DNA from: Armatimonadota bacterium
Lineage (GTDB): Bacteria; Armatimonadota; Fervidibacteria; Fervidibacterales; Thermosaccharophagaceae
Direction of reading: 5' to 3'
Assembly (NCBI GenBank): GCA_025062195.1
Contig: JANXAS010000020.1
Span: forward strand, 1 to 58,548
Length of the DNA stretch: 58,548 bases
Shown: positions 1-58,548 of the stretch, in pieces
Layout of the letters: each line of letters opens with the position of its first letter
How positions within the stretch are numbered: position 1 is the stretch's first letter
Notes under the pieces: generated by a model
Told to the model about the DNA's origin: nothing
The model's database searches: none
Seen by the model: only the letters and a program-made list of their open reading frames with translations
Program-made: the position numbers and the translations under genes

Positions 1-24
1 AAACCTGCCCGAAGAAGAAAAATC

Positions 25-77
25 GGGCGGACTTCGTCCGCCCCTACGAAAAACTTACGGGCGGATTTTGTCCGCCC
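25..77. repeat. Two tandem GGGCGGA hairpin repeats
   Basis: Two short perfect inverted repeats lie side by side. GGGCGGAC-TTC-GTCCGCCC is at 25-43 and GGGCGGA-TTTTG-TCCGCCC is at 59-77. Each is followed by CCTAC. A third perfect copy is at 8638-8657, and degenerate copies are near 19242-19261 and 53114-53135. They are outside genes. They look like members of a dispersed palindromic repeat family rather than plain terminators, because only short T runs follow the stems. Confidence 0.7.
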
Positions 78-99
78 CTACTCTTTTGGGTCATCCGGC

Positions 100-1380
100 T
101 TAAGTGACAGAAACGATGACTTCGTTGTGAATCATCCCAACATTTTTAGGCACAGTTAAAGCCAAGATGGAACGAATCTCTTCACGACTTTCACTTGATT
201 CAATAAGGTATCGTCCACGATACCAGAGTCTGACATCGCCACCGTTGTCAAGCAAAACTGCATCCTGCACTTTGAGTTGGGTGAGGAACTGCTGTGCGTA
301 AGGAAGGGTCGTGCCTTCCCTTCCTGACTTGCCAGGGAAGATAATAAACCCGCACGAACCATCTTCCCAACGAACGAAAATGTTGTGTGGATAAACTGCC
401 TTCTTGAAGAATATCTCCAAGTGCCCGTTGATGAAGCGAACTTCACCTTCACAGAGTGGGTGGCTGTCGTCAACAAGATGATAGCCTGCACCTTTCAAGG
501 CTTCGTTGAGCAAACCTTCCATCGTCTCAGCCACACGAAGGAGGACGGTGGAATCACCAAGGTTTTCACTTTCCTGCAAAATACCTTTTCCCTTGAAGAA
601 AGTGGAAGCATTTTCAAAAGCAGTTGGATTTTCCCTTTTCATCTTGAGCCAACCTGAGACGGTAAGCGGAATTATGGTTTGTTCATCGGCTTGTGCTTCC
701 AGTCGGACATGAACTGGTTGACAAAGAGCCTTTCTCAAAAGACCCTGTTGAAGTTGAGCGTTCGGAACAAATAAGGCGGTGCCGTTGATGACGATGCGAA
801 GGGGCTGAACAAGGTGGCGTGTGTCATACCATTGTTCAGCAACCTGCTCCAAAGAGATTGGTTCACCATGTCTCAATAATGGCTGTCCACTGGTGGCAAA
901 TTCAATCTCGTCGGTGATGTCCTGGAGTATGCTGTCGGTCTTGCGCAAGACGATAACCCTGCCGTTTTCCCTCGCAAACCAAATGTCTTCAACTGTTACA
1001 CAACCATCTTTCCAATTGACGATGCAAGTGTAAAGTTGCTTGAAAACAGGTTCGTCGGCAAGGTGATAGAGCACTCCCATGAACCATGCGACGAAGCCGA
1101 AGTTCGCTAACAAGTTGCCGTTGCCAACGAAAGCGATGGGTTCCTCATCAGGATAGCGAGCGTTCAAGTCGGCAATGTGCTGTTCTGTGGTTTTGATGAT
1201 TCCTTGTCTCATCGCCCTCCCATCGGTAAATTCTTTGCCATCGGCACGGAATTTTGGCAGGTCGTGCTCACGGCGGATAGGCTGACCTTTGTCTTGAGCT
1301 TCGTCCACCAACAAGCGAAGGCGGAATATGTCATTGGGTTTCCAGCGGAGAATCCAAGGTTGTCTTATGGCTTCTCTCAC
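100..1380 (-). CDS. Phosphodiester glycosidase-like (NAGPA-type) protein
   Basis: A 426-residue protein of uncertain role. The last 100 residues resemble the phosphodiester glycosidase (NAGPA) domain: a G-T-T-L stretch, then AVLLDNGGDVRLWYRG, which parallels the LDGGGS core of that family, then a terminal EEIRSILALTV strand. The N-terminal 300 residues are not recognised and contain no obvious signal peptide or membrane span. The start is GTG, chosen because AAGGAGGGATG lies just upstream. It is the last gene of a five-gene minus-strand operon, 13 bases after the oxidoreductase. The family assignment rests on the C-terminal pattern only; the substrate is unknown. Confidence 0.55.
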   Translation of the reverse strand: MREAIRQPWILRWKPNDIFRLRLLVDEAQDKGQPIRREHDLPKFRADGKEFTDGRAMRQGIIKTTEQHIADLNARYPDEEPIAFVGNGNLLANFGFVAWFMGVLYHLADEPVFKQLYTCIVNWKDGCVTVEDIWFARENGRVIVLRKTDSILQDITDEIEFATSGQPLLRHGEPISLEQVAEQWYDTRHLVQPLRIVINGTALFVPNAQLQQGLLRKALCQPVHVRLEAQADEQTIIPLTVSGWLKMKRENPTAFENASTFFKGKGILQESENLGDSTVLLRVAETMEGLLNEALKGAGYHLVDDSHPLCEGEVRFINGHLEIFFKKAVYPHNIFVRWEDGSCGFIIFPGKSGREGTTLPYAQQFLTQLKVQDAVLLDNGGDVRLWYRGRYLIESSESREEIRSILALTVPKNVGMIHNEVIVSVT

Positions 1381-1393
1381 TTTTCATCCCTCC

Positions 1394-2476
1394 TTAATGC
1401 TCCCGGAATTCGTTATAATTGAAAAGTCTACATGGTTTTTCTGAGGCGAACACCACATCACACCCGTCAGGATAAAATGGCAAATTCACGGCTTTTTTGT
1501 GCGCTTCTTCCAGAAGTCTCAGCACTTGCATTGCACTCTCCACGCTGAGCAATGTTAGCGGCAATGGCACTCCGTTGGCAATGGAATTAATCAGCCTTCC
1601 GTATCCGCTATCGCGGTCGCAACACATTTCTACAAAAATGCCATCGTTTACGGCAATCAGTCTGTTAGTATCTATGTCAAGAACCGCCACACCCCTTTCC
1701 CCCTCGACTCGGATGATTTTGAGGGGATATTTTACATATTTGCCCACAGCCCCTTTCACGATGATGTCACCCGTGCTCTTACTGACAAAGAGGGCTGCCC
1801 GATAAGTGTCAGGGACACAAGCATAAGGATGCCTCGCCCATGCGGCTTGAACTGGGACAAGGTCGTTCAAGTCAAAGAACAGCGATGCGAGTGCAACGAC
1901 ATGGTGGAAGAAGTTGGTCATTCCATCAAAGTGAAAGCGTTCTTGATGCTGTGAAATCCCCTGCTCTTCAAACAATATGACCTCGAGTTGTTTCACTTTT
2001 CCAAGCCAGTATTGAGCGTTAGCATGAAGTGCAAGCACCAGCTCAAGGGTGAGGTAGTTGTCGATGATGAAAATTTGCTGCTCTGGGGTTGCAGAGCACA
2101 AAGTAGGCAAAAGCACACTTTCAACTTGGCTGACTCTCCAGCCAACACACTTCTCTGAAACGATTAATTTTGCGCCAGCCTCTAAGGCAATACAAATATG
2201 CTTGGGATGGCTGTCGCACGGCGTTTCAATCAAAACAACATCGGGCTGTAGCCTTTTTAGCTTCTGTGCCAAGCAGCTGCTGTCACTGACAGGAATAAAT
2301 GTAACGCCGTTGAAATTCTGTGCTGGTGGATGAATGTCAAAGCCAATGACATTAACTTGTTTGCTGAATTGAACCAGTTCTGGCACAACATGCTTTTGTG
2401 CATTGAAACTTGACCAGCCGATAACTGCCACGACAGGCATTTGGTGGACAGAAGCGATGGCGTGGTGACCTACCAT
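1394..2476 (-). CDS. Gfo/Idh/MocA-family oxidoreductase-like protein
   Basis: A 360-residue protein with a Rossmann-type N-terminus (VVAVIGW at about residues 14-20) and the family's DVVLIETP...HPKHICIALEAGAKLIVSEK segment at about 79-109. In typical members this is the cofactor-binding region ending in EKP; here the P is replaced (SEKCVGW). The middle has the usual alpha/beta C-domain layout, but I cannot identify a clear catalytic lysine/histidine set, so the substrate and even activity are open. The ATG has an AAGGGGGG ribosome site. It sits 13 bases before the glycosidase-like gene and after the E1-like gene, so it is probably co-transcribed with them. Confidence 0.65.
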   Translation of the reverse strand: MVGHHAIASVHQMPVVAVIGWSSFNAQKHVVPELVQFSKQVNVIGFDIHPPAQNFNGVTFIPVSDSSCLAQKLKRLQPDVVLIETPCDSHPKHICIALEAGAKLIVSEKCVGWRVSQVESVLLPTLCSATPEQQIFIIDNYLTLELVLALHANAQYWLGKVKQLEVILFEEQGISQHQERFHFDGMTNFFHHVVALASLFFDLNDLVPVQAAWARHPYACVPDTYRAALFVSKSTGDIIVKGAVGKYVKYPLKIIRVEGERGVAVLDIDTNRLIAVNDGIFVEMCCDRDSGYGRLINSIANGVPLPLTLLSVESAMQVLRLLEEAHKKAVNLPFYPDGCDVVFASEKPCRLFNYNEFREH

Positions 2477-2489
2477 CTTTAGCCCCCCT

Positions 2490-4130
2490 TTACATCACCT
2501 TTCGGTGCAGTCCTCCGGGTGCTCTCGGTTTGCCTACCGAGAGCGTCTTACTCCTCAGCGTTGTGCCCTGCTGAAGATCATCGCCAGAATGCTGATGGCA
2601 GTGAGTAGAGTTTCCACCCAGCCGCCGATCATGGCGATATTCCCGAAGACTGGGGCACCGCAACGGATCCCTCGCTGCTAAGAGGTGTGCCCTCAGGAAG
2701 TTATCCAACACACTTTGCAACCTGCAAAGACCGTCATCGCCTTGCCCTGCTAATGCGCATAAAGGGCAGCGGGAGTTGGATGGCGTAGTGCGGTGTTCAA
2801 TTGTCGGGATGCCTGCATCGTTAATTTCAAGGTGCAACCAAGTGCTCTCTCTTATGCGTGCGCCAACGAAATCTTCTAAAAGGCGCAATGCGAATCCAAC
2901 GGCGCAAGTGTTGAGGGAGCGCAATGAGCCAGCGCGTTGTTCTCGCCAATCGGGATGAGAGGTTGGAATTGAAGCACAGGGTTCAAGAAGTTCCATAAGC
3001 TCCATGCACGCTTGCTCCAGATCAGCAATGCCACCAAAGCAAACTAAGCAGCGTTCAGGAAGCACTAAACGAACATCAGCGCCCATTGAGCGGTGACGAG
3101 GCGGAGAAGCAATGCTGGGGCGGTGAGACGATGAAGCCGAAAAGTGGCTCAATGGTTGGTCGGTAACGAAGATGCCCGTGCCAATATCAATGAATGGCTT
3201 CAAATAAAGTGCAGCTAAGAAGGCGGTGGCAAGACGGGCGCTTGGGTTGTCCACGCAGCAGAAGATGAATTCACATTGCTTCAGTGCAATGAGAGCGGGA
3301 AGTGATAGCGCTGAGTCGGCGAGGCAATCAACAAAGGAGTGAGCAGGTAAGGATTTGACAAGCGCTTCCACTTTAGCGCTCCCTACATCATCCAATGCCA
3401 CCCCATTCATCTCGCCAACGTTGTGCGGTTCAAGTATGTCATGGTCAATCAAAGTAAGGTGCCTAACCCCGAGACGAGCCAGCGATGTGGCGATGAGTGA
3501 GCCGGTCCTGCCACAACCCACGATGCCAATGCGAAGCGAAATGAGCCTTCGCCATGTTCCCTCTCCCAATGCCCCGATTGTGCGTGACCAAATATCTTGA
3601 TGTGTAATGTGTGATACAGATTGCCTTTGAGCGGCAGCTGTCCTTGGGTGTAAGGTTATGCGTGGCAGCCCTGCACCGATGATGGTGAGTGTATTCAACG
3701 GCTTAACCCCATCGGGCATTTGACACATCGCAGCAATGTTGCCCAATGCTTCGCCTGTGCCAATGGCAAGGCACAGGGTCATTGAGTTGCTCTGTTGATT
3801 CAGCATGTCCAAGCAAATTGCAGCAAGGTGAGAGATGTTGCTTGAGGCGGCAACTCGCAAAATAGCGTCATCCTGTGAGAGGATGTAGCGCGTGCTGTGG
3901 ACGAGAAACTCAACACGATTTGGCAAACGGCTCAACCCGGCATAGCATGATATGATGCGGTTTTGATGAGCTGTAAGTTCGTTCATGATTTGATGCAGTG
4001 CTCTCTCTGTGATGGTGAGGGCATATGTCATTGCAGGCATGGTTGCAAAGCTATTGCGCATTTCATATGTAGCGTGCTCTTTGGAGCTGTGTGGATGGGC
4101 AGTGCATGGTGATAGCTTTATGTCAATCAC
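2490..4130 (-). CDS. E1/ThiF-like adenylating enzyme with extra N-terminal domain
   Basis: A 546-codon frame. Residues about 200-300 are a HesA/MoeB/ThiF (E1-like) nucleotide-binding domain: GIVGCGRTGS at 202-211, IDHDILEPHN at 228-237 and the family lysine near 253. Two CxxC pairs, at 361/364 and 455/458, fit the structural zinc site of MoeB/ThiF proteins. Residues 35-190 form an extra domain placed where other bacterial E1-like proteins carry a JAB/MPN peptidase domain, but no HxH...D metal motif is visible, so it is unknown or inactive. The GTG start overlaps the upstream stop (GTGA), implying translational coupling. The last 60 residues are Arg/His-rich and look out of frame; see findings. 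Confidence 0.75.
   Translation of the reverse strand: MIDIKLSPCTAHPHSSKEHATYEMRNSFATMPAMTYALTITERALHQIMNELTAHQNRIISCYAGLSRLPNRVEFLVHSTRYILSQDDAILRVAASSNISHLAAICLDMLNQQSNSMTLCLAIGTGEALGNIAAMCQMPDGVKPLNTLTIIGAGLPRITLHPRTAAAQRQSVSHITHQDIWSRTIGALGEGTWRRLISLRIGIVGCGRTGSLIATSLARLGVRHLTLIDHDILEPHNVGEMNGVALDDVGSAKVEALVKSLPAHSFVDCLADSALSLPALIALKQCEFIFCCVDNPSARLATAFLAALYLKPFIDIGTGIFVTDQPLSHFSASSSHRPSIASPPRHRSMGADVRLVLPERCLVCFGGIADLEQACMELMELLEPCASIPTSHPDWREQRAGSLRSLNTCAVGFALRLLEDFVGARIRESTWLHLEINDAGIPTIEHRTTPSNSRCPLCALAGQGDDGLCRLQSVLDNFLRAHLLAARDPLRCPSLREYRHDRRLGGNSTHCHQHSGDDLQQGTTLRSKTLSVGKPRAPGGLHRKVM
2521..2544 (-). terminator. Hairpin near the end of the E1-like gene
   Basis: A perfect 9-bp inverted repeat, GCTCTCGGT and ACCGAGAGC, with a 6-base loop. 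It falls inside the listed reading frame, but would be intergenic if the E1-like protein really ends at the TGA at 2555-2557 of the alternative frame. There is no T tract, so it may be a processing or stability element rather than a terminator. Confidence 0.4.
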
Positions 4131-4702
4131 TCTTGAGACCCCTCCTCACCTTCCTCCATCTGCATCAACAGGCGGCGCAGTTGGATTTCGTCACTTTCGG
4201 ATAACAAGCCGCGCTGCATTCCTTCTCTCAGGAGGCTGTTCAATAGTCCGCGGATTCCAATTTGGTCTGATGGCAAGTCTTCGCCTGTTTCAAGCAGGTG
4301 GCGCAAACGAGGTGAAAGATCATCCGCCAGATGTAGCAACGCGCTGATGCAGCGCTTCAGCTGTTGAAGTGTCAAGCAACCGTCTTCAAGGGGCATGAAC
4401 CAGTCCAAATAAATCTCGCCATCGCTTTGGTCGTAGCAGAAACGACCAACTTTGATTCGGTGATTCTCAACCAGCAATGTTTCTAACACTTTTGTTTTAA
4501 ACGGGTGCTCTCCCCTCACTGTGGCTAAGCTGGGCACCCTCAACAATAACCCTTCACCATTCTCCACCCTTTTCAATAGCAAATGATGAACCCCATTGAA
4601 ACCGGAAACACTAACCCAGATGATCTCTCTGTCCGGGTCGGAGATGAACTTCAACCTCGTTCCTTCCATCGTCGTTTTCAACTCGTCAAATGTCACTGCC
4701 AT
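4127..4702 (-). CDS. YbjN-like (T3SS-chaperone fold) protein
   Basis: About 191 residues. The first 140 match the YbjN pattern: alternating strands, a VENHRIKVGRFCYDQSDGEIYLDW segment in two parts (the usual N-x-x-x-x-x-G-x-F followed by an acidic turn and a strand), then the helix LTLQQLKRCISALL. The tail is acidic and helical (MEEGEEGSQE). The ATG at 4702 is chosen over a start 21 bases upstream because GGAGGTGAAAG is four bases before it. The stop overlaps the GTG start of the E1-like gene. YbjN-like folds are often binding or chaperone-like modules; a role in presenting the upstream peptide to the adenylating enzyme is inference. Confidence 0.65.
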   Translation of the reverse strand: MAVTFDELKTTMEGTRLKFISDPDREIIWVSVSGFNGVHHLLLKRVENGEGLLLRVPSLATVRGEHPFKTKVLETLLVENHRIKVGRFCYDQSDGEIYLDWFMPLEDGCLTLQQLKRCISALLHLADDLSPRLRHLLETGEDLPSDQIGIRGLLNSLLREGMQRGLLSESDEIQLRRLLMQMEEGEEGSQE

Positions 4703-4753
4703 TTTTCTTTCACCTCCAATCAAAGGCGTAATAGATTGATTTGAGATCGCAAA

Positions 4754-4776
4754 GGGCGCAGCGATGCGCTGCGCCC
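4754..4776 (-). promoter_or_regulatory. Strong intergenic hairpin between peptide gene and ybjN-like gene
   Basis: A perfect 10-bp stem, GGGCGCAGCG and CGCTGCGCCC, with a 3-base loop, in the 84-base gap. On the minus strand it is followed by only three T residues. That suggests a partial terminator or an RNA-stability element that could make the first gene more abundant than the rest of the operon. Confidence 0.55.
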
Positions 4777-4786
4777 AGTGAGATGC

Positions 4787-4972
4787 TTAATCGTGAGCGT
4801 AAGGCTCACGGCGCAATGTTTGGCGTGGCTGTGGTTGCTTTGTCGCTTTACGTTCCTCCTCCCACTGCTTTATGAGCCGCTCAATCTCGTCATCATGGAC
4901 GACGATGGGTAACTTCTGATCGTTCGTCTCGCTGAGTTTGAGGACGGGCATCTTCATCTTGACTTGAGTCAT
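4787..4972 (-). CDS. Small 61-residue charged peptide, first gene of E1-like operon
   Basis: A 61-residue protein that I do not recognise. It starts with a Lys/Met-rich segment (MTQVKMKMPVLKL), has a short predicted helix rich in Glu/Lys (DEIERLIKQWEEERKA) and ends in a Gln/Pro/Arg-rich tail (REPYAHD). It has no cysteine, no terminal GG and no signal peptide. The ATG has an excellent GGAGGTGAG site eight bases away, which is the main reason to call it a gene. It is the promoter-proximal gene of the YbjN/E1 operon and is separated from the next gene by a strong hairpin. That makes it a candidate substrate peptide for the adenylating enzyme; this is inference from context. Confidence 0.65.
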   Translation of the reverse strand: MTQVKMKMPVLKLSETNDQKLPIVVHDDEIERLIKQWEEERKATKQPQPRQTLRREPYAHD

Positions 4973-5604
4973 GGCTTCTCACCTCCCATAGGAAATACGA
5001 TTTGCTAAGGTCATAATTTCATCCGCGTGCCGGCGCTGGGATAAAGCCATCCTCTTTGAACCATGCTAACTTGAACCATGCCAATGGCAGCCTTTAGAGG
5101 GGGAAAATTTATCGGTGGAGCATAGCTCTGCCTAAAAGATTTCTTTGGCTCGGCAGTAGCATCGCCCTCGCAAGTTTTGGGGAGACTTGCCTTTCCGAGC
5201 TGCCCGCAAGAATTTGGGTGCATTTCATTCGCCCCACACATTGTCAAATAAATTTGGGTCTCATTTGCTTCGTCAGCAGCGGTTGGCTAAAGCCAGTGAC
5301 ATGGATATGCACCGACAATTTTTCGGACTAAGAGTGGCGCTGAAAAGCTTGGGTGTGGGTGGCTTGAAGTTGCCCTCGCATTAAACTGCATAACTCCTTT
5401 TGGTGAATAAAATGGCGCTCGTTGGTTGCCCGCGGAATTTTTGAGTTTACATTGTTGAGGTTATGCGGCAAACTTTATATGCCACCAATGCTATAGACTT
5501 TTCGGACGATGAGCTGATGGCAATTGGCAGCGTGAGAGTTAAACATTAAGTTATAGGGTTAGCTTACCTTTGCAGCTCAACTGCCAAAGCAGGGAGTGGT
5601 GAAT
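4973..5604. other. Intergenic region between divergent units
   Basis: This region separates the minus-strand E1 operon from the plus-strand sulfur island, so promoters of both should lie here. Short open frames exist on both strands but lack ribosome sites and recognisable protein patterns. I found no convincing -35/-10 pair, riboswitch or RNA gene. Confidence 0.5.
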
Positions 5605-6822
5605 ATGCGGTTCGTCTATCTTGATTACAACGCTACGACGCCGCTTGATGAAAGAGTGCTTGAAGCCATGATGCCCTACTTGAAGGAGCAGTATGGCAAC
5701 CCGTCAAGCATTTATCGCTTCGCGCAAAACGCAAGAAAGGCAGTTGAGGATGCGAGGGCAAAAGTGGCAACACTGCTCAACGCAAGCGAAAGGGAAATTG
5801 TATTTACAGGCGGAGGGACTGAGGCGAACAATTACGCCATAAAGGGTTTTGCGTTCGCCAATCGGCATAAGGGCAATCACATCATCACATCCCAGATTGA
5901 GCACCATGCTGTGCTCAATGTGTGCAAGTATCTTGAGGAGCGACATGGCTTTGAAGTGACCTATGTTCCGGTTGACTCATACGGTGTCGTTGATGTGGAT
6001 GCAGTTAGGGAAGCAATAAGGGATGATACGATACTTATCACCATCATGCATGCGAACAACGAGACGGGCGTCCTTCAGCCTGTTGAGGAGATTGCAAAGT
6101 TGGCTAAGGAGCGCGGCATCTGCTTTCACACGGATGCGATTCAAGTTGCTGGCAAGATGAGGGTTGATGTGCAAGCACTCGGAGTTGATTTGCTCTCAAT
6201 ATCGGCGCACAAGTTTTATGGGCCAAAGGGTGTTGGAGCGCTCTTCATACGAAAGGGTGTGCGCATTGACCCTCTGATCCATGGTGGGCATCAAGAGATG
6301 GGCAAGAGGGCTGGCACCGAGAATGTGGCTGGCATTGTCGGTTTGGCTGAGGCATTCGCGCTCGCGCATGAGGGCATGGAAGAAGAGTGGGAGCGAGAAA
6401 AGCGCCTTCGTGACAAGCTTGAGCGGGGAATACTTGAGCGCATACCAGATGTCATTGTGAACGGTCATCCGGAAAAGAGGCTCGCAAATACCCTGAACAT
6501 TGTGGTCAAGTATGTTGAGGGAGAAGCGATGCTCCTGAGCATGGATGTGGAAGGCATATGCGCATCAAGTGGCTCTGCATGCACATCGGGTTCGCTTGAG
6601 CCGTCACATGTGTTGACTGCAATGGGCATACCACACGAGTTGGCTCACGGTTCGCTGCGCTTCAGCCTCGGAAGGTTTACAACCGAAGAGGACATTGATT
6701 ATGTGCTTGATGTGCTCCCTAAAGTCGTTGAGCGCCTGCGCGAAATATCTCCGTATGGGGTTGGGAAAGAGGAGTTGGAAAGGGCTGCTGAATACTCCTC
6801 ACGCAGGAGGCAGGTGCATTAG
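5605..6822 (+). CDS. nifS: Cysteine desulfurase (NifS/IscS family)
   Basis: A PLP enzyme of about 405 residues that takes sulfur from L-cysteine as a protein persulfide, feeding Fe-S cluster and other sulfur transfer. It begins YLDYNATTPLD as the family does. It has the PLP-site helix HANNETG, the Schiff-base lysine in SAHKFYGPKG (about residue 205) and the catalytic cysteine loop SSGSACTSGSLEPSHVL (about residue 325). The loop has the long form typical of IscS/NifS group I. The ATG at 5605 is preferred over two GTG codons immediately upstream. It heads a plus-strand run with nadA and an iscU-type gene. Given the SelW-like selenoprotein gene nearby, it could also supply selenium, but nothing in the sequence separates that from ordinary desulfurase activity. 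Confidence 0.93.
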   Translation: MRFVYLDYNATTPLDERVLEAMMPYLKEQYGNPSSIYRFAQNARKAVEDARAKVATLLNASEREIVFTGGGTEANNYAIKGFAFANRHKGNHIITSQIEHHAVLNVCKYLEERHGFEVTYVPVDSYGVVDVDAVREAIRDDTILITIMHANNETGVLQPVEEIAKLAKERGICFHTDAIQVAGKMRVDVQALGVDLLSISAHKFYGPKGVGALFIRKGVRIDPLIHGGHQEMGKRAGTENVAGIVGLAEAFALAHEGMEEEWEREKRLRDKLERGILERIPDVIVNGHPEKRLANTLNIVVKYVEGEAMLLSMDVEGICASSGSACTSGSLEPSHVLTAMGIPHELAHGSLRFSLGRFTTEEDIDYVLDVLPKVVERLREISPYGVGKEELERAAEYSSRRRQVH

Positions 6823-6840
6823 TGATCACTCGCTAACTAT

Positions 6841-6881
6841 GGAGGTGTGGTGGCAACGCTGCAGCGTTGCCAAAAAGTATG
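6841..6881 (+). promoter_or_regulatory. Hairpin-spaced Shine-Dalgarno upstream of nadA
   Basis: GGAGGTG at 6841-6847 is 31 bases from the ATG at 6879, too far in linear RNA. Between them lies a perfect 22-base palindrome (6851-6872: 9-bp stem TGGCAACGC/GCGTTGCCA with loop TGCA). Folding it would leave nine bases between the ribosome site and the ATG. No other good site serves either the ATG or the upstream TTG. Confidence 0.55.
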
Positions 6882-7802
6882 GCAGCAAAAAAGGAGATTG
6901 AAGAGCTAAAGCGAATGATAGTTAAGTTGAAACGCAAGAAGGGCGCAATCATACTGGCGCACAATTATCAGCGTGAGGAAGTCCAAGATGTTGCCGACTT
7001 CATTGGTGACTCACTTGAGTTGAGCAGGACTGCAGCGCAGACGGATTCAAACTTTATCGTCTTTTGCGGTGTGCGCTTTATGGCCGAGACAGCGAAAATA
7101 CTCTCGCCGAAGAAACTTGTTGTCCATCCAGTGCCAATGGCTCGTTGCCCGATGGCAGATATGGTGACAGCCGATGACATACTGGAGCTGCGCAAAGAGT
7201 ATCCGAGGGCAAAGTTTGTGTGCTATGTCAACACGAATGCCGATGTTAAGGCAGAGTGTGATGTGTGTTGCACATCCGCAAATGCCGTTCAAGTTCTGCA
7301 GCGAATTGATGCTGATGAGATTGTCTTCGTGCCCGACAGGAACTTGGCTTTGTATGCTCGTAGGTTCGTGAAAGATAAGAGCATCATACCTTGGAATGGT
7401 TGGTGCTATGTCCATAAGCGCATAGGACTTGAAGAAGTGAAGCGCTCAAAGGAAATGCACCAAGATGCGCTCTTAGTTGTGCACCCGGAGTGTAACCCGG
7501 AAGTGATAGACATTGCCGATGAGGTCAAGAGCACCGGTGGTATGGTCAAACTTGCAAGCGAAAGCAACCATCGCAAATTCCTCATTGGCACTGAGGAGGG
7601 CTTGATACGCAGGTTGAGGCGCGAGCATCCAGACAAGATATTCATGTCGGCTGGCACGCCAAGGACATGCTACAACATGAAATTAATCACCTTGCACGAT
7701 GTCTACGAGGCGCTCATAAACGAATCTCCAGAAGTTGAGTTGCCCGAAGACATCCTGAGAAGGGCAAGGGGATGCGTTGAACGAATGTTGCAACTTGTCT
7801 GA
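6879..7802 (+). CDS. nadA: Quinolinate synthase NadA
   Basis: About 307 residues. NadA condenses iminoaspartate with dihydroxyacetone phosphate to quinolinate in NAD synthesis and needs a [4Fe-4S] cluster. The N-terminal ILAHNYQREEVQDVADFIGDSL is the family signature (given here in part: HNYQREEVQDVAD). Cluster cysteines are seen in the AECDVCCTSANAV segment, in HPECNPEV and in GTPRTCYNM. The 307-residue length is normal. The ATG at 6879 (MAAKKE) is preferred; the frame is open from a TTG at 6867. It lies between cysteine desulfurase and IscU, which makes sense for a cluster-dependent enzyme. No nadB or nadC is in the window. Confidence 0.93.
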   Translation: MAAKKEIEELKRMIVKLKRKKGAIILAHNYQREEVQDVADFIGDSLELSRTAAQTDSNFIVFCGVRFMAETAKILSPKKLVVHPVPMARCPMADMVTADDILELRKEYPRAKFVCYVNTNADVKAECDVCCTSANAVQVLQRIDADEIVFVPDRNLALYARRFVKDKSIIPWNGWCYVHKRIGLEEVKRSKEMHQDALLVVHPECNPEVIDIADEVKSTGGMVKLASESNHRKFLIGTEEGLIRRLRREHPDKIFMSAGTPRTCYNMKLITLHDVYEALINESPEVELPEDILRRARGCVERMLQLV

Positions 7803-7840
7803 GACAAGTTTAGTTGGCAAAAGGTGGGGGGCAAGCCGTC

Positions 7841-8281
7841 GTGTATACTGAAAAACTACTTGAACACTTTCGCAACCCGAGAAACTACGGGCGTATAGAG
7901 GATGCTGATGGTGTTGGGAAAGTTGGAAACCCAGTTTGTGGTGATGTGATGTATCTCTACATCAAGGTGGACGATGGGCGCATAGCAGATATCAAGTTTG
8001 AGACATTTGGGTGCGCCGCAGCGATAGCGACATCCTCAATGGTTACCGAAATGGTTAAAGGGAAAACGATTGAGGAGGCGTTGCAAATTACAAACAAAGC
8101 AGTTGCCGAAGCGCTTGGCGGGCTGCCACCGATAAAGATGCATTGCTCTTTGCTTGCTGAGGAGGGTCTCAAGGCAGCGATACTTGATTACTACAGCAGG
8201 CGTGGTATTGAGCCACCACAAGAGCTCGTTGAGCGGCTAAAGCGGTTGCGTGGCGAGGATACACATGATGCTGCTGAGTGA
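7841..8281 (+). CDS. iscU: Fe-S cluster scaffold, IscU/NifU N-terminal type
   Basis: About 146 residues from a GTG start (MYTEKLLEHFRNPRNYG), chosen because IscU proteins begin this way and AAGGTGGGGGG lies just upstream. The three conserved ligand cysteines are visible: NPVCGD (with the stabilising Asp), FGCAAAIATSS, and KMHCSLLAEE. The protein accepts sulfur from the cysteine desulfurase upstream and assembles transient clusters for transfer. It lacks a NifU ferredoxin or C-terminal Nfu domain. It is 38 bases after nadA and 48 bases before the SelW-like gene, so it is probably in one transcript. Confidence 0.93.
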   Translation: MYTEKLLEHFRNPRNYGRIEDADGVGKVGNPVCGDVMYLYIKVDDGRIADIKFETFGCAAAIATSSMVTEMVKGKTIEEALQITNKAVAEALGGLPPIKMHCSLLAEEGLKAAILDYYSRRGIEPPQELVERLKRLRGEDTHDAAE

Positions 8282-8329
8282 GGGGGGCAAGTAAGCAATA
8301 CCGTAAGCAAGCACAGTGAGGTGATGGGG

Positions 8330-8566
8330 ATGAAAATCAGCATCACTTATTGCGTGAGTTGAGGCTATATGGACAGGGCTGCCAGTCTGGCAGCAAGCGT
8401 GATGAATGCTCTCCTTGACGGCTTTGAGAAGATTGAGCTTTACCCAGCAAGCGGTGGCAGGTTTGAAGTGCGAGTTGATGGCGAGTTGATTTTTGACAAG
8501 CAAAAGGAGGGCAGGTTTCCCGAAGCCGAGGAGATAATCGCCTCCTTGAGGAGGCGTTTGAAATAA
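8330..8566 (+). CDS. SelW-like selenoprotein (Rdx family), UGA read as Sec
   Basis: A 78-residue protein only if the in-frame TGA at 8360-8362 is decoded as selenocysteine. It reads MKISITYCVS-U-GYMDRAA, giving the CxxU redox motif of selenoprotein W (residues 8-11) followed by the family's G-Y. The C-terminal half is typical of bacterial SelW/Rdx proteins: GGRFEVRVDGELIFDKQKEG, then RFPEAEEI. The ATG at 8330 has GAGGTGATGGGG upstream. Without read-through there would be only a 10-residue peptide, and the remaining frame would start without a ribosome site after the redox motif. A hairpin after the TGA supports Sec insertion. It follows iscU and precedes larE. SelA, SelB, SelC and SelD are not in the window. 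Confidence 0.82.
8378..8394 (+). promoter_or_regulatory. Putative bacterial SECIS hairpin
   Basis: The stem GCTGCC/GGCAGC encloses the loop AGTCT; an extra A-T pair can close it to GTC. The loop starts 22 bases after the TGA at 8360-8362. Known bacterial SECIS elements lie in the coding region directly downstream of the UGA with a small apical loop containing an early G, and the E. coli fdhF loop also contains GUCU. The fit is good, but function is inferred. Confidence 0.65.
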
Positions 8567-8637
8567 ATTAGGAGCTGCGCATTTAATGTGCGGATGGCTT
8601 TCAAGCTACCAGCATCGTTGTTTGGTGGCAGTTTTTC

Positions 8638-8657
8638 TGGCGGACTTTTGTCCGCCA
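8638..8657. repeat. GGCGGAC hairpin repeat, third copy
   Basis: A perfect inverted repeat: TGGCGGAC, loop TTTT, GTCCGCCA. It is the same element as the pair at 25-77, here with T/A instead of G/C at the outer base pair. Confidence 0.7.
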
Positions 8658-8687
8658 CGGAAAATAAACTAACTGTGTGATTCTCGA

Positions 8688-8905
8688 GTTTGATGTTATA
8701 CCGTTTCAAGAAGCCAAGAAGGATGGCTGCCGTTTGAATCATGAAATGACAAAGGCTCTTGCAGCATAGCCTCACCTTTTTGCGAGTGAAGTTTGAGAGC
8801 AAATTTGTAGCGTCGCCCCTTGTGGGCAACGAAAGTTTTAACTATCATCATGGACAAGGCGAACCGCCACATGGGTTTGATGTTATGCCATTTCAAGAAA
8901 TCAAG
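8688..8905. repeat. 31-base direct repeat pair
   Basis: The segments at 8688-8718 and 8875-8905 both begin GTTTGATGTTAT and agree at 27 of 31 positions counted by eye. A weaker relative (TTATACCATTTTCAA) is near 18755. They flank the longer dispersed element. Confidence 0.6.
8761..8882 (+). repeat. Dispersed ~120-base element, copy A
   Basis: The core 8790-8860 matches the reverse complement of 18803-18873 at 57 of 71 ungapped positions. Similarity continues on both sides, giving about 122 bases. It contains the shared segment CGAAAGTTTTAACTA. No open frame is conserved between the copies, so it looks like a non-coding repeat. Confidence 0.65.
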
Positions 8906-8984
8906 CAACATGATTCGCAGTAAAGAGCGTGCTTTGAAATTCAAAATTCGTCGGTGAGCTAAATTGCTGCGAAGCAGGTGAGGC

Positions 8985-9806
8985 ATGATGATTGACGAAC
9001 GTCTGAGGCGCTTGCATGAGGTTATAAAACCGCTTGAGAGCGTCGTAGTCGCTTTCTCTGGCGGTGTTGATTCAACACTGCTTCTTAAGGTGTGTTTGGA
9101 TGTGCTCGGCTACGAAAATGTGCTTGCGGTAACTGCCAAGTCAGAGTTGTATCCAGATGAAGAGGTTGAAGCTGCATGCGCGTTGGCGAGCCAACTTAAC
9201 GCAAGGCACTTGATCATTGAAACCGACGAGATGAAGGATGAACGATTCGTTAAGAACACGCCTTTGCGATGCTACTACTGCAAATCCGAGCTGTTTACGA
9301 AGCTATGGGAAGTGGCGAAGGCTCACGGAATGAAAGCGGTCGTAGATGGCTCAAATGCAGATGACGCCTCTGATTATCGCCCCGGCATGCAAGCAGCTTG
9401 TGAGCTCAAAGTTTACAGCCCACTTAAGGAGGCTGGTCTGACCAAAGCTGATATAAGGGAAATCTCGAGCATGCTCGGGCTCCCAACATGGAGCAAACCT
9501 TCAATGGCATGTCTTGCCAGCCGCTTCCCATACTACCATGAGATAACTCCAAAGGAGTTGAGAATGGTCGCTGAGGCGGAACGATATTTGAAGACCATCG
9601 GGTTGACGCAGGTGCGGGTTAGACATCATGGGCTGCTTGCAAGGATTGAAATACTTCCGGATGAATTCGGACTGCTGCTCAGCGATAGCGTGAGAGAGAG
9701 CGTCGTTTCAAAGCTGCGCTCACTCGGCTATATATGGGTGACGCTTGATATGCGTGGTTACCACAGTGGCAGCTTCAATGAAATGCTCTCCCATGGGGGG
9801 GCATAA
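8985..9806 (+). CDS. larE: LarE-type ATP-dependent sulfur transferase
   Basis: A 273-residue PP-loop ATPase. The AMP-forming loop is AFSGGVDSTLLLK (about residues 23-35). RCYYCK at about 96-101 and the cysteine in SMACLASRFPY at about 178 are the cysteines expected in LarE; the latter aligns with the sulfur-donating or cluster-binding position. LarE adds sulfur to the pyridinium precursor of the nickel-pincer cofactor of lactate racemase-type enzymes. LarB and LarC are not in the window, so a broader sulfur-transfer role is possible. The ATG (or the next ATG) has AGGTGAGGC upstream. The neighbouring desulfurase, IscU and Rrf2 genes fit a three-cysteine, cluster-dependent LarE. Confidence 0.88.
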   Translation: MMIDERLRRLHEVIKPLESVVVAFSGGVDSTLLLKVCLDVLGYENVLAVTAKSELYPDEEVEAACALASQLNARHLIIETDEMKDERFVKNTPLRCYYCKSELFTKLWEVAKAHGMKAVVDGSNADDASDYRPGMQAACELKVYSPLKEAGLTKADIREISSMLGLPTWSKPSMACLASRFPYYHEITPKELRMVAEAERYLKTIGLTQVRVRHHGLLARIEILPDEFGLLLSDSVRESVVSKLRSLGYIWVTLDMRGYHSGSFNEMLSHGGA

Positions 9807-9859
9807 GACATGAGCACTTTGATATGTCCAACTTGTGTCCGTTGGAGGTGACGGCATAA

Positions 9860-10291
9860 GTGCGCTTCTCAACTAAAGCGCGCTATGGCTTGCGCTTCTT
9901 GATTGACTTGGCGGTGAGTTACAAGGATTCGCCTGTGCGCTTGAGAGACATCGCTCTCCGTGAGAAAATTTCAAAGAAGTATCTTGAGCACATAGTTTCA
10001 GTGCTTGTGGCAAACGGCTTTGTTAGGGCTGTGCGTGGCTCAAAGGGTGGTTTTGTGCTTGCAAAGCCTATGGAGCAGATAGTCGTCCTTGATGTCATTG
10101 AAGCGCTTGAGGGTAAGCTCAGCGTTGTTGAGTGCATACTGCTGCCGGAGGTGTGTGAGCGCTCTCCGGATTGCGTTGCAAGAATGCTCTGGACAAAGGT
10201 GAACGAGGCAATAAGGCAAACCCTAAGGGGTGTGACTTTGAAAGACTTATACAACGAGGCGGTGCGTTGCGAACGCAAACGAAAACGATAA
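9860..10291 (+). CDS. Rrf2-family transcription regulator with three-cysteine motif
   Basis: A 143-residue winged-helix regulator. The N-terminus MRFSTKARYGLRFLIDLA and the wing VRAVRGSKGGFVLAKP are classic Rrf2 features. Cysteines occur as C-x6-C-x5-C in the VECILLPEVC...DC segment, close to the C-x5-C-x5-C ligand set of IscR, so it probably binds an Fe-S cluster. The GTG start is preceded by GGAGGTG. Its place right after desulfurase, iscU, the SelW-like gene and larE suggests that it senses Fe-S or sulfur status and regulates this island, but I did not identify an operator. Confidence 0.9.
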   Translation: MRFSTKARYGLRFLIDLAVSYKDSPVRLRDIALREKISKKYLEHIVSVLVANGFVRAVRGSKGGFVLAKPMEQIVVLDVIEALEGKLSVVECILLPEVCERSPDCVARMLWTKVNEAIRQTLRGVTLKDLYNEAVRCERKRKR

Positions 10292-10332
10292 GCCAACCTT
10301 TAAGCGAATTAACAAATTAGGAGGTGCATAAG

Positions 10333-10617
10333 ATGCCGGTGCAAGTTCGCATACCGACACCACTCAGGCGGCTGACAAATGATCAAGATCTCGTCACCGT
10401 TGAGGCGAGCACTGTCGCTGAAATGATTGAGAAGCTTGAGGAGCAATTTCCCGGTGTCAAGCAAAGGCTATACGATGAGAGTGGGCAGCTTAGGCAGTTC
10501 ATCAACATCTTCGTTGATGGTGAGGACATACGCTTTTTGAACGGGCTTGAAACGCCACTTAAGGAATCAAGCGAGGTCTCCATTATCCCAGCCATAGCTG
10601 GGGGCATCATTAACTGA
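10333..10617 (+). CDS. MoaD/ThiS/CysO-like sulfur carrier with C-terminal extension
   Basis: A 94-residue ubiquitin-fold sulfur carrier: strand VQVRIPTPLRRLT, helix ASTVAEMIEKLEEQFPGV, then FINIFVDGEDIRFLNGL and the final strand VSIIPAIAGG. This is very like the CysO/MoaD group used for cysteine or molybdopterin sulfur transfer. Active carriers end in GG, but here three residues (IIN) follow it. As in QbsE- or pro-CysO-type systems, a JAMM peptidase would have to trim it before adenylation. The ATG at 10333 has AGGAGGTG six bases upstream. No MoeB-type partner is adjacent; the nearest E1-like protein is at 2490-4130. Confidence 0.88.
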   Translation: MPVQVRIPTPLRRLTNDQDLVTVEASTVAEMIEKLEEQFPGVKQRLYDESGQLRQFINIFVDGEDIRFLNGLETPLKESSEVSIIPAIAGGIIN

Positions 10618-10970
10618 CCGGTTTAAAAGTTGCCTGCATTAATTGCCACGCTGATTTTGACAGGTGGTATCCAACCTTGATGGAAGTTTAATCCCCTCAC
10701 AATGCAAAAGGCGGTGGTAAGAGCATCTTCCCAAAAAGCTTTCAAAGGTTGGATGCTTATGCTGCATCAGTGGTTGTTGTAGCGCGCAATCTTGTTGCAT
10801 GTCACACTTGTAATTGAAATTTGCGTTTCCTCATTGGCGATGGGGTTGAGGCAGACTAGGGGGGTATCAGTATGTCTATCTGAGGCAAACTCCAAGACAG
10901 TTTGATGAGCTGTGGTGAGCAATGTATGAAAATGTATGAAATAGATGCCCTTTGATGGAGGTGTTGAAAA
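10618..10970. other. Intergenic region upstream of rtcB
   Basis: I see no gene, RNA gene or clear terminator here. Only the GGAGGTG site of rtcB at the right edge is recognisable. Confidence 0.5.
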
Positions 10971-12437
10971 ATGAGCAACGGGGGCTTCTCCGGACCTGTT
11001 GAAAAGATTGATGATTGGCGTTGGCGTGTCCCAAGACGATACAAGCGTGAGATGCGCACAGATGGAGTCCTATATGCTTCTGAAAGAATGCTCCAAGAGG
11101 TGAGGCGTGATCAGTCGCTTGAGCAGCTTGCTAATGTGGCGTGTCTACCGGGGATAGTTGGCTACTCACTTGCTATGCCGGACATACACTGGGGCTATGG
11201 TTTTCCCATTGGCGGCGTTGCCGCATTTGATGTTGAGAGCGGTGTAATTTCACCAGGCGGTATTGGCTACGACATAAACTGCGGCGTCAGATTGCTGCGC
11301 ACGAATTTGACAAAGAGGGATGTTGAACCGAAGCTTGAGGAGTTGCTGCGCACGATTTTTCAAATGGTGCCATGTGGTGTTGGTTCGGAAAGCAAGCTCA
11401 GGCTTGGCAGAAGCGAGTTTGAGGAGGTGCTCGTTGAGGGTGCAAAGTGGGCAGTTAAAAAGCGTGGCATGGGTTGGGATGAGGATTTGAATCGCACCGA
11501 AGAGAACGGAGCGATTGAAGGTGCAGAACCAAGGTATGTGAGCGCAAGAGCTATTGAACGCGGCTTGCCACAGATTGGCACACTCGGTGCTGGCAATCAC
11601 TTCCTTGAGATACAAGTCGTTGATGAAATCTACCATCCAGAGATTGCTCATAAGATGGGCATTGAGCAGGTTGGGCAAGTGACTGTTATGATACACTGCG
11701 GCTCAAGGGGCTTTGGGCATCAGGTGTGTGACGATTACCTTGATGTGATGAGGAATGCCTCGCGCAAATACAACATTTATTTGCCCGACATACAGCTTGC
11801 TTGTGCTCCATTCAAATCCGATGAGGCGCAGCGATACTTTGGGGCGATGAAGTGCGCCGTAAATTATGCCTTTGCCAACAGACAGGCTATTGCGCATTGG
11901 GTGCGAAAAGCATTTGAGAAAGTCTTTGGGAAGAGCGCCGAGGCACTCGGCATGCACATGATCTATGATGTGGCACATAACATAGCCAAGGTTGAAGAAC
12001 ATGAAGTTGATGGGCAAAGGAAGCTCCTTGTCGTTCACCGAAAGGGTGCAACGAGAGCATTTCCAGCTGGTCATCCGGATGTTCCGGGAGTGTATCGCGA
12101 TGTTGGACAGCCTGTGCTTGTTCCCGGTGACATGGGCACACGCTCTTATTTGCTCGTTGGAACTGAGAGGGCGATGAAGGAGACATGGGGTTCAACTGCT
12201 CATGGAGCCGGCAGAGTGCTGAGCCGTGCAAGGGCTGCAAAGAGTAGGCGTGCCGAAGACATACAGCGGGAGCTTGAAAGGCAAGGCATTATAGTGGTTG
12301 CAGCGAGCCGAAAAACGCTCGTTGAAGAGGCTCCCGAAGCTTACAAAGATGTTGACGAGGTGGCGAGGGTAGTTCACGGTGCCGGAATATCGCTGCGTGT
12401 GGCTCGCATGCGCCCAATTGGCGTGGTAAAGGGTTAG
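10971..12437 (+). CDS. rtcB: RtcB RNA ligase (GTP-dependent 3'-phosphate ligase)
   Basis: A 488-residue RtcB that joins RNA 2',3'-cyclic phosphate or 3'-phosphate ends to 5'-OH ends in tRNA splicing or RNA repair. Family motifs are all present: MPDIHWGYGFPIGGV, GGIGYDINCGVR (metal-binding Asp and Cys), LGAGNHFLEIQVV, HCGSRGFGHQV, and the guanylylated histidine in STAHGAGRVLSR. The GGAGGTG site seven bases before the ATG defines the start. Archease, a common partner, is not in the window. The island neighbours do not point to a specific RNA substrate. Confidence 0.95.
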   Translation: MSNGGFSGPVEKIDDWRWRVPRRYKREMRTDGVLYASERMLQEVRRDQSLEQLANVACLPGIVGYSLAMPDIHWGYGFPIGGVAAFDVESGVISPGGIGYDINCGVRLLRTNLTKRDVEPKLEELLRTIFQMVPCGVGSESKLRLGRSEFEEVLVEGAKWAVKKRGMGWDEDLNRTEENGAIEGAEPRYVSARAIERGLPQIGTLGAGNHFLEIQVVDEIYHPEIAHKMGIEQVGQVTVMIHCGSRGFGHQVCDDYLDVMRNASRKYNIYLPDIQLACAPFKSDEAQRYFGAMKCAVNYAFANRQAIAHWVRKAFEKVFGKSAEALGMHMIYDVAHNIAKVEEHEVDGQRKLLVVHRKGATRAFPAGHPDVPGVYRDVGQPVLVPGDMGTRSYLLVGTERAMKETWGSTAHGAGRVLSRARAAKSRRAEDIQRELERQGIIVVAASRKTLVEEAPEAYKDVDEVARVVHGAGISLRVARMRPIGVVKG

Positions 12438-12766
12438 CTTAGCAAATTCAAACCACTGTTAAGGGACGGGCAAAATTGGCTGCAGCGAAATTGCAAAACT
12501 TCTTGTGCCGTAAAGGAGGGGCTCAAATCCATTACGCCCAACTTTGCGCGCTACAAAGTGGTTGCAAGGCTTATCAAGCTTGCAGGAAGCTGCTGAAGGT
12601 AGATCCCCTTGGTGCTAATTTAATGCCAATCCGCTTTCGCTTGGTAGCTAACTACGAACCTAACTAACAAAGTTTGTAATAAAGAGCGAAAGCTTTAATA
12701 ACTAACCCGGGTGAAGTGGCAAAATCGCAAAAGGAAGCACTAAAACTTTGGCGTGAATAGACACAA
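12438..12766. other. Intergenic region between convergent genes
   Basis: A 63-codon frame at 12476-12667 has no ribosome site and no recognisable pattern. No clear rho-independent terminator was seen. Confidence 0.45.
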
Positions 12767-13603
12767 TCATCTTGGAGCAACATAAATCTTTCCGTTCCTT
12801 ACTTCCCATCCCCTTATCCCCGCCTGCTTAGCAAGCCAGTAAAATGGAACCCAAGCAACTCCATTCTCTTCAAAAGGAGCATAAGCCATGTCATCAACTT
12901 CACCTTTGATGTTTCTGGCAAAAGGTCTACCCATCAAAGACAAAAGTCCTTTTTCACCAATTTGCGCCCCTGTTCTCTTGCCTGTTTTTGGGTTGACTTT
13001 GTATCGGAAAGGAAGCCCCAAAACTTTGCAAGCATCATCAAGTGGGACTAAGATGAAGTAGTCCTCTTCACGAAAACGCAAAGGCAACGGTCGCCATGCG
13101 TTCTTTGGAGGAGGTTGAGGTGGATGTTTTCCCTGTTTAAGTAAAAGAGATGCGATCCCTTTGAGTATCGGATCTCCCCATGGAGCCTTGATCAACTCTT
13201 GATACCTTCCAGCATCCAAGTGAGCATAACTCAACAAGGAAGCAGCCGTCGTCCCACTCAGCATCATCGTCAAAAGCCCTTTCCTTTTTATTGTCCGTTC
13301 CAAAATTTCACCACGATCATGAGGGTCAGGCAAATTGTTTTTCATCGACTTCTTCGCCCATGTAGGCCACCAGCAAGCATGAACATCTCCATACTTGCGA
13401 TAGACTTCCATGGCTAACTGTATTGCCCTGTCATACCAACCTTGATAGTAGGCAGCGTAGGCTTCCTTCAACTTTTCAGTTGCTTCCTCATTCGCTTTGG
13501 GGTAAACTCTACCCCCAGGTTGGGAGGCGAAAGGGAAGTTGGGCAAAGAAAAGATACCCAAAGTTGCCACCAAAATTGTTAGCACAAGTTTACCCTTCCT
13601 CAT
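12767..13603 (-). CDS. Secreted protein with copper amine oxidase N-terminal-like domain
   Basis: A 278-residue exported protein. A signal peptide is clear (MRKGKLVLTILVATLGIFSL, cleavage probably after PFAS). Residues about 40-160 are helical and TPR-like (EKLKEAYAAYYQGWYDRAIQ). The C-terminal 90 residues resemble the copper amine oxidase N-terminal-like (stalk) domain: VPLDDACKVLGLPFRYKV, then VAWVPFYWLAKQAG and a last strand GKIYVAPR. Such domains are common on secreted proteins. GAGGTGAGG precedes the ATG. It lies six bases after the metallopeptidase gene and is surely co-transcribed with it, so the two may act together outside the cell. Confidence 0.65.
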   Translation of the reverse strand: MRKGKLVLTILVATLGIFSLPNFPFASQPGGRVYPKANEEATEKLKEAYAAYYQGWYDRAIQLAMEVYRKYGDVHACWWPTWAKKSMKNNLPDPHDRGEILERTIKRKGLLTMMLSGTTAASLLSYAHLDAGRYQELIKAPWGDPILKGIASLLLKQGKHPPQPPPKNAWRPLPLRFREEDYFILVPLDDACKVLGLPFRYKVNPKTGKRTGAQIGEKGLLSLMGRPFARNIKGEVDDMAYAPFEENGVAWVPFYWLAKQAGIRGWEVRNGKIYVAPR

Positions 13604-13609
13604 CTTTCC

Positions 13610-15721
13610 TCACCTCTTCTTCTTTGGATTAAGGTGCCATAAGAACTGGCACCCTGGATGGCTATCGCAAAAGTCTGTCGGTAGGTTAGGGAAAGGAAGT
13701 GAGTCAAAGTTACCGTCTCCGTCTAAGTCAGGAACGAGACCTGGAGGAAAGTAAGGCCACATGAAACAACACATCCTGTGTTGTTGATAGACATGATGAC
13801 CCCAATCCCCACTTGTAAGGATACTTATTTGGTCTTGTCCATGTTGGACATAAGGGTTATGGTCAACATCCCAGAGGATAGTGTGACCTAATTCGTGAGC
13901 GATTAAGCAGGCAAGAGCATGTAGAAGGTCATAGTTGTAGCCTACTCTATTCCAACTATTCACTTGTGCTTCTACGGAGCGAACATCAATCTCAATAACG
14001 GGTAGACCTTCAACATTCCAAATGGGACCGAAAGTTTCAGCAAGGGAGTTCTGAGCTAAAAGTTGTGAACCTGGCACAACGACAGCAGCATAGACATCTT
14101 GAATGTGAGCGTAGCCGTGAAGGTAATTTATGAGTTTGCCAGTGAGAAGGATATTATGCACATTGCCTTGATCATCTCGGTATCGCCTTGTTTGTTGAAC
14201 TGTTTCGCCTTCATTTGCATTCAAAAGCCAAAAGCCTTTATTGTTTTCTCCGGGAACACCTTGTCCAGGGAAGCCATCGTTTGAAGTTATGGCTTCGTTT
14301 GGAATGACGAAATTCCAATCGCCATTTTCTGGGTCTCTTGGGACTGCTCCAAAGTTCATCACGAACATATCTTTTACCTTTGGGTCAAGGTCTCTCCATG
14401 TGCCACGGACGAGCAAGCCACGATATTCTTCATAAGCTGATAATCCGTCTCCTTGTGTTCCATTACCGGATGGCGTGTCATCTCTGTCTGTTGGGGCACC
14501 TTCAACAAATGCATTGGCGTATTGTCTTCCGTGCTTCTTCTGCCAATCATCGGCTATCCCATCAAGGTCACGGTCATAGGGTATTCGGACATCGTAATCA
14601 CCATTTTCTGGGTCTGCCAGTATGTCATCCACAATAAACACTTTTTCTTCTTCGTTAAATGGCAGGCGAGCCGTTATTTCAATCTCCATCTCGCTCAAGA
14701 TTGGGTGAAGGCAAGTTGCTTTTAGTTTCCCGAAGGCGCCGTAGTCAAGGCACATCACTTTTATTGTTGCATCCGTAACTTCGTTTATTGTCTTAGCCTC
14801 GGTGCAAACTGGTTCGTTCACGATAAAGCCCTCTTGATCTGGAGGGAATTTGAGGTCGCTATCCCAAACCGTCATAGCGAGCCATGTTTGCCCGTTTAAC
14901 AAAAACTCCTGGTGCCATGTGCACTGTGGGAAAATGCTTATGTCATAGGAGCAATAGGGGTATATTGGGCAGCGGTCATCACCGCATTTGTCGTATCCAC
15001 CAGCGCAACATGCGTTAAGGCAAAAGCCAGGTTGATGTGAGGTCTCAAAAAGTTGGAAAGTAATTTTGCCGGCAAGCGAGTTACCGTAATGGTCATACAT
15101 TGGTCGTATTGTAGCTGTAAAAGTAAGCGTTTCATAGGGTTTTGGTCCCCACTTTTCCGGGCAAACTGGTGTGATTTCAAATTCCCAAACAGTTATCATT
15201 ACTGGCACGCTATCAACATCGTCATCATTTGCTGTTGGCTCTCCAGTTGCGTTGCAAATTGGCACATCGTCAAATCTTACCCAAATTATCACGATCCCAA
15301 TGAAATCCTTCGGTGGTAGATAAGCATTGACTAAATAAGGGTCATCAGTTGGCGTGAAGATACGAGTCTGAGGGTCATAGTGACCAAACTCGCCACCAAT
15401 ATTGCTCTTCCACTCAATGATGAGCGAGTTTGCCGCCTCGTTGTTCAATGGGCATGGTGGATCGGTGACGACACACTCATCCATGTCAACTTGAGGACCG
15501 ATTGGTAGATGTAGCGGGAAGATAATCTCGCCTCTTCGGATATACTCCTTCTCAACAGTTGGTGGCATGCCATTGAATATTGGTTGTCCCACTTCCCATT
15601 GGTGTTCGTGAATTAGCTCTTCAAATTGCAGGGTGTCAGCTTGTGTTTCTGAAGATGCATAAGAGAGGCTCACCTTTGTTCCCACTGCAATTAACTCACC
15701 GCATAGCAGCCAAATGACCAC
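13610..15721 (-). CDS. Predicted secreted zinc metallopeptidase
   Basis: A 703-codon frame. The zinc-peptidase signature AHELGHTILWDVDH is near residue 620: HExxH with a third possible ligand six residues on, like metzincin-type peptidases, followed by a methionine in CCFMWP. Acidic repeats such as DRDLDGIADDW and DLDGDGNFD look like calcium-binding loops of extracellular proteins. The N-terminal half has beta-rich, Ig-like stretches. The listed GTG start at 15721 leaves an incomplete signal peptide and a poor ribosome site. An ATG at 15740 has GAGGGGGTG six bases upstream and would encode MRKLSL, but it is out of frame by one base across a CT repeat (see findings). It is followed at six bases by the other secreted gene. 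Confidence 0.7.
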   Translation of the reverse strand: MVIWLLCGELIAVGTKVSLSYASSETQADTLQFEELIHEHQWEVGQPIFNGMPPTVEKEYIRRGEIIFPLHLPIGPQVDMDECVVTDPPCPLNNEAANSLIIEWKSNIGGEFGHYDPQTRIFTPTDDPYLVNAYLPPKDFIGIVIIWVRFDDVPICNATGEPTANDDDVDSVPVMITVWEFEITPVCPEKWGPKPYETLTFTATIRPMYDHYGNSLAGKITFQLFETSHQPGFCLNACCAGGYDKCGDDRCPIYPYCSYDISIFPQCTWHQEFLLNGQTWLAMTVWDSDLKFPPDQEGFIVNEPVCTEAKTINEVTDATIKVMCLDYGAFGKLKATCLHPILSEMEIEITARLPFNEEEKVFIVDDILADPENGDYDVRIPYDRDLDGIADDWQKKHGRQYANAFVEGAPTDRDDTPSGNGTQGDGLSAYEEYRGLLVRGTWRDLDPKVKDMFVMNFGAVPRDPENGDWNFVIPNEAITSNDGFPGQGVPGENNKGFWLLNANEGETVQQTRRYRDDQGNVHNILLTGKLINYLHGYAHIQDVYAAVVVPGSQLLAQNSLAETFGPIWNVEGLPVIEIDVRSVEAQVNSWNRVGYNYDLLHALACLIAHELGHTILWDVDHNPYVQHGQDQISILTSGDWGHHVYQQHRMCCFMWPYFPPGLVPDLDGDGNFDSLPFPNLPTDFCDSHPGCQFLWHLNPKKKR

Positions 15722-15731
15722 AGAGAGAGAG
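15722..15731 (-). repeat. CT dinucleotide repeat (five units) in leader codons
   Basis: Five CT units on the minus strand lie between the well-placed ATG at 15740 and the metallopeptidase frame. With five units the ATG frame ends after 14 codons at a TGA. With six (or three) it continues into the 703-codon frame as a normal signal peptide. Confidence 0.65.
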
Positions 15732-15786
15732 CTTTCTCATTGTTTACACCCCCTCGTCATATCCGCTTTCGTGTTCTTCACCAATC

Positions 15787-15815
15787 ATTATATCATATGA
15801 TGGAGTTTGCAGCAA
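15787..15815 (-). promoter_or_regulatory. Sigma-70-type promoter for the secreted-protein operon
   Basis: On the minus strand a perfect TATAAT (15787-15792) lies 17 bases after TTGCTG (15810-15815), about 47 bases upstream of the ATG at 15740. The palindrome ATCATATGAT overlaps the spacer and could be an operator. Confidence 0.5.
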
Positions 15816-16007
15816 GCACTTGCTTGTCAATCTGATTTTAGGTTTCATCGGTGCATCGGTGACAGTTAAAAGCGAAGTTAGCGGTGTGTCGCTTGCGAAT
15901 TGGTGCTTCAAAAGGCACATCTATTGATGCAACGAATTTTATGGCTTGTGAAAGCTACATCAGCTATTCCGACTCCGTTCGTTAGGTAGGCGCGAATCCT
16001 TTGATCA

Positions 16008-16253
16008 TCATCGGCGCATTAAACTCAGCAGCCAAAAGAGCAGGCTTAGCGCAAGGCTTAGGGCGATGCTGATCAAGATGCATGTCGTCAACGGGAAGTA
16101 GAATGTAAACCCCTCACGGCGGTAGAGTATGTCGCCGGGCAGTGGGCGAATTGATATGCCGAGTTTGCTTAGCATCCATAAGCCAAACCCAATGCCCAGG
16201 ATTAATGCGCCGAGTATCATAATTGCCTTTGCAATGTTCCCGATGTCGGTCAC
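16008..16253 (-). CDS. DUF2905 family small membrane protein
   Basis: An 81-residue protein with two membrane spans (about residues 10-28 and 56-78). The family signature is in the middle: a short K-L-G segment, then RPLPGDILYRREGFTFYFPL. The length is typical. The function of DUF2905 is unknown. The GTG start is supported by GAGGTGAAAG eight bases upstream. It stands alone between the metallopeptidase promoter region and the divergent radical SAM gene. Confidence 0.85.
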   Translation of the reverse strand: MTDIGNIAKAIMILGALILGIGFGLWMLSKLGISIRPLPGDILYRREGFTFYFPLTTCILISIALSLALSLLFWLLSLMRR

Positions 16254-16639
16254 TCGCTTTCACCTCACCGGTTACCCGTGAAATACGGCGTTCGTGCAAA
16301 CCTTTGTATGCTTCAATATGGCATGATGCCGCAAAGCTGTGGTGGCATGCTCAGACGCGATCCCTCAAGCTCGCTTGAGCAAGCGTTGTTTGCTTGCACG
16401 ATGTCAGTGTTAGGTTGGCGATTAAGAAATTGATGGTGGTGACACAACGGGATGCACCGCCAAAAAGATTTGACGGACTATTATCCACTCCACTTTTGCA
16501 TCACTTGCGGCAATTGCGTTACCTTCGGTAGCTGCAGTTTTGTTGAGGTTGTGCTGTTCGCTCTCTCATGATGCTATAATAAAGTAACGATGAAGGTTAA
16601 CATGTAAACTATTGGGTGCAACTTGGAGGTGGATACAAG
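16254..16639. other. Intergenic region with hairpins and radical SAM promoter
   Basis: Two adjacent perfect hairpins lie near 16366-16400: CTCAAGC/GCTTGAG with a two-base loop, then GCAAGC/GCTTGC with a seven-base loop. Neither has a T tract. The promoter of the next gene lies at the right end. No gene is seen. Confidence 0.5.
16572..16580 (+). promoter_or_regulatory. Extended -10 promoter element (TGCTATAAT)
   Basis: A perfect TATAAT preceded by TG one base away, an extended -10. It lies 60 bases upstream of the radical SAM ATG. The -35 region is weak, as is usual for this promoter class. Confidence 0.5.
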
Positions 16640-18169
16640 ATGACAAGGCATACATCGTCTCATCTGCCGCGCCCAATTGCGTTGGCAAAGGCAGTGCTTT
16701 CTTTTTTGGGCTCAAGCGTGCATGCCATAAAACTTTTTCTTGATGGTGAGCGCTTAGAGGCACAGATGGAGCTTGCAAGGGCACTTGTGCGTGAAGCTAT
16801 ACCGTTGCTAAAGAATGCCACAAAGCAAGACATGCTCCGCTTCTTGAGAATGCTTGAGTTGATTGCGAGGCGCAAGCTGCACAAGGACCAATTGCGCCAA
16901 CTTCAAAAATTGGTTGAGCAAGACCATCCAGCAATCGGGCTGCTTTGGAGGTTGTTTAAGGAAGCCAATGTCAACTGCTTGCAACATTTGTTTGAGGTGC
17001 TTGGAGTGAACGCAGTTTGGCTCGGGCACATCAAGCGAAAGGAGTTTGTGAAAAGACACGGCTTCATTCCGCCATTCCTCATACTCATAAGTCCGACAAT
17101 GCGCTGCAACTTGAATTGCATTGGGTGTTACGCTGGCTTGTATCCGCGCACTAAAGACCCGATGAGCTTTGAGACGCTTGACAGAATAATACGAGAGGGT
17201 AAAGAGATGGCGATTTACTTCTACACCATCACTGGCGGTGAGCCATTCATACGAGAGGACTTACTTGACCTTTATGAGAAGCACAACGATTGTGTCTTTC
17301 AGGTTTACACCAATGGGACGCTATTCACGCCCAAGTTGGTTGAGAGGCTTGCAGAGCTTGGCAATGTTTACCCTGCAATCAGCATTGAGGGCTACGAGAA
17401 GGAGACGGATGAGAGGCGTGGCAAAGGCGTCTTCCGAAAGATAATGAATGCGATGGATATGTTAAAGGATGCTGGCATCATCTTTGGCTTCTCAACGACT
17501 GTGACACGATACAATGCCGATGTTGTCTCCGATATATCTTTCTACGATTTCCTGATTGAGAAAGGTTGCATGTTCGGGTGGACATTTCTCTACATCCCAG
17601 TTGGTAAAGATGACGACCCCGACATGATGGTTACACCAGAGCAGCGTGACAGGCTTAGGCAGGTTGAGCTTGAGGTTAGAAGGACTCGCCCACTTGGGTG
17701 GTTTGACTTTTGGAGTGACGCTCCATTAACTGATGGCTGCCTTGCAGCAGGGAGGCTATACTTGCACATCAACTATCGCGGTGACATTGAGCCATGCGTT
17801 TTCGCCCACTTCGCAACGCACAACATTCACAACTGCACATTGGTTGAAGCGCTACAGTCGCCGTTCTTCCGAGAGTATAGGCGCTTGCAAAGGGCGTGTA
17901 AGAATCGCCTTCGTCCGTGCATCATCATTGACCACAATGAATTGCTTGAAGAAGTCATCAAGAAGACAAACGCCTATCCAACACACGCTGGTGCTGAAGC
18001 CATTATCTCATGCCATGCGCAGAAATTGCGCTCATGGTCGGCAGAGTATGCCAAGCTTGCCGATAGGGCGTGGGAGTCTAAAGAATACGATTGGGCAAGA
18101 AATGGCTGGTATTGGGCGATGGCTGAAGAGGAAGACGAACTTGAGGGCATATTAGCAGAGGCAAGTTGA
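16640..18169 (+). CDS. Radical SAM protein with SPASM-like C-terminus
   Basis: About 509 residues. The cluster motif CNLNCIGC (CxxxCxxC) follows a strand ILISPTMR at about residue 155-165, with the SAM-binding TITGGEPF about 50 residues later. A second cysteine-bearing region, DGCLAAGRLYLHINYRGDIEPC, resembles a SPASM or twitch auxiliary-cluster segment. The first 150 residues are helical and unrecognised, and the last 60 are helical and Trp-rich. GGAGGTG nine bases before the ATG at 16640 sets the start. No peptide substrate or partner gene is adjacent, so I assign no reaction. Confidence 0.85.
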   Translation: MTRHTSSHLPRPIALAKAVLSFLGSSVHAIKLFLDGERLEAQMELARALVREAIPLLKNATKQDMLRFLRMLELIARRKLHKDQLRQLQKLVEQDHPAIGLLWRLFKEANVNCLQHLFEVLGVNAVWLGHIKRKEFVKRHGFIPPFLILISPTMRCNLNCIGCYAGLYPRTKDPMSFETLDRIIREGKEMAIYFYTITGGEPFIREDLLDLYEKHNDCVFQVYTNGTLFTPKLVERLAELGNVYPAISIEGYEKETDERRGKGVFRKIMNAMDMLKDAGIIFGFSTTVTRYNADVVSDISFYDFLIEKGCMFGWTFLYIPVGKDDDPDMMVTPEQRDRLRQVELEVRRTRPLGWFDFWSDAPLTDGCLAAGRLYLHINYRGDIEPCVFAHFATHNIHNCTLVEALQSPFFREYRRLQRACKNRLRPCIIIDHNELLEEVIKKTNAYPTHAGAEAIISCHAQKLRSWSAEYAKLADRAWESKEYDWARNGWYWAMAEEEDELEGILAEAS

Positions 18170-19321
18170 TGGGAAACTAAAACCACACTGTTGCACACGC
18201 TCTTTGCTGTTAACGATTGGCTGTATTCGTAAGTCAAACTGCCGCTAAACCGAAATTCGGCATGCCAACAAGGTTGCCCTCCAAATAGATGCAATGCCGT
18301 CATTTGCTGAGAGCACCGTTCTCCTCGCTCAAAGAGTTATTGTTGCATAGTTGGCTAAACTGCGAGAAACTTGTCCAAACACGGCTTAAAACCGGAACAT
18401 GGCTCATCCAACAATTAACCACTATGCGGTGTTGGTTCTTGTGAGAAGAAGCGCTTGTTCTTTATCTCGTAATGTTGTTTATGGGTGCCTCTCGCCAACC
18501 ATTATGAGCTTTAAGGCGCGGTTCGTTAGCGAATCGGAGGGTAAGCCTACGGCTTGGTGAAATTTGTTTTGGACTCATTCGCCAAGATGGTGGTCCTTCA
18601 TCCCCGATTTTCTTGGTTTGGCGGTAACCCGACTTTTTATAGCGCTGAAAAACTTTTGAGCGAAGTGGTCTTTGCAGTGTGCTCGTAGTTGCCCACTCAT
18701 CAATACCGGTAGCGATAGCTAACCGCTGATGATGGATTGATTAGCGCCAGCTTTATACCATTTTCAAAAAATAAAGGTGGCGTCCAGCCCGTGTAGCGTT
18801 ATGGCTTGCCCACGATGGTAGTTAAAACTTTCGCCGTCCACAAGGAAGGACGCCACAAATCTATTCTCAAACTTTCGTCGCTAAAAGGTGGCGACGCTAC
18901 ATTGTGAGAGTTATGTCACAAGGTGTAGTTCAATCCTCGCCTACAAAAGGTTTCCCCTATATGGGCGGATGAAGCCTCTCCAAAAACAAGGCGCATGCCT
19001 CATCCACCCTAAGAGGTTTTACCGACTGAAGTTGGCTCTCAAGGATAGTCAACAGTTGCGGGTTAAAGCGCGTAGATTGTTGGAAAAAGAGAATCTGCTG
19101 GCGAATGCGAATGTTGGCTAAGGTTCGTAGCGCATTGTTTGAAGTGAAGAGGATTCTATTGAAATGGCACAGGAGTTACGCAGTTGAACTTGGTGGCAGC
19201 TTTTAAGTCGCCCGCATCGTTCGCTTTTGTCAGTATTTACTGGGCGGAATATCGTCCACCCGTGCAAAGCAACACCGAGTGTGTATCTCCCTTGGTATTA
19301 AAGCGACTTCGTTTGGTGGTG
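18170..19321. other. Long gene-poor region with dispersed repeats
   Basis: More than 1.1 kb without a gene that I can support. The longest frame (18888-19121, 77 codons) lacks a ribosome site. The region contains copy B of the dispersed element (18779-18900) and a degenerate GGGCGGA hairpin near 19242-19261. Scattered partial hairpins suggest repeat accumulation next to the decayed toxin-antitoxin genes. Confidence 0.55.
18779..18900 (-). repeat. Dispersed ~120-base element, copy B
   Basis: An inverted relative of 8761-8882. The core 18803-18873, read on the minus strand, agrees with 8790-8860 at 57 of 71 positions without gaps. The shared stretch CGAAAGTTTTAACTA is identical. Confidence 0.65.
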
Positions 19322-19711
19322 TTATAGGTCTATGATCCCCCAACCGAGGTTGTGGCGGGCTATCTTCCCACTGGACCGCAGCTTATAGAACGCTTCTCTC
19401 AAAATCGCAAATGAGCTATCGTCATAGATGATAATGCCGTCTTCCAGTGCCTCAAGGAGCAGTGGGTGAAGTGTCTCAAACATGTGCTGCCACTCTGAAC
19501 GCGCATACGGGAGGACATCAATTTTGCCCTTCGCTTCCTGAGCGAATAAACTGATGCGGTCAACAAAGCGCATACCGTCATCAACGCCCAGCCCAATAAG
19601 CACGTCAACATTGCTATGCATCATTCAAGTCCCTTTTGCCGCGGAGCCAAAGATGACAACGAAGGAAATCCTGCTGCTTTGTCTTTGAAGCAACCGTTCC
19701 ACGAACGCCAT
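19322..19711 (-). pseudogene. MNT-type nucleotidyltransferase (antitoxin), broken
   Basis: A minimal nucleotidyltransferase of the HEPN-MNT class, interrupted. The first part (MAFVERLLQRQSSRISFVVIFGSAAKGT) carries the GS...KG catalytic loop. An in-frame TGA at 19625-19627 follows, then MMHSNVDVLIGLGV, which aligns with the second motif (normally SDxDLLV). The first catalytic Asp is also Asn here. The C-terminal part to 19322 remains open and looks like a normal C-terminal region. One nonsense codon plus a lost catalytic Asp argue for decay. It is downstream of a HEPN remnant in the usual order. Confidence 0.75.
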
Positions 19712-19724
19712 CAAGTTGATAGCT

Positions 19725-20116
19725 TCAGGATGCCTCAGTAACGCCTCTGGCAAACTGCAAGATTGCTTCGGCATCTCGCAGTGCTTCATGCGAATCCTCC
19801 TCAAAGAACCGGTCAACTGGCGCACCCCTGTCAAAAGCATTCGTATGGCGCGTTGGGATGTATTAACGGTTGAGGCGTGAACACACCCTTTGAACATTTT
19901 CAGGGATGGCAACACAAGCCTGTAGAGATTGCGCCAACATGTTCAGGTTGTGCCCGATAAGCAAATGGCGGAAGTGCTCACCGATTGCCTTCAACGCCTT
20001 TTCGGCAGCCTGCTGGCATGTAAAGCAACACCACCACTAATGTCCATGTGCATGCAAATCCTTTGCAGCTTTCACTCCGCTTCGGCTTCACGAAGCCAAT
20101 CTTGTGTGCGCTGCAT
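19725..20116 (-). pseudogene. HEPN-domain toxin, broken by frameshift and two stops
   Basis: Read on the minus strand from 20116, it starts MQRTQDWLREAEAE, as HEPN toxins do. A one-base frame change near 20070 leads to KAAKDLHAHGH, stop (TAG 20037-20039), then WWCCFTCQQAAEKALKAIGE and FRHLLIGHNLNML, ending CSRLNR, stop (TAA 19863-19865), YIPTRHTNAF, then EALRDAEAILQFARG and a terminal TGA at 19725. The QQAAEKALKA motif, the R-x5-H pair (RHLLIGH) and YIPTR are family hallmarks. Both premature stops sit where tyrosine codons are expected. This is the toxin half of the pair with the broken MNT gene. Confidence 0.8.
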
Positions 20117-20627
20117 CTGCTAACGCCCCTTATTTTGCAGTGCAGACGACTCTCCACCCAGAAACGCTCTTTACTGAAACTGAAAATGTTATTGGTGGAT
20201 GCCTTCCCCAATCCATGCTATTTGATTTAGCCTACAGTCGCTGATGATTTTTGTGAGCGCTGTCCTCAGAGGGAGAAGATTTCCCGCCAGTTTTTGGCTC
20301 GGCGAAAGACACGCTCTCACAACTTTGATTGGGCAAATAGCGAAAACCAGAAGAGCGAAATGCAGGTGGCTTAACGGCTGCCCCTATATTCTGCAATGCG
20401 ATGGGCAAAGGACATTACGCCGCAGCCTTTCGTAAGCATGGGCATCATTCAAAGATGTTTGCAGTGCGGCACGAAACAAGTAGTATGTTGTCACGAAATC
20501 AATAATACACCTTTTGTTTTGCGCCTCACTACGAACTACGCCTTCGCAAGATGCCCATGGCACATTGATAATCTGGCATCTTAAGCACAGCCTTCGTTAT
20601 TTGTATGGCAGTCAAGCCGGCTTGAAA
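20117..20627. other. Intergenic region beyond the toxin-antitoxin remnant
   Basis: No gene or RNA that I can support. The short overlapping frames have no ribosome site or family pattern. The region may be further decayed sequence. Confidence 0.4.
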
Positions 20628-21140
20628 TTAACCTTGCACTTTAATGTCGACCGAGTAATCCCACAAGCCGTGTATGTTGCAATATTCAACGGCATACAAA
20701 GTTGCCGACTTTTGCAGGCGCATAGTGAATGTGACCTTTGGCTCGGCGAATGTGGGACCAAGGTCAAATGTGGCGATGTGAACTGGATTGCGCCCCTCAA
20801 TTGATGCAAATACTTGAATCCATTTGATGTGATGCTCAACAGTGTTTGGATGTGGGACTTCTTTCCCAACGGTTACGGTAACTTGAAATGGCTCATTAGG
20901 CTTGACTTCACTTGGGGCATCAATTATGGGCACATGCTTCTCCTTTCCCTCATACTCTGGTGGGTAAAAGATTTCGCCGACTCGCTTCATGGCTCTCGCC
21001 CCCAATAATGTTTGAGTTTTATGCGCTTGTGATCCGCCACCAACGGCTTTAATTAGGGCACCGCCAAATGCTGCGCAAATTGTGCCCCCACCAAATATGC
21101 GTAAAAACAATTTCCGGCTCATCCTGCTGTTGTCCTTCAT
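20628..21140 (-). CDS. Superoxide reductase (desulfoferrodoxin-type), probably exported
   Basis: 170 residues. The catalytic iron domain of class II superoxide reductase is complete: EKHVPIIDAP, PHPNTVEHHIKWIQVF and AVEYCNIHGLW supply the four histidines and one cysteine, with the family Glu-Lys in EKH. It reduces superoxide to peroxide without making oxygen, as in anaerobes. There is no N-terminal desulforedoxin domain. Instead the N-terminus has SRKLFLRIF followed by a Gly/Ala-rich hydrophobic stretch to about residue 33. This resembles a Tat signal with K replacing the second R, so the enzyme may act outside the cytoplasm. It is next to ferritin and rubrerythrin-like genes. Confidence 0.88.
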   Translation of the reverse strand: MKDNSRMSRKLFLRIFGGGTICAAFGGALIKAVGGGSQAHKTQTLLGARAMKRVGEIFYPPEYEGKEKHVPIIDAPSEVKPNEPFQVTVTVGKEVPHPNTVEHHIKWIQVFASIEGRNPVHIATFDLGPTFAEPKVTFTMRLQKSATLYAVEYCNIHGLWDYSVDIKVQG

Positions 21141-21203
21141 AAGTTACCATACCCCTTTATCACATTCGGGACATGTATTGATGCTCTAAAAGCCCCATGC
21201 TAA

Positions 21204-21620
21204 CTACTCGCCGAGCAATGTCTTGAATTCGTTGTGGTGTTCCTCCTCATCGGCAAGTATTGAGCGCATCATATGCGCCGTCACATGGTCACCCTCTTGT
21301 GTTGCGACATCAATTATCTGGCGGTAAAGTTCAATTGCTTCCTCTTCGGCTTGCAGGTCAAGCCGTATCATTTCCTCAAGCGATTCACCAACTGTTATCG
21401 GTGCTGGTTGCGTTGTTGGCTTACCGCCAAGGTAATCAAGGCGCTCCGCAAGCGCTTCTGCATGCTTCATCTCTGTTATCGCAATGCTGCGGAATATGTT
21501 GCGAACTGCTGGGCTGCAAAGCCCCTTAGCCGTCACATGCTGCCACATGTATTGGATTGACACTTGTATCTCACGGGCAATTGCCCTGTTGAGTAACTCA
21601 AGCAGCCTCTCCGACGCCAT
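21204..21620 (-). CDS. Bacterioferritin-like ferritin protein
   Basis: A 138-residue four-helix ferritin-like protein. Diiron ligands are visible in AREIQVSIQY (helix A), EMKHAEALAERLDYLGG (helix B), QAEEEAIELY (helix C) and ADEEEHHNEF (helix D). This spacing fits the bacterioferritin/Dps-like oxidoreductase group. It probably oxidises and stores iron or consumes peroxide. The ATG at 21620 follows GGAGGTGAGGCGTG. The gap to the superoxide reductase gene is 63 bases, and peroxide made by that enzyme could be its substrate (inference). Confidence 0.88.
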   Translation of the reverse strand: MASERLLELLNRAIAREIQVSIQYMWQHVTAKGLCSPAVRNIFRSIAITEMKHAEALAERLDYLGGKPTTQPAPITVGESLEEMIRLDLQAEEEAIELYRQIIDVATQEGDHVTAHMMRSILADEEEHHNEFKTLLGE

Positions 21621-21696
21621 CACGCCTCACCTCCACACGAGTTTTGTTTACCCGCCACAACATATGTGGTGCTTTGCCCACATGCATTATGCTAAC

Positions 21697-22173
21697 CTAA
21701 CTTTGAAACTCCATAAGCACATCGGCGAGCCTGCGAAGATGTCCCCTCTCTTGCGAAATTATATCCTCAACTACTCCCCGTTCTCCCTCAGGCACATATT
21801 CCTTCAGGGCTTCGTAAAATATGATGCTGTCCTTCTCAAGTGCAACTCCGATCTTAAGCGCTTCAACGAAATTGGTGCTCGCTGCCAAACGGTTGATGTC
21901 CTCATCGCCGAGTATTGTGCGGGACTCAATCAAAGCCCGAACATACGCCTGCCATTCACCCGGGTAACTTTCTGGCAATGTGTAAGAGCTCGTATGCTCA
22001 CGCAGCTTCTCAAAATTCCTCTCGTGGTCACGCTCCTCGCTTGCAAGCCATTGAAACATTGCCCGAGCTTCATCATCTGAGGCATGCTCCGCAAGCGCTG
22101 CATAGAACTTTGCTCCGATGCGTTCCATCTCAATCGCCATATCAACGATCTCACCGCCGCTAAGTAGAGCCAT
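21697..22173 (-). CDS. Rubrerythrin-like diiron protein, paralogue 1
   Basis: A 158-residue ferritin-like diiron protein without the rubredoxin tail of classical rubrerythrin. Ligand motifs are EMERIGAKFY, SEERDHERNF, LEKDSIIFYEAL and QERGHLRRL. A central segment ESYPGEWQAYVRALIESRTILG is unusual and shared with the paralogue at 25511-25987 (conserved core SYPGEWQ and SRTILG). GGGGGTGAAG precedes the ATG. Peroxide reduction or oxygen sensing is likely from the family; the electron donor is unknown. Confidence 0.82.
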   Translation of the reverse strand: MALLSGGEIVDMAIEMERIGAKFYAALAEHASDDEARAMFQWLASEERDHERNFEKLREHTSSYTLPESYPGEWQAYVRALIESRTILGDEDINRLAASTNFVEALKIGVALEKDSIIFYEALKEYVPEGERGVVEDIISQERGHLRRLADVLMEFQS

Positions 22174-22200
22174 TTCTTCACCCCCGATTTAGACATGAGG

Positions 22201-22731
22201 CTATAGCTGGACGAGTGAGAAGACATCATAACCTGTCAACTTCTCCCGCCCTTTAAGGTCAACAAGTTCTATTACGAATGCTACTCCAACAACATTGCCA
22301 CCTGCCATCTCAACTAACCTCACCATTGCTTGTGCAGTCCCACCAGTTGCAAGGACATCGTCAAATACGAGCACACGCTGTCCTGGCTGAACCGCATCAA
22401 TGTGCATCTCAATTGAATCTTCACCATACTCAAGCTCATAAGTGATGGATATAGTCTTGTAAGGCAGTTTGCCTTTCTTTCTCATGGGCACAAATGCCGC
22501 GTTTAGCTCAAGCGCAAGTGGCGCTCCAAAAATGAAGCCGCGAGCCTCAACTGCCGTTACAACCTCAACATTTGCATCCCTGTAGCGATTTGCGAACGCC
22601 TCTATGACGCCGCGAAACAGATTCGGCTTTTGAAGTATCGGGGTTATGTCACGAAAGAGCACCCCCGGCTTAGGGAAGTCAGGGATTGTCCTTATGACCT
22701 CCTTCAGTTCTGGCACTTCAACTCGCTCCAT
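22201..22731 (-). CDS. apt: Adenine phosphoribosyltransferase
   Basis: 176 residues, the normal length. It converts adenine and PRPP to AMP. It begins with the family segment [19 protein letters not shown], has [12 protein letters not shown] for purine binding, and the PRPP loop [14 protein letters not shown] at about 122-135. The ATG has AAGGGGTG upstream. It precedes the rubrerythrin-like gene by 27 bases and follows the MTA phosphorylase gene. That pairing makes sense: MTA phosphorylase releases adenine, which Apt salvages. Confidence 0.95.
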
Positions 22732-22900
22732 TTTCTAACACCCCTTGAGCGCGGTGATGGTAATCAGGACCGTGTGACCGCACATTGAGGGCAGCTCTCA
22801 CGAGCCAACAAGATTCAACGCACCGTCAGATGTATCCTTCAACCATTTATTCTCAACTTGACCGATACCGGCGCAACGATTTTTCAATTTTTCAATGACC

Positions 22901-23707
22901 CTAAACAATGACACGAGCTCCTTTAAGAGCTTCATCGCACTTGCATGTGCGCTCCTCAGGCATGCGCTCAATCATTAGCCGTATGAGTGAACGGGCTTTA
23001 TCAACATTTTCTGAGAAGACCCTCATCACCTCTTCAGCGCTAACTGGCTCAACTTCACCCTCAGCCACCAAACCGGTGTCATAGTCAGTCACAAGCGATA
23101 TGTTCACATAACACATCTCAAGTTCCCTTGCAAGGACGCACTCTGGATATTGCGTCATGTTTATGACATCCCATCCGAGGCTCGCAAACCACTTGCTCTC
23201 GGCTTTCGTTGAGAACCTCGGACCTTCAATAACCACTACAGTCCCACGCTCATGCACTGGCAGGTTGAGTTCCCTTGCGCATTGGATGGCAAGCTCTCGC
23301 AGTTGTGGACAATAAGGGTCAGCAGTGGAGACATGCGTTGTTATCGGTCCGTTATAGAAGGTGTCGTCGCGATGCCTTGTCCGGTCAACGAATTGATCGC
23401 AAATGACAATGTCACCCGGCTTTATGTGCCTCTGAAGGCTTCCAACTGCGTTTGGGGCAAGTATACGCTCAATGCCGAGTTGCTTCATCGCCCACACATT
23501 CGCTTTGTATGGGATTTTGTGTGGGGGGTATTGGTGCATCCTTCCATGCCTTGGAAGGAAGGCAACACGCCTTCCCGCAATCTCAACTATAGTGATGACA
23601 TCGCTTGGCGGACCATACGGGGTTTCCATGCGTAATGTCTCAATTGCCTCCCCAAGCTCGTAGAAACCTGACCCGCCAAATACACCGATCTCGGCGCGCC
23701 GTTCCAT
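22901..23707 (-). CDS. mtnP: S-methyl-5'-thioadenosine phosphorylase
   Basis: About 268 residues. It cleaves methylthioadenosine, a by-product of polyamine or SAM chemistry, to adenine and methylthioribose-1-phosphate. Family motifs: IGVFGGSGFYEL, FLPRHGRMHQYPPHKIPYKAN in two parts, RFSTKAES and INMTQYPECVLARELEMCY. The M-T-Q-Y-P-E block favours MTA over inosine or guanosine. The ATG at 23707 has GAGGTG six bases upstream and is preferred over two in-frame GTG codons. It is 169 bases upstream of apt on the same strand. Confidence 0.93.
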   Translation of the reverse strand: MERRAEIGVFGGSGFYELGEAIETLRMETPYGPPSDVITIVEIAGRRVAFLPRHGRMHQYPPHKIPYKANVWAMKQLGIERILAPNAVGSLQRHIKPGDIVICDQFVDRTRHRDDTFYNGPITTHVSTADPYCPQLRELAIQCARELNLPVHERGTVVVIEGPRFSTKAESKWFASLGWDVINMTQYPECVLARELEMCYVNISLVTDYDTGLVAEGEVEPVSAEEVMRVFSENVDKARSLIRLMIERMPEERTCKCDEALKGARVIV

Positions 23708-23802
23708 GAGCACCACCTCGCAGCCAATGCGCTATTAGTGCAATGGCAGTCGCACACTCATTGTGGGAAACCGGGAGTTACAAGGTGCGCATTGTCCTCA
23801 AG

Positions 23803-24312
23803 CTAAAGCCTGTCAACTGGAGTGCCGTAGGGTATCGGTGGTCTGAGATGCTCTGCTTGCATCACTTCAATGACTCTCCAATTGCCGTTTATGCGCCTGA
23901 CGCGTATGCGTTGGACCTCATTCTTTGACTCAAATACAAGCTCAACCCTAAGCACAACTTCGTTCTCTGAAAGTTGCTCCAGCCTGGATACAGCTATGCC
24001 TTTGATGCCCTCATGCATGCTCCTTAGCTGCCTTGAAAACTCTTCTTCACCAGACTCGTTGAGCATCAACTCGGCATGCCTCCTCGCCCCATCGGCAAGC
24101 AGCGAGAGATAACCGTTCACATCGCCACGCCCCATTGCATCAAACATCTCCAGCACGACATCCTCCGGCACTTGCGTGTGCTTCTTAGTCGCACGGCGTT
24201 GTGAGTGAATGAACATAACCACCATGATGCAAACTACAACCACCCCAATGACATACCTCGCAATCTTGCTGTTTGCCACTTCGGAAAGCGGCTTTTGTGC
24301 CCTCATCTTCAT
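23803..24312 (-). CDS. Membrane-anchored protein with NTF2-like/lipoprotein-type domain
   Basis: A 169-residue protein. There is one membrane span at about residues 19-36 (ARYVIGVVVVCIMVVMFI), then an extracytoplasmic domain of about 115 residues with the pattern of DUF4878 or NTF2-like proteins: VVLEMFDAMGRGDVNGYLSLL, a helix pair, then strands ending RRINGNWRVIEVM. No catalytic residues can be assigned. AAAGGATG is upstream. It lies 29 bases after the coiled-coil protein gene in the same direction. Confidence 0.6.
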   Translation of the reverse strand: MKMRAQKPLSEVANSKIARYVIGVVVVCIMVVMFIHSQRRATKKHTQVPEDVVLEMFDAMGRGDVNGYLSLLADGARRHAELMLNESGEEEFSRQLRSMHEGIKGIAVSRLEQLSENEVVLRVELVFESKNEVQRIRVRRINGNWRVIEVMQAEHLRPPIPYGTPVDRL

Positions 24313-24341
24313 GCATCAGTCAACATCCTTTTTTAAAGACA

Positions 24342-24812
24342 TCACTGTTGTGGTGGCTGTTGTGCGCCCGGTTGTTCCGGCTGCTGTGGGGCTTGTTGTG
24401 CTTCTGGTTGTGGTTGCTCTGGTTGAGGTGGTTGTTGTGTGCCCTCAACTGGTTTTTCCTCTGGGGCGGCTTCTGGGAGTTGTATGCCGAGCTTGCTCAA
24501 AGCATCCTGAAGTTCCCTAAACGCCTTTGAGATTTGCTCCGCAGCCAGCTCGGCTTGCCTGCGCGTCTCATTCGCCTTTGCCACTACTTCCTGAAGGCGC
24601 GTCAGCTGGTCTTGCAGCGATGCCCTCTCTTCCCTTTCAGATTGAAGCGGTATATACCACTGCTGCACCAGCACCGCTGTCATAGCAGCGCCGCCGATTA
24701 TTAAGCCCAGAATGAACCCCCAAAGGAAACTTGCACCAGCTCTCGGTTGTGCTGGCGGTTTTGCCTCGGCTTGCTGAGCTTGTGTTGGGGTAACCTCAGG
24801 CTCTTGTGCCAT
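24342..24812 (-). CDS. Single-pass membrane protein with coiled coil and Pro/Gln-rich tail
   Basis: About 156 residues. A Gln/Pro/Ala-rich N-terminus is followed by one membrane span (FLWGFILGLIIGGAAMTAVL), a coiled coil from about 60 to 105 (LQDQLTRLQEVVAKANETRR) and a tail made almost entirely of P, Q, E and A. The ATG at 24812 has GGAGGTGATTAGA directly upstream. No family recognised. The low-complexity tail suggests a flexible spacer in the envelope. Confidence 0.6.
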   Translation of the reverse strand: MAQEPEVTPTQAQQAEAKPPAQPRAGASFLWGFILGLIIGGAAMTAVLVQQWYIPLQSEREERASLQDQLTRLQEVVAKANETRRQAELAAEQISKAFRELQDALSKLGIQLPEAAPEEKPVEGTQQPPQPEQPQPEAQQAPQQPEQPGAQQPPQQ

Positions 24813-24978
24813 TCTAATCACCTCCACAGGTTATTTTGATGACCGCCCGCTTTACCATCCACCACCTGCTCCTACACTTGCGCAATTCAAAGTTTGCCAC
24901 GCGCCAAATGTATTGCCAATGGTCATGCCAATTGCGCTTGTCGCAAAGCCCATGAAGAGGCTACTAAGTTGACATGCG

Positions 24979-25395
24979 CTAATTACATGTCCACCTGAAT
25001 GTAGCCCTCGCCACAATTGGGCGCTCACTTGCAATAATACGGGGTATGCCGGGGAGCAGTTTTGCATCATAAATTACGGTTACAGTGACAGGTCCACCCT
25101 TCGCACGACTACCTTGAGGAGGCTCAATGCGCACTATTGCCTTCTCGTAATTTGGGAGAGATGAGAGGCGCTCACGCACTATCGTTATCACTTCACTGTC
25201 GGACTTGCAAAGGGCAGCGCTTCGAGCGCCCTCCCTTGCAGCCGTGTTAATAAGGTGTAGGTAGTTGAACATCTGACCGAAGAACAGAATGCCACTCACT
25301 ATGAACACGAGCACGATCAAACCGACAGCAAGCTCAAGCAGTGCTTGCCCACAAATACCTTTGTTTGTGGTGAAACTTCCGGTGCAGCGCGTCAT
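24979..25395 (-). CDS. TadE-like pilus assembly protein
   Basis: 138 residues with the TadE/TadG start: GQALLELAVGLIVLVFIVSG, a prepilin-like hydrophobic helix with Glu at position +5 of the Q-A-L-L-E-L-A run, then LINTAAREGARSAAL, the family hallmark. The rest is a small beta-rich domain. GGTGAGGTAAG precedes the ATG. TadE-like minor pilins act in Flp/Tad pilus assembly, but no other tad genes are in the window. A short hydrophobic frame downstream (24852-24953) ends in GAGGGW; it has no ribosome site and I do not call it. Confidence 0.72.
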   Translation of the reverse strand: MTRCTGSFTTNKGICGQALLELAVGLIVLVFIVSGILFFGQMFNYLHLINTAAREGARSAALCKSDSEVITIVRERLSSLPNYEKAIVRIEPPQGSRAKGGPVTVTVIYDAKLLPGIPRIIASERPIVARATFRWTCN

Positions 25396-25510
25396 CTTAC
25401 CTCACCGCAACTAAATTCTCAGATCAAATGCCATCAGCCTTATACCAGACGATATCTGCGAACTTCCATAACAACATCCCTGTTCAATTCTTGTTCAAAA
25501 GGTCTGATCG

Positions 25511-25987
25511 TCAACCATGCATCAAGTTGAGCACGCAACTAAGGTGCTCACGCTCGTCGGTGAGGAGTTGTTCCACCTTTGAGCGCTCGCCCTCCGGGAC
25601 ATAGTTGAGCAATGTCTCGTAGAGCAGTATGCTGTCCTTCTCCAGCTGTATGGCAAGCTTTGCTATTTCTTCGGCGCTGCCATATTTTGCAATTCGCTCC
25701 ACTTCCTCCTTCCCAAGGATCGTGCGCGAAGTTATAAGGGCATGCACATACGATTGCCACTCGCCCGGGTAACTCTCCGGGGTATCCGGGGCGCATTGTT
25801 TTAGCACCTGATAGAGTTCACGGAAACGCTGCTCATGTTGTCGCTCACATTCGGCAAGCCCTTCAAATATCTTGCGCCTTTCGTCATCTTGAGCAAAGAG
25901 GGCAACCTGAGAATAAAATTCGGCGCCCATCCTTTCAAGTTCCACCGCCACATCTATAACCTCGCACGCTGTGAACAGCTTTGTCAT
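25511..25987 (-). CDS. Rubrerythrin-like diiron protein, paralogue 2
   Basis: 158 residues, the same length as the paralogue at 21697-22173. Ligand motifs are VELERMGAEFY, AECERQHEQRF, LEKDSILLYETL and DEREHLSCV. The central SYPGEWQSYVHALITSRTILG region (core SYPGEWQ) is kept. It has no rubredoxin domain. GGGGTGATG lies upstream of the ATG. Two diverged copies about 3.8 kb apart suggest an old duplication and distinct roles. Confidence 0.82.
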   Translation of the reverse strand: MTKLFTACEVIDVAVELERMGAEFYSQVALFAQDDERRKIFEGLAECERQHEQRFRELYQVLKQCAPDTPESYPGEWQSYVHALITSRTILGKEEVERIAKYGSAEEIAKLAIQLEKDSILLYETLLNYVPEGERSKVEQLLTDEREHLSCVLNLMHG

Positions 25988-26391
25988 AAATCATCACCCC
26001 AAACATCGCCGCATCTATGGTGTCATCTAAAAGTTTAACATTCAGCAGCCCATCGCTTTATTATGCGCCCATAGACTTACTAAGCCATTCCTCGCCGCAT
26101 AACTGCTTGAGCCCCAAATCCGCTTAGCGTTGAGCTGAGAAGACAGCGAGGACGGCTATTCTAATTCGCTGACAACCGATGCTCATGCGGGCTTTTTGCT
26201 TCACCAACAAGTTTGCCAGCTTATACTGGTTGTGGGTTGCCAGTCAGCGTTGTTTTCATAAGGGTGGACGACAGTCCCACATGAACGGCGACAAAAACAA
26301 ACGATGTAGTCGGCTTAACAGCCATCCCTACTATATTTGCGCAACTCTTAGCGGTTGCAAATCCGCCCTGTTGCCAATTTGGATGAAAAGT
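25988..26391. other. Intergenic region
   Basis: No gene seen. A short hairpin-like GGCTTAACAGCC sits near 26313-26324 and resembles GGCTTAACGGCTGCC near 20368-20382, another hint of dispersed palindromic repeats. Confidence 0.4.
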
Positions 26392-27585
26392 TTAAATCAT
26401 GTTCATCTCAACAGGTGGCAGCGGTATTGGTAGGCACTCCTTGAACAGCCTTTCGCCGAGCCCGGATGCGCGCACGCCAGTTATTGTTTCACCTGGCGGT
26501 TGACCAAGCATTGTCCAGACCAAGTTTGTCTCCCCGGTGATTTGCATCCATCCACCTCTGCCCCATGAAACATACCTTTCCCTGCCGGCATTAAGCTCAA
26601 TGCCGCGCACAAATTCAGGTGATAGATGGCTCTCAAAGTAGGGCAGCAACTTGCGCATAGTTGAGACGAAATCAATGACGACATATGTGCCGCTGCGCCT
26701 CACATCGGAGCAATTCAAATTCAAGTTGCTTAGCATGCGAGAGAGATTATCACCACGCCATACATCAATCCAAACTTCGGCGTCGTTGGGCAAGCCCAAT
26801 GCAAGTTCGCGCAGTGCCCCAAGCAAGAGAAACCTATCTCCGGCGAACTCAAACACTCTAACCCACTTGCGTCCATTTCGCTCTTGAAGACTCGTCATGA
26901 GCAAATATCCAATCGGTTCACCATCCTGTTCAACCAATTGGAATTCGCACCTTTGACCGGCGCAGTGCTCATAACGCAATACGACTTCGTAGTCCGAAAT
27001 CGGACGCACAAACCTGAGCGCCTCTTGCTCATAGAGGCGTGATAGGAGTGACGCATCCTCAATTGAAGCCCTCCGCAGGGAGACTGGTGGGACATTGCTG
27101 ATGGCGTTGACCATCTCGTCCCTCAATGCTGTGAACCTGAGCAAGCCACCGGTTGGTCTTGCGCCGACCCTGCGATACATTGGTCTATCACCGGAGATGC
27201 AAACAAAGTCAACGCCATTCTCCCTGAAGCGCTGCATTGTCGCAGCCAGTATGGTGCTCGCAAGCCCTCTGTTGCGAAATTCGGGCAGTGTGCTCACGCT
27301 GCCAACATATCCCAGACGCAATTTGCAACCGTGAACTATGAAATCTCTTTCAAGGCGCTGTATGACAGAGACTGCACGCCCCTCGTAGAACATCGCAAAT
27401 GTTTCCTCCCTTGCGCCGGGACGAAGCGCCATAGGCCATCTGCAAGCTCCAGCAACATACTCAGGTGCGCCATGCGGCTCAAAGAAAACGGTATAGAGCA
27501 CACGAATTATGCTCTCAGCCTCCTCGGGGGTTGGTGTCCTTGGTCCATCAAATGGCTCAACATGCTCAATGCTTTCAACACCCAT
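26392..27585 (-). CDS. Eis-like GNAT acetyltransferase
   Basis: 397 residues. An N-terminal GNAT domain has the acetyl-CoA loop TLPEFRNRGLASTILAATM (V/I-x-P-x-x-R-x-x-G). A second, degenerate GNAT region follows at about 170-285, and a C-terminal SCP2-like domain at about 300-397 ends with a free carboxyl tail (VEMNMI). This three-domain layout is that of Eis-family N-acetyltransferases that modify amines such as lysines or aminoglycosides. The real substrate cannot be read from sequence. GGAGGTGG is upstream. It stands alone on the minus strand. Confidence 0.8.
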   Translation of the reverse strand: MGVESIEHVEPFDGPRTPTPEEAESIIRVLYTVFFEPHGAPEYVAGACRWPMALRPGAREETFAMFYEGRAVSVIQRLERDFIVHGCKLRLGYVGSVSTLPEFRNRGLASTILAATMQRFRENGVDFVCISGDRPMYRRVGARPTGGLLRFTALRDEMVNAISNVPPVSLRRASIEDASLLSRLYEQEALRFVRPISDYEVVLRYEHCAGQRCEFQLVEQDGEPIGYLLMTSLQERNGRKWVRVFEFAGDRFLLLGALRELALGLPNDAEVWIDVWRGDNLSRMLSNLNLNCSDVRRSGTYVVIDFVSTMRKLLPYFESHLSPEFVRGIELNAGRERYVSWGRGGWMQITGETNLVWTMLGQPPGETITGVRASGLGERLFKECLPIPLPPVEMNMI

Positions 27586-27962
27586 TTCAATCCACCTCCA
27601 AATGGGGGGTCTTCGCCTGCTAAGCTTTTATATTGGCTTAGGGCTTGTGCAATTGACAGGGTTTGGTGGGGGCTTAAGCCACACAAAATTTTGATATGGG
27701 CTGCGCAACCACACTCGGAGTGGGAATTGCCCATTTAGAACCACTTTAATGGAGGGTGGCTCTCCTGAGCCACCGAAAATTATCGGTGCATCGGGAAATG
27801 CACCCTTCAGAGAAATCATCGGTGTTGAAGACCTGTAACATAGTTGGCAAAAGCAGCCCACCAACAAAATTTGTAGTATAGAGCTGATGGTTTTTGTTGT
27901 GCATCAAGGGATGTGCCTTCAAGGGAGTGCCGAGCCTTAAAGCACAGCTTGAAGGATGACCA
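27586..27962. other. Intergenic region with one strong hairpin
   Basis: A perfect 8-bp hairpin, GGTGGCTC-TCCT-GAGCCACC, lies at 27755-27774. It has no T tract on either strand. The rest shows no gene or RNA that I can support. Confidence 0.5.
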
Positions 27963-29012
27963 CTACTTCGTCAAGTTTACACCGTTTTGGTTCAATCGTT
28001 TGACAAGCTCCCGTAAACGCTCTCGCACAAGCGCCGGATCAAGTTCAAATGCCCTTTCAAACTCCTTAATGGCGTCCTCAAAACTGCCACTGTAAAGCTC
28101 GCACAGTCCAAGGTAGTAGTGCGTCAAGGCGAGCGATTGATCGGCTGAGCCGAATTCCACACGGGCATCATCAAGCTCACCAAGATGCAATTGGATGGCT
28201 CCTTTGAGGAGGTGGTAATCGGGATGGGTATCATGCACACCAACATCTTCAACCAGCATCTGAGCAATATTTGACATGCCAGCGTCAAGCAACAGTATGA
28301 CAAGTGCGAAGCGTAAATTGAAGTTGTTCGGGTTGTAGTGAAAAGCCCTCGCAAAGTAGGTGATTGACTTGAGAAGGTCTTGCTTTGAGGCGCTTATCAT
28401 GCCACGCCATGCATACCACCATGAAGCTATGGTGCTCAAAAATGGGGCTGGCTCACCGCTCCTTGAGATAAGCTCTTTCACTGTCTCCTTGATGTCAGCG
28501 GCTGCATTTAGCTCCGGTGCTCTCCTTTCCTTCGCCAACCTTTCAAGTATGGCGAGCATGCGTGATTGAATCTTAGCATCATCCGCAATTTCATTAGCCG
28601 AAAGCAATTTCAAAGCCTCGTCCAACTCGCCCAGCTCAAGCAGCGCAAGGGCGAGTAAAGAAATAGCAACAAGGTTCCTCGGGTTAACTTTTAAGGCAGC
28701 CTCGCAAAGGTTGCGAGTTCGCTCATACATGCCGAGTTCATCATAAGCACGGGCAAGCAAGATCAGCGTTGCAACATCTTTTGAGGGGTGAGCTTCACTC
28801 TGATTGAGCACTTGAAGAGCTGACTCAACTTCGCCGATTCGTGAAAGGGCAATCGCACGATAAATTTGCAACCTGACATCATCGGCGAATGATAGCGCTC
28901 GCTCAATATGCCTGAGCGCCCTCTCATATTCACCGCTGTTTAGCTTGCTCAGACCGCGCCCACTGTGCCACTCAAACAGCAACTTCCAAAGAGCCTTTGA
29001 CAATCTGCGCAT
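27963..29012 (-). CDS. TPR-repeat protein
   Basis: 349 residues made of 34-residue tetratricopeptide units, e.g. KLNSGEYERALRHIERAL, AYDELGMYERTRNLCEAAL, ALLELGELDEALKLL and LGLCELYSGSFEDAIKEFERA. There is no signal peptide; an N-terminal Arg/Trp-rich segment (MRRLSKALWKLLFEW) may bind a membrane or partner. TPR proteins hold multiprotein assemblies together; the partner is unknown. It is the last gene after the division cluster, 52 bases from the FAH-family gene. Confidence 0.8.
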   Translation of the reverse strand: MRRLSKALWKLLFEWHSGRGLSKLNSGEYERALRHIERALSFADDVRLQIYRAIALSRIGEVESALQVLNQSEAHPSKDVATLILLARAYDELGMYERTRNLCEAALKVNPRNLVAISLLALALLELGELDEALKLLSANEIADDAKIQSRMLAILERLAKERRAPELNAAADIKETVKELISRSGEPAPFLSTIASWWYAWRGMISASKQDLLKSITYFARAFHYNPNNFNLRFALVILLLDAGMSNIAQMLVEDVGVHDTHPDYHLLKGAIQLHLGELDDARVEFGSADQSLALTHYYLGLCELYSGSFEDAIKEFERAFELDPALVRERLRELVKRLNQNGVNLTK

Positions 29013-29064
29013 CTCTTTGAGGCTCCCTCAACAGATTTAAAGATGTGTCAAAATGAGCAGCAGG

Positions 29065-29943
29065 TTATGAAAGCCTTGGCGATACCACACGGTTGTGCAG
29101 GCGCCCAATTCGTTCAACTTCTGCCTCAACTACATCGCCGACTTTAAGCAGTGCTGATGGGTCACGAGATATTCCGACACCACCCGGCGTGCCTGTGGCA
29201 ATCACATCTCCGGGAAGGAGCGTCATGTGCTTGCTAATGAAGGAGATGATTTGGGGTATGCCGAATATAAGGTTTGAAGTTGAGCTGTCCTGGCGCAACT
29301 CACCGTTTACCCAAAGCCTGATTCTCAGGGTATGCACATCTCCAATCTCATCGTGTGTGACAAGATATGGTCCCATGGGGGCAAATGTGTCACAACTCTT
29401 CCCGCGAAACCATTGTTTGTCCTTTGCCTGTAAGTCCCTTGCGGTCACATCGTTGAAGACTGAATAACCGGCGACATAGTTCAGAGCCTCTTCCTCGCCC
29501 ACATCTTTGCATCTTCTCCCCATGATCACAGCTAACTCAACTTCATAATCAAGCTGGCTTGTCACCTCAGGATAAACTATTGGGTCATAAGGACCGCACA
29601 CAGCTGTTGGCGCCTTCGCAAAAAGCAGGGGCTCGTCTGGGAGTTCCATTTTGAGTTCAGCTGCATGATCCTTGTAATTAAGCCCGAGAGCAATAACCTT
29701 ACCCGGAGCCGGCACCGGTGAACCAATGCGCACGCCATCAAGTTCAATCAGGGCGTGCTTAGGGAGCTCTTCCTTGCGCTCAAGCAATTTACGCACATCA
29801 TCCAAATAGCCTCCCTTGAGGAAATCAACAGCATCCCAAGGTAGTGAACCCTTAGATGCCAGATGTAAGTCAGCTGCCAATCTGTCACTTACAATGACGG
29901 CTAATCTCTCCTCACCGGCATCACCATATGTTAAAAGGCGCAT
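29065..29943 (-). CDS. Fumarylacetoacetate hydrolase-family protein
   Basis: About 292 residues. The FAH domain covers the C-terminal 210 residues: KVIALGLNYKDHAAELKM, then metal-binding acids in LDYEVELAVIMGRR and VFNDVTARDLQ, and the end GDVIATGTPGGVG. Such enzymes hydrolyse or decarboxylate acyl-pyruvates and oxaloacetate. The ATG at 29943 (MRLLTYG) follows AAGGTGGTG; the open frame upstream is not used. It directly follows ftsA on the same strand, in the place where ftsZ is often found; a functional link to division is unlikely. Confidence 0.9.
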   Translation of the reverse strand: MRLLTYGDAGEERLAVIVSDRLAADLHLASKGSLPWDAVDFLKGGYLDDVRKLLERKEELPKHALIELDGVRIGSPVPAPGKVIALGLNYKDHAAELKMELPDEPLLFAKAPTAVCGPYDPIVYPEVTSQLDYEVELAVIMGRRCKDVGEEEALNYVAGYSVFNDVTARDLQAKDKQWFRGKSCDTFAPMGPYLVTHDEIGDVHTLRIRLWVNGELRQDSSTSNLIFGIPQIISFISKHMTLLPGDVIATGTPGGVGISRDPSALLKVGDVVEAEVERIGRLHNRVVSPRLS

Positions 29944-29983
29944 TTTGTGCACCACCTTATCGGGGCAAGTTTGTGTGGCTTGC

Positions 29984-31231
29984 TCAACGCCCAAATGCCG
30001 ACTTTAGCTTTTGAAAGAATGAGCGGAATGCTCCTGAAAGGCGCTGCCACAGTGAACCCTCCCTGAATTCGCCAATTTGCTCCCCAGCCAATTTCGCTGC
30101 ATGCAGCAGCAATCCAATGCTGGTGGCGTAAGCTGGGCTTTTCAGTGGCTCGCTGATTTCAATTGGCACCTTTGGTGAGCCGATCCTAACGGGTAAGTCC
30201 ATAACTTCTTTCACCAATTCGTCGGTGTGCTTTAACAGCGAGCCACCGCCAGTTAGAACCACCCCACTTGCAATGCTTTCTGCAAATCCGGATTCCAAAA
30301 TGGCTGCGTGGGCAATCTCAAATAACTCTCGCATCCTTGGCTCAATGATCTGCGCTAACACCCTTTTGGGAAGCAGCCTTGTGGTGTTTGATCCAACATC
30401 TTTGACTTCAACCACCTCGTCCTTTTCAAGCTTGCTTTGGAGCGCACACCCATGCCGGAGTTTCAACACTTCCGCTTCCTGAAAGGATGTGCGCAAGCCA
30501 ATTGATAGGTCTTGCGTGACTTGGTTGCCACCGATTGGCAGCGCCCTTGAGTAGGCAATGCTTCCGCCGATGAAAATGGCAATGTCTGTGGTTCCACCAC
30601 CTATGTCAATCAGAGCCACGCCAAGTTGTTTTTCTGTCTCGGTGAGCACAGCCTCAGCCGCCGCTATAGGCTCCAAGACAAGCTCAACATGCTCAATGCC
30701 TGAGCGATGAAGGCACTCAACGAGGTTGCGCATGAAGGATGTCCTTGCAAAGACGAAGTGAACATCGGCTGCAAGTTTCCTGCCGTGCATCCCAACGGGG
30801 TTGCGCACACCGCTCAAGCCGTCAAGTATAAACTGCCTTTGGATCACATGCAGCAATTCATAATCTTCAGGAACGGTTACAAGCACCCTCGCCTCATTGA
30901 GCAGCCTGTGCACATGCTCCTCAGTTATGATATCATCCTCACCGTGAATTGAGATTGTGGAGCGGCAATTGAAGCTGCGGATGTGATGACCAGTTATGCC
31001 AACTACGACTCGGTTCACACGCACGCCAGCCATCCGTTCTGCCCTCTGCAACGATTCAGTTATAGCCGAAGTGGTTGCCTCCATATCAACGATGAGCCCT
31101 TTTCGTAGTCCCCTTGACGGGACCACACTGTAGCCGAGCATGCTGAGTGAGCCATCCTCGTGTGCCTGCCCCATAAGGGTGCAAATCTTCGTTGTGCCAA
31201 CATCAATGGCGCAAAGGATAGATTCACCCAC
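29984..31231 (-). CDS. ftsA: Cell division protein FtsA
   Basis: About 415 residues of the actin-like division protein that tethers FtsZ to the membrane. Motifs: AIDVGTTKICTLMG (phosphate 1), LIDIGGGTTDIAIF (phosphate 2), VVLTGGGSLL (adenosine), the 1C-type domain, and a C-terminal amphipathic helix RSFFQKLKSAFGR for membrane attachment. The GTG at 31231 has GGGAG eight bases upstream; the frame is open to 31258. It is the last division gene of the cluster. No ftsZ follows it. Confidence 0.93.
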   Translation of the reverse strand: MGESILCAIDVGTTKICTLMGQAHEDGSLSMLGYSVVPSRGLRKGLIVDMEATTSAITESLQRAERMAGVRVNRVVVGITGHHIRSFNCRSTISIHGEDDIITEEHVHRLLNEARVLVTVPEDYELLHVIQRQFILDGLSGVRNPVGMHGRKLAADVHFVFARTSFMRNLVECLHRSGIEHVELVLEPIAAAEAVLTETEKQLGVALIDIGGGTTDIAIFIGGSIAYSRALPIGGNQVTQDLSIGLRTSFQEAEVLKLRHGCALQSKLEKDEVVEVKDVGSNTTRLLPKRVLAQIIEPRMRELFEIAHAAILESGFAESIASGVVLTGGGSLLKHTDELVKEVMDLPVRIGSPKVPIEISEPLKSPAYATSIGLLLHAAKLAGEQIGEFREGSLWQRLSGAFRSFFQKLKSAFGR

Positions 31232-31258
31232 TTCGTCCACTCCCGTTCTGCTACACAA

Positions 31259-31705
31259 TCAGCCTTCAACCTTCATAGCACCTTGTCCAGAGGCTGTCTC
31301 TCCCTCGCTTACAGCCATGCTTGAGGCAACCTTCCGCTCCTCAAACCACCTCAACAGCCTATCAAGCATTATGCGCCTTATCACAGCAAGGTTGTTAAAT
31401 ATGCGCAACCCGAACACAACCACAACTGCCACCATCAAATCAATACCGAGCACTTGATTCCCAATGTAGGCGAGAAAGGATGCCATTAGCATGTTAACGA
31501 AGAAGCCGGAAAGGAAGATGCGCTTATCAAAGTTGCCCTGAAGTGCCGCTCTTATCCCGCCAACAATTGTGTCAAAGCCTGCAAGCACAGCCAGACCAAT
31601 GTAATCCGAGAACTTAACTAACAACGGTGTCAAAGGCACCGTCATATAAAGCCCAAGCAGCAATCCAACTATGAGAGCCATCGTCGCAACCCATAAGCTC
31701 ACCAT
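31259..31705 (-). CDS. sbp: Small basic family protein (Sbp, DUF1290)
   Basis: 148 residues with three to four membrane helices. The DUF1290 pattern is clear: GFDTIVGGIRAALQGNFDKR, then FLSGFFVNMLMASFLAYIGNQ and VFGLRIFNNLAVIRR. The function is poorly known, but sbp lies in the dcw region of many Firmicutes and related phyla. A 30-residue soluble tail is unusual. It overlaps the DUF881 gene by seven bases, so it is translationally coupled. Confidence 0.88.
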   Translation of the reverse strand: MVSLWVATMALIVGLLLGLYMTVPLTPLLVKFSDYIGLAVLAGFDTIVGGIRAALQGNFDKRIFLSGFFVNMLMASFLAYIGNQVLGIDLMVAVVVVFGLRIFNNLAVIRRIMLDRLLRWFEERKVASSMAVSEGETASGQGAMKVEG

Positions 31706-32478
31706 GTCGTTACACCTTCAAGAAACTCTTCGGCAGGTAGATCAACCGGGCGTGCATATTTGAACTTTGGCGGTGTGCGCATAGGTGGTATCCTTACCTC
31801 ACGCCTCGGCACGACCTTAACTTGAAGCCCTATCACTTTCAATCTATCAATTATGCCCTGAGGTATAGTCAGCGCTTTGATCATGTCATCCGGATTGCCA
31901 ACAGCATAAATGAGATACGGTGAGGCGATTCTATGCCCGTTGACCATGATGAACGCCTCCGAGCATCTTATCTCAGAGGTGGCAATTAGCCTCTCGCCAT
32001 TTATGGCGATTGCCTCGGCACCAGCAGCTCTAAGCTCATTCACCACCTCACGCAGATCCAAGTCATGGACATACGCTCCCGGCATTGTCGTGCTCTTTGA
32101 ATCTCTCAATTCAATGATGATGCCGGGACCTTTGACAGGCGTCAGCCCTGCAAGCAACATCGCCTTAACCAAGTTCCTTCGCATTGCATCAAGCAATGAC
32201 TTGCCTTTGCTCGCCCTGCGCTCATACTCCGAAAGCTGCGAACGCAGGCTGTCCACTTCCTTCTGCAACGCTTTTATCTCCTCCTGAGCCTCAACAAGCC
32301 TTTGTGCGAGCCAGTTGGCGCGCTGATGTATTGGCATTGGTTCGCTACCTCCCCTCATCGCCCTCACTTGATGGGCGATAAGGAAACCCAGAAGCAGCGA
32401 TGCAATTGAGAGGCTTGCAAGCCATCCAACATCTACTCCCTTAGGGATGGTAACCTTCAACACATGCGTCAACTTCAT
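31699..32478 (-). CDS. DUF881 division-cluster protein (YlxW-like)
   Basis: 259 residues. There is an N-terminal membrane helix at about 18-38, a coiled coil at about 55-95 (EAQEEIKALQKEVDSLRSQL), then the DUF881 domain: VKGPGIIIELRD, LREVVNELRAAGAEAIAING, and AFIMVNGHRIASPYLIYAVG. Its role is unknown, but the location next to divIB and ftsA is conserved in Firmicutes-like lineages. A C-terminal Arg/Pro-rich tail of about 40 residues is added. Confidence 0.88.
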   Translation of the reverse strand: MKLTHVLKVTIPKGVDVGWLASLSIASLLLGFLIAHQVRAMRGGSEPMPIHQRANWLAQRLVEAQEEIKALQKEVDSLRSQLSEYERRASKGKSLLDAMRRNLVKAMLLAGLTPVKGPGIIIELRDSKSTTMPGAYVHDLDLREVVNELRAAGAEAIAINGERLIATSEIRCSEAFIMVNGHRIASPYLIYAVGNPDDMIKALTIPQGIIDRLKVIGLQVKVVPRREVRIPPMRTPPKFKYARPVDLPAEEFLEGVTTW

Positions 32479-32550
32479 ATTTCAATTTCAACCCCCTCAG
32501 AATGCAAAGGAGATGCTAAACCTCTCAGCTTCACCTGTTAGCGAAAAGCT

Positions 32551-33249
32551 TTACTTCAGAACACGATATGAACATCTTTTCATTGAGCGAGCATCAATCA
32601 CTATCGGCTGCCCAACTCTTTCCCTCAATTTTGTATAAACGGCAGCCGCCAACGCAAGGCGTTTATTTAGACCGACATCGCCACCCAATTCAATGATACT
32701 CCCGTCTCCCATCCGGAGCTTAATTTCGTTTGCGTCCCCAAGCTCAATTTTTCCGACACCGCTAAGCCCAACTGACGGGAGCAGAGATAGGATGCGTTTC
32801 AATCTCAAAAAATGCTCCTTCGGCAAACGCTTACCAATTCCCAGCCCCTTAAACCTCTCCGAGACAAACAAGGGCAGCTCGCTCACGCCTTCAACCAACA
32901 CACCCTCAATTTGCTTGTAAATCAAACCGTCGCCCGAAACGGCATACAATCCTCGTTCTGTTCTTATCAACCCGACGGGCTTGCGTGCCTCCAATTCCAC
33001 TACTACAGTATAGGGCAAAGCTATGCGTGCATTTGCACCAGCTACAAATGGTTCGTTTGCGAAAAATCTTGAAACATCCCGCCGCACAAACAGAATGCAT
33101 CTTCCGAGTAGAACAGACCTGCAGTTGTTCAATGCCTCCCTTGATGAAAGTTCGGCTCCCTTAAACACAACATGCCGAACACGCAGATGCGTGATGAGGA
33201 CAATAAAAATCGCCAGGCAGATAAGTGTGGTAGCAACCGTGAGTCGCAT
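32551..33249 (-). CDS. ftsQ: Division protein FtsQ/DivIB
   Basis: About 232 residues. A cytoplasmic stub and one membrane helix (LTVATTLICLAIFIVLITHL) are followed by a POTRA-type domain beginning LRVRHVVFKGAELSS and the beta domain. The C-terminal region (GQPIVIDARSMKRCSYRVL) corresponds to the usual final strand that reports a Lys/Arg-rich end. The ATG at 33249 is chosen because it lies 18 bases after ddl; it lacks a strong ribosome site, and AGGAGG lies farther upstream, so the start is uncertain. Confidence 0.85.
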   Translation of the reverse strand: MRLTVATTLICLAIFIVLITHLRVRHVVFKGAELSSREALNNCRSVLLGRCILFVRRDVSRFFANEPFVAGANARIALPYTVVVELEARKPVGLIRTERGLYAVSGDGLIYKQIEGVLVEGVSELPLFVSERFKGLGIGKRLPKEHFLRLKRILSLLPSVGLSGVGKIELGDANEIKLRMGDGSIIELGGDVGLNKRLALAAAVYTKLRERVGQPIVIDARSMKRCSYRVLK

Positions 33250-33266
33250 GATAGTGTGTGAAGTGT

Positions 33267-34361
33267 TTAAAGCGAATTCAGCCTCCTGAGCCTGCGCCAA
33301 CGGCGCAATGCATCTTGAACAACCCAATCAACAAGCTGTGGGAATGACCAACCATAAGCCTCAGCTGCATGTGGCACAAGACTCGTTTCTGTCATTCCGG
33401 GAACAGCGTTCAATTCAAGAACGAATGGCTCACCATTCTCATCCACGATCATGTCCGTGCGAGTAAAGCCGCTGCAACCCAGCAGCCTGTGAACACTTAG
33501 CCCAAGTTCGCTGACCTTAGATTGAACATCCTTTGGAAGGCGTGGCGGAATTATATGGTCTGACATACCAACGGTGTATTTAGCCTCGTAATCGTAAAAC
33601 CCGGAGGATGCCTTTGGGACGATCTCAATCAGCGGCAGCGCAAACGCATCCTCACCTTCCCCTAACACAGGGCAGGTCACTTCAGTGCCATTTATCCAGC
33701 GCTCAATTATGCACCAGCTGCCGTAACTGAATGCCTCCTTCAAAGCCCCCTCAAGTTGCTCGCTTGATGTGACCTTTGAAACGCCGATGGTTGAGCCCTC
33801 GCAGGCTGGCTTGACAGCGCACGGAAACCCAAATGAACTTTCTATTCGCCTGATCACCTCCCTCATCCCAAACCTTTCAAGCTCAGACTCGCATAAGGAA
33901 AAATGCTGTGCAGTCGGCAAGCCAGCCGAAATGAGGAGTTGCTTTGTCAAGCGCTTATCCATAGCTATCATGCATGCTTTTGATGGCGGGGATGTGTGAG
34001 GTATTCCCAAGAATTCAAGATGGGCTTGTATTGTTCCATCCTCGCCATAGCCGCCATGCAGCGCTATGAATGCTACATCTGCACCAAAGCCGAATAGTCT
34101 ATCTGCCAGTTCACACGGTGTGCACACCTCAAGCATTACTGCAGTCCCATCTAACCGCCCCTTCAAAGACAAGTTGTGGATTTGCCCAACGCCGCTTCGC
34201 CTCCTTGAAGCTCCCTCCCAGCGCCATGAAACATCAATAGCAAGCACATCATAGCCAGCATCGCTCAGTGCCTTTGCCACGCCCCTGCCGGAACGCAGCG
34301 ATACTTCTCTCTCTGATGAATCACCACCCATAAGAACGCACACTTTAATGCCTCTTCTCAT
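33267..34361 (-). CDS. ddl: D-alanine--D-alanine ligase
   Basis: About 364 residues of an ATP-grasp ligase making D-Ala-D-Ala for peptidoglycan. Visible motifs: VLMGGDSSEREVSLRSG, HGGYGEDGTIQAHLEFLGIP in two parts, AMDKRLTKQLL, FPCAVKPACEGSTIGVSKV (K-P ATP loop) and the Mg site VLELNAVPGMTETSLVPHAA (N/E in ELN). The ATG at 34361 is preferred; the frame opens at a TTG 21 bases upstream. It sits between murB and ftsQ as in classical clusters. Confidence 0.93.
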   Translation of the reverse strand: MRRGIKVCVLMGGDSSEREVSLRSGRGVAKALSDAGYDVLAIDVSWRWEGASRRRSGVGQIHNLSLKGRLDGTAVMLEVCTPCELADRLFGFGADVAFIALHGGYGEDGTIQAHLEFLGIPHTSPPSKACMIAMDKRLTKQLLISAGLPTAQHFSLCESELERFGMREVIRRIESSFGFPCAVKPACEGSTIGVSKVTSSEQLEGALKEAFSYGSWCIIERWINGTEVTCPVLGEGEDAFALPLIEIVPKASSGFYDYEAKYTVGMSDHIIPPRLPKDVQSKVSELGLSVHRLLGCSGFTRTDMIVDENGEPFVLELNAVPGMTETSLVPHAAEAYGWSFPQLVDWVVQDALRRWRRLRRLNSL

Positions 34362-34408
34362 CACTGCTTCAGCCCCGTTCAAGACATGTAATTGCGAAGC
34401 GCTGGACT

Positions 34409-35362
34409 TTATTCCTCACCTATTATCTGAACTTCATATTCAAGCATTACTCCGAACCTCTCATAGACTGCTTTCCTAACAATCTCAATCAGCTCTATCA
34501 CTTCCCTCGCTGTTGCGCCACCGAGATTGATGATGAAGTTGGCATGGACTTCCGATACTTGCGCCCTGCCGCACCTGAAACCCTTTAACTTAGCCATGTC
34601 AATCAACTTTCCGGCGTGCTCGTTTGGTGGATTCTTGAAGATGCACCCGGCACTCGGCATATTTATGGGCTGTGTCCTGCGCCTATGCTCAAGCAGCTTT
34701 TCAACGCTCTTTCTTACGCGCCCGGGCGAGGAGGGCTTAAGCTCCAATGTTGCCGCAAGTATGAACTTGCCAAAATCCAACACATTGCTGTATCGGTAAC
34801 CAAACAAGATGGCTTTGCCATCAACCTCAATTTGTGTGCCGTCCTCGCCGAGCAAGTGCACAGAGAGCACTCTATCACCGATAAACTCAACCGCTGTGCC
34901 AGCATTGGACACAATTGCGCCGCCGACGGTCCCGGGAACTCCGACAACTGGCTCAAGCCCGCTCAGACCCATATCAGCTGCCATGTTGACAAGACGATAA
35001 AGCGATGCCCCACCGCCAGCTCTCACCACAGCGCCGTTAAAACTGACTTTGGTGAACTCTCCATTCAGCCGAACGACAATCCCCCTTATGCCGCCGTCAC
35101 GCACGATGATGTTGCTTCCACCACCCAAAACGAACAGCGGCAATCGGTGCTCCCTTGAGAAAGAGAGCAACCTGAGAAGTTCATCAAGTCTGTGTATGGT
35201 CACAAGTGCATCGGCAGGACCACCAACTTTTATAGTTGTGTGGAAAGCAATCGGCTCATCAAACAGCGGTTTGGTGAGAAGCAATTTTGTCAGCTGCATT
35301 TTCATTTCTTCGGTGAGCAAGCTGTTTGACTTCCTATTTTCTCCTTCGCTCATTTGTGTCAT
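34409..35362 (-). CDS. murB: UDP-N-acetylenolpyruvoylglucosamine reductase
   Basis: 317 residues of a FAD/NADPH enzyme making UDP-MurNAc. FAD-binding motifs are FVLGGGSNIIVRDGG and GLSGLEPVVGVPGTVGGAI. The catalytic region has GYRYSNVL, the proton-donor serine in PSAGCIFKNP and the C-terminal Glu in the VMLEYEVQIIGE segment. The short YRYS loop is type II-like. GTGAGGGAT precedes the ATG. It lies 139 bases after murC on the same strand. Confidence 0.93.
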   Translation of the reverse strand: MTQMSEGENRKSNSLLTEEMKMQLTKLLLTKPLFDEPIAFHTTIKVGGPADALVTIHRLDELLRLLSFSREHRLPLFVLGGGSNIIVRDGGIRGIVVRLNGEFTKVSFNGAVVRAGGGASLYRLVNMAADMGLSGLEPVVGVPGTVGGAIVSNAGTAVEFIGDRVLSVHLLGEDGTQIEVDGKAILFGYRYSNVLDFGKFILAATLELKPSSPGRVRKSVEKLLEHRRRTQPINMPSAGCIFKNPPNEHAGKLIDMAKLKGFRCGRAQVSEVHANFIINLGGATAREVIELIEIVRKAVYERFGVMLEYEVQIIGEE

Positions 35363-35500
35363 TCTCTATCCCTCACTTCTCCTTCACTCGCGCCTCCTCC
35401 GCCACGCTCCCACCTTGTTGCCAAGCAGCGCGAGGCTTCTAAGTCAAAAGGTGTAAATGGCTTGCCAAAGGGCGATTCACAATCTTAGCTTAATTTTAGC

Positions 35501-36880
35501 TTATGCCCCAACAAGTTTGTGAGCCACCTTGCAGATGTCGCCAGCGCCAAGCACAAGCACCACATCACCATCTTCGGCTTCGCCCTCTACCTGTTCAACG
35601 AGCGAGTCAAAGTCAATAACGAAACTCACATCAACCTGCGGGAGCGCATTCCTTATAGCCTCGTATATGAGTCTCCCTGAGACATCCTCAATTGGCTCTT
35701 CCCATGCGCTATAAATCTCTGTCACCCACACCTTTGAAGCGCCGCAAAAAGCCGGACCAAATTCCTCGTGCAGAGCGAGCGTGCGCGTGTAACGGTGCGG
35801 TTGGAATATGACAAGGCAACGCTTGCGACAAATTGAAAGCGCAGATTGAATTGCAGCGCGCACCTCAGATGGGTGATGCGCATAATCATCAATCAGCAGC
35901 ACATCTTTGCCGTGCATTTTCCCAACGAGCTCAAATCTCCTTTTTATGCCCTTAAACGAAGCCAGCCCATATGATATTGCTTCCGGTTTAACTCCAACAG
36001 CATGTGCAACCGCTGAGGCGGCGAGTGCATTGTAAGCCTGGAATTCACCCAAAACACTCAACTTTATTTGTGTGACGGCATTCCCACGGTGTAATAGGAG
36101 AAACGATGCGGCACCGTCAATTAGCTGCAAATCCGAAATGGTATATTCAGCCTCTCGGCTTTTGCCGAATGTGATAAAGCCCCTTTTCAGCCTGATGGCG
36201 AGCGCACTTGTGTTGGGGCAATCTATGCCCATAGCGACAACTCCATCTTCCGATGCCAGTCTTAGGAAATCGGCGAATGCCTCAATCAATGCCTCAAGGT
36301 TGGGATAATGATTTGCATGGTCAAGCTCAATGTTGGTGACGATGATATGCTTTGGTTTGAGCATGAGGAATGAGCCATCCGATTCATCGGCTTCGGCGAC
36401 AAGCCAACTGCTTTTTCCGATGCGGGCATTCGTCCCACTGGCGATAAGGTCTGCACCAATTATGACCGTTGGATCGAATCCACCCGCTTCAAGTATCGCG
36501 CCGAGCATCGCTGTGACTGAGCTTTTTCCGTGACTGCCTGCAACCGCTATCGCCTCTCTGCCATTCATAAGCCATCCGAGCATTCTCGCCCTATGCCACA
36601 CAGGGATGCAACGCCTGTGAGCCTCAAGAAGTTCCGGATTGTCGTTTTTTATAGCGCTGCTTACAACCACGATGCCAGCATCCCTAAGGTGGCTCAAATT
36701 ATGCCCCTTGTAGACTCGTATCCCATGCCTTGAGAGTTTCTCAATCGCCCCAGATGGCTCCGCATCGCAACCGGACACAGCAAAACCCATTTGGGCGAGG
36801 ACCTGCGCTATGGCACTCATGCCAGCGCCAGCAATCCCGATGAAATGGATTTGCGACCACGGCAGCATTGCATTGCTCAA
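35501..36880 (-). CDS. murC: UDP-N-acetylmuramate--L-alanine ligase
   Basis: About 459 residues. The N-terminal nucleotide fold IHFIGIAGAGMSAIAQVL is typical of MurC, the ATP loop is AGSHGKSSVTAML, followed by EADESDGSF, and the C-domain has LIDDYAHHPSEVRAAI and FQPHRYTRTLAL. It adds L-Ala to UDP-MurNAc. The start is probably the TTG at 36880 behind AGGGGTGATC; an ATG at 36868 is an alternative and the frame is open to 36910. With the TTG it begins 16 bases after the end of murG. Confidence 0.93.
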   Translation of the reverse strand: MSNAMLPWSQIHFIGIAGAGMSAIAQVLAQMGFAVSGCDAEPSGAIEKLSRHGIRVYKGHNLSHLRDAGIVVVSSAIKNDNPELLEAHRRCIPVWHRARMLGWLMNGREAIAVAGSHGKSSVTAMLGAILEAGGFDPTVIIGADLIASGTNARIGKSSWLVAEADESDGSFLMLKPKHIIVTNIELDHANHYPNLEALIEAFADFLRLASEDGVVAMGIDCPNTSALAIRLKRGFITFGKSREAEYTISDLQLIDGAASFLLLHRGNAVTQIKLSVLGEFQAYNALAASAVAHAVGVKPEAISYGLASFKGIKRRFELVGKMHGKDVLLIDDYAHHPSEVRAAIQSALSICRKRCLVIFQPHRYTRTLALHEEFGPAFCGASKVWVTEIYSAWEEPIEDVSGRLIYEAIRNALPQVDVSFVIDFDSLVEQVEGEAEDGDVVLVLGAGDICKVAHKLVGA

Positions 36881-36896
36881 TTGGATCACCCCTGAG

Positions 36897-38015
36897 CTAA
36901 AGTCGCGCAATGCCGAGTGCTATATTAGTCACCCTCTCAGCTGCATCCGGCATCGCAATTGATAATGCTGCCTCACGCATTTTGTTAAGCAGGTGCTTGC
37001 ACGCTATGAGTTGGCTCAAAAGTTGGTAAAGCAGCTCCCCGTCAAATTCGCCATCGGGAACAACGACCGCAGCGCCAGCCCTTTCAACCTCAAGCGCATT
37101 GTAGCGCTGATGGTCATCCATAGCGTATGGGTAAGGCACAAGTATGCTCGGCACGCCAGCGACAAGCAATTCCGCTATTGAGCTGGCACCAGCCCTTGAT
37201 ACCGCAATGTCACTTGCGTGTATGAGCACCGGCATATCGTCGCGATACGGTCTGACAAAATAGCGCTGTCTGAGCGCAGATGGAAGGTTGCGAAGAATCG
37301 CTTGCGCTTCATTCCAACCATGGATTCCGCAGATGTGGTGGATGATAAGCCTTGGCTCGCCCAAAAGTAACTTCTCAAGTGTCTCCCAAAGAGCCATGTT
37401 CAATCTCCTTGCGCCTTTGCTCCCGCCAAAAACGAGCAGCATGAGAATCTCATCACCCACAACGAGCAAATCCCGTGCTCTTTCCCTTGTTAGGGTTTTG
37501 AACTGGCGGCGCACCGGCATACCGGTATAGTTTACATTGTCTTTGAAGAAGCGCATGGCGCTCTTGAAAGCAACGCATATTGCATCTGCCCACTTGGCGA
37601 GTTTCCTATTTGCCCTGCCGGGAATGCTGTTTGGCTCAAGTATGACAACCGGGATATTGAGCGTGTGCGAAGCCCACACAACGGGAACGCTTGCATATCC
37701 ACCGATGCTCAATACAAGCACCGGCTTAAGCTTCTTGAGCAGCATTAGCGCCCTCAAAGATGACACCAACGCTGCTACAGCGGCGAGTGCTGATGCCGGG
37801 TTGAAAATAGCTTTTGGGAAGGGACGGGCTGACAGCAGGTGCAAATCATACCCAAGCTTTGGTATCAGCTCCTTTTCAAGCCCCAGCGATGTGCCAACGA
37901 ACACCACTTTTGCGCCCGCCAAACGCTGTCCCACCTCTTCTGCGACTGCTATGGCTGGATATATGTGCCCCCCTGTCCCGCCTGCCGCCATAACCATCGT
38001 TGGAGCGCTTTTCAT
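36897..38015 (-). CDS. murG: UDP-GlcNAc:lipid I transferase MurG
   Basis: About 372 residues of the peripheral membrane glycosyltransferase that makes lipid II. Motifs: MVMAAGGTGGHIYPAIAVAEE in two parts, the G-rich loop SIGGYASVP, LLVFGGSKGARRLN and the nucleotide-sugar site VSRAGASSIAELLVAGVPSI followed by VPYPYAMDDHQRYNA. The ATG at 38015 (MKSAPT) has GGAGGCGATG upstream. Its first 140 bases overlap the end of the ftsW frame, an unusually long overlap. Confidence 0.94.
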   Translation of the reverse strand: MKSAPTMVMAAGGTGGHIYPAIAVAEEVGQRLAGAKVVFVGTSLGLEKELIPKLGYDLHLLSARPFPKAIFNPASALAAVAALVSSLRALMLLKKLKPVLVLSIGGYASVPVVWASHTLNIPVVILEPNSIPGRANRKLAKWADAICVAFKSAMRFFKDNVNYTGMPVRRQFKTLTRERARDLLVVGDEILMLLVFGGSKGARRLNMALWETLEKLLLGEPRLIIHHICGIHGWNEAQAILRNLPSALRQRYFVRPYRDDMPVLIHASDIAVSRAGASSIAELLVAGVPSILVPYPYAMDDHQRYNALEVERAGAAVVVPDGEFDGELLYQLLSQLIACKHLLNKMREAALSIAMPDAAERVTNIALGIARL

Positions 38016-39213
38016 ACTGTGACATCGCCTCCGAGTATGAATCGCAGGCGTTTCTGTGCAGCGATGTGTTGAATAGCAGCCCGAAGCCAAGGAGCGTTGT
38101 TGCGAGCGAATTGCCACCGTAGCTTATCAACGGAAGCGGTATACCCGTAGTCGGTATCACGCCTATGTTTACGGCTATGCTGAAGGCTGCCTGTGCGGCA
38201 ATGAATGCAGTGATGCTTGAGGAGAGTGTGGCGCCAAATTGGCTTCTGCAATTCCTTGCAACTGCAAACCCGTAGCAAACTAACCACGCATAGAATAGGA
38301 CGACTGGGAGCGTGAATTTCAATCCGCCCTCCTCACCAATTGTTGAAAGGATGAAGTCCGTAGGTGCTGCCGGAAGGTAAAGCTGCTTTTCCTTGCCCTC
38401 GCAGAAGCCCCTGCCAAATATGCCTCCCCTGATGAATGCAGCGCGGGCGCGGAGTTGCTGATAATCTTCCCCCGTTGGATCCTCATGTGGATCAAAATGG
38501 GCGAGGAGGCGCTCCCACTGATATGACTTAATGCAGAACGGGCTTATAATCAACATCACCAAAAGCACAATTGCTGCGCAGCGAGCAAAATAACGCAGCG
38601 GCATGCCGCCAAACCAGCAGACCAATGCTGCGGATATCAAAATCATCAACGCCCCGCTCAAATGCGGCTGCGCCAAAACTAAACCCGTGCATAGCGCCGT
38701 GACGATGAGCATGGGCAATGCCATACCGACAAAACTTGTATCCCCTGAATGACGCCTTCTTGAAAGCAAATCAGCGCCGTAAAGGATGAGCGCTATCTTC
38801 GTCCATTCCGATGCCTGCAGTGTCAAAGGACCAATGCCTATCCAGCGCTTGACATCACCTTGCCCAAGAAAGGGTGTAAGGATGAGGGCAATTATGCAGC
38901 AAAGCATGAACCAAAATGAAAGTTTGCGCAGCGCAGTCGGCGGGCAGAACATAGCCGCAAACATAAGAATGCACCCGAAGATTGCGTAGCAAGCCTGCTT
39001 GGCAACATAGAAATAGCCAGCGCGCTCTTGCGCTACAGCTACTGGGTAGCTTGCGCTGTAAATTGAAAGGAGACCAAATGCCACCATCACCAGTAGGGAG
39101 CCGAACATGATGTTGTCGTGCGAACCCCAATTTACCACTTTTGGTCTCGGAGGCTTGTTTGTCCCTCTCTGCGCGCTGCTATTCACCCATACTTTCATAG
39201 CCGCTTCAGTCAT
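37876..39213 (-). CDS. ftsW: Lipid II flippase/polymerase FtsW
   Basis: 445 residues of the SEDS family, about ten membrane helices. Family features: FGLLSIYSAS, WIGIGPLTLQASEWTKIALI (in the KRWI...QPSE position), LVLAQPHLSG, and the end GVIPTTGIPLPLISYGGNSL. It polymerises septal peptidoglycan with FtsI. After the last helix it continues for about 50 hydrophilic Arg/Ser/Gly-rich residues that are encoded over the start of murG. Its start overlaps the end of murD by eight bases. Confidence 0.94.
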   Translation of the reverse strand: MTEAAMKVWVNSSAQRGTNKPPRPKVVNWGSHDNIMFGSLLVMVAFGLLSIYSASYPVAVAQERAGYFYVAKQACYAIFGCILMFAAMFCPPTALRKLSFWFMLCCIIALILTPFLGQGDVKRWIGIGPLTLQASEWTKIALILYGADLLSRRRHSGDTSFVGMALPMLIVTALCTGLVLAQPHLSGALMILISAALVCWFGGMPLRYFARCAAIVLLVMLIISPFCIKSYQWERLLAHFDPHEDPTGEDYQQLRARAAFIRGGIFGRGFCEGKEKQLYLPAAPTDFILSTIGEEGGLKFTLPVVLFYAWLVCYGFAVARNCRSQFGATLSSSITAFIAAQAAFSIAVNIGVIPTTGIPLPLISYGGNSLATTLLGFGLLFNTSLHRNACDSYSEAMSQYEKRSNDGYGGRRDRGAHISSHSSRRRGGTAFGGRKSGVRWHIAGA

Positions 39214-40642
39214 TCTTAATCACTCCGCTTAACCTTTTGACCGCTACCCTGAATTGCTCGCCTCGTTCGGCATAATTTTCAAACATATCCAAGCTCCTGC
39301 ACGCCGGTGACAGCAATACAACATCGCCCCTTGATGCCATATTGAAGGCGAGCGAGACAGCTTCCTCCAATCCGCCGGCGAGTTTGAAGGGCACATTGAG
39401 CCGCATTAAAAACTCCGCTATCTCCATCGCTGCAGAACCGATTAACACAGCTGTTTTGACCCTCCTCTTAACGGCGTCGGAGAGGATGCCGAAATCAAGC
39501 CCCTTGTTCTCGCCTCCGGCCACCCAGATTATCGGTGCGTCAATTGAGCGGAGCGCCTGCAACGCCGCATGAGGCGATGTCGCCGCTGAGTCATTGATGA
39601 ACTTTACGCCGTCAATCTCACCGACCACCTCAAGCCTGTGCGGAACGCCGGCAAATGAGGCTATCGCCCCCCTTATGCTATCTGGCGAAACACCCGATAG
39701 CAACGCTGCGGCTGAGGCAGCCATCACATTTAAGATGTTATGCTCACCGCAGACTTGCATGTCTTCCAGGGTGCATAATGTTGCGCCATCAATTCCCACT
39801 TCGGGTATGTCAGCCACAATCTTTTTTCCGACCAATCTAACATTAGCTGTGTTGTTGCCCAACCCGAATAGAACGCGCTTTGCGGCACCAACGTGCATCA
39901 CCTTGCGGACTCCATCGTCGTCAGAATTCAGCACCGCAAAATCGTCCTCATGCTGCATCCTGAGCAGCTTCGCTTTCGCCGAAATATACTCCTCTATATC
40001 CCTGTGCCAGTCAAGGTGATCGGCAGCTATGTTTGTTATAATGCCTATGTTTGGTCTGAAAGCCTCGCATGTCATTAACTGGAAGCTGCTCACTTCCATA
40101 ACGAGCCAGCTTGTCTCGTCAGCGATATCAACGCAGCTTATTGCCGGGGTCCCGATGTTGCCTACAAGGAATGCTTTCACACCGCTGGTTTCGAGCATGT
40201 GATGCACAAGAGTTGCTGTAGTCGTTTTACCGTTTGTTCCAGTGATAGCGATTATGCGCCCCTTGCACATGGCGTATGCAAGCTCAATCTCACCGGTCAC
40301 TTTTATGCCCCTGCTGCGAAGCCTTTCTATAAACGGTTTATCTGGGCGCACACTCGGGCTGAGCACAACCAGCTGGCAGCCGAACAATTCCTCAGCTTCA
40401 TCAGTTCCGCCAATTGCCGTTAGGCCGCGCACGGTTAGCTCTTTGATTTTCTTACAGGCTTTGAGTGCCCAAATCGGCTTTGAATCAATGGCGATGACTT
40501 CGGCACCCCAGTTTAGCAGCTTTTCCGAGAGGGTGCATCCTGTTTCACCAAGCCCTATGACTCCGACTTTCAAACCCTTAAACTCCCTCGGGTCTTTTGG
40601 AAGACCAATGCCGATCAAATTGCTCGCCCAGGCTGAAGACAT
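39206..40642 (-). CDS. murD: UDP-N-acetylmuramoylalanine--D-glutamate ligase
   Basis: About 478 residues. It has the N-terminal fold KVGVIGLGETGCTLSEKL, LSPSVRPDKPFI, the ATP loop AITGTNGKTTTATLV, then VMEVSSFQL, ITNIAADHLDWH, the carboxylated-lysine region, and C-terminal FINDSAATSPHAALQAL with LLSPACRSLDMFENYAERG in two parts. It adds D-Glu to UDP-MurNAc-L-Ala. The ATG at 40642 behind GAGGTGAAAG is preferred; the frame extends 123 bases further upstream into mraY. Confidence 0.94.
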   Translation of the reverse strand: MSSAWASNLIGIGLPKDPREFKGLKVGVIGLGETGCTLSEKLLNWGAEVIAIDSKPIWALKACKKIKELTVRGLTAIGGTDEAEELFGCQLVVLSPSVRPDKPFIERLRSRGIKVTGEIELAYAMCKGRIIAITGTNGKTTTATLVHHMLETSGVKAFLVGNIGTPAISCVDIADETSWLVMEVSSFQLMTCEAFRPNIGIITNIAADHLDWHRDIEEYISAKAKLLRMQHEDDFAVLNSDDDGVRKVMHVGAAKRVLFGLGNNTANVRLVGKKIVADIPEVGIDGATLCTLEDMQVCGEHNILNVMAASAAALLSGVSPDSIRGAIASFAGVPHRLEVVGEIDGVKFINDSAATSPHAALQALRSIDAPIIWVAGGENKGLDFGILSDAVKRRVKTAVLIGSAAMEIAEFLMRLNVPFKLAGGLEEAVSLAFNMASRGDVVLLSPACRSLDMFENYAERGEQFRVAVKRLSGVIKND

Positions 40643-40655
40643 GAAAGCTTTCACC

Positions 40656-41669
40656 TCAAACTCGGCTTGCAAGTGCCGCGATTGAAATGGCACACACCGC
40701 ACAAAATGCAGTGCACGCCCAGAAGGTGAGCACGATGCGCCACTCCGACCAACCCATTTGTTCAAATGAATGATGTATGGGCGTGATCGGGAAGACGCGC
40801 CTCTTTGTGGTCTTGTAGCTTATGACCTGAATGACCACGCTTAGCATCTCAATGAAGGGGACCAAGGCAATTAGCAGCCAGAGTAGCTCAAGCTTCATAA
40901 GCATTGAAGCAGCGCATATAAATGCCCCAAGTGAGAGTGAGCCAGTATCACCCATGAACACTTTTGCTGGATGTATATTGAAGGGCAAAAAGCCAAATAG
41001 GGCGCCGGCAAGCACAACACATGCAGCTGCAGCCGATATAGCGTATGGTTTGGTGCCGTTGAGAATGACCGATATGGCAGACAGCGTTAGAAGGGAGATG
41101 ATGCTAATGCCGCATGCCAACCCGTCAAGACCATCAGTCAGGTTCATGGCATTGCTGCTCGCCATAATTAGGAGAACGCCAAATGGGAGGTATAGCCACC
41201 CAAGTTCGCCTGCTCCAAAGGTTGTTGGCAACTCAAACTCATACATCAAAAGAGCGACGATGAGCAATCCGCACGCACCCTGCCAGAGAAGCTTATAGCG
41301 TGCCTTTATCCCGCGCCCCGTTATACCTTTGCACATATCATCAATGGCTCCAAGAAGGGCGAACAAAACCAGCACCAAAACGAGGAGCAAGATGGCATTT
41401 GACCGTGATGAATCATATCGCCTTATGATGATGGCGGTGGCTGTGCATGTCAGCGCTGCAGATATGACGAACGCAAGACCACCCATCGTCGGCGTGCCAA
41501 CTTTCCCGCGATGCCTCTCTGGGACATCCTCCCTTACATCCCTGCGCCATGGGAGAGTTTTTGCAATTTTGATCCAAACAGCGCACAGGCATGCCGATAG
41601 CGCTATCGTTGGGATAAGCATATATGCGGACAAATTCAGCATCGGATGAAAAGCACCAGTGTGCATCAT
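40656..41669 (-). CDS. mraY: Phospho-MurNAc-pentapeptide transferase
   Basis: 337 residues, ten membrane helices. MraY links the muropeptide to undecaprenyl phosphate (lipid I). Motifs: RHRGKVGTPTMGG (cytoplasmic loop 1, after DVPE), GAIDDMCKG with the Asp pair, NAMNLTDGLDGLA, HPAKVFMGDTGSLSLG and the final ITPIHHSFEQMGWSE. GGGTGAGC precedes two adjacent ATG codons. It overlaps murF by four bases, implying translational coupling. Confidence 0.95.
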   Translation of the reverse strand: MMHTGAFHPMLNLSAYMLIPTIALSACLCAVWIKIAKTLPWRRDVREDVPERHRGKVGTPTMGGLAFVISAALTCTATAIIIRRYDSSRSNAILLLVLVLVLFALLGAIDDMCKGITGRGIKARYKLLWQGACGLLIVALLMYEFELPTTFGAGELGWLYLPFGVLLIMASSNAMNLTDGLDGLACGISIISLLTLSAISVILNGTKPYAISAAAACVVLAGALFGFLPFNIHPAKVFMGDTGSLSLGAFICAASMLMKLELLWLLIALVPFIEMLSVVIQVISYKTTKRRVFPITPIHHSFEQMGWSEWRIVLTFWACTAFCAVCAISIAALASRV

Positions 41670-43084
41670 TGCTCACCCAAAAGCATATTAACCACCCTGT
41701 CAAGCTCAACCGCCCTTGAAGCCTTCACAAGAACAACATCTCCAGATTTGAGCAGCCTAAAAAGAGCATTTACAGCTTCATCAACATCGCTTACGGCTAT
41801 CACTTCCATATGCCGCTTAAGTTGTGAATCTTTTAGGCGGCTGATTGCGCCCTCTGCTATTGGTGCCGCTCCGCCGCCAACGACAACCACTACATCAACA
41901 TCGTAATCAACCAACTCCCAACCGAGCTTGAAATGCTCCTCATAGGATGCCTCACCGAGTTCCCTCATTTCACCGAGCACCGCTATCCGCCTATTTGCAT
42001 CGCTGCGCAGACGGAGCGCTTGCAATGCTGCCCTCATTGACTCGGGATTGGCGTTGTATGCGTCATTGATGATCACTACGCCGTTGGAACGCTGACGGGG
42101 TTGCATCCTCATTTTCGGCGGCTCAAAGGATTCAAGCGCCCTCACATCCTCCTCGTCAATTTCCCCCTTTACGGAATGAACAGCAAGCATTGCAGCCAAC
42201 GCGTTGCTTACATTGTGTATTCCGAGCATCGGCAATCGGACTGCAAACTTGCGCCCAAACACACTCGCATCAAAAGCCACTCCAAGCAGCTCACAGCGCA
42301 CATCACTCGCAAATGCATGACAGCGCTCATCGCGCATTGAAAACGAGAGCACCGTAGCACTTGTTCTTCTCTTCATGCGCTCAAATGTTGGGTCATCGGC
42401 ATTGAGGATTGCATAGCCATCCTCGCCAACAGCCTCAATTAACTCACCCTTAGCCCTCTCTATCGCTTCCTGTGAGCCGAATATTCCAAGGTGTGCCTTG
42501 CCAACATTTGTGATGATGCCAATGTGAGGCTTTGCAATTCGGCAAAGGTAGGCTATGTCGCCCTCATGTCTTGCGGCATACTCAAGCACAACGATTTGAT
42601 GCTCCGGGGCAAGCTGGAACAATGTGAGCGGTATGCCAACCTCGTTGTTATAACTTTCGGGGGATGTGAGCACATTGAAACTGGAAGACAACATTGCGCT
42701 TACCATCAGCTTCGTGGTCGTCTTGCCACAGCTGCCTGTGACAGCCACAACCTTTGGTTTTGACATCTCGGCAACATGCTCAAAGTATGAATGGGCGATT
42801 GAACCAAGCGCTTTAAGTGTGTCCTCAACGAGGATGACATTCACATCGGCATCCTTTGGGATAGCATCAATCTGTTGGACTATGACGGTCTTTGCGCCCC
42901 TTAGTATTGCATCGGCAACAAATTGATGTCCGTCAAACCGTTCGCCCCTCAATGCAACGAAAGCACACCCTTCGCGAGCGCTCCGGCTATCGGTGACTAT
43001 CTCAGTTATCGTCTTCCATTCCGCCGTTTTAATAAGCCTGCCGGAGCACCACTGCGCCAACTGCGAAATTGTTACCTTCAACAT
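41666..43084 (-). CDS. murF: UDP-MurNAc-tripeptide--D-Ala-D-Ala ligase
   Basis: 472 residues. The N-terminal domain has FVALRGERFDGHQFVADA, the ATP loop is VTGSCGKTTTKLM, then YNNEVGIPLTLFQL, the central ITNVGKAHLGIFGS (MurF-specific) and ILNADDP, and C-terminal IINDAYNANPESMRAAL. It adds the dipeptide made by Ddl. It overlaps murE by seven bases upstream and mraY by four downstream, so translation of the three is tightly linked. Confidence 0.95.
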   Translation of the reverse strand: MLKVTISQLAQWCSGRLIKTAEWKTITEIVTDSRSAREGCAFVALRGERFDGHQFVADAILRGAKTVIVQQIDAIPKDADVNVILVEDTLKALGSIAHSYFEHVAEMSKPKVVAVTGSCGKTTTKLMVSAMLSSSFNVLTSPESYNNEVGIPLTLFQLAPEHQIVVLEYAARHEGDIAYLCRIAKPHIGIITNVGKAHLGIFGSQEAIERAKGELIEAVGEDGYAILNADDPTFERMKRRTSATVLSFSMRDERCHAFASDVRCELLGVAFDASVFGRKFAVRLPMLGIHNVSNALAAMLAVHSVKGEIDEEDVRALESFEPPKMRMQPRQRSNGVVIINDAYNANPESMRAALQALRLRSDANRRIAVLGEMRELGEASYEEHFKLGWELVDYDVDVVVVVGGGAAPIAEGAISRLKDSQLKRHMEVIAVSDVDEAVNALFRLLKSGDVVLVKASRAVELDRVVNMLLGEQ

Positions 43085-44631
43085 CTTTTGAACCTGCCCC
43101 CCAAAGAGCGCAATATTTCTCTTACAACTTCGCCATCATCAAAAGGTATTCTTTGATGCCCGACGATTTGATATGTCTCATGCCCCTTACCGGCTATTAG
43201 GACTATGTCTCCATCCTGTGCCATTTCTATTGCCTTTGATATGGCTTTTCGTCTATCAGGCTCAACGAGGACTTTGTGCTGCTCCGTTGGTTCTATGCCC
43301 GAGAGTATTTGGTCAATGATAACCATTGGGTCTTCTGAGCGCGGATTATCCGATGTCACGATTACGATGTCGCATTCGGTTGATGCTATATGCCCCATCT
43401 TTGGTCGCTTCGTTTGGTCTCTTTCACCGCCACACCCAAACACTATGATGAGTTTCCCATCGCCCTTCAAAGGCTTAAGTGCCTTCAGAACTTGAGTCAA
43501 ACCATCCGGTGTGTGGGCGTAGTCAATTAGCACCATGAATGGTTGCCCTTCATCAATTGGCTCAAGTCTTCCCTTTGGTGGAGCAAATTTTTCAAGCGCT
43601 TCAACGGCGCATGTGACATCCTCACCGAGCGCCGCCAATACCGATAGTGCCGCAAGCGCATTGTAAACATTGAACATGCCTATGAGCGGCATCCTAATAC
43701 GAAGGGAGCTAATTCCAAGCGGTTTGATGTTTACCACCATGCTTGTGCGAGTTCTTTCAGCCTCAACTCTCAATGGATAAACATCGCACTCACTATTCAA
43801 CCCATACGAAATTGCTTTGCAAGCACAGATGCTTAGAAGCCGCCTCCCATACGGGTCATCGGAATTAACGGCAGCGACAAATTCTTTGCCAGCTGCGTGG
43901 GCATGCCTTGGATACTCGGTGAACAGGAGCGCCTTAGCGAGGAAGTAAGACTCCATATCGCCGTGATAGTCAAGGTGATCCTGCGTCAGGTTGATGAACG
44001 CAGCTGCATCAAATGCGCATCCAAGCACCCTGTCTTGAGAGAGAGCGTGCGAGGATACCTCCATCACCACATCCTGAATGCCACTGTTGGCGAACATGAG
44101 CAGGTGGCGTTGTATCAAAGGCGCTTCAGGTGTTGTATGCGGCAGCTCAAAATGTTCACCTTCATCTGTTAAAGCGCCCAATGTGCCCATCATCGCCACT
44201 CGTCTGCCAAGCGACTTCAGACACGCAGCAATCATATGCACTGTGGTTGTCTTTCCATTCGTTCCGGTGACACCAATTAGCCGAACTAACTTTGAAGGCT
44301 CGTTAAAAAACTTGGAAGAGAGGATGGCGAGCGCCTTGCGTGCGTCCCTCACTTTTATGAGCGCCACACCCCCTTTGATTGAAGCAGCCTTTGCTTCATC
44401 CTCAAGGATGATCGCGCTTGCGCCGCGAGCTACGCACTCACCGATAAAATCGTGCCCGTCGTGCTTCATCCCTCGTATGCAAACGAAGGCTACCCCATCA
44501 CGCGCTGCCCTTGAGTCGCTGATCACATCGCTTACAACTGCGCCCACATCTCCGCTAACAGAGATCAAAAGCCCCGCCTCCTCAAGTGCGTCAACCAGTT
44601 CCCTTAAGGGTTTGACTTCTGCTCTTTCCAT
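43078..44631 (-). CDS. murE: UDP-MurNAc-dipeptide--meso-diaminopimelate ligase
   Basis: About 517 residues. The ATP loop is GVTGTNGKTTTVHMI, followed by PEAPLIQRHLL, VMEVSSHAL, FINLTQDHLDYHG, and C-terminal LIDYAHTPDGL and VFGCGGERDQTKRPKMG. The amino-acid selectivity motif is DNPR (TSDNPRSEDP), which indicates meso-diaminopimelate rather than lysine. The ATG at 44631 behind GGGTGGTC is used. This shows a DAP-type peptidoglycan. Confidence 0.95.
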   Translation of the reverse strand: MERAEVKPLRELVDALEEAGLLISVSGDVGAVVSDVISDSRAARDGVAFVCIRGMKHDGHDFIGECVARGASAIILEDEAKAASIKGGVALIKVRDARKALAILSSKFFNEPSKLVRLIGVTGTNGKTTTVHMIAACLKSLGRRVAMMGTLGALTDEGEHFELPHTTPEAPLIQRHLLMFANSGIQDVVMEVSSHALSQDRVLGCAFDAAAFINLTQDHLDYHGDMESYFLAKALLFTEYPRHAHAAGKEFVAAVNSDDPYGRRLLSICACKAISYGLNSECDVYPLRVEAERTRTSMVVNIKPLGISSLRIRMPLIGMFNVYNALAALSVLAALGEDVTCAVEALEKFAPPKGRLEPIDEGQPFMVLIDYAHTPDGLTQVLKALKPLKGDGKLIIVFGCGGERDQTKRPKMGHIASTECDIVIVTSDNPRSEDPMVIIDQILSGIEPTEQHKVLVEPDRRKAISKAIEMAQDGDIVLIAGKGHETYQIVGHQRIPFDDGEVVREILRSLGGRFKRC

Positions 44632-44722
44632 CAAGACCACCCTTTGCGATCTTTAAAGCATACATTGCTTCACCGGGTAAACATAGTCTCTCGCCATCGT
44701 TGCGGCTTCGGTAAATCTTAGG

Positions 44723-46483
44723 CTAACGCTGTAGCCAGCTCAATATTGGTGCGTTTGATGGTGGTATGTTCAAGTGCAATGCGACCTTGCTCATGAGTTC
44801 GGAAAACAATGGCGCTGTAGTTTCGCTCGCCCATTTACTTCTCTTCGGTTCATCCAGAACAATGATCGCCGCAACCCTTGGAGCCTCCGCCGGTAAGAAA
44901 CCGACGAATGTGCAAATGACTTCTGAACCGTAGCCCCTGTTTGGAATCATCTTGCGTGTAGTCCCTGTCTTGCCTGCGCAGGTGTATCCATCTACATACG
45001 CTCTTTTGCCCGTTCCCTTTAGAACAACAAGTTCCATCATCCTTCTAACCTTTGCAGCCGTCGTCGGAGCTATAACATATTCACCTTCAGCGCCATCAGC
45101 AAGCGATTGCCAACCACACTTTGGATCAATGATCGCCTTAACAAATGTCGGCTTCAACAATAGCCCACCGTTTGCTATCGCAGCAACAGCGCTTAACAGC
45201 TGCAGCGGAGTAACCATTATGCCATAGCCATAGCTCAGGTTTGCGCGCCGAATATTGCTCCATACCTCTGGCGGGTCTATCCAGCCAGACGCCTCTGGAG
45301 CACCACACCCTGTGGGTTTGCCAAACCCAAACTTCAACAAGTAGCTCCAAAACTTACCCCTTGGAATACGCATCGCAAATTTCGCCATTGCCACATTGCA
45401 AGAGTTCTTTACGGCATCAACGAGTGTTTGGTTTCCATGCCCAGAGCCGATCCAACATCTTATAGTTGAACTGCCCACCATCCATTTGCCGCCGCAATAT
45501 GCTGTTGATGTTTCGTCAAATGCACCGCTGTCAACCCCTATAGCTGCAACTATGACTTTAAATGCCGAACCCGGTTCATAAGTGAACATAGTGACCCTGT
45601 TTCGGAAGTCTTCCTGCTCGGCTTCATTGTATCGGTTTGGATCAAAGTCGGGCACGCTTCCTGCAGCGAGCAACTCTCCAGTCCGAACATCCATAACTGC
45701 TGCGGCTGCAGCCTTGATTTGGTAAAGCTCCACAGCTTTGCGGAGCAATTCCTCAACATCCCTTTGAATGATCGGGTGGATGGTCAGCACGAGGCTTTTC
45801 CCATCCCTCGGTTCAACCAACTCAACTTCACCGCCCGGTATCGGCTCGCCGACGGCATTCGCTTCAATCAACTTGACACCGTCCTTGCCGCAAAGGACGG
45901 CATCCCATTTGGATTCAACTCCCTCCTTTGCGCTCCCATCCACATTTATGAATCCAACGAGTTGTGAAGCCAATCGCCCACATGGGTATGTCCGCTTTGT
46001 CTCTTTGCCGATGAAGATGCCCTTCAATTTTCTCCCCCTGATCACATTGAGCAGGTGCTCGGCGACTTGAGCATCAATGTCGCGCTTAATCCACTTGAAC
46101 CTTAAGGGCTTGTCGCCATCGCTCGGCAAAAGTTTCTTCAGTATGTCCTCATAAGGTTCGTTGAGGATGGACGAAAGTATCAGAGCCACATTTTCTCTCC
46201 CCTCAACAATGGTTGGGTCGGCGCAGACATAGTATCGAATCACCGTCATAGCCAGCGGTGTCATATCACGGGCATATATTGTGCCCCTCTTAGCAATGAT
46301 GATTTCCTTGCGCAACCCCTTTGGCAGGTCACCCGATAGCGCCTTCCTTGGCAGAATTGCTTGCAGATACACGAGCAGAACCCCCTCAAGGAAAAAGACA
46401 AACAACAAAACAGCCTGCACAAGATTGATACGATGCTTCATCATGTAGTTTGAATTTGGTCTGCTCAGAGTTCTCTCTCTCAC
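44723..46483 (-). CDS. ftsI: Septal transpeptidase FtsI (class B PBP)
   Basis: About 586 residues. A short cytoplasmic tail and one membrane helix (INLVQAVLLFVFFLEGVLLV) are followed by the pedestal domain (IIIAKRGTIYARDMTPLA) and the transpeptidase domain. Active-site motifs are SAFK (SxxK, in EPGSAFKVI), SCN (NSCNVAM) and KTGT (AGKTGTTRK). It cross-links septal peptidoglycan together with FtsW. There is no PASTA domain. The GTG at 46483 with an upstream GGTGGG is my choice; the frame is open from GTG 46495. Confidence 0.93.
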   Translation of the reverse strand: MRERTLSRPNSNYMMKHRINLVQAVLLFVFFLEGVLLVYLQAILPRKALSGDLPKGLRKEIIIAKRGTIYARDMTPLAMTVIRYYVCADPTIVEGRENVALILSSILNEPYEDILKKLLPSDGDKPLRFKWIKRDIDAQVAEHLLNVIRGRKLKGIFIGKETKRTYPCGRLASQLVGFINVDGSAKEGVESKWDAVLCGKDGVKLIEANAVGEPIPGGEVELVEPRDGKSLVLTIHPIIQRDVEELLRKAVELYQIKAAAAAVMDVRTGELLAAGSVPDFDPNRYNEAEQEDFRNRVTMFTYEPGSAFKVIVAAIGVDSGAFDETSTAYCGGKWMVGSSTIRCWIGSGHGNQTLVDAVKNSCNVAMAKFAMRIPRGKFWSYLLKFGFGKPTGCGAPEASGWIDPPEVWSNIRRANLSYGYGIMVTPLQLLSAVAAIANGGLLLKPTFVKAIIDPKCGWQSLADGAEGEYVIAPTTAAKVRRMMELVVLKGTGKRAYVDGYTCAGKTGTTRKMIPNRGYGSEVICTFVGFLPAEAPRVAAIIVLDEPKRSKWASETTAPLFSELMSKVALHLNIPPSNAPILSWLQR

Positions 46484-46499
46484 TGTGCCCACCACTCAC

Positions 46500-46952
46500 T
46501 TAATCTTCCCGGTGTATCTCCGACAAATCAGCACCGTGTTGGAGGATGTTCCTTGCATCCGTGATTGCTGGTCTTGAACGTTCACTTTTAACGCTGGTCT
46601 TCTTGGCATCGGGTTTCGTTGATGCCAACATCACAAACTCGCAATCTTTCAGGGTTGCTTTTCGCATGCCCAATTGCTTCGCCACAATCTCCGCGTGCTC
46701 CGGTGAGAGGGTTCTGGCAAGGATGCGGTGCAAGGATTCGTGGCGCATACGAAGTATGTTCGTTAAACGCTCAGTGTAGTAATTAACTCTTTGGGCTTGC
46801 GTGTTGATGGCACTCAGCGTTGCGTGAATGAGCAAGCACGAAAACAAAGCTATTCCATACCAAGCGGCAGAATTGAGGGATAGGTGAGGAGGCTGCTTTA
46901 AATCAGCGCGCTTGAATGAATGTTTGCTATCCCTGCACCAGCTGAAACGCAT
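46500..46952 (-). CDS. ftsL: FtsL-like division protein
   Basis: About 150 residues. A basic cytoplasmic segment, one membrane helix (AAWYGIALFSCLLIHATLSA) and a following heptad-rich helix (NTQAQRVNYYTERLTNILRM) match FtsL architecture. The call rests mainly on this and on its place between rsmH and ftsI, since FtsL sequences diverge widely. The tail of about 70 residues is longer than usual. GAGGTGGTGGAG precedes the ATG at 46952. Confidence 0.7.
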   Translation of the reverse strand: MRFSWCRDSKHSFKRADLKQPPHLSLNSAAWYGIALFSCLLIHATLSAINTQAQRVNYYTERLTNILRMRHESLHRILARTLSPEHAEIVAKQLGMRKATLKDCEFVMLASTKPDAKKTSVKSERSRPAITDARNILQHGADLSEIHRED

Positions 46953-47078
46953 CTCCACCACCTCACTTGGTCATCCGCAGCCAAAAAATTTCCCCCCAAG
47001 TTTATGCGGATCAGAGCCATTTAAAGCCAGCGGCTAAGCGAGCATGGGATGAGATGCCCAACACCAATAGTCATTTAG

Positions 47079-48140
47079 TCATTGAGAGCAAGAGGGCTGC
47101 ACTCCGTCATCAACCCGCTCAGCCGCCCTTAGCTTGCAACCTCTTGCACACCTGTTGATCTTTATCTCATGGCGTGACGGCCTTAGCGGTTTCGGTGTTA
47201 GCACCCTCACCCTCACAGCCCCGCTGACCATCGGCAATGGAGGGAAGGGGGAGGGGAGGTTAGTTGGAGTGAGCTGCGAGTATGCTTCAAACAGTCGTTT
47301 GACTATCCTGTCCTCAATGCTTTGGTATGTCAGCACCACAATGCGTCCGCCAACGCGAAGCACATGTAGCGCCGCCCTTATCCCTTGTTCCAGAGCGTCT
47401 GCTTCCTCGTTGACAGCGATGCGCAGTGCCATGAATGCCTTTGTCGCCGGATGTATTCTTTGCCACCCCTTTGGTTTGATTGCTTCCGCGATTATTGCTG
47501 CGAGTTGTTCCGTAGTCTCTATTGGGTTTTTGGCGCGAGCCTCTACTACAGCTTGTGCTATAGCCCTTGCTTTTTTCCTCCGCTCCCCCGCTGCTTTCAG
47601 CATGTTTACAAGCTCCTCAAACGAGACTGAGTTGACAATGTCCTTTGCGGTGAGCTTTTGCGCCCTGTCGTAACGCATATCAAGCTCTGCGGGTATGCGG
47701 AAACTGAACCCGCGCTCCTGATCAACTTGCCAAAGCGACATGCCGGGATCAATCAGGCATCCATCAACGCTCTCAATCCCGCACAGTCTGAGCAACCGTT
47801 GAACATCCCTCATGTCGCCGTGAATTAACACCACTCGTCCGCTGAACTCAGCGAGCCTCTCAGATGCCACTTCAAGAGATGCTTCGTCTCTGTCTATTCC
47901 GATCAGCGTCGCATTTGGTGCTGCGCGGAGTATTGCCTCAGCATGCCCGCCGGTCCCGACCGTCATGTCCACAAAGACACCGTCGGGTTTCCTTGAACAT
48001 CCAAGATACTCAATCACCTCCTTCACCATCGCGGGCATGTGGAGGCGCGGAGGTTGATGTTTTGGCTCGCCGCCGCTATTCGTATTGCAAGGTGCCGAAA
48101 GCGATCCGCTGTTCAAGCGCGCTTTGCATTCCATCTGCAT
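47079..48140 (-). CDS. rsmH: 16S rRNA (cytosine-1402-N4)-methyltransferase RsmH
   Basis: 353 residues. RsmH methylates C1402 in the ribosomal P site. SAM motif: VFVDMTVGTGGHAEAIL, then IGIDRDEASLEVASERL. The helical insertion ELVNMLKAAGERRKKARAIAQAVVE (in part) and the segment HPATKAFMALRIAVNEE are characteristic. The motif normally reading DLGVSSxQLD is here DPGMSLWQVD, a notable departure. ERGFSFR follows normally. It is the second gene of the dcw cluster, 76 bases after mraZ. Confidence 0.93.
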   Translation of the reverse strand: MQMECKARLNSGSLSAPCNTNSGGEPKHQPPRLHMPAMVKEVIEYLGCSRKPDGVFVDMTVGTGGHAEAILRAAPNATLIGIDRDEASLEVASERLAEFSGRVVLIHGDMRDVQRLLRLCGIESVDGCLIDPGMSLWQVDQERGFSFRIPAELDMRYDRAQKLTAKDIVNSVSFEELVNMLKAAGERRKKARAIAQAVVEARAKNPIETTEQLAAIIAEAIKPKGWQRIHPATKAFMALRIAVNEEADALEQGIRAALHVLRVGGRIVVLTYQSIEDRIVKRLFEAYSQLTPTNLPSPFPPLPMVSGAVRVRVLTPKPLRPSRHEIKINRCARGCKLRAAERVDDGVQPSCSQ

Positions 48141-48216
48141 CTTTGCTACTTCCCCGCCAACGCAAATTGCACTCTATTCATACAGCTCCCTGAATGCGGT
48201 TTGTTTCAAGAATCTG

Positions 48217-48705
48217 CTACCAACCGATATGTCGCTGCATGCGCTTTGTCTGCTCGCTCTCAAGTTGAGGTGCAACTTCCTTCTCGTAAACCTCTCTGTC
48301 CATCAATTCAACCCGGTTCCCCTGCCCTATGGAGACCACATTTTTTGTCAACCGTGCTCGTTCCCTTAATTCCTTGGGTATTAGCACCCGCCAATTGCGA
48401 TCTACCTCAACAACTGCTGAGAAGGCTCTCATCCTCTCAGCAACGGCGCGATATCGTGCCGGATCGGATGCCTCAAGATTGCTCAACTGCTCCTGAAGTT
48501 TTTCCCATTCGCTTGACGGGACTAAGTAAAGCGTGTCACGAGAACTTATAACCACCCTAAACACTCTCCCTAAGCCATCACGAAACTGCTGTGGTATGAC
48601 GAGCCTATACTTGTCATCAAGCGCATGAAAGATGTGCCCCGAAAAATCAATCTTCGAAAAGCCAATTCCACTGCCTTGTCCTGTCTCACTTCTTCCAGCC
48701 CGCAT
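48217..48705 (-). CDS. mraZ: Transcriptional regulator MraZ
   Basis: 162 residues with the two AbrB-like repeats of MraZ. The first is FHALDDKYRLVIPQQFRDGL, with the D-D-K-x-R hallmark, and the second is VEVDRNWRVLIPKELRERA. MraZ represses its own dcw operon by binding short repeats upstream. About 20 extra residues precede the usual start. GAGGG eight bases before the ATG at 48705 supports this start. It is the first gene of the cluster, and candidate MraZ boxes lie 152-186 bases upstream. Confidence 0.92.
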   Translation of the reverse strand: MRAGRSETGQGSGIGFSKIDFSGHIFHALDDKYRLVIPQQFRDGLGRVFRVVISSRDTLYLVPSSEWEKLQEQLSNLEASDPARYRAVAERMRAFSAVVEVDRNWRVLIPKELRERARLTKNVVSIGQGNRVELMDREVYEKEVAPQLESEQTKRMQRHIGW

Positions 48706-48840
48706 CTGCTAAACCCTCGCATCAAAGCGCATTCCCTTTACGGAGTTCATTATCAATCCAAACCGCTCTCCAAAAGCGTCATTAACCCCCATCAAATTCC
48801 GACCTTCGCCCGTTGGACAGCAAAGCTGCATCACCAAACC

Positions 48841-48891
48841 ATTATAACTTTCCCCTCTCCCTGTTAACCACTTCGTCCCATTTCAAACCAC
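48841..48891 (-). promoter_or_regulatory. mraZ promoter with MraZ-box-like repeats
   Basis: On the minus strand, GTGGT (48887-48891), ATGGG (48877-48881), GTGGT (48867-48871) and GGGAG (48857-48861) stand at exact 10-base steps. A perfect TATAAT (48841-48846) follows. Known MraZ operators are TGGGN/GTGGG-like direct repeats separated by five bases overlapping the mraZ promoter, so this fits well. The -35 (TTAACA) overlaps the repeats. Confidence 0.65.
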
Positions 48892-49143
48892 CAATTTCTA
48901 ACCGAATTATGGGGAGAAAATTCCGGGGTCGCTGCCGCGGGCTTGTGGGGGCGCCTTCAATTTTGCGGAGATAAAACCGCACTTTATCCGCCGTTACGGT
49001 TAGTAACAATTTGTTAACAGTAACAATGCGGCTCTTTTGGTGAAGCGGCGATGCTCAATCAGTTACATGAGCCAGCTATAGTGCCCCTTTGCCATTGCGA
49101 AAAAATTTCAAACGCCACAATCTATGTGTGATAATCTAACACG

Positions 49144-49196
49144 CTGGCAGACAGCAATGGGCACATCAGTGGCGGGCATCTTTCTGATGCTGCCAG
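49144..49196 (+). promoter_or_regulatory. Nested hairpin in leader of methyltransferase gene
   Basis: CTGGCAG (49144-49150) pairs with CTGCCAG (49190-49196), and inside it CATCAG (49164-49169) pairs with CTGATG (49184-49189). The two 3' strands are contiguous, giving a coaxial arm with a 13-base bulge. It is 40 bases from the start codon. I cannot match it to a named riboswitch. Confidence 0.4.
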
Positions 49197-49235
49197 TGGC
49201 ACTGTCACTGCAGCACCTATGCGGGGGTGGCATCT

Positions 49236-50036
49236 ATGCTTATCATCGGTGAACGAATAAACAGCTCACGAAAAGTCATATGCGACGCGATGCGCTCACG
49301 AGATGCTTCAGTGCTCCAGTTGGAAGCGCGGATGCAAAGCGATGCTGGCGCACATTACATAGATTGCAACGCAGCTGCAGTGGGTGTTGAGGAGGAGCCA
49401 ACAACATTAGCTTGGGCGATCAAAGTGATACAGGATGCTGTGGATGTTCCAGTATGCATTGATAGCCCCAATCCGGAAGCGATAGCTGAAGCGATAAAAG
49501 TTCATCGCGGCAGAGCACTCATAAACTCCATAACAGCCGAGAAGAAAAAGCTCTCGGCGTTGTTGCCGATAATAGCTGAGCACAACCCGCGCGTTATAGC
49601 GCTGTGCATGAGCGATGCCGGGATGCCGAAGGGAGTTGAAGAGCGATTAATCATCGCTGAGAGCTTGGTAGAGGAGCTTGTGAGAGCCGGGGTGGGCGAA
49701 GAGGATATTTTTATTGATCCACTCGTGCTCCCAATAAGCGTGAACGGTGATATTGGTCAAACCATCCTCAGAGCAGTGGCGCAATTGAGGGAGCGTTTCC
49801 CGAAGGCGCACATAGTCATGGGGCTAACAAACATATCTCATGGCATGCCTAAAAGGGGATGGCTCAACCGTGCTTTCCTTGTAATGGCGATGGCTGCGGG
49901 GCTTGATTCCGTCATATGTGACCCAACAGACAGAACCATGATGGCTTTGTTGATTGCCTCAAAAGCGCTCCTTGGGCAGGACGAATTTTGCATGAACTAT
50001 ATCAATGCGGCGAGGCGTGGCATGCTTGACCTTTAG
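49236..50036 (+). CDS. Methyltetrahydrofolate:corrinoid methyltransferase-like protein
   Basis: About 266 residues forming a pterin-binding TIM barrel like AcsE (MeTr) or the MetH folate module. Landmarks: IIGERINSSRKV, GAHYIDCNAAAV, PVCIDSPNPEAIAEAI, ALINSITAEKKK, IDPLVLPISVN, and GLTNISHGMPKR with the pterin-binding Asn. It probably moves the methyl group of CH3-THF to a corrinoid protein. The ATG at 49236 follows GGGGGTG. It heads a set with a corrinoid reactivator and a homocysteine methyltransferase. The corrinoid protein itself is not in the window. Confidence 0.85.
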   Translation: MLIIGERINSSRKVICDAMRSRDASVLQLEARMQSDAGAHYIDCNAAAVGVEEEPTTLAWAIKVIQDAVDVPVCIDSPNPEAIAEAIKVHRGRALINSITAEKKKLSALLPIIAEHNPRVIALCMSDAGMPKGVEERLIIAESLVEELVRAGVGEEDIFIDPLVLPISVNGDIGQTILRAVAQLRERFPKAHIVMGLTNISHGMPKRGWLNRAFLVMAMAAGLDSVICDPTDRTMMALLIASKALLGQDEFCMNYINAARRGMLDL

Positions 50037-50101
50037 CAAGTCAATGCACATCAGAGTGCGAGTGGCTATGACCGCGAAAATTCCGTGAGCAACATCAAAG
50101 G

Positions 50102-52066
50102 ATGAGTGAGTTCATGAGGAACATGAGGGAAGGGAATTCAAAGGGCAATAACGGGTTGGAGATTAACCGCCGCTTTGACAGCGCTGCTGCGTCGGGTACA
50201 AACTGTGGCAGCGCGAAAAAGTCCACAGTTGCCGTATACTTTGATCCGCATCGCATGAAGGTGGATGTGCCGTGCGGGATGACAGCGCTTGAAGCAGCGC
50301 GCTGTGTGGGGATAAATATTGAGACACCGTGTGGTGGCATTGGGGTGTGCGGCAAATGCAAGGTGCGTTTCACATCAGGTGCACCAAAGCCTACGGAGCA
50401 AGAAAGGGCGCTGCTAAGCGATAGCGAAATCGCGCTCGGCTATAGATTGGCGTGTCGCTCACGCATATTTTTTGATGCCGTGGTGTTCGTCCCGGAGGAA
50501 CTCTGGCATCCATCCGGTCGTATACTCATAGCCGGAGTTGCAAAGGAAATATCGGTTAAGCCGTTAATTCAAAAGCGCTTTGTCAAAGTGCCCGAACCAT
50601 CGCTGTATGACGAGAGGGGAGATTGGGAAAGGCTTACCGAAGCTTTGTGGGATGATGAAGCAGTATGCCCGCTGGACGAGTTGAGCGCCGACATAGGTTT
50701 GTTGCGCGCTCTCCCAAGAACGCTGCGTGAGGCTCAGTTTGAAGTCACTGTGGTGACGGCTGGTAGCAGAATGCTTGCGGTTGAAAACAGTGACACCACG
50801 AGAATGACTTACGGCATGGCTTTTGATATCGGGACAACAACAGTTGTGTGTTACCTCGCCGATCTTAGAAACGGTATTACACTGGCAACAGCCTCCGCTA
50901 TCAATCCGCAGGTGGCTTACGGGGATGACATAATATCTCGCATAGCATTCGCGAGTGAAAGGGACGATGGGTTGAAGCTTCTGAATGAAGCGATAGTTAG
51001 CACAGTCAATGAGTTGGCTTTGAGGGCGTGTTCTGAAGCCGGTGTGGCAACTGAGCATGTGTATCACGCAACATTTGTCGGGAACACATGTATGCTACAT
51101 CTTTTGCTCGGGCTTGATGTAACACAACTTGGGCGGGCACCGTATGTTGCAGTTGTTCAATCAATGGTTGAGTTGAGAGCATGTGAACTCGGAATAACTG
51201 CCATACCAAATGCCGTCCTGCATGTGCTCCCATGCATTGGTGGTTTTGTGGGTGCCGATGCTGTGGCGATGATCCTTTTGCACCTCTTTGAGGATATTGA
51301 TGCAGCACTCGCCATTGACATAGGCACAAACACTGAGGTGGTAGTAAAACACGGCGATAGAGTGCTCGCTGCATCCGCTGCAGCAGGTCCGGCATTTGAG
51401 GGGGCTCGAATAAAGCACGGTATGAGGGCTGCTGATGGAGCCATCTACTCCGTCAAGGTAGGTTCGGATGACTTGCATTGCATGGTTATTGGTGATGTCC
51501 CAGCAAGGGGCATATGTGGGACTGGACTAATTGATGCTGTTGCTGCATTGCTTGAGCTTGGCATCATTGATGAAAGCGGGAGGATGCGCCGCCGCAGCGA
51601 ACTGCATTTTCTCCCATCGCCGATAGCCAATCGTTTGGTGGAGCGAGATAACGATGTTGAGTTTGTGCTTTCATATGGCGATGAGGCGAAAGGCAATCCC
51701 ACGATAGTATTAACGCAGCGCGACATTAGGCAGCTTCAGCTCGCTAAGGCTTCAATAAGGGCTGCCATCGAGACCCTTTTGAAGCTTGTTGGAATAACCT
51801 GCGATGTGTTGCAAGCTGTATACATAGCTGGCGCATTCGGAACATTTATTCCCAAGGAGAGCGCTATGCGCATAGGATTGCTTCCGCCAATCTCCCTTGA
51901 ACGGATTCACAGTGTCGGAAATGCAGCTGGCATTGGCGCTAAGCTTGCGCTCATAAATGAGGATGAGCTTAAACGAGCCGAGCTGATAGCTCGTTCTGTC
52001 AGGCATGTTGAGCTTGGCACTAACCCAACTTACGCTGAGGCATTCTTTGAATGGATGCGCTTCTAA
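50102..52066 (+). CDS. Corrinoid activation protein (RACo/RamA-like, 2Fe-2S + ASKHA ATPase)
   Basis: 654 residues. An N-terminal 2Fe-2S ferredoxin domain has CGGIGVCGKC (residues about 76-85) and the fourth Cys in YRLACRS. A linker follows, then a C-terminal DUF4445 ASKHA ATPase with AFDIGTTTVVCYL and LAIDIGTNTEVVVKHGD. Such proteins reduce inactive Co(II) corrinoid to Co(I) with ATP, e.g. for AcsCD or methyltransferases. The start at 50102 is uncertain since only AAAGG is close; the conserved part begins about 40 residues in. Context with the pterin methyltransferase supports the role. Confidence 0.88.
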   Translation: MSEFMRNMREGNSKGNNGLEINRRFDSAAASGTNCGSAKKSTVAVYFDPHRMKVDVPCGMTALEAARCVGINIETPCGGIGVCGKCKVRFTSGAPKPTEQERALLSDSEIALGYRLACRSRIFFDAVVFVPEELWHPSGRILIAGVAKEISVKPLIQKRFVKVPEPSLYDERGDWERLTEALWDDEAVCPLDELSADIGLLRALPRTLREAQFEVTVVTAGSRMLAVENSDTTRMTYGMAFDIGTTTVVCYLADLRNGITLATASAINPQVAYGDDIISRIAFASERDDGLKLLNEAIVSTVNELALRACSEAGVATEHVYHATFVGNTCMLHLLLGLDVTQLGRAPYVAVVQSMVELRACELGITAIPNAVLHVLPCIGGFVGADAVAMILLHLFEDIDAALAIDIGTNTEVVVKHGDRVLAASAAAGPAFEGARIKHGMRAADGAIYSVKVGSDDLHCMVIGDVPARGICGTGLIDAVAALLELGIIDESGRMRRRSELHFLPSPIANRLVERDNDVEFVLSYGDEAKGNPTIVLTQRDIRQLQLAKASIRAAIETLLKLVGITCDVLQAVYIAGAFGTFIPKESAMRIGLLPPISLERIHSVGNAAGIGAKLALINEDELKRAELIARSVRHVELGTNPTYAEAFFEWMRF

Positions 52067-52162
52067 AGGGCATGAGCTAATTTTGAACTGGCGGGTTTGA
52101 GAGTGCCACTTTGTTGTATCGCTACACTTATGAGCACTCAAATTGAGGAGTGATTGTAAGAG

Positions 52163-53065
52163 ATGGGTGATCTGCGAAAGCTCTTGGGCGAGAAGCAAAT
52201 CCTAATTGCCGATGGTGCTACGGGAACGATGCTCCAAATGTTCGGTTTGCGGGATGCCCGCTGTGCCGAGGAATGGAATTTAAAGCGCCCGGAGATCGTA
52301 GCGCAGATACCGAGGGCATATGCGGATGCCGGCTCCGACATCGTTTACACAAACACATTTGGCGGCAACAGGATCAGGTTGGCAAGGGCTGGCATGTTGG
52401 ATTTGATCAGGGAACTCAATTTCTCTGGCGCTCGCATAGCTAAGGAGGCAGTTGGCGATGCCGTTGTCATTGCTGGATCAATGGGACCAACTGGAGATTT
52501 CCTTGAACCGCTTGGAACGCTAACGGCGGAAGAGGTGCGCTCTGTTTATGCCGAACAGGCATCACTCCTGCTTGAAGGCGGTGTTGATGCGCTTGCGCTT
52601 GAGACATTCGCTTCACTTGATGAACTGCTCGCCGCTGTTGAAGGCGTGCGCTCAATCACCGATGCGCCGCTGATTGCGACCATGAGCTTTGACACAGGCA
52701 CACATACCATGATGGGCGTATCACCAAAAGAGGCTGTGAATGTTCTCTCAGCGCTTCCAGTAGATGCGTTTGGGTTTAACTGCGGCTCGGATTTGGAGTC
52801 CGCTTTGCAAGTTGCTGAACTCATGGCATCATGCGCACCGAATGGTGCTGTGCTTGTTGCAAAGCCGAATGGCGGCAAGCCGCGATTTGTTGCCGGAGAG
52901 GTAGTTTGGGATGTGACGCCGATCAAGATGGCTGAAGCCGCAGTGAAGTTTGCTTGGCTTGGCTTCCGCATAATTGGTGGATGTTGCGGAACCACGCCAG
53001 AACACATACGAGCCATAGCAAATGCTCTGCGCTGCCAGATGGGGACACAGAACAGGTGGGGCTGA
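52163..53065 (+). CDS. Homocysteine S-methyltransferase (MetH module 1/BHMT-like)
   Basis: 300 residues. The homocysteine-binding barrel has LIADGATGTMLQ, VYTNTFGGNRIRL, GSMGPTGDFLEP, LALETFASLDEL and the zinc ligands in FGFNCGSD and IGGCCGTTPEHI (Cys, Cys-Cys). It makes methionine from homocysteine and a methyl donor. It lacks the folate and B12 modules of full MetH; those activities are on neighbouring proteins or elsewhere. The ATG is 11 bases after GGAG. Confidence 0.9.
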   Translation: MGDLRKLLGEKQILIADGATGTMLQMFGLRDARCAEEWNLKRPEIVAQIPRAYADAGSDIVYTNTFGGNRIRLARAGMLDLIRELNFSGARIAKEAVGDAVVIAGSMGPTGDFLEPLGTLTAEEVRSVYAEQASLLLEGGVDALALETFASLDELLAAVEGVRSITDAPLIATMSFDTGTHTMMGVSPKEAVNVLSALPVDAFGFNCGSDLESALQVAELMASCAPNGAVLVAKPNGGKPRFVAGEVVWDVTPIKMAEAAVKFAWLGFRIIGGCCGTTPEHIRAIANALRCQMGTQNRWG

Positions 53066-53255
53066 AAGACAACGAACAGGTCGTAAACGACGGCGGACAG
53101 GATTGCTCCGTAGGGGCGGCTTCGTCTTTCTGCCACATTACTCGCTTGCTCACATTGCCGTAAAGGTTTTTTCAACGCCGGGTTGTTCGGCAAATTCGTG
53201 GCGTTAGCGCCTTGCTGTCAAGCGATATCTTTTTGGTGTCCTTTGGTGATGAAGT

Positions 53256-54269
53256 ATGCGCGGCAGTGCTTGTGTGGCTGTTACTTCGCGCCTTTGTTGG
53301 GTCGCCGGGAGCGATGCGTTGCAGCGCCTTCGTGATGCTGGCGTTGAGGTCTTTCGCCCACAGGCTAAAGGCAGGCTATCCGGGGAAGTGCTTGTCAATG
53401 CCTTGTGTGACTCCGATGCAGTCATAGCCTCAACCGAGGCGTATACAAGAGAGGTGCTTTTTCATCTCCCGAGACTTCGCATCATCGCACGGTGGGGGGT
53501 TGGATATGATGCAATTGATTTGGATGCTGCAACGGAGCTCGGCATCATTGTGACCTATACACCCAAATTCGTTTCCGAGGCGGTTGCCGACTTAGCGTTT
53601 GGGTTGATGCTGTCACTCGCACGCAAGATAGTTGATGCAGCGCTTTCAATTCGCGATGGGAAGTGGGAGCCGAGGTTGGGCGTTGGCGTGTGGGGCAAGA
53701 CGCTCGGAATAGTTGGATGTGGTCGGATTGGCATGGCGATGGCTAAGAGAGCATTCGGATTTGGTATGAGAGTGCTCGCTTACGATATTATGCCAAGCCC
53801 AGAGGCGCAATCTCTCGGGGTTGAATTCGTCTCGCTTGAGAGGCTGCTCAGGGAGTCCGACTTTGTGTCGCTAAATGTGCCTTTGACCGATTTAACAGCA
53901 AAGATGATTGGCGAGCGCGAGATCAAAATGATGAAGCCAACGGCTTTCCTCATCAACACCTCGCGAGGCGGAGTCGTTGATGAAGAAGCCCTTATCAAAG
54001 CTCTCAGAGAGGGTTGGATTGCTGGTGCCGCACTTGATGTGTATTCTGTTGAGCCGTTGCCTCAGGATCACCCTTTGCGAAAGATGCCAAACTGTATTTG
54101 CACTCCGCACATGGGAACACACGATGCTGACGCAGCGAGGCTGATAAGCGAACTTGCAGTTGAGTGCGTTATGAATGCCCTTAAAGGGAGAGTGCCAGAT
54201 TATGTTGTTAACAGCGCTGTCCTTAAAAGAGAAAACCTGCGCATCTTCTCCATGCCACCGTTGCTTTGA
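53256..54269 (+). CDS. D-2-hydroxyacid dehydrogenase (phosphoglycerate dehydrogenase-like)
   Basis: 337 residues. The NAD-binding domain has TLGIVGCGRIGMAMAKRAFGFGM, RWGVGYDAIDLDAATELGI upstream, and catalytic residues in NTSRGGVVDEEAL (Arg), ALDVYSVEPLP (Glu) and TPHMGTHDADAA (His). It resembles SerA without an ACT domain, or glyoxylate/hydroxypyruvate reductases; the substrate is not certain. GGTGATG precedes the ATG. It follows the methionine-related set at 190 bases; serine supply to one-carbon metabolism is a plausible link. Confidence 0.88.
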   Translation: MRGSACVAVTSRLCWVAGSDALQRLRDAGVEVFRPQAKGRLSGEVLVNALCDSDAVIASTEAYTREVLFHLPRLRIIARWGVGYDAIDLDAATELGIIVTYTPKFVSEAVADLAFGLMLSLARKIVDAALSIRDGKWEPRLGVGVWGKTLGIVGCGRIGMAMAKRAFGFGMRVLAYDIMPSPEAQSLGVEFVSLERLLRESDFVSLNVPLTDLTAKMIGEREIKMMKPTAFLINTSRGGVVDEEALIKALREGWIAGAALDVYSVEPLPQDHPLRKMPNCICTPHMGTHDADAARLISELAVECVMNALKGRVPDYVVNSAVLKRENLRIFSMPPLL

Positions 54270-54345
54270 TTTTCAGGCGCGCTGGCTATGGAACAATTAG
54301 AGTGAACCTTTGACTCACAAAAGATAAATTCGGGTGGTGATACAG

Positions 54346-54960
54346 ATGCGTCTAATAGTGGCATTAGCTTTCTTTGTGTTATTGCTATTAGCCGCTGTGG
54401 CTGTGATGAGCACAAAGACAATTCAAATTGCACAGCGTGTATCCGTAGTTAAGTTCGTCTCGGGCGAAGCATATGTTGAAAGGTTCGGTCTTGAGAGCAA
54501 AAGGAAGCCGCTGAAAAAGGGCATGCTCGTCAAGACATTTGATGTTGTGCGGACCGGCGAAAACGGGCGCGTCATCTTGCGCTGGGTTGATGACTTTCAA
54601 ATAGAGCTTAAGCCAAAAACCGTTCTAAGGGTGTTGCGAAGCTCGTTTGACAAGGGGAAGGGGACAACAACATCGCTTTTCTTCCTGCGCTCGGGAGAAG
54701 CGGTCGCCAAGTTTGAGAGGAAACTTTCTCCAGGTTCTACATTTGAGTTACGCACACCTGTTGTTATGGCAGCGGTTCGTGGAACAGAGTTTAGCACAAG
54801 GATTGAGCGAGATGGTTCGGTCACGGTGAAAGTTTACAGTGGTGTTGTTGCCCTCAAAGTTTCATCAACCGGTAAAGAGTTTGCGCTGAAGGTGGGCGAG
54901 GTGGCACACTTTAGACCAGACGGGAGCTACAAAATTAGCGGAGTGTCAGAAGCGCTCTGA
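54346..54960 (+). CDS. FecR-domain protein, membrane-anchored
   Basis: About 204 residues. An N-terminal signal anchor (LIVALAFFVLLLLAAVAVM) precedes the FecR beta-domain: VRTGENGRVILRW, FFLRSGEAVAKFERKL, FELRTPVVMAAVRGTEFSTRI and VYSGVVALKV. The T-P-x-x-x-A-x-V-R-G-T core is diagnostic. Here it is a stand-alone envelope protein rather than an anti-sigma regulator, with no sigma factor nearby. The ATG at 54346 has GGTGGTGAT upstream. Its 3' end overlaps the end of the convergent foldase gene by 15 bases. Confidence 0.85.
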   Translation: MRLIVALAFFVLLLLAAVAVMSTKTIQIAQRVSVVKFVSGEAYVERFGLESKRKPLKKGMLVKTFDVVRTGENGRVILRWVDDFQIELKPKTVLRVLRSSFDKGKGTTTSLFFLRSGEAVAKFERKLSPGSTFELRTPVVMAAVRGTEFSTRIERDGSVTVKVYSGVVALKVSSTGKEFALKVGEVAHFRPDGSYKISGVSEAL

Positions 54961-56577
54961 ATTGGAACCGAAGCGCTCCTTCAATTCAATTTCATAAAGC
55001 TTGCGTTGTTTTGCTGCTTCACTTTTGTTTCCGAGCTCCTCATAGAGCTTTGCGAGCTCAAGCCTATCCCAAGGATCGCTGATCAGCTCTGAAGCCTTAT
55101 CAAGCTCACGCAATGCCTCCTTCTTTTTCCCTCGCTCCTTGAGCAGCCTTGCGATGCGAATTCGCAGCGCGGGGTCTTCCTCATGCGACAGCGCTCTCCT
55201 GTAAGCTTGAAGGGCGAGGTCTTTTTTGTTTTGGCGTTCATAAATTGAACCCACACGGAACAATATCGCAGCAGGGAATACGAGTGGTTCTTCCCTTGTC
55301 TCAGCATATCGCAACGCCCTCTTGTAGAGTTTTAAAGCCTCACCCTCATCTCCATACATCTCGGCTCTGTATGCAGCCAACTCTGGGTCAATCATTTCAA
55401 TCTTGGCTTCAAAGCGAAGTCTGTTTTGGAAATCAAGCCATGCCCTCTCAGCCATTTTGCGGCGCACATCATTGAACACTTCTTTTCTGCCCTCCCATAC
55501 GACCTTGATCTTCTTCCCGTGACACTTGGGGCAATCGCTTGCCTTCCCCTTACGCACATCTTTAACCTCCCACTGATGGCGGCATGAGAGGCATCTATAC
55601 CGAGCTTTATAATACTCTGGCGGAAATTCAAACTTGCGTTCCTCCACCTTGAGGATGTGATAGCCAGTTACGCCCTTTATTGGTGTCGTTGGTTTGCCAA
55701 TAGAAGTTCCCTTTGCAGCCTTTGCCACTTCTTCTCCATACATTGCACCGACTTGACGCAAATCAAGCCAGCCTAATTCACCTCCCTTGTTTGCCGTGGC
55801 AGTATCATCGGACTCGCGCTTTGCCAGTTCCTCAAATTTTTCTCCCTTGCGGAGGCGCTCTAAAAGTTGAGCTGCTCTCTCCTCGGCAAGCTTCATTGCC
55901 TTCTCCCTTTCTTCAGGTGATGGCACTGTCTTCTCCTTCATGAATCTGTCGTAGCTGACTTGAATATGCCTTAGCCTGACCCTACAATACTCATCGCGCA
56001 CATCCTCATTTGTAACTTTGACCTTACGCTCAGCAAACTCGCGCAACTTGTCGTGCAGTATTTGAAGCTCAATTACTGGGCGGTGATCAAGGAGTTCGCT
56101 GCGCAGCTTTGCCTTGTAAGCCCCCAGCGAACCAAAGTTGTCCCTGACCCAATCCATGAACTCCTTTAGCGTGCGGAACTCGCGCCTTTGAGCGGCAATG
56201 CGCTCCTCAATGATTTCATCTATACGCTTATGGATATCGCTCCTTGAAACGCGGATGCGATGCTTCCTTGCAGCTTGCCTAAGGAGTATCTCGTCAATCA
56301 CTCTATCAAGGACGGAGTATTTCATTGACACCCATGTGCGCACATCGTGGCTTCCGCCGGCAAGCTCATTGCGCAGGCGTTCATCAAAGTCGTTGCGCAT
56401 TATCTTCCATCCGTTGACCTTCACAACGATGCTTGGCGGCGTTGGGCGAAGCGGCGCTCTCCTTATCGTCCCGAAGCTGACGAATGTCCCAATCAGAAAG
56501 ATGAAGAAGATGCTGAGCCAGAGTGTCGTTCGTATAACCTTTATTCGGATGAAGCGGCGCAGCTTCCTCAGCGACAT
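54946..56577 (-). CDS. SurA/PrsA-like parvulin foldase with zinc ribbon and TPR tail
   Basis: 543 residues. A signal anchor (about 17-38) is followed by a SurA_N-like chaperone region (VVKVNGWKIMRNDFDERL), then a parvulin domain at about 205-315 (VRLRHIQVSY, KGGELGWLDLRQVG, VTGYHILKVEER). Next comes an unusual zinc ribbon at about 328-358 (CLSCRHQW and CPKCHGKK). Three or four TPRs occupy about 410-535 (GEALKLYKRALRYAET, DLALQAYRRALSHEED). It probably folds exported proteins on the outer side of the membrane. The zinc ribbon is not usual for SurA or PrsA. Confidence 0.82.
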   Translation of the reverse strand: MSLRKLRRFIRIKVIRTTLWLSIFFIFLIGTFVSFGTIRRAPLRPTPPSIVVKVNGWKIMRNDFDERLRNELAGGSHDVRTWVSMKYSVLDRVIDEILLRQAARKHRIRVSRSDIHKRIDEIIEERIAAQRREFRTLKEFMDWVRDNFGSLGAYKAKLRSELLDHRPVIELQILHDKLREFAERKVKVTNEDVRDEYCRVRLRHIQVSYDRFMKEKTVPSPEEREKAMKLAEERAAQLLERLRKGEKFEELAKRESDDTATANKGGELGWLDLRQVGAMYGEEVAKAAKGTSIGKPTTPIKGVTGYHILKVEERKFEFPPEYYKARYRCLSCRHQWEVKDVRKGKASDCPKCHGKKIKVVWEGRKEVFNDVRRKMAERAWLDFQNRLRFEAKIEMIDPELAAYRAEMYGDEGEALKLYKRALRYAETREEPLVFPAAILFRVGSIYERQNKKDLALQAYRRALSHEEDPALRIRIARLLKERGKKKEALRELDKASELISDPWDRLELAKLYEELGNKSEAAKQRKLYEIELKERFGSNSERF

Positions 56578-56605
56578 GCTTATTTCCCCCTTTGCGCTGC
56601 CTTTT

Positions 56606-57232
56606 CTATCCTTCGCTCAAATGGCATAGGTCATTGATGCAACTGACGACATAACCGAAGCCGTTGACACGCATCACTAAATTCAGGCAGGCTTCATCTT
56701 GAGACAGCGTGAACCAAAGCCCCGGAGAAATGCCAAGTGCATGACACAGTATCACTCGGTTGGTCATCTTGTGTGCGACAATCGCAATTGACTGATCCAG
56801 GTGCCTTTCAGCTATTTCATCAAACGCCCTCGTGACTCGTTCCACAAACTCTATGAATGACTCCCCGTTGGGCGCACGGAAGCGCATGGCATCGGCTTTG
56901 CGCCTTTTAAGCATCTCTCGCCACTCGTCGCTTGAGCCCTCAATCTCCTTGTATGAACGCCCCTCCCAATCACCATAATTTATCTCCCTCAAAGCTGCTT
57001 CAACACGAAGTTCCACACCACACGCATCTGCTATAACCGAGGCTGTTTGGATAGCTCTCTTCAAGTCGCTGCTGTAAACCGCTGCTATGCCCTCTTTGCT
57101 CAATCTCCTTGCGAGTGCTTCGGCTTGATGCCTACCCCTCTCGGTCAAATCAACATCAAGCCATCCGCAAAGCACATCTCCAGCCGCATTTGTTTTTGTC
57201 TCTCCATGCCTGAGGAGATAAATTTTGCCCAC
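56606..57232 (-). CDS. Histidine phosphatase (phosphoglycerate mutase-like)
   Basis: About 208 residues. The catalytic LRHGETKTNAAG at the N-terminus, SSDLKRAIQTASVIA, the second Glu in LREINYGDWEGRSY, and IVAHKMTNRVILCHALG near the end (usual GHG is AHK here) place it in histidine phosphatase branch 1. Members include cofactor-dependent mutases, CobC-type phosphatases and broad phosphatases; I cannot choose. The GTG at 57232 has GAGGTG six bases upstream and is strongly preferred over the 96-codon longer frame. Confidence 0.88.
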   Translation of the reverse strand: MGKIYLLRHGETKTNAAGDVLCGWLDVDLTERGRHQAEALARRLSKEGIAAVYSSDLKRAIQTASVIADACGVELRVEAALREINYGDWEGRSYKEIEGSSDEWREMLKRRKADAMRFRAPNGESFIEFVERVTRAFDEIAERHLDQSIAIVAHKMTNRVILCHALGISPGLWFTLSQDEACLNLVMRVNGFGYVVSCINDLCHLSEG

Positions 57233-57422
57233 TGTGAACACCTCACAGCGATTAAAGACATAACTGTTGAACGAAGCTTCAAGCGATGTTTCGCAAACCA
57301 TTTTAGCACGGCGATCACAATTGACATGCATTGCTGCCAAAGCTAATATGTAGTGTTGATGCAATGCTCCATTGTTTGGGATAGCATAATAGTTATACCC
57401 CACCGAATTAGTGATTTCGGCC

Positions 57423-58548
57423 ATGAGAGTAAGGGTTATAGCAATCCTGACGCTTTCGCTGCTTTTAGTCACAGCATTGGTGTTTCGTCTTTGTGGGATA
57501 AATTGGGGCTTGCCCAACAAGTGGCACTTCTTCAGCTATCATCCGGATGAAGCCACTGTAGCGCTATGCACCCTTTTCCTTGATATCTTTTCGCTGCGCA
57601 TGAACCCCCACCATTTCAACTATGGTTCGCTTTTTATCTACCTCGTTTACTTTGCCGTGCTGTTTGCCATCGGCATCGGTTCAATCACGCCGCAAAGTGT
57701 GCTCACCCTCTCATACTGGCGCGGAATACACATAGTTGGCAGGTTGCTAAACGCCTTCATCGGTGCTTTGACAGTCGCTGTGGTTTGGAAGGCGGCAAGA
57801 ATAGCCTATGGGAATGCGAGCGCTTTGCTTTCTGCGCTGCTCATTGCCCTTGTCCCAATTCATGTCCAGCATTCTCATTTCATGACGGTTGATGTATCTC
57901 TTGCCTTTTGGAACATGGTCTCGCTCCTATATGCGCTCCGGACGCTGGAAGTGATTGATCAGGGTAAGCGTGAGGCTTTTAAGATGCTTTTGCTTTCTGG
58001 TTTCTTTGGCGGGCTTGCGGTTGGCACAAAGTATGGTGTGTTCCTGCCATTGTGCTTTGTTTGGCTCTTGGCAGCCTATTACATAGCTGCAAATTGTGGC
58101 TCTCAATCCGAATCCATACTGACTGCCTCTCCAAAGTTCGTGGTGTTAAAGATGTTCGGGTTGACAGTTGCAATGTGCGTCATCGGGTTCATCATAGTAT
58201 GTCCTTACTCAATCCTTGCATGGCGCGAATTCATAGCCGGTATAAGCTTTGAGGCAAAGCATATGCGCATGGGGCATGGGGAACTCTTCCTTAAAACCGG
58301 CAATGGTCACATTTATCACTTGCGTGTCAATCTCAACTCGGGCATGGGATTGCCTTTGATGCTCGCATCCATCTTCGGCGTCATCTGGGCTTTCTTTAGA
58401 AGGCGTCCTCAGGACATGCTCCTTCTTCTGTTCGTGTTGACTTACTTTGGCATCGTTGGGTGTTTTAAAGTTCGCTTTGCTCGCTACCTGATGCCTATAA
58501 TACCGCCACTGTGCATCCTTGCGGGAAATGCAATGTGTGAAGTATTTC
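57423..58548 (+). CDS. GT-C/PMT-like membrane glycosyltransferase, partial
   Basis: An open frame of 375 codons that runs off the right edge. The N-terminus is a membrane helix (VIAILTLSLLLVTALVFRL) followed by WHFFSYHPDEATVAL, where DE after HP fits the first catalytic loop of PMT/ArnT-type enzymes. Many more hydrophobic helices follow (LLNAFIGALTVAVVW, ALLSALLIALVPIHVQHSHF). These use polyprenyl-phosphate sugars to glycosylate lipids or proteins outside the membrane. No strong ribosome site is visible at the ATG, and a GTG 12 bases upstream is an alternative. Confidence 0.75.
   Translation, partial: MRVRVIAILTLSLLLVTALVFRLCGINWGLPNKWHFFSYHPDEATVALCTLFLDIFSLRMNPHHFNYGSLFIYLVYFAVLFAIGIGSITPQSVLTLSYWRGIHIVGRLLNAFIGALTVAVVWKAARIAYGNASALLSALLIALVPIHVQHSHFMTVDVSLAFWNMVSLLYALRTLEVIDQGKREAFKMLLLSGFFGGLAVGTKYGVFLPLCFVWLLAAYYIAANCGSQSESILTASPKFVVLKMFGLTVAMCVIGFIIVCPYSILAWREFIAGISFEAKHMRMGHGELFLKTGNGHIYHLRVNLNSGMGLPLMLASIFGVIWAFFRRRPQDMLLLLFVLTYFGIVGCFKVRFARYLMPIIPPLCILAGNAMCEVF

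Follow-up and report, generated by a model that had tools for sequence, protein, structure and literature searches.

The locus at positions 8330 to 8566 of the window (the whole 58,548-nucleotide stretch of the Armatimonadota contig JANXAS010000020.1 that was analysed) almost certainly encodes a SelW-like (Rdx) selenoprotein, in which, judging from the sequence, the TGA at 8360 would be read as selenocysteine (Sec). This reading is supported by the frame, by homology, by the machinery genes of the same genome, by a conserved and covarying hairpin and by the predicted fold. We infer Sec insertion by analogy with established bacterial biology: translation would start at ATG 8330 (or 8324), the SECIS hairpin would recruit SelB with Sec-tRNA(Sec) at the UGA, Sec would be inserted there, and the ribosome would go on to the TAA at 8564. 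The predicted product is small and thioredoxin-like (beta-alpha-beta-beta-beta-alpha). Its Cys8-x-x-Sec11 falls between strand 1 and helix 1; the protein is most likely a thiol/selenol oxidoreductase, a redox activity that we infer. The gene adds a member to a well-known family of bacterial selenoproteins and does not represent a new kind. A literature search on selenoproteins in Armatimonadota returned nothing on point. The features of the locus and its surroundings are collected in Table 1.

Table 1. Coordinates of the SelW-like gene, its elements and its neighbours in the window.
Feature	Position	Strand	Remarks
nifS	5596-6822		upstream of SelW-like gene
nadA	6867-7802		upstream of SelW-like gene
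nifU, NifU/IscU-type Fe-S scaffold gene	7814-8281	+	just upstream; stop 42 nt before ATG 8324
Shine-Dalgarno-like GAGGTGA	8318-8324	+	ends 5 nt before ATG 8330
Alternative in-frame ATG of SelW-like gene	8324	+	
Candidate SelW-like (Rdx) selenoprotein gene	8330-8566	+	78 residues plus stop (TAA 8564-8566); PF10262 79.8 bits, TIGR02174 64.3 bits, pLDDT 91.7
TGC, Cys8, first CxxU residue	8351-8353	+	invariant column
TGA, predicted selenocysteine 11 (CVSU)	8360-8362	+	read-through frame, homologue alignment
Bacterial SECIS hairpin GCUGCC-AGUCU-GGCAGC inside coding sequence	8378-8394	+	stem GCTGCC 8378-8383, loop AGTCT 8384-8388, GGCAGC 8389-8394; bSECIS criteria, covariation
larE	8985-9806		downstream of SelW-like gene
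Rrf2-type regulator gene	9860-10291		downstream of SelW-like gene
ThiS/SAMP1-like gene	10324-10617		downstream of SelW-like gene

Reading frame, protein family and predicted fold

Read through the TGA, the frame that opens at ATG 8330 gives the product MKISITYCVSUGYMDRAASLAASVMNALLDGFEKIELYPASGGRFEVRVDGELIFDKQKEGRFPEAEEIIASLRRRLK, whose CxxU/CxxC redox motif is CVSU. The earlier note on this DNA had placed an in-frame TGA at the CxxU position and a good ribosome site ahead of the ATG, and both are found. Frames interrupted by a single TGA are common by chance, the window holding 86 stop-to-stop frames of at least 75 codons with exactly one TGA, and openness alone is therefore no proof. The SelW-like frame is more than chance because homology extends to either side of the TGA, because the TGA falls at the exact position, and because the Sec machinery is present.

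In the search programs the product was entered with Cys at the TGA position. It exceeds the curated cut-offs of both Pfam Rdx (PF10262; residues 2-74, cut-off 22.6 bits) and NCBIfam TIGR02174 (CXXU_selWTH; SelT/SelW/SelH, cut-off 34.2 bits), and differs from these families in having Sec in place of Cys, at a codon that gene callers read as a stop. Against NCBIfam NF041051 (SelTWH_Campy) it scores 80.3 bits over nearly its whole length, yet this is below the cut-off of 88, and the protein therefore does not belong to that equivalog. Sequence comparison (E 1e-12 to 1e-11) places the PDB Rdx proteins 2obk, 2fa8, 2oka and 2p0g in the family of the SelW-like protein; 2obk and 2fa8, the two that were aligned residue by residue, have Cys where the SelW-like protein has Sec. 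The bacterial SelW-like selenoprotein family known from the Sargasso Sea and GOS surveys (PMC1088965, PMC2398784) shares with the present protein the Rdx domain, the CxxU motif, a SECIS element just after the UGA and the small single domain, and nothing essential differs between them.

According to an AlphaFold2 model built on a 22-sequence alignment (pTM 0.81; pLDDT in Table 1), the secondary structure elements follow the order E-H-E-E-E-H(H), with strand 1 spanning residues 2-8 and helix 1 residues 14-27. Cys8 ends strand 1 and residue 11 lies just before helix 1, which is the usual site of a thioredoxin-like CxxC/CxxU. In the alignment, C8 and U11 are invariant columns.

The hairpin downstream of the UGA

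The hairpin begins 15 nt beyond the TGA, and the loop 21 nt beyond it; the stem and loop are those described in the earlier note, which had put the distance at 16 bases. With a 6-bp stem, a loop of 5 nt whose second position is G and a fold energy of -11.9 kcal/mol, it falls within all four of the published limits for bSECIS elements, namely a loop of 3-9 nt, a stem of 4-16 bp, a G within the first two positions of the loop, and a distance of 16-37 nt from the UGA with an MFE of at most -7.5 kcal/mol (PMC13188914). The loop AGUCU also fits the N1-G-[G/U]-N-N2 pattern. An Rfam search gave no match in the region of the SelW-like gene.

Folded as a single sequence (31 nt), the hairpin exceeds shuffles in stability by only a modest margin (z -1.45), and we therefore used conservation of the register, synonymous recoding and the Cys homologues as controls for the SECIS assignment. 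In the hairpin register, 88% of cells are paired in 67 distinct Sec genes, compared with 37% in 33 Cys genes, while slid registers reach at most 53% (first 49 Sec genes). The pair 20-32, which joins third codon (wobble) positions on both sides, is paired in 65 of the 67 Sec genes against 43.7 in shuffles, and its composition varies (C-G 44, U-A 11, G-U 4, G-C 3, others); pairs 21-31 and 22-30 likewise lie above every shuffle, with p values that are optimistic because the shuffles ignore relatedness. Synonymous recoding, in which related sequences were counted separately, gave a combined p of 2.7e-7 for the Sec genes and 0.33 for the Cys genes; for the 8330-8566 gene alone p was 0.05. The proposal that the stem is a bacterial SECIS element is supported by the published limits, by the kept register and by wobble covariation that has no counterpart in the Cys genes.

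Homologues, machinery and other readings of the UGA

A search with the Pfam model found an Rdx gene in 39 of 291 genomes of the phylum, and in 38 of these genes a single TGA is the only stop within the match. The lone exception, in G001 of the same order, is a Cys form with the motif CVPC. Some 50 homologues with Sec and 33 with Cys share the column of the TGA, and the in-frame UGA hence stands opposite the Cys of homologues, as is expected of a selenoprotein. The 69 named loci from many phyla show either TGA or Cys at this column in every case in which the motif was readable; the named-locus search is biased to relatives that keep the peptide before the TGA, since its peptide patterns, one of them from that peptide, came from the query, a bias that affects the Pfam-based search of the phylum less. 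The frame downstream of the TGA is conserved in relatives, where random substitutions or further stops would have spoken against the earlier note.

The source genome (97% complete) contains tRNA-Sec (selC; anticodon TCA, 73.8 bits), selA (496.6 bits), selB (421.8 bits) and selD (363.6 bits; itself bearing an in-frame TGA, motif SGU), all exceeding their family cut-offs by a wide margin, although several of these searches also match weakly in control genomes. Across the phylum, tRNA-Sec is present in 32 of the 37 other genomes with a TGA-bearing Rdx gene, and the five in which it was not found are 72-88% complete. The four genomes without selA (G015, G017, G018, G022) have neither tRNA-Sec nor Rdx. 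With homology, machinery and a frame kept in relatives, the overall interpretation of the earlier note is upheld.

The SelD of the source genome is itself a selenoprotein, with the TGA in SGUASKW (L015:1501-2436, minus strand) and a short GCCC-GGU-GGGC hairpin after it.

Could the TGA at 8360 instead be a true stop, with the downstream frame translated alone or the locus a decayed pseudogene? The frame from ATG 8369 (65 aa) is open, and a weak GAGG (8361-8364) lies 4 nt upstream of its ATG, contrary to the earlier statement that nothing serves this frame. The product from ATG 8369 would, however, be devoid of strand 1 and of both redox residues, and relatives conserve the stretch ahead of the TGA but not the Met at 8369. 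Decay would not yield one TGA and no other stop in nearly all homologues of the phylum, and the covariation of the hairpin at wobble positions argues against both the stop and the pseudogene; we hold this explanation to be extremely improbable. Another reading is that a code change or a suppressor tRNA makes the UGA specify Cys, Trp or Gly; it could draw on the existence of Cys homologues and on an extra tRNA-Cys in the source genome (G000) whose body resembles that of tRNA-Sec, since such a tRNA-Cys with a UCA anticodon is described for some other bacteria in the review PMC7609411. The anticodon of the extra tRNA-Cys is, however, GCA, and it should therefore read UGC/UGU, while tRNA-Sec is the only one of the scanned tRNAs with a TCA anticodon. 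Moreover, the neighbouring genes need no UGA recoding, nifU itself ending in TGA (8279-8281), and the presence of selA, selB and selD speaks for Sec. The chance that the UGA specifies another amino acid is close to negligible, and we retain selenocysteine as its reading.

The extra tRNA-Cys (GCA), which the source genome carries besides an ordinary tRNA-Cys (C66), is 92 nt long and was found at L004:1501-1592 (G000:C84:57108-57199) and at L027:1780-1871, minus strand (G001:C22). It has a tRNA-Sec-like 4-nt D-loop (UGGU), a long variable arm and U73, and resembles the 'selC*' tRNA-Cys of other phyla as described in PMC7609411. Among the 291 phylum genomes, the tRNA-Sec-like pattern with a GCA anticodon occurs only in G000, G001 and perhaps G258. 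In G001 this tRNA lies about 55 nt directly upstream of the Cys-form SelW gene on the same strand (L027:1501-1871, minus strand), the only Cys form in the phylum set, and a scan of 31 TGA-bearing Rdx loci found no tRNA-Cys nearby. The adjacency is one case and possibly due to chance.

Neighbourhood and meaning of the finding

The SelW-like gene directly adjoins the nifS, nadA, nifU, larE, Rrf2-type regulator and ThiS/SAMP1-like genes, and the earlier note took the desulfurase, iscU and larE neighbours as a hint at selenium or sulfur trafficking. A trafficking partner of NifS-NifU would be compatible with a selenoprotein. However, the order nifS-nadA-nifU-[SelW]-larE was found in none of 83 other Rdx loci (tblastn with seven neighbouring proteins), many of which have short flanks, those from whole genomes having only about 1.5 kb in this comparison. 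The Rdx gene of G001 and the best nifU match in that genome sit on separate contigs, and SelW-like genes are widespread without the nifS-nadA-nifU-larE arrangement. The hint is thus not supported: we regard such a partnership as improbable, and the more specific proposal that SelW, with the neighbouring NifS-NifU, moves selenium or sulfur or repairs Fe-S clusters as slightly more doubtful still. A selenium-trafficking operon was rejected, as no neighbourhood is conserved across the 83 loci. Given the 42-nt gap, and with no terminator-like site detected between 8200 and 9000, co-transcription with nifU is possible, but it does not argue for a functional link. The product of the ThiS/SAMP1-like gene, which adjoins the Rrf2-type gene and larE, has a ThiS/MoaD fold and scores 63.6 (cut-off 60) as a SAMP1 ubiquitin-like small modifier.

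A partnership with NifS-NifU, if true, would provide a physiological role for bacterial SelW. The gene itself is an annotation correction, of a kind normally missed. Since nearly every SelW of this phylum is a selenoprotein, gene callers will miss or truncate it throughout. The Cys form of G001, a genome that keeps tRNA-Sec and selA, offers a Sec/Cys comparison for what Sec adds to this fold.
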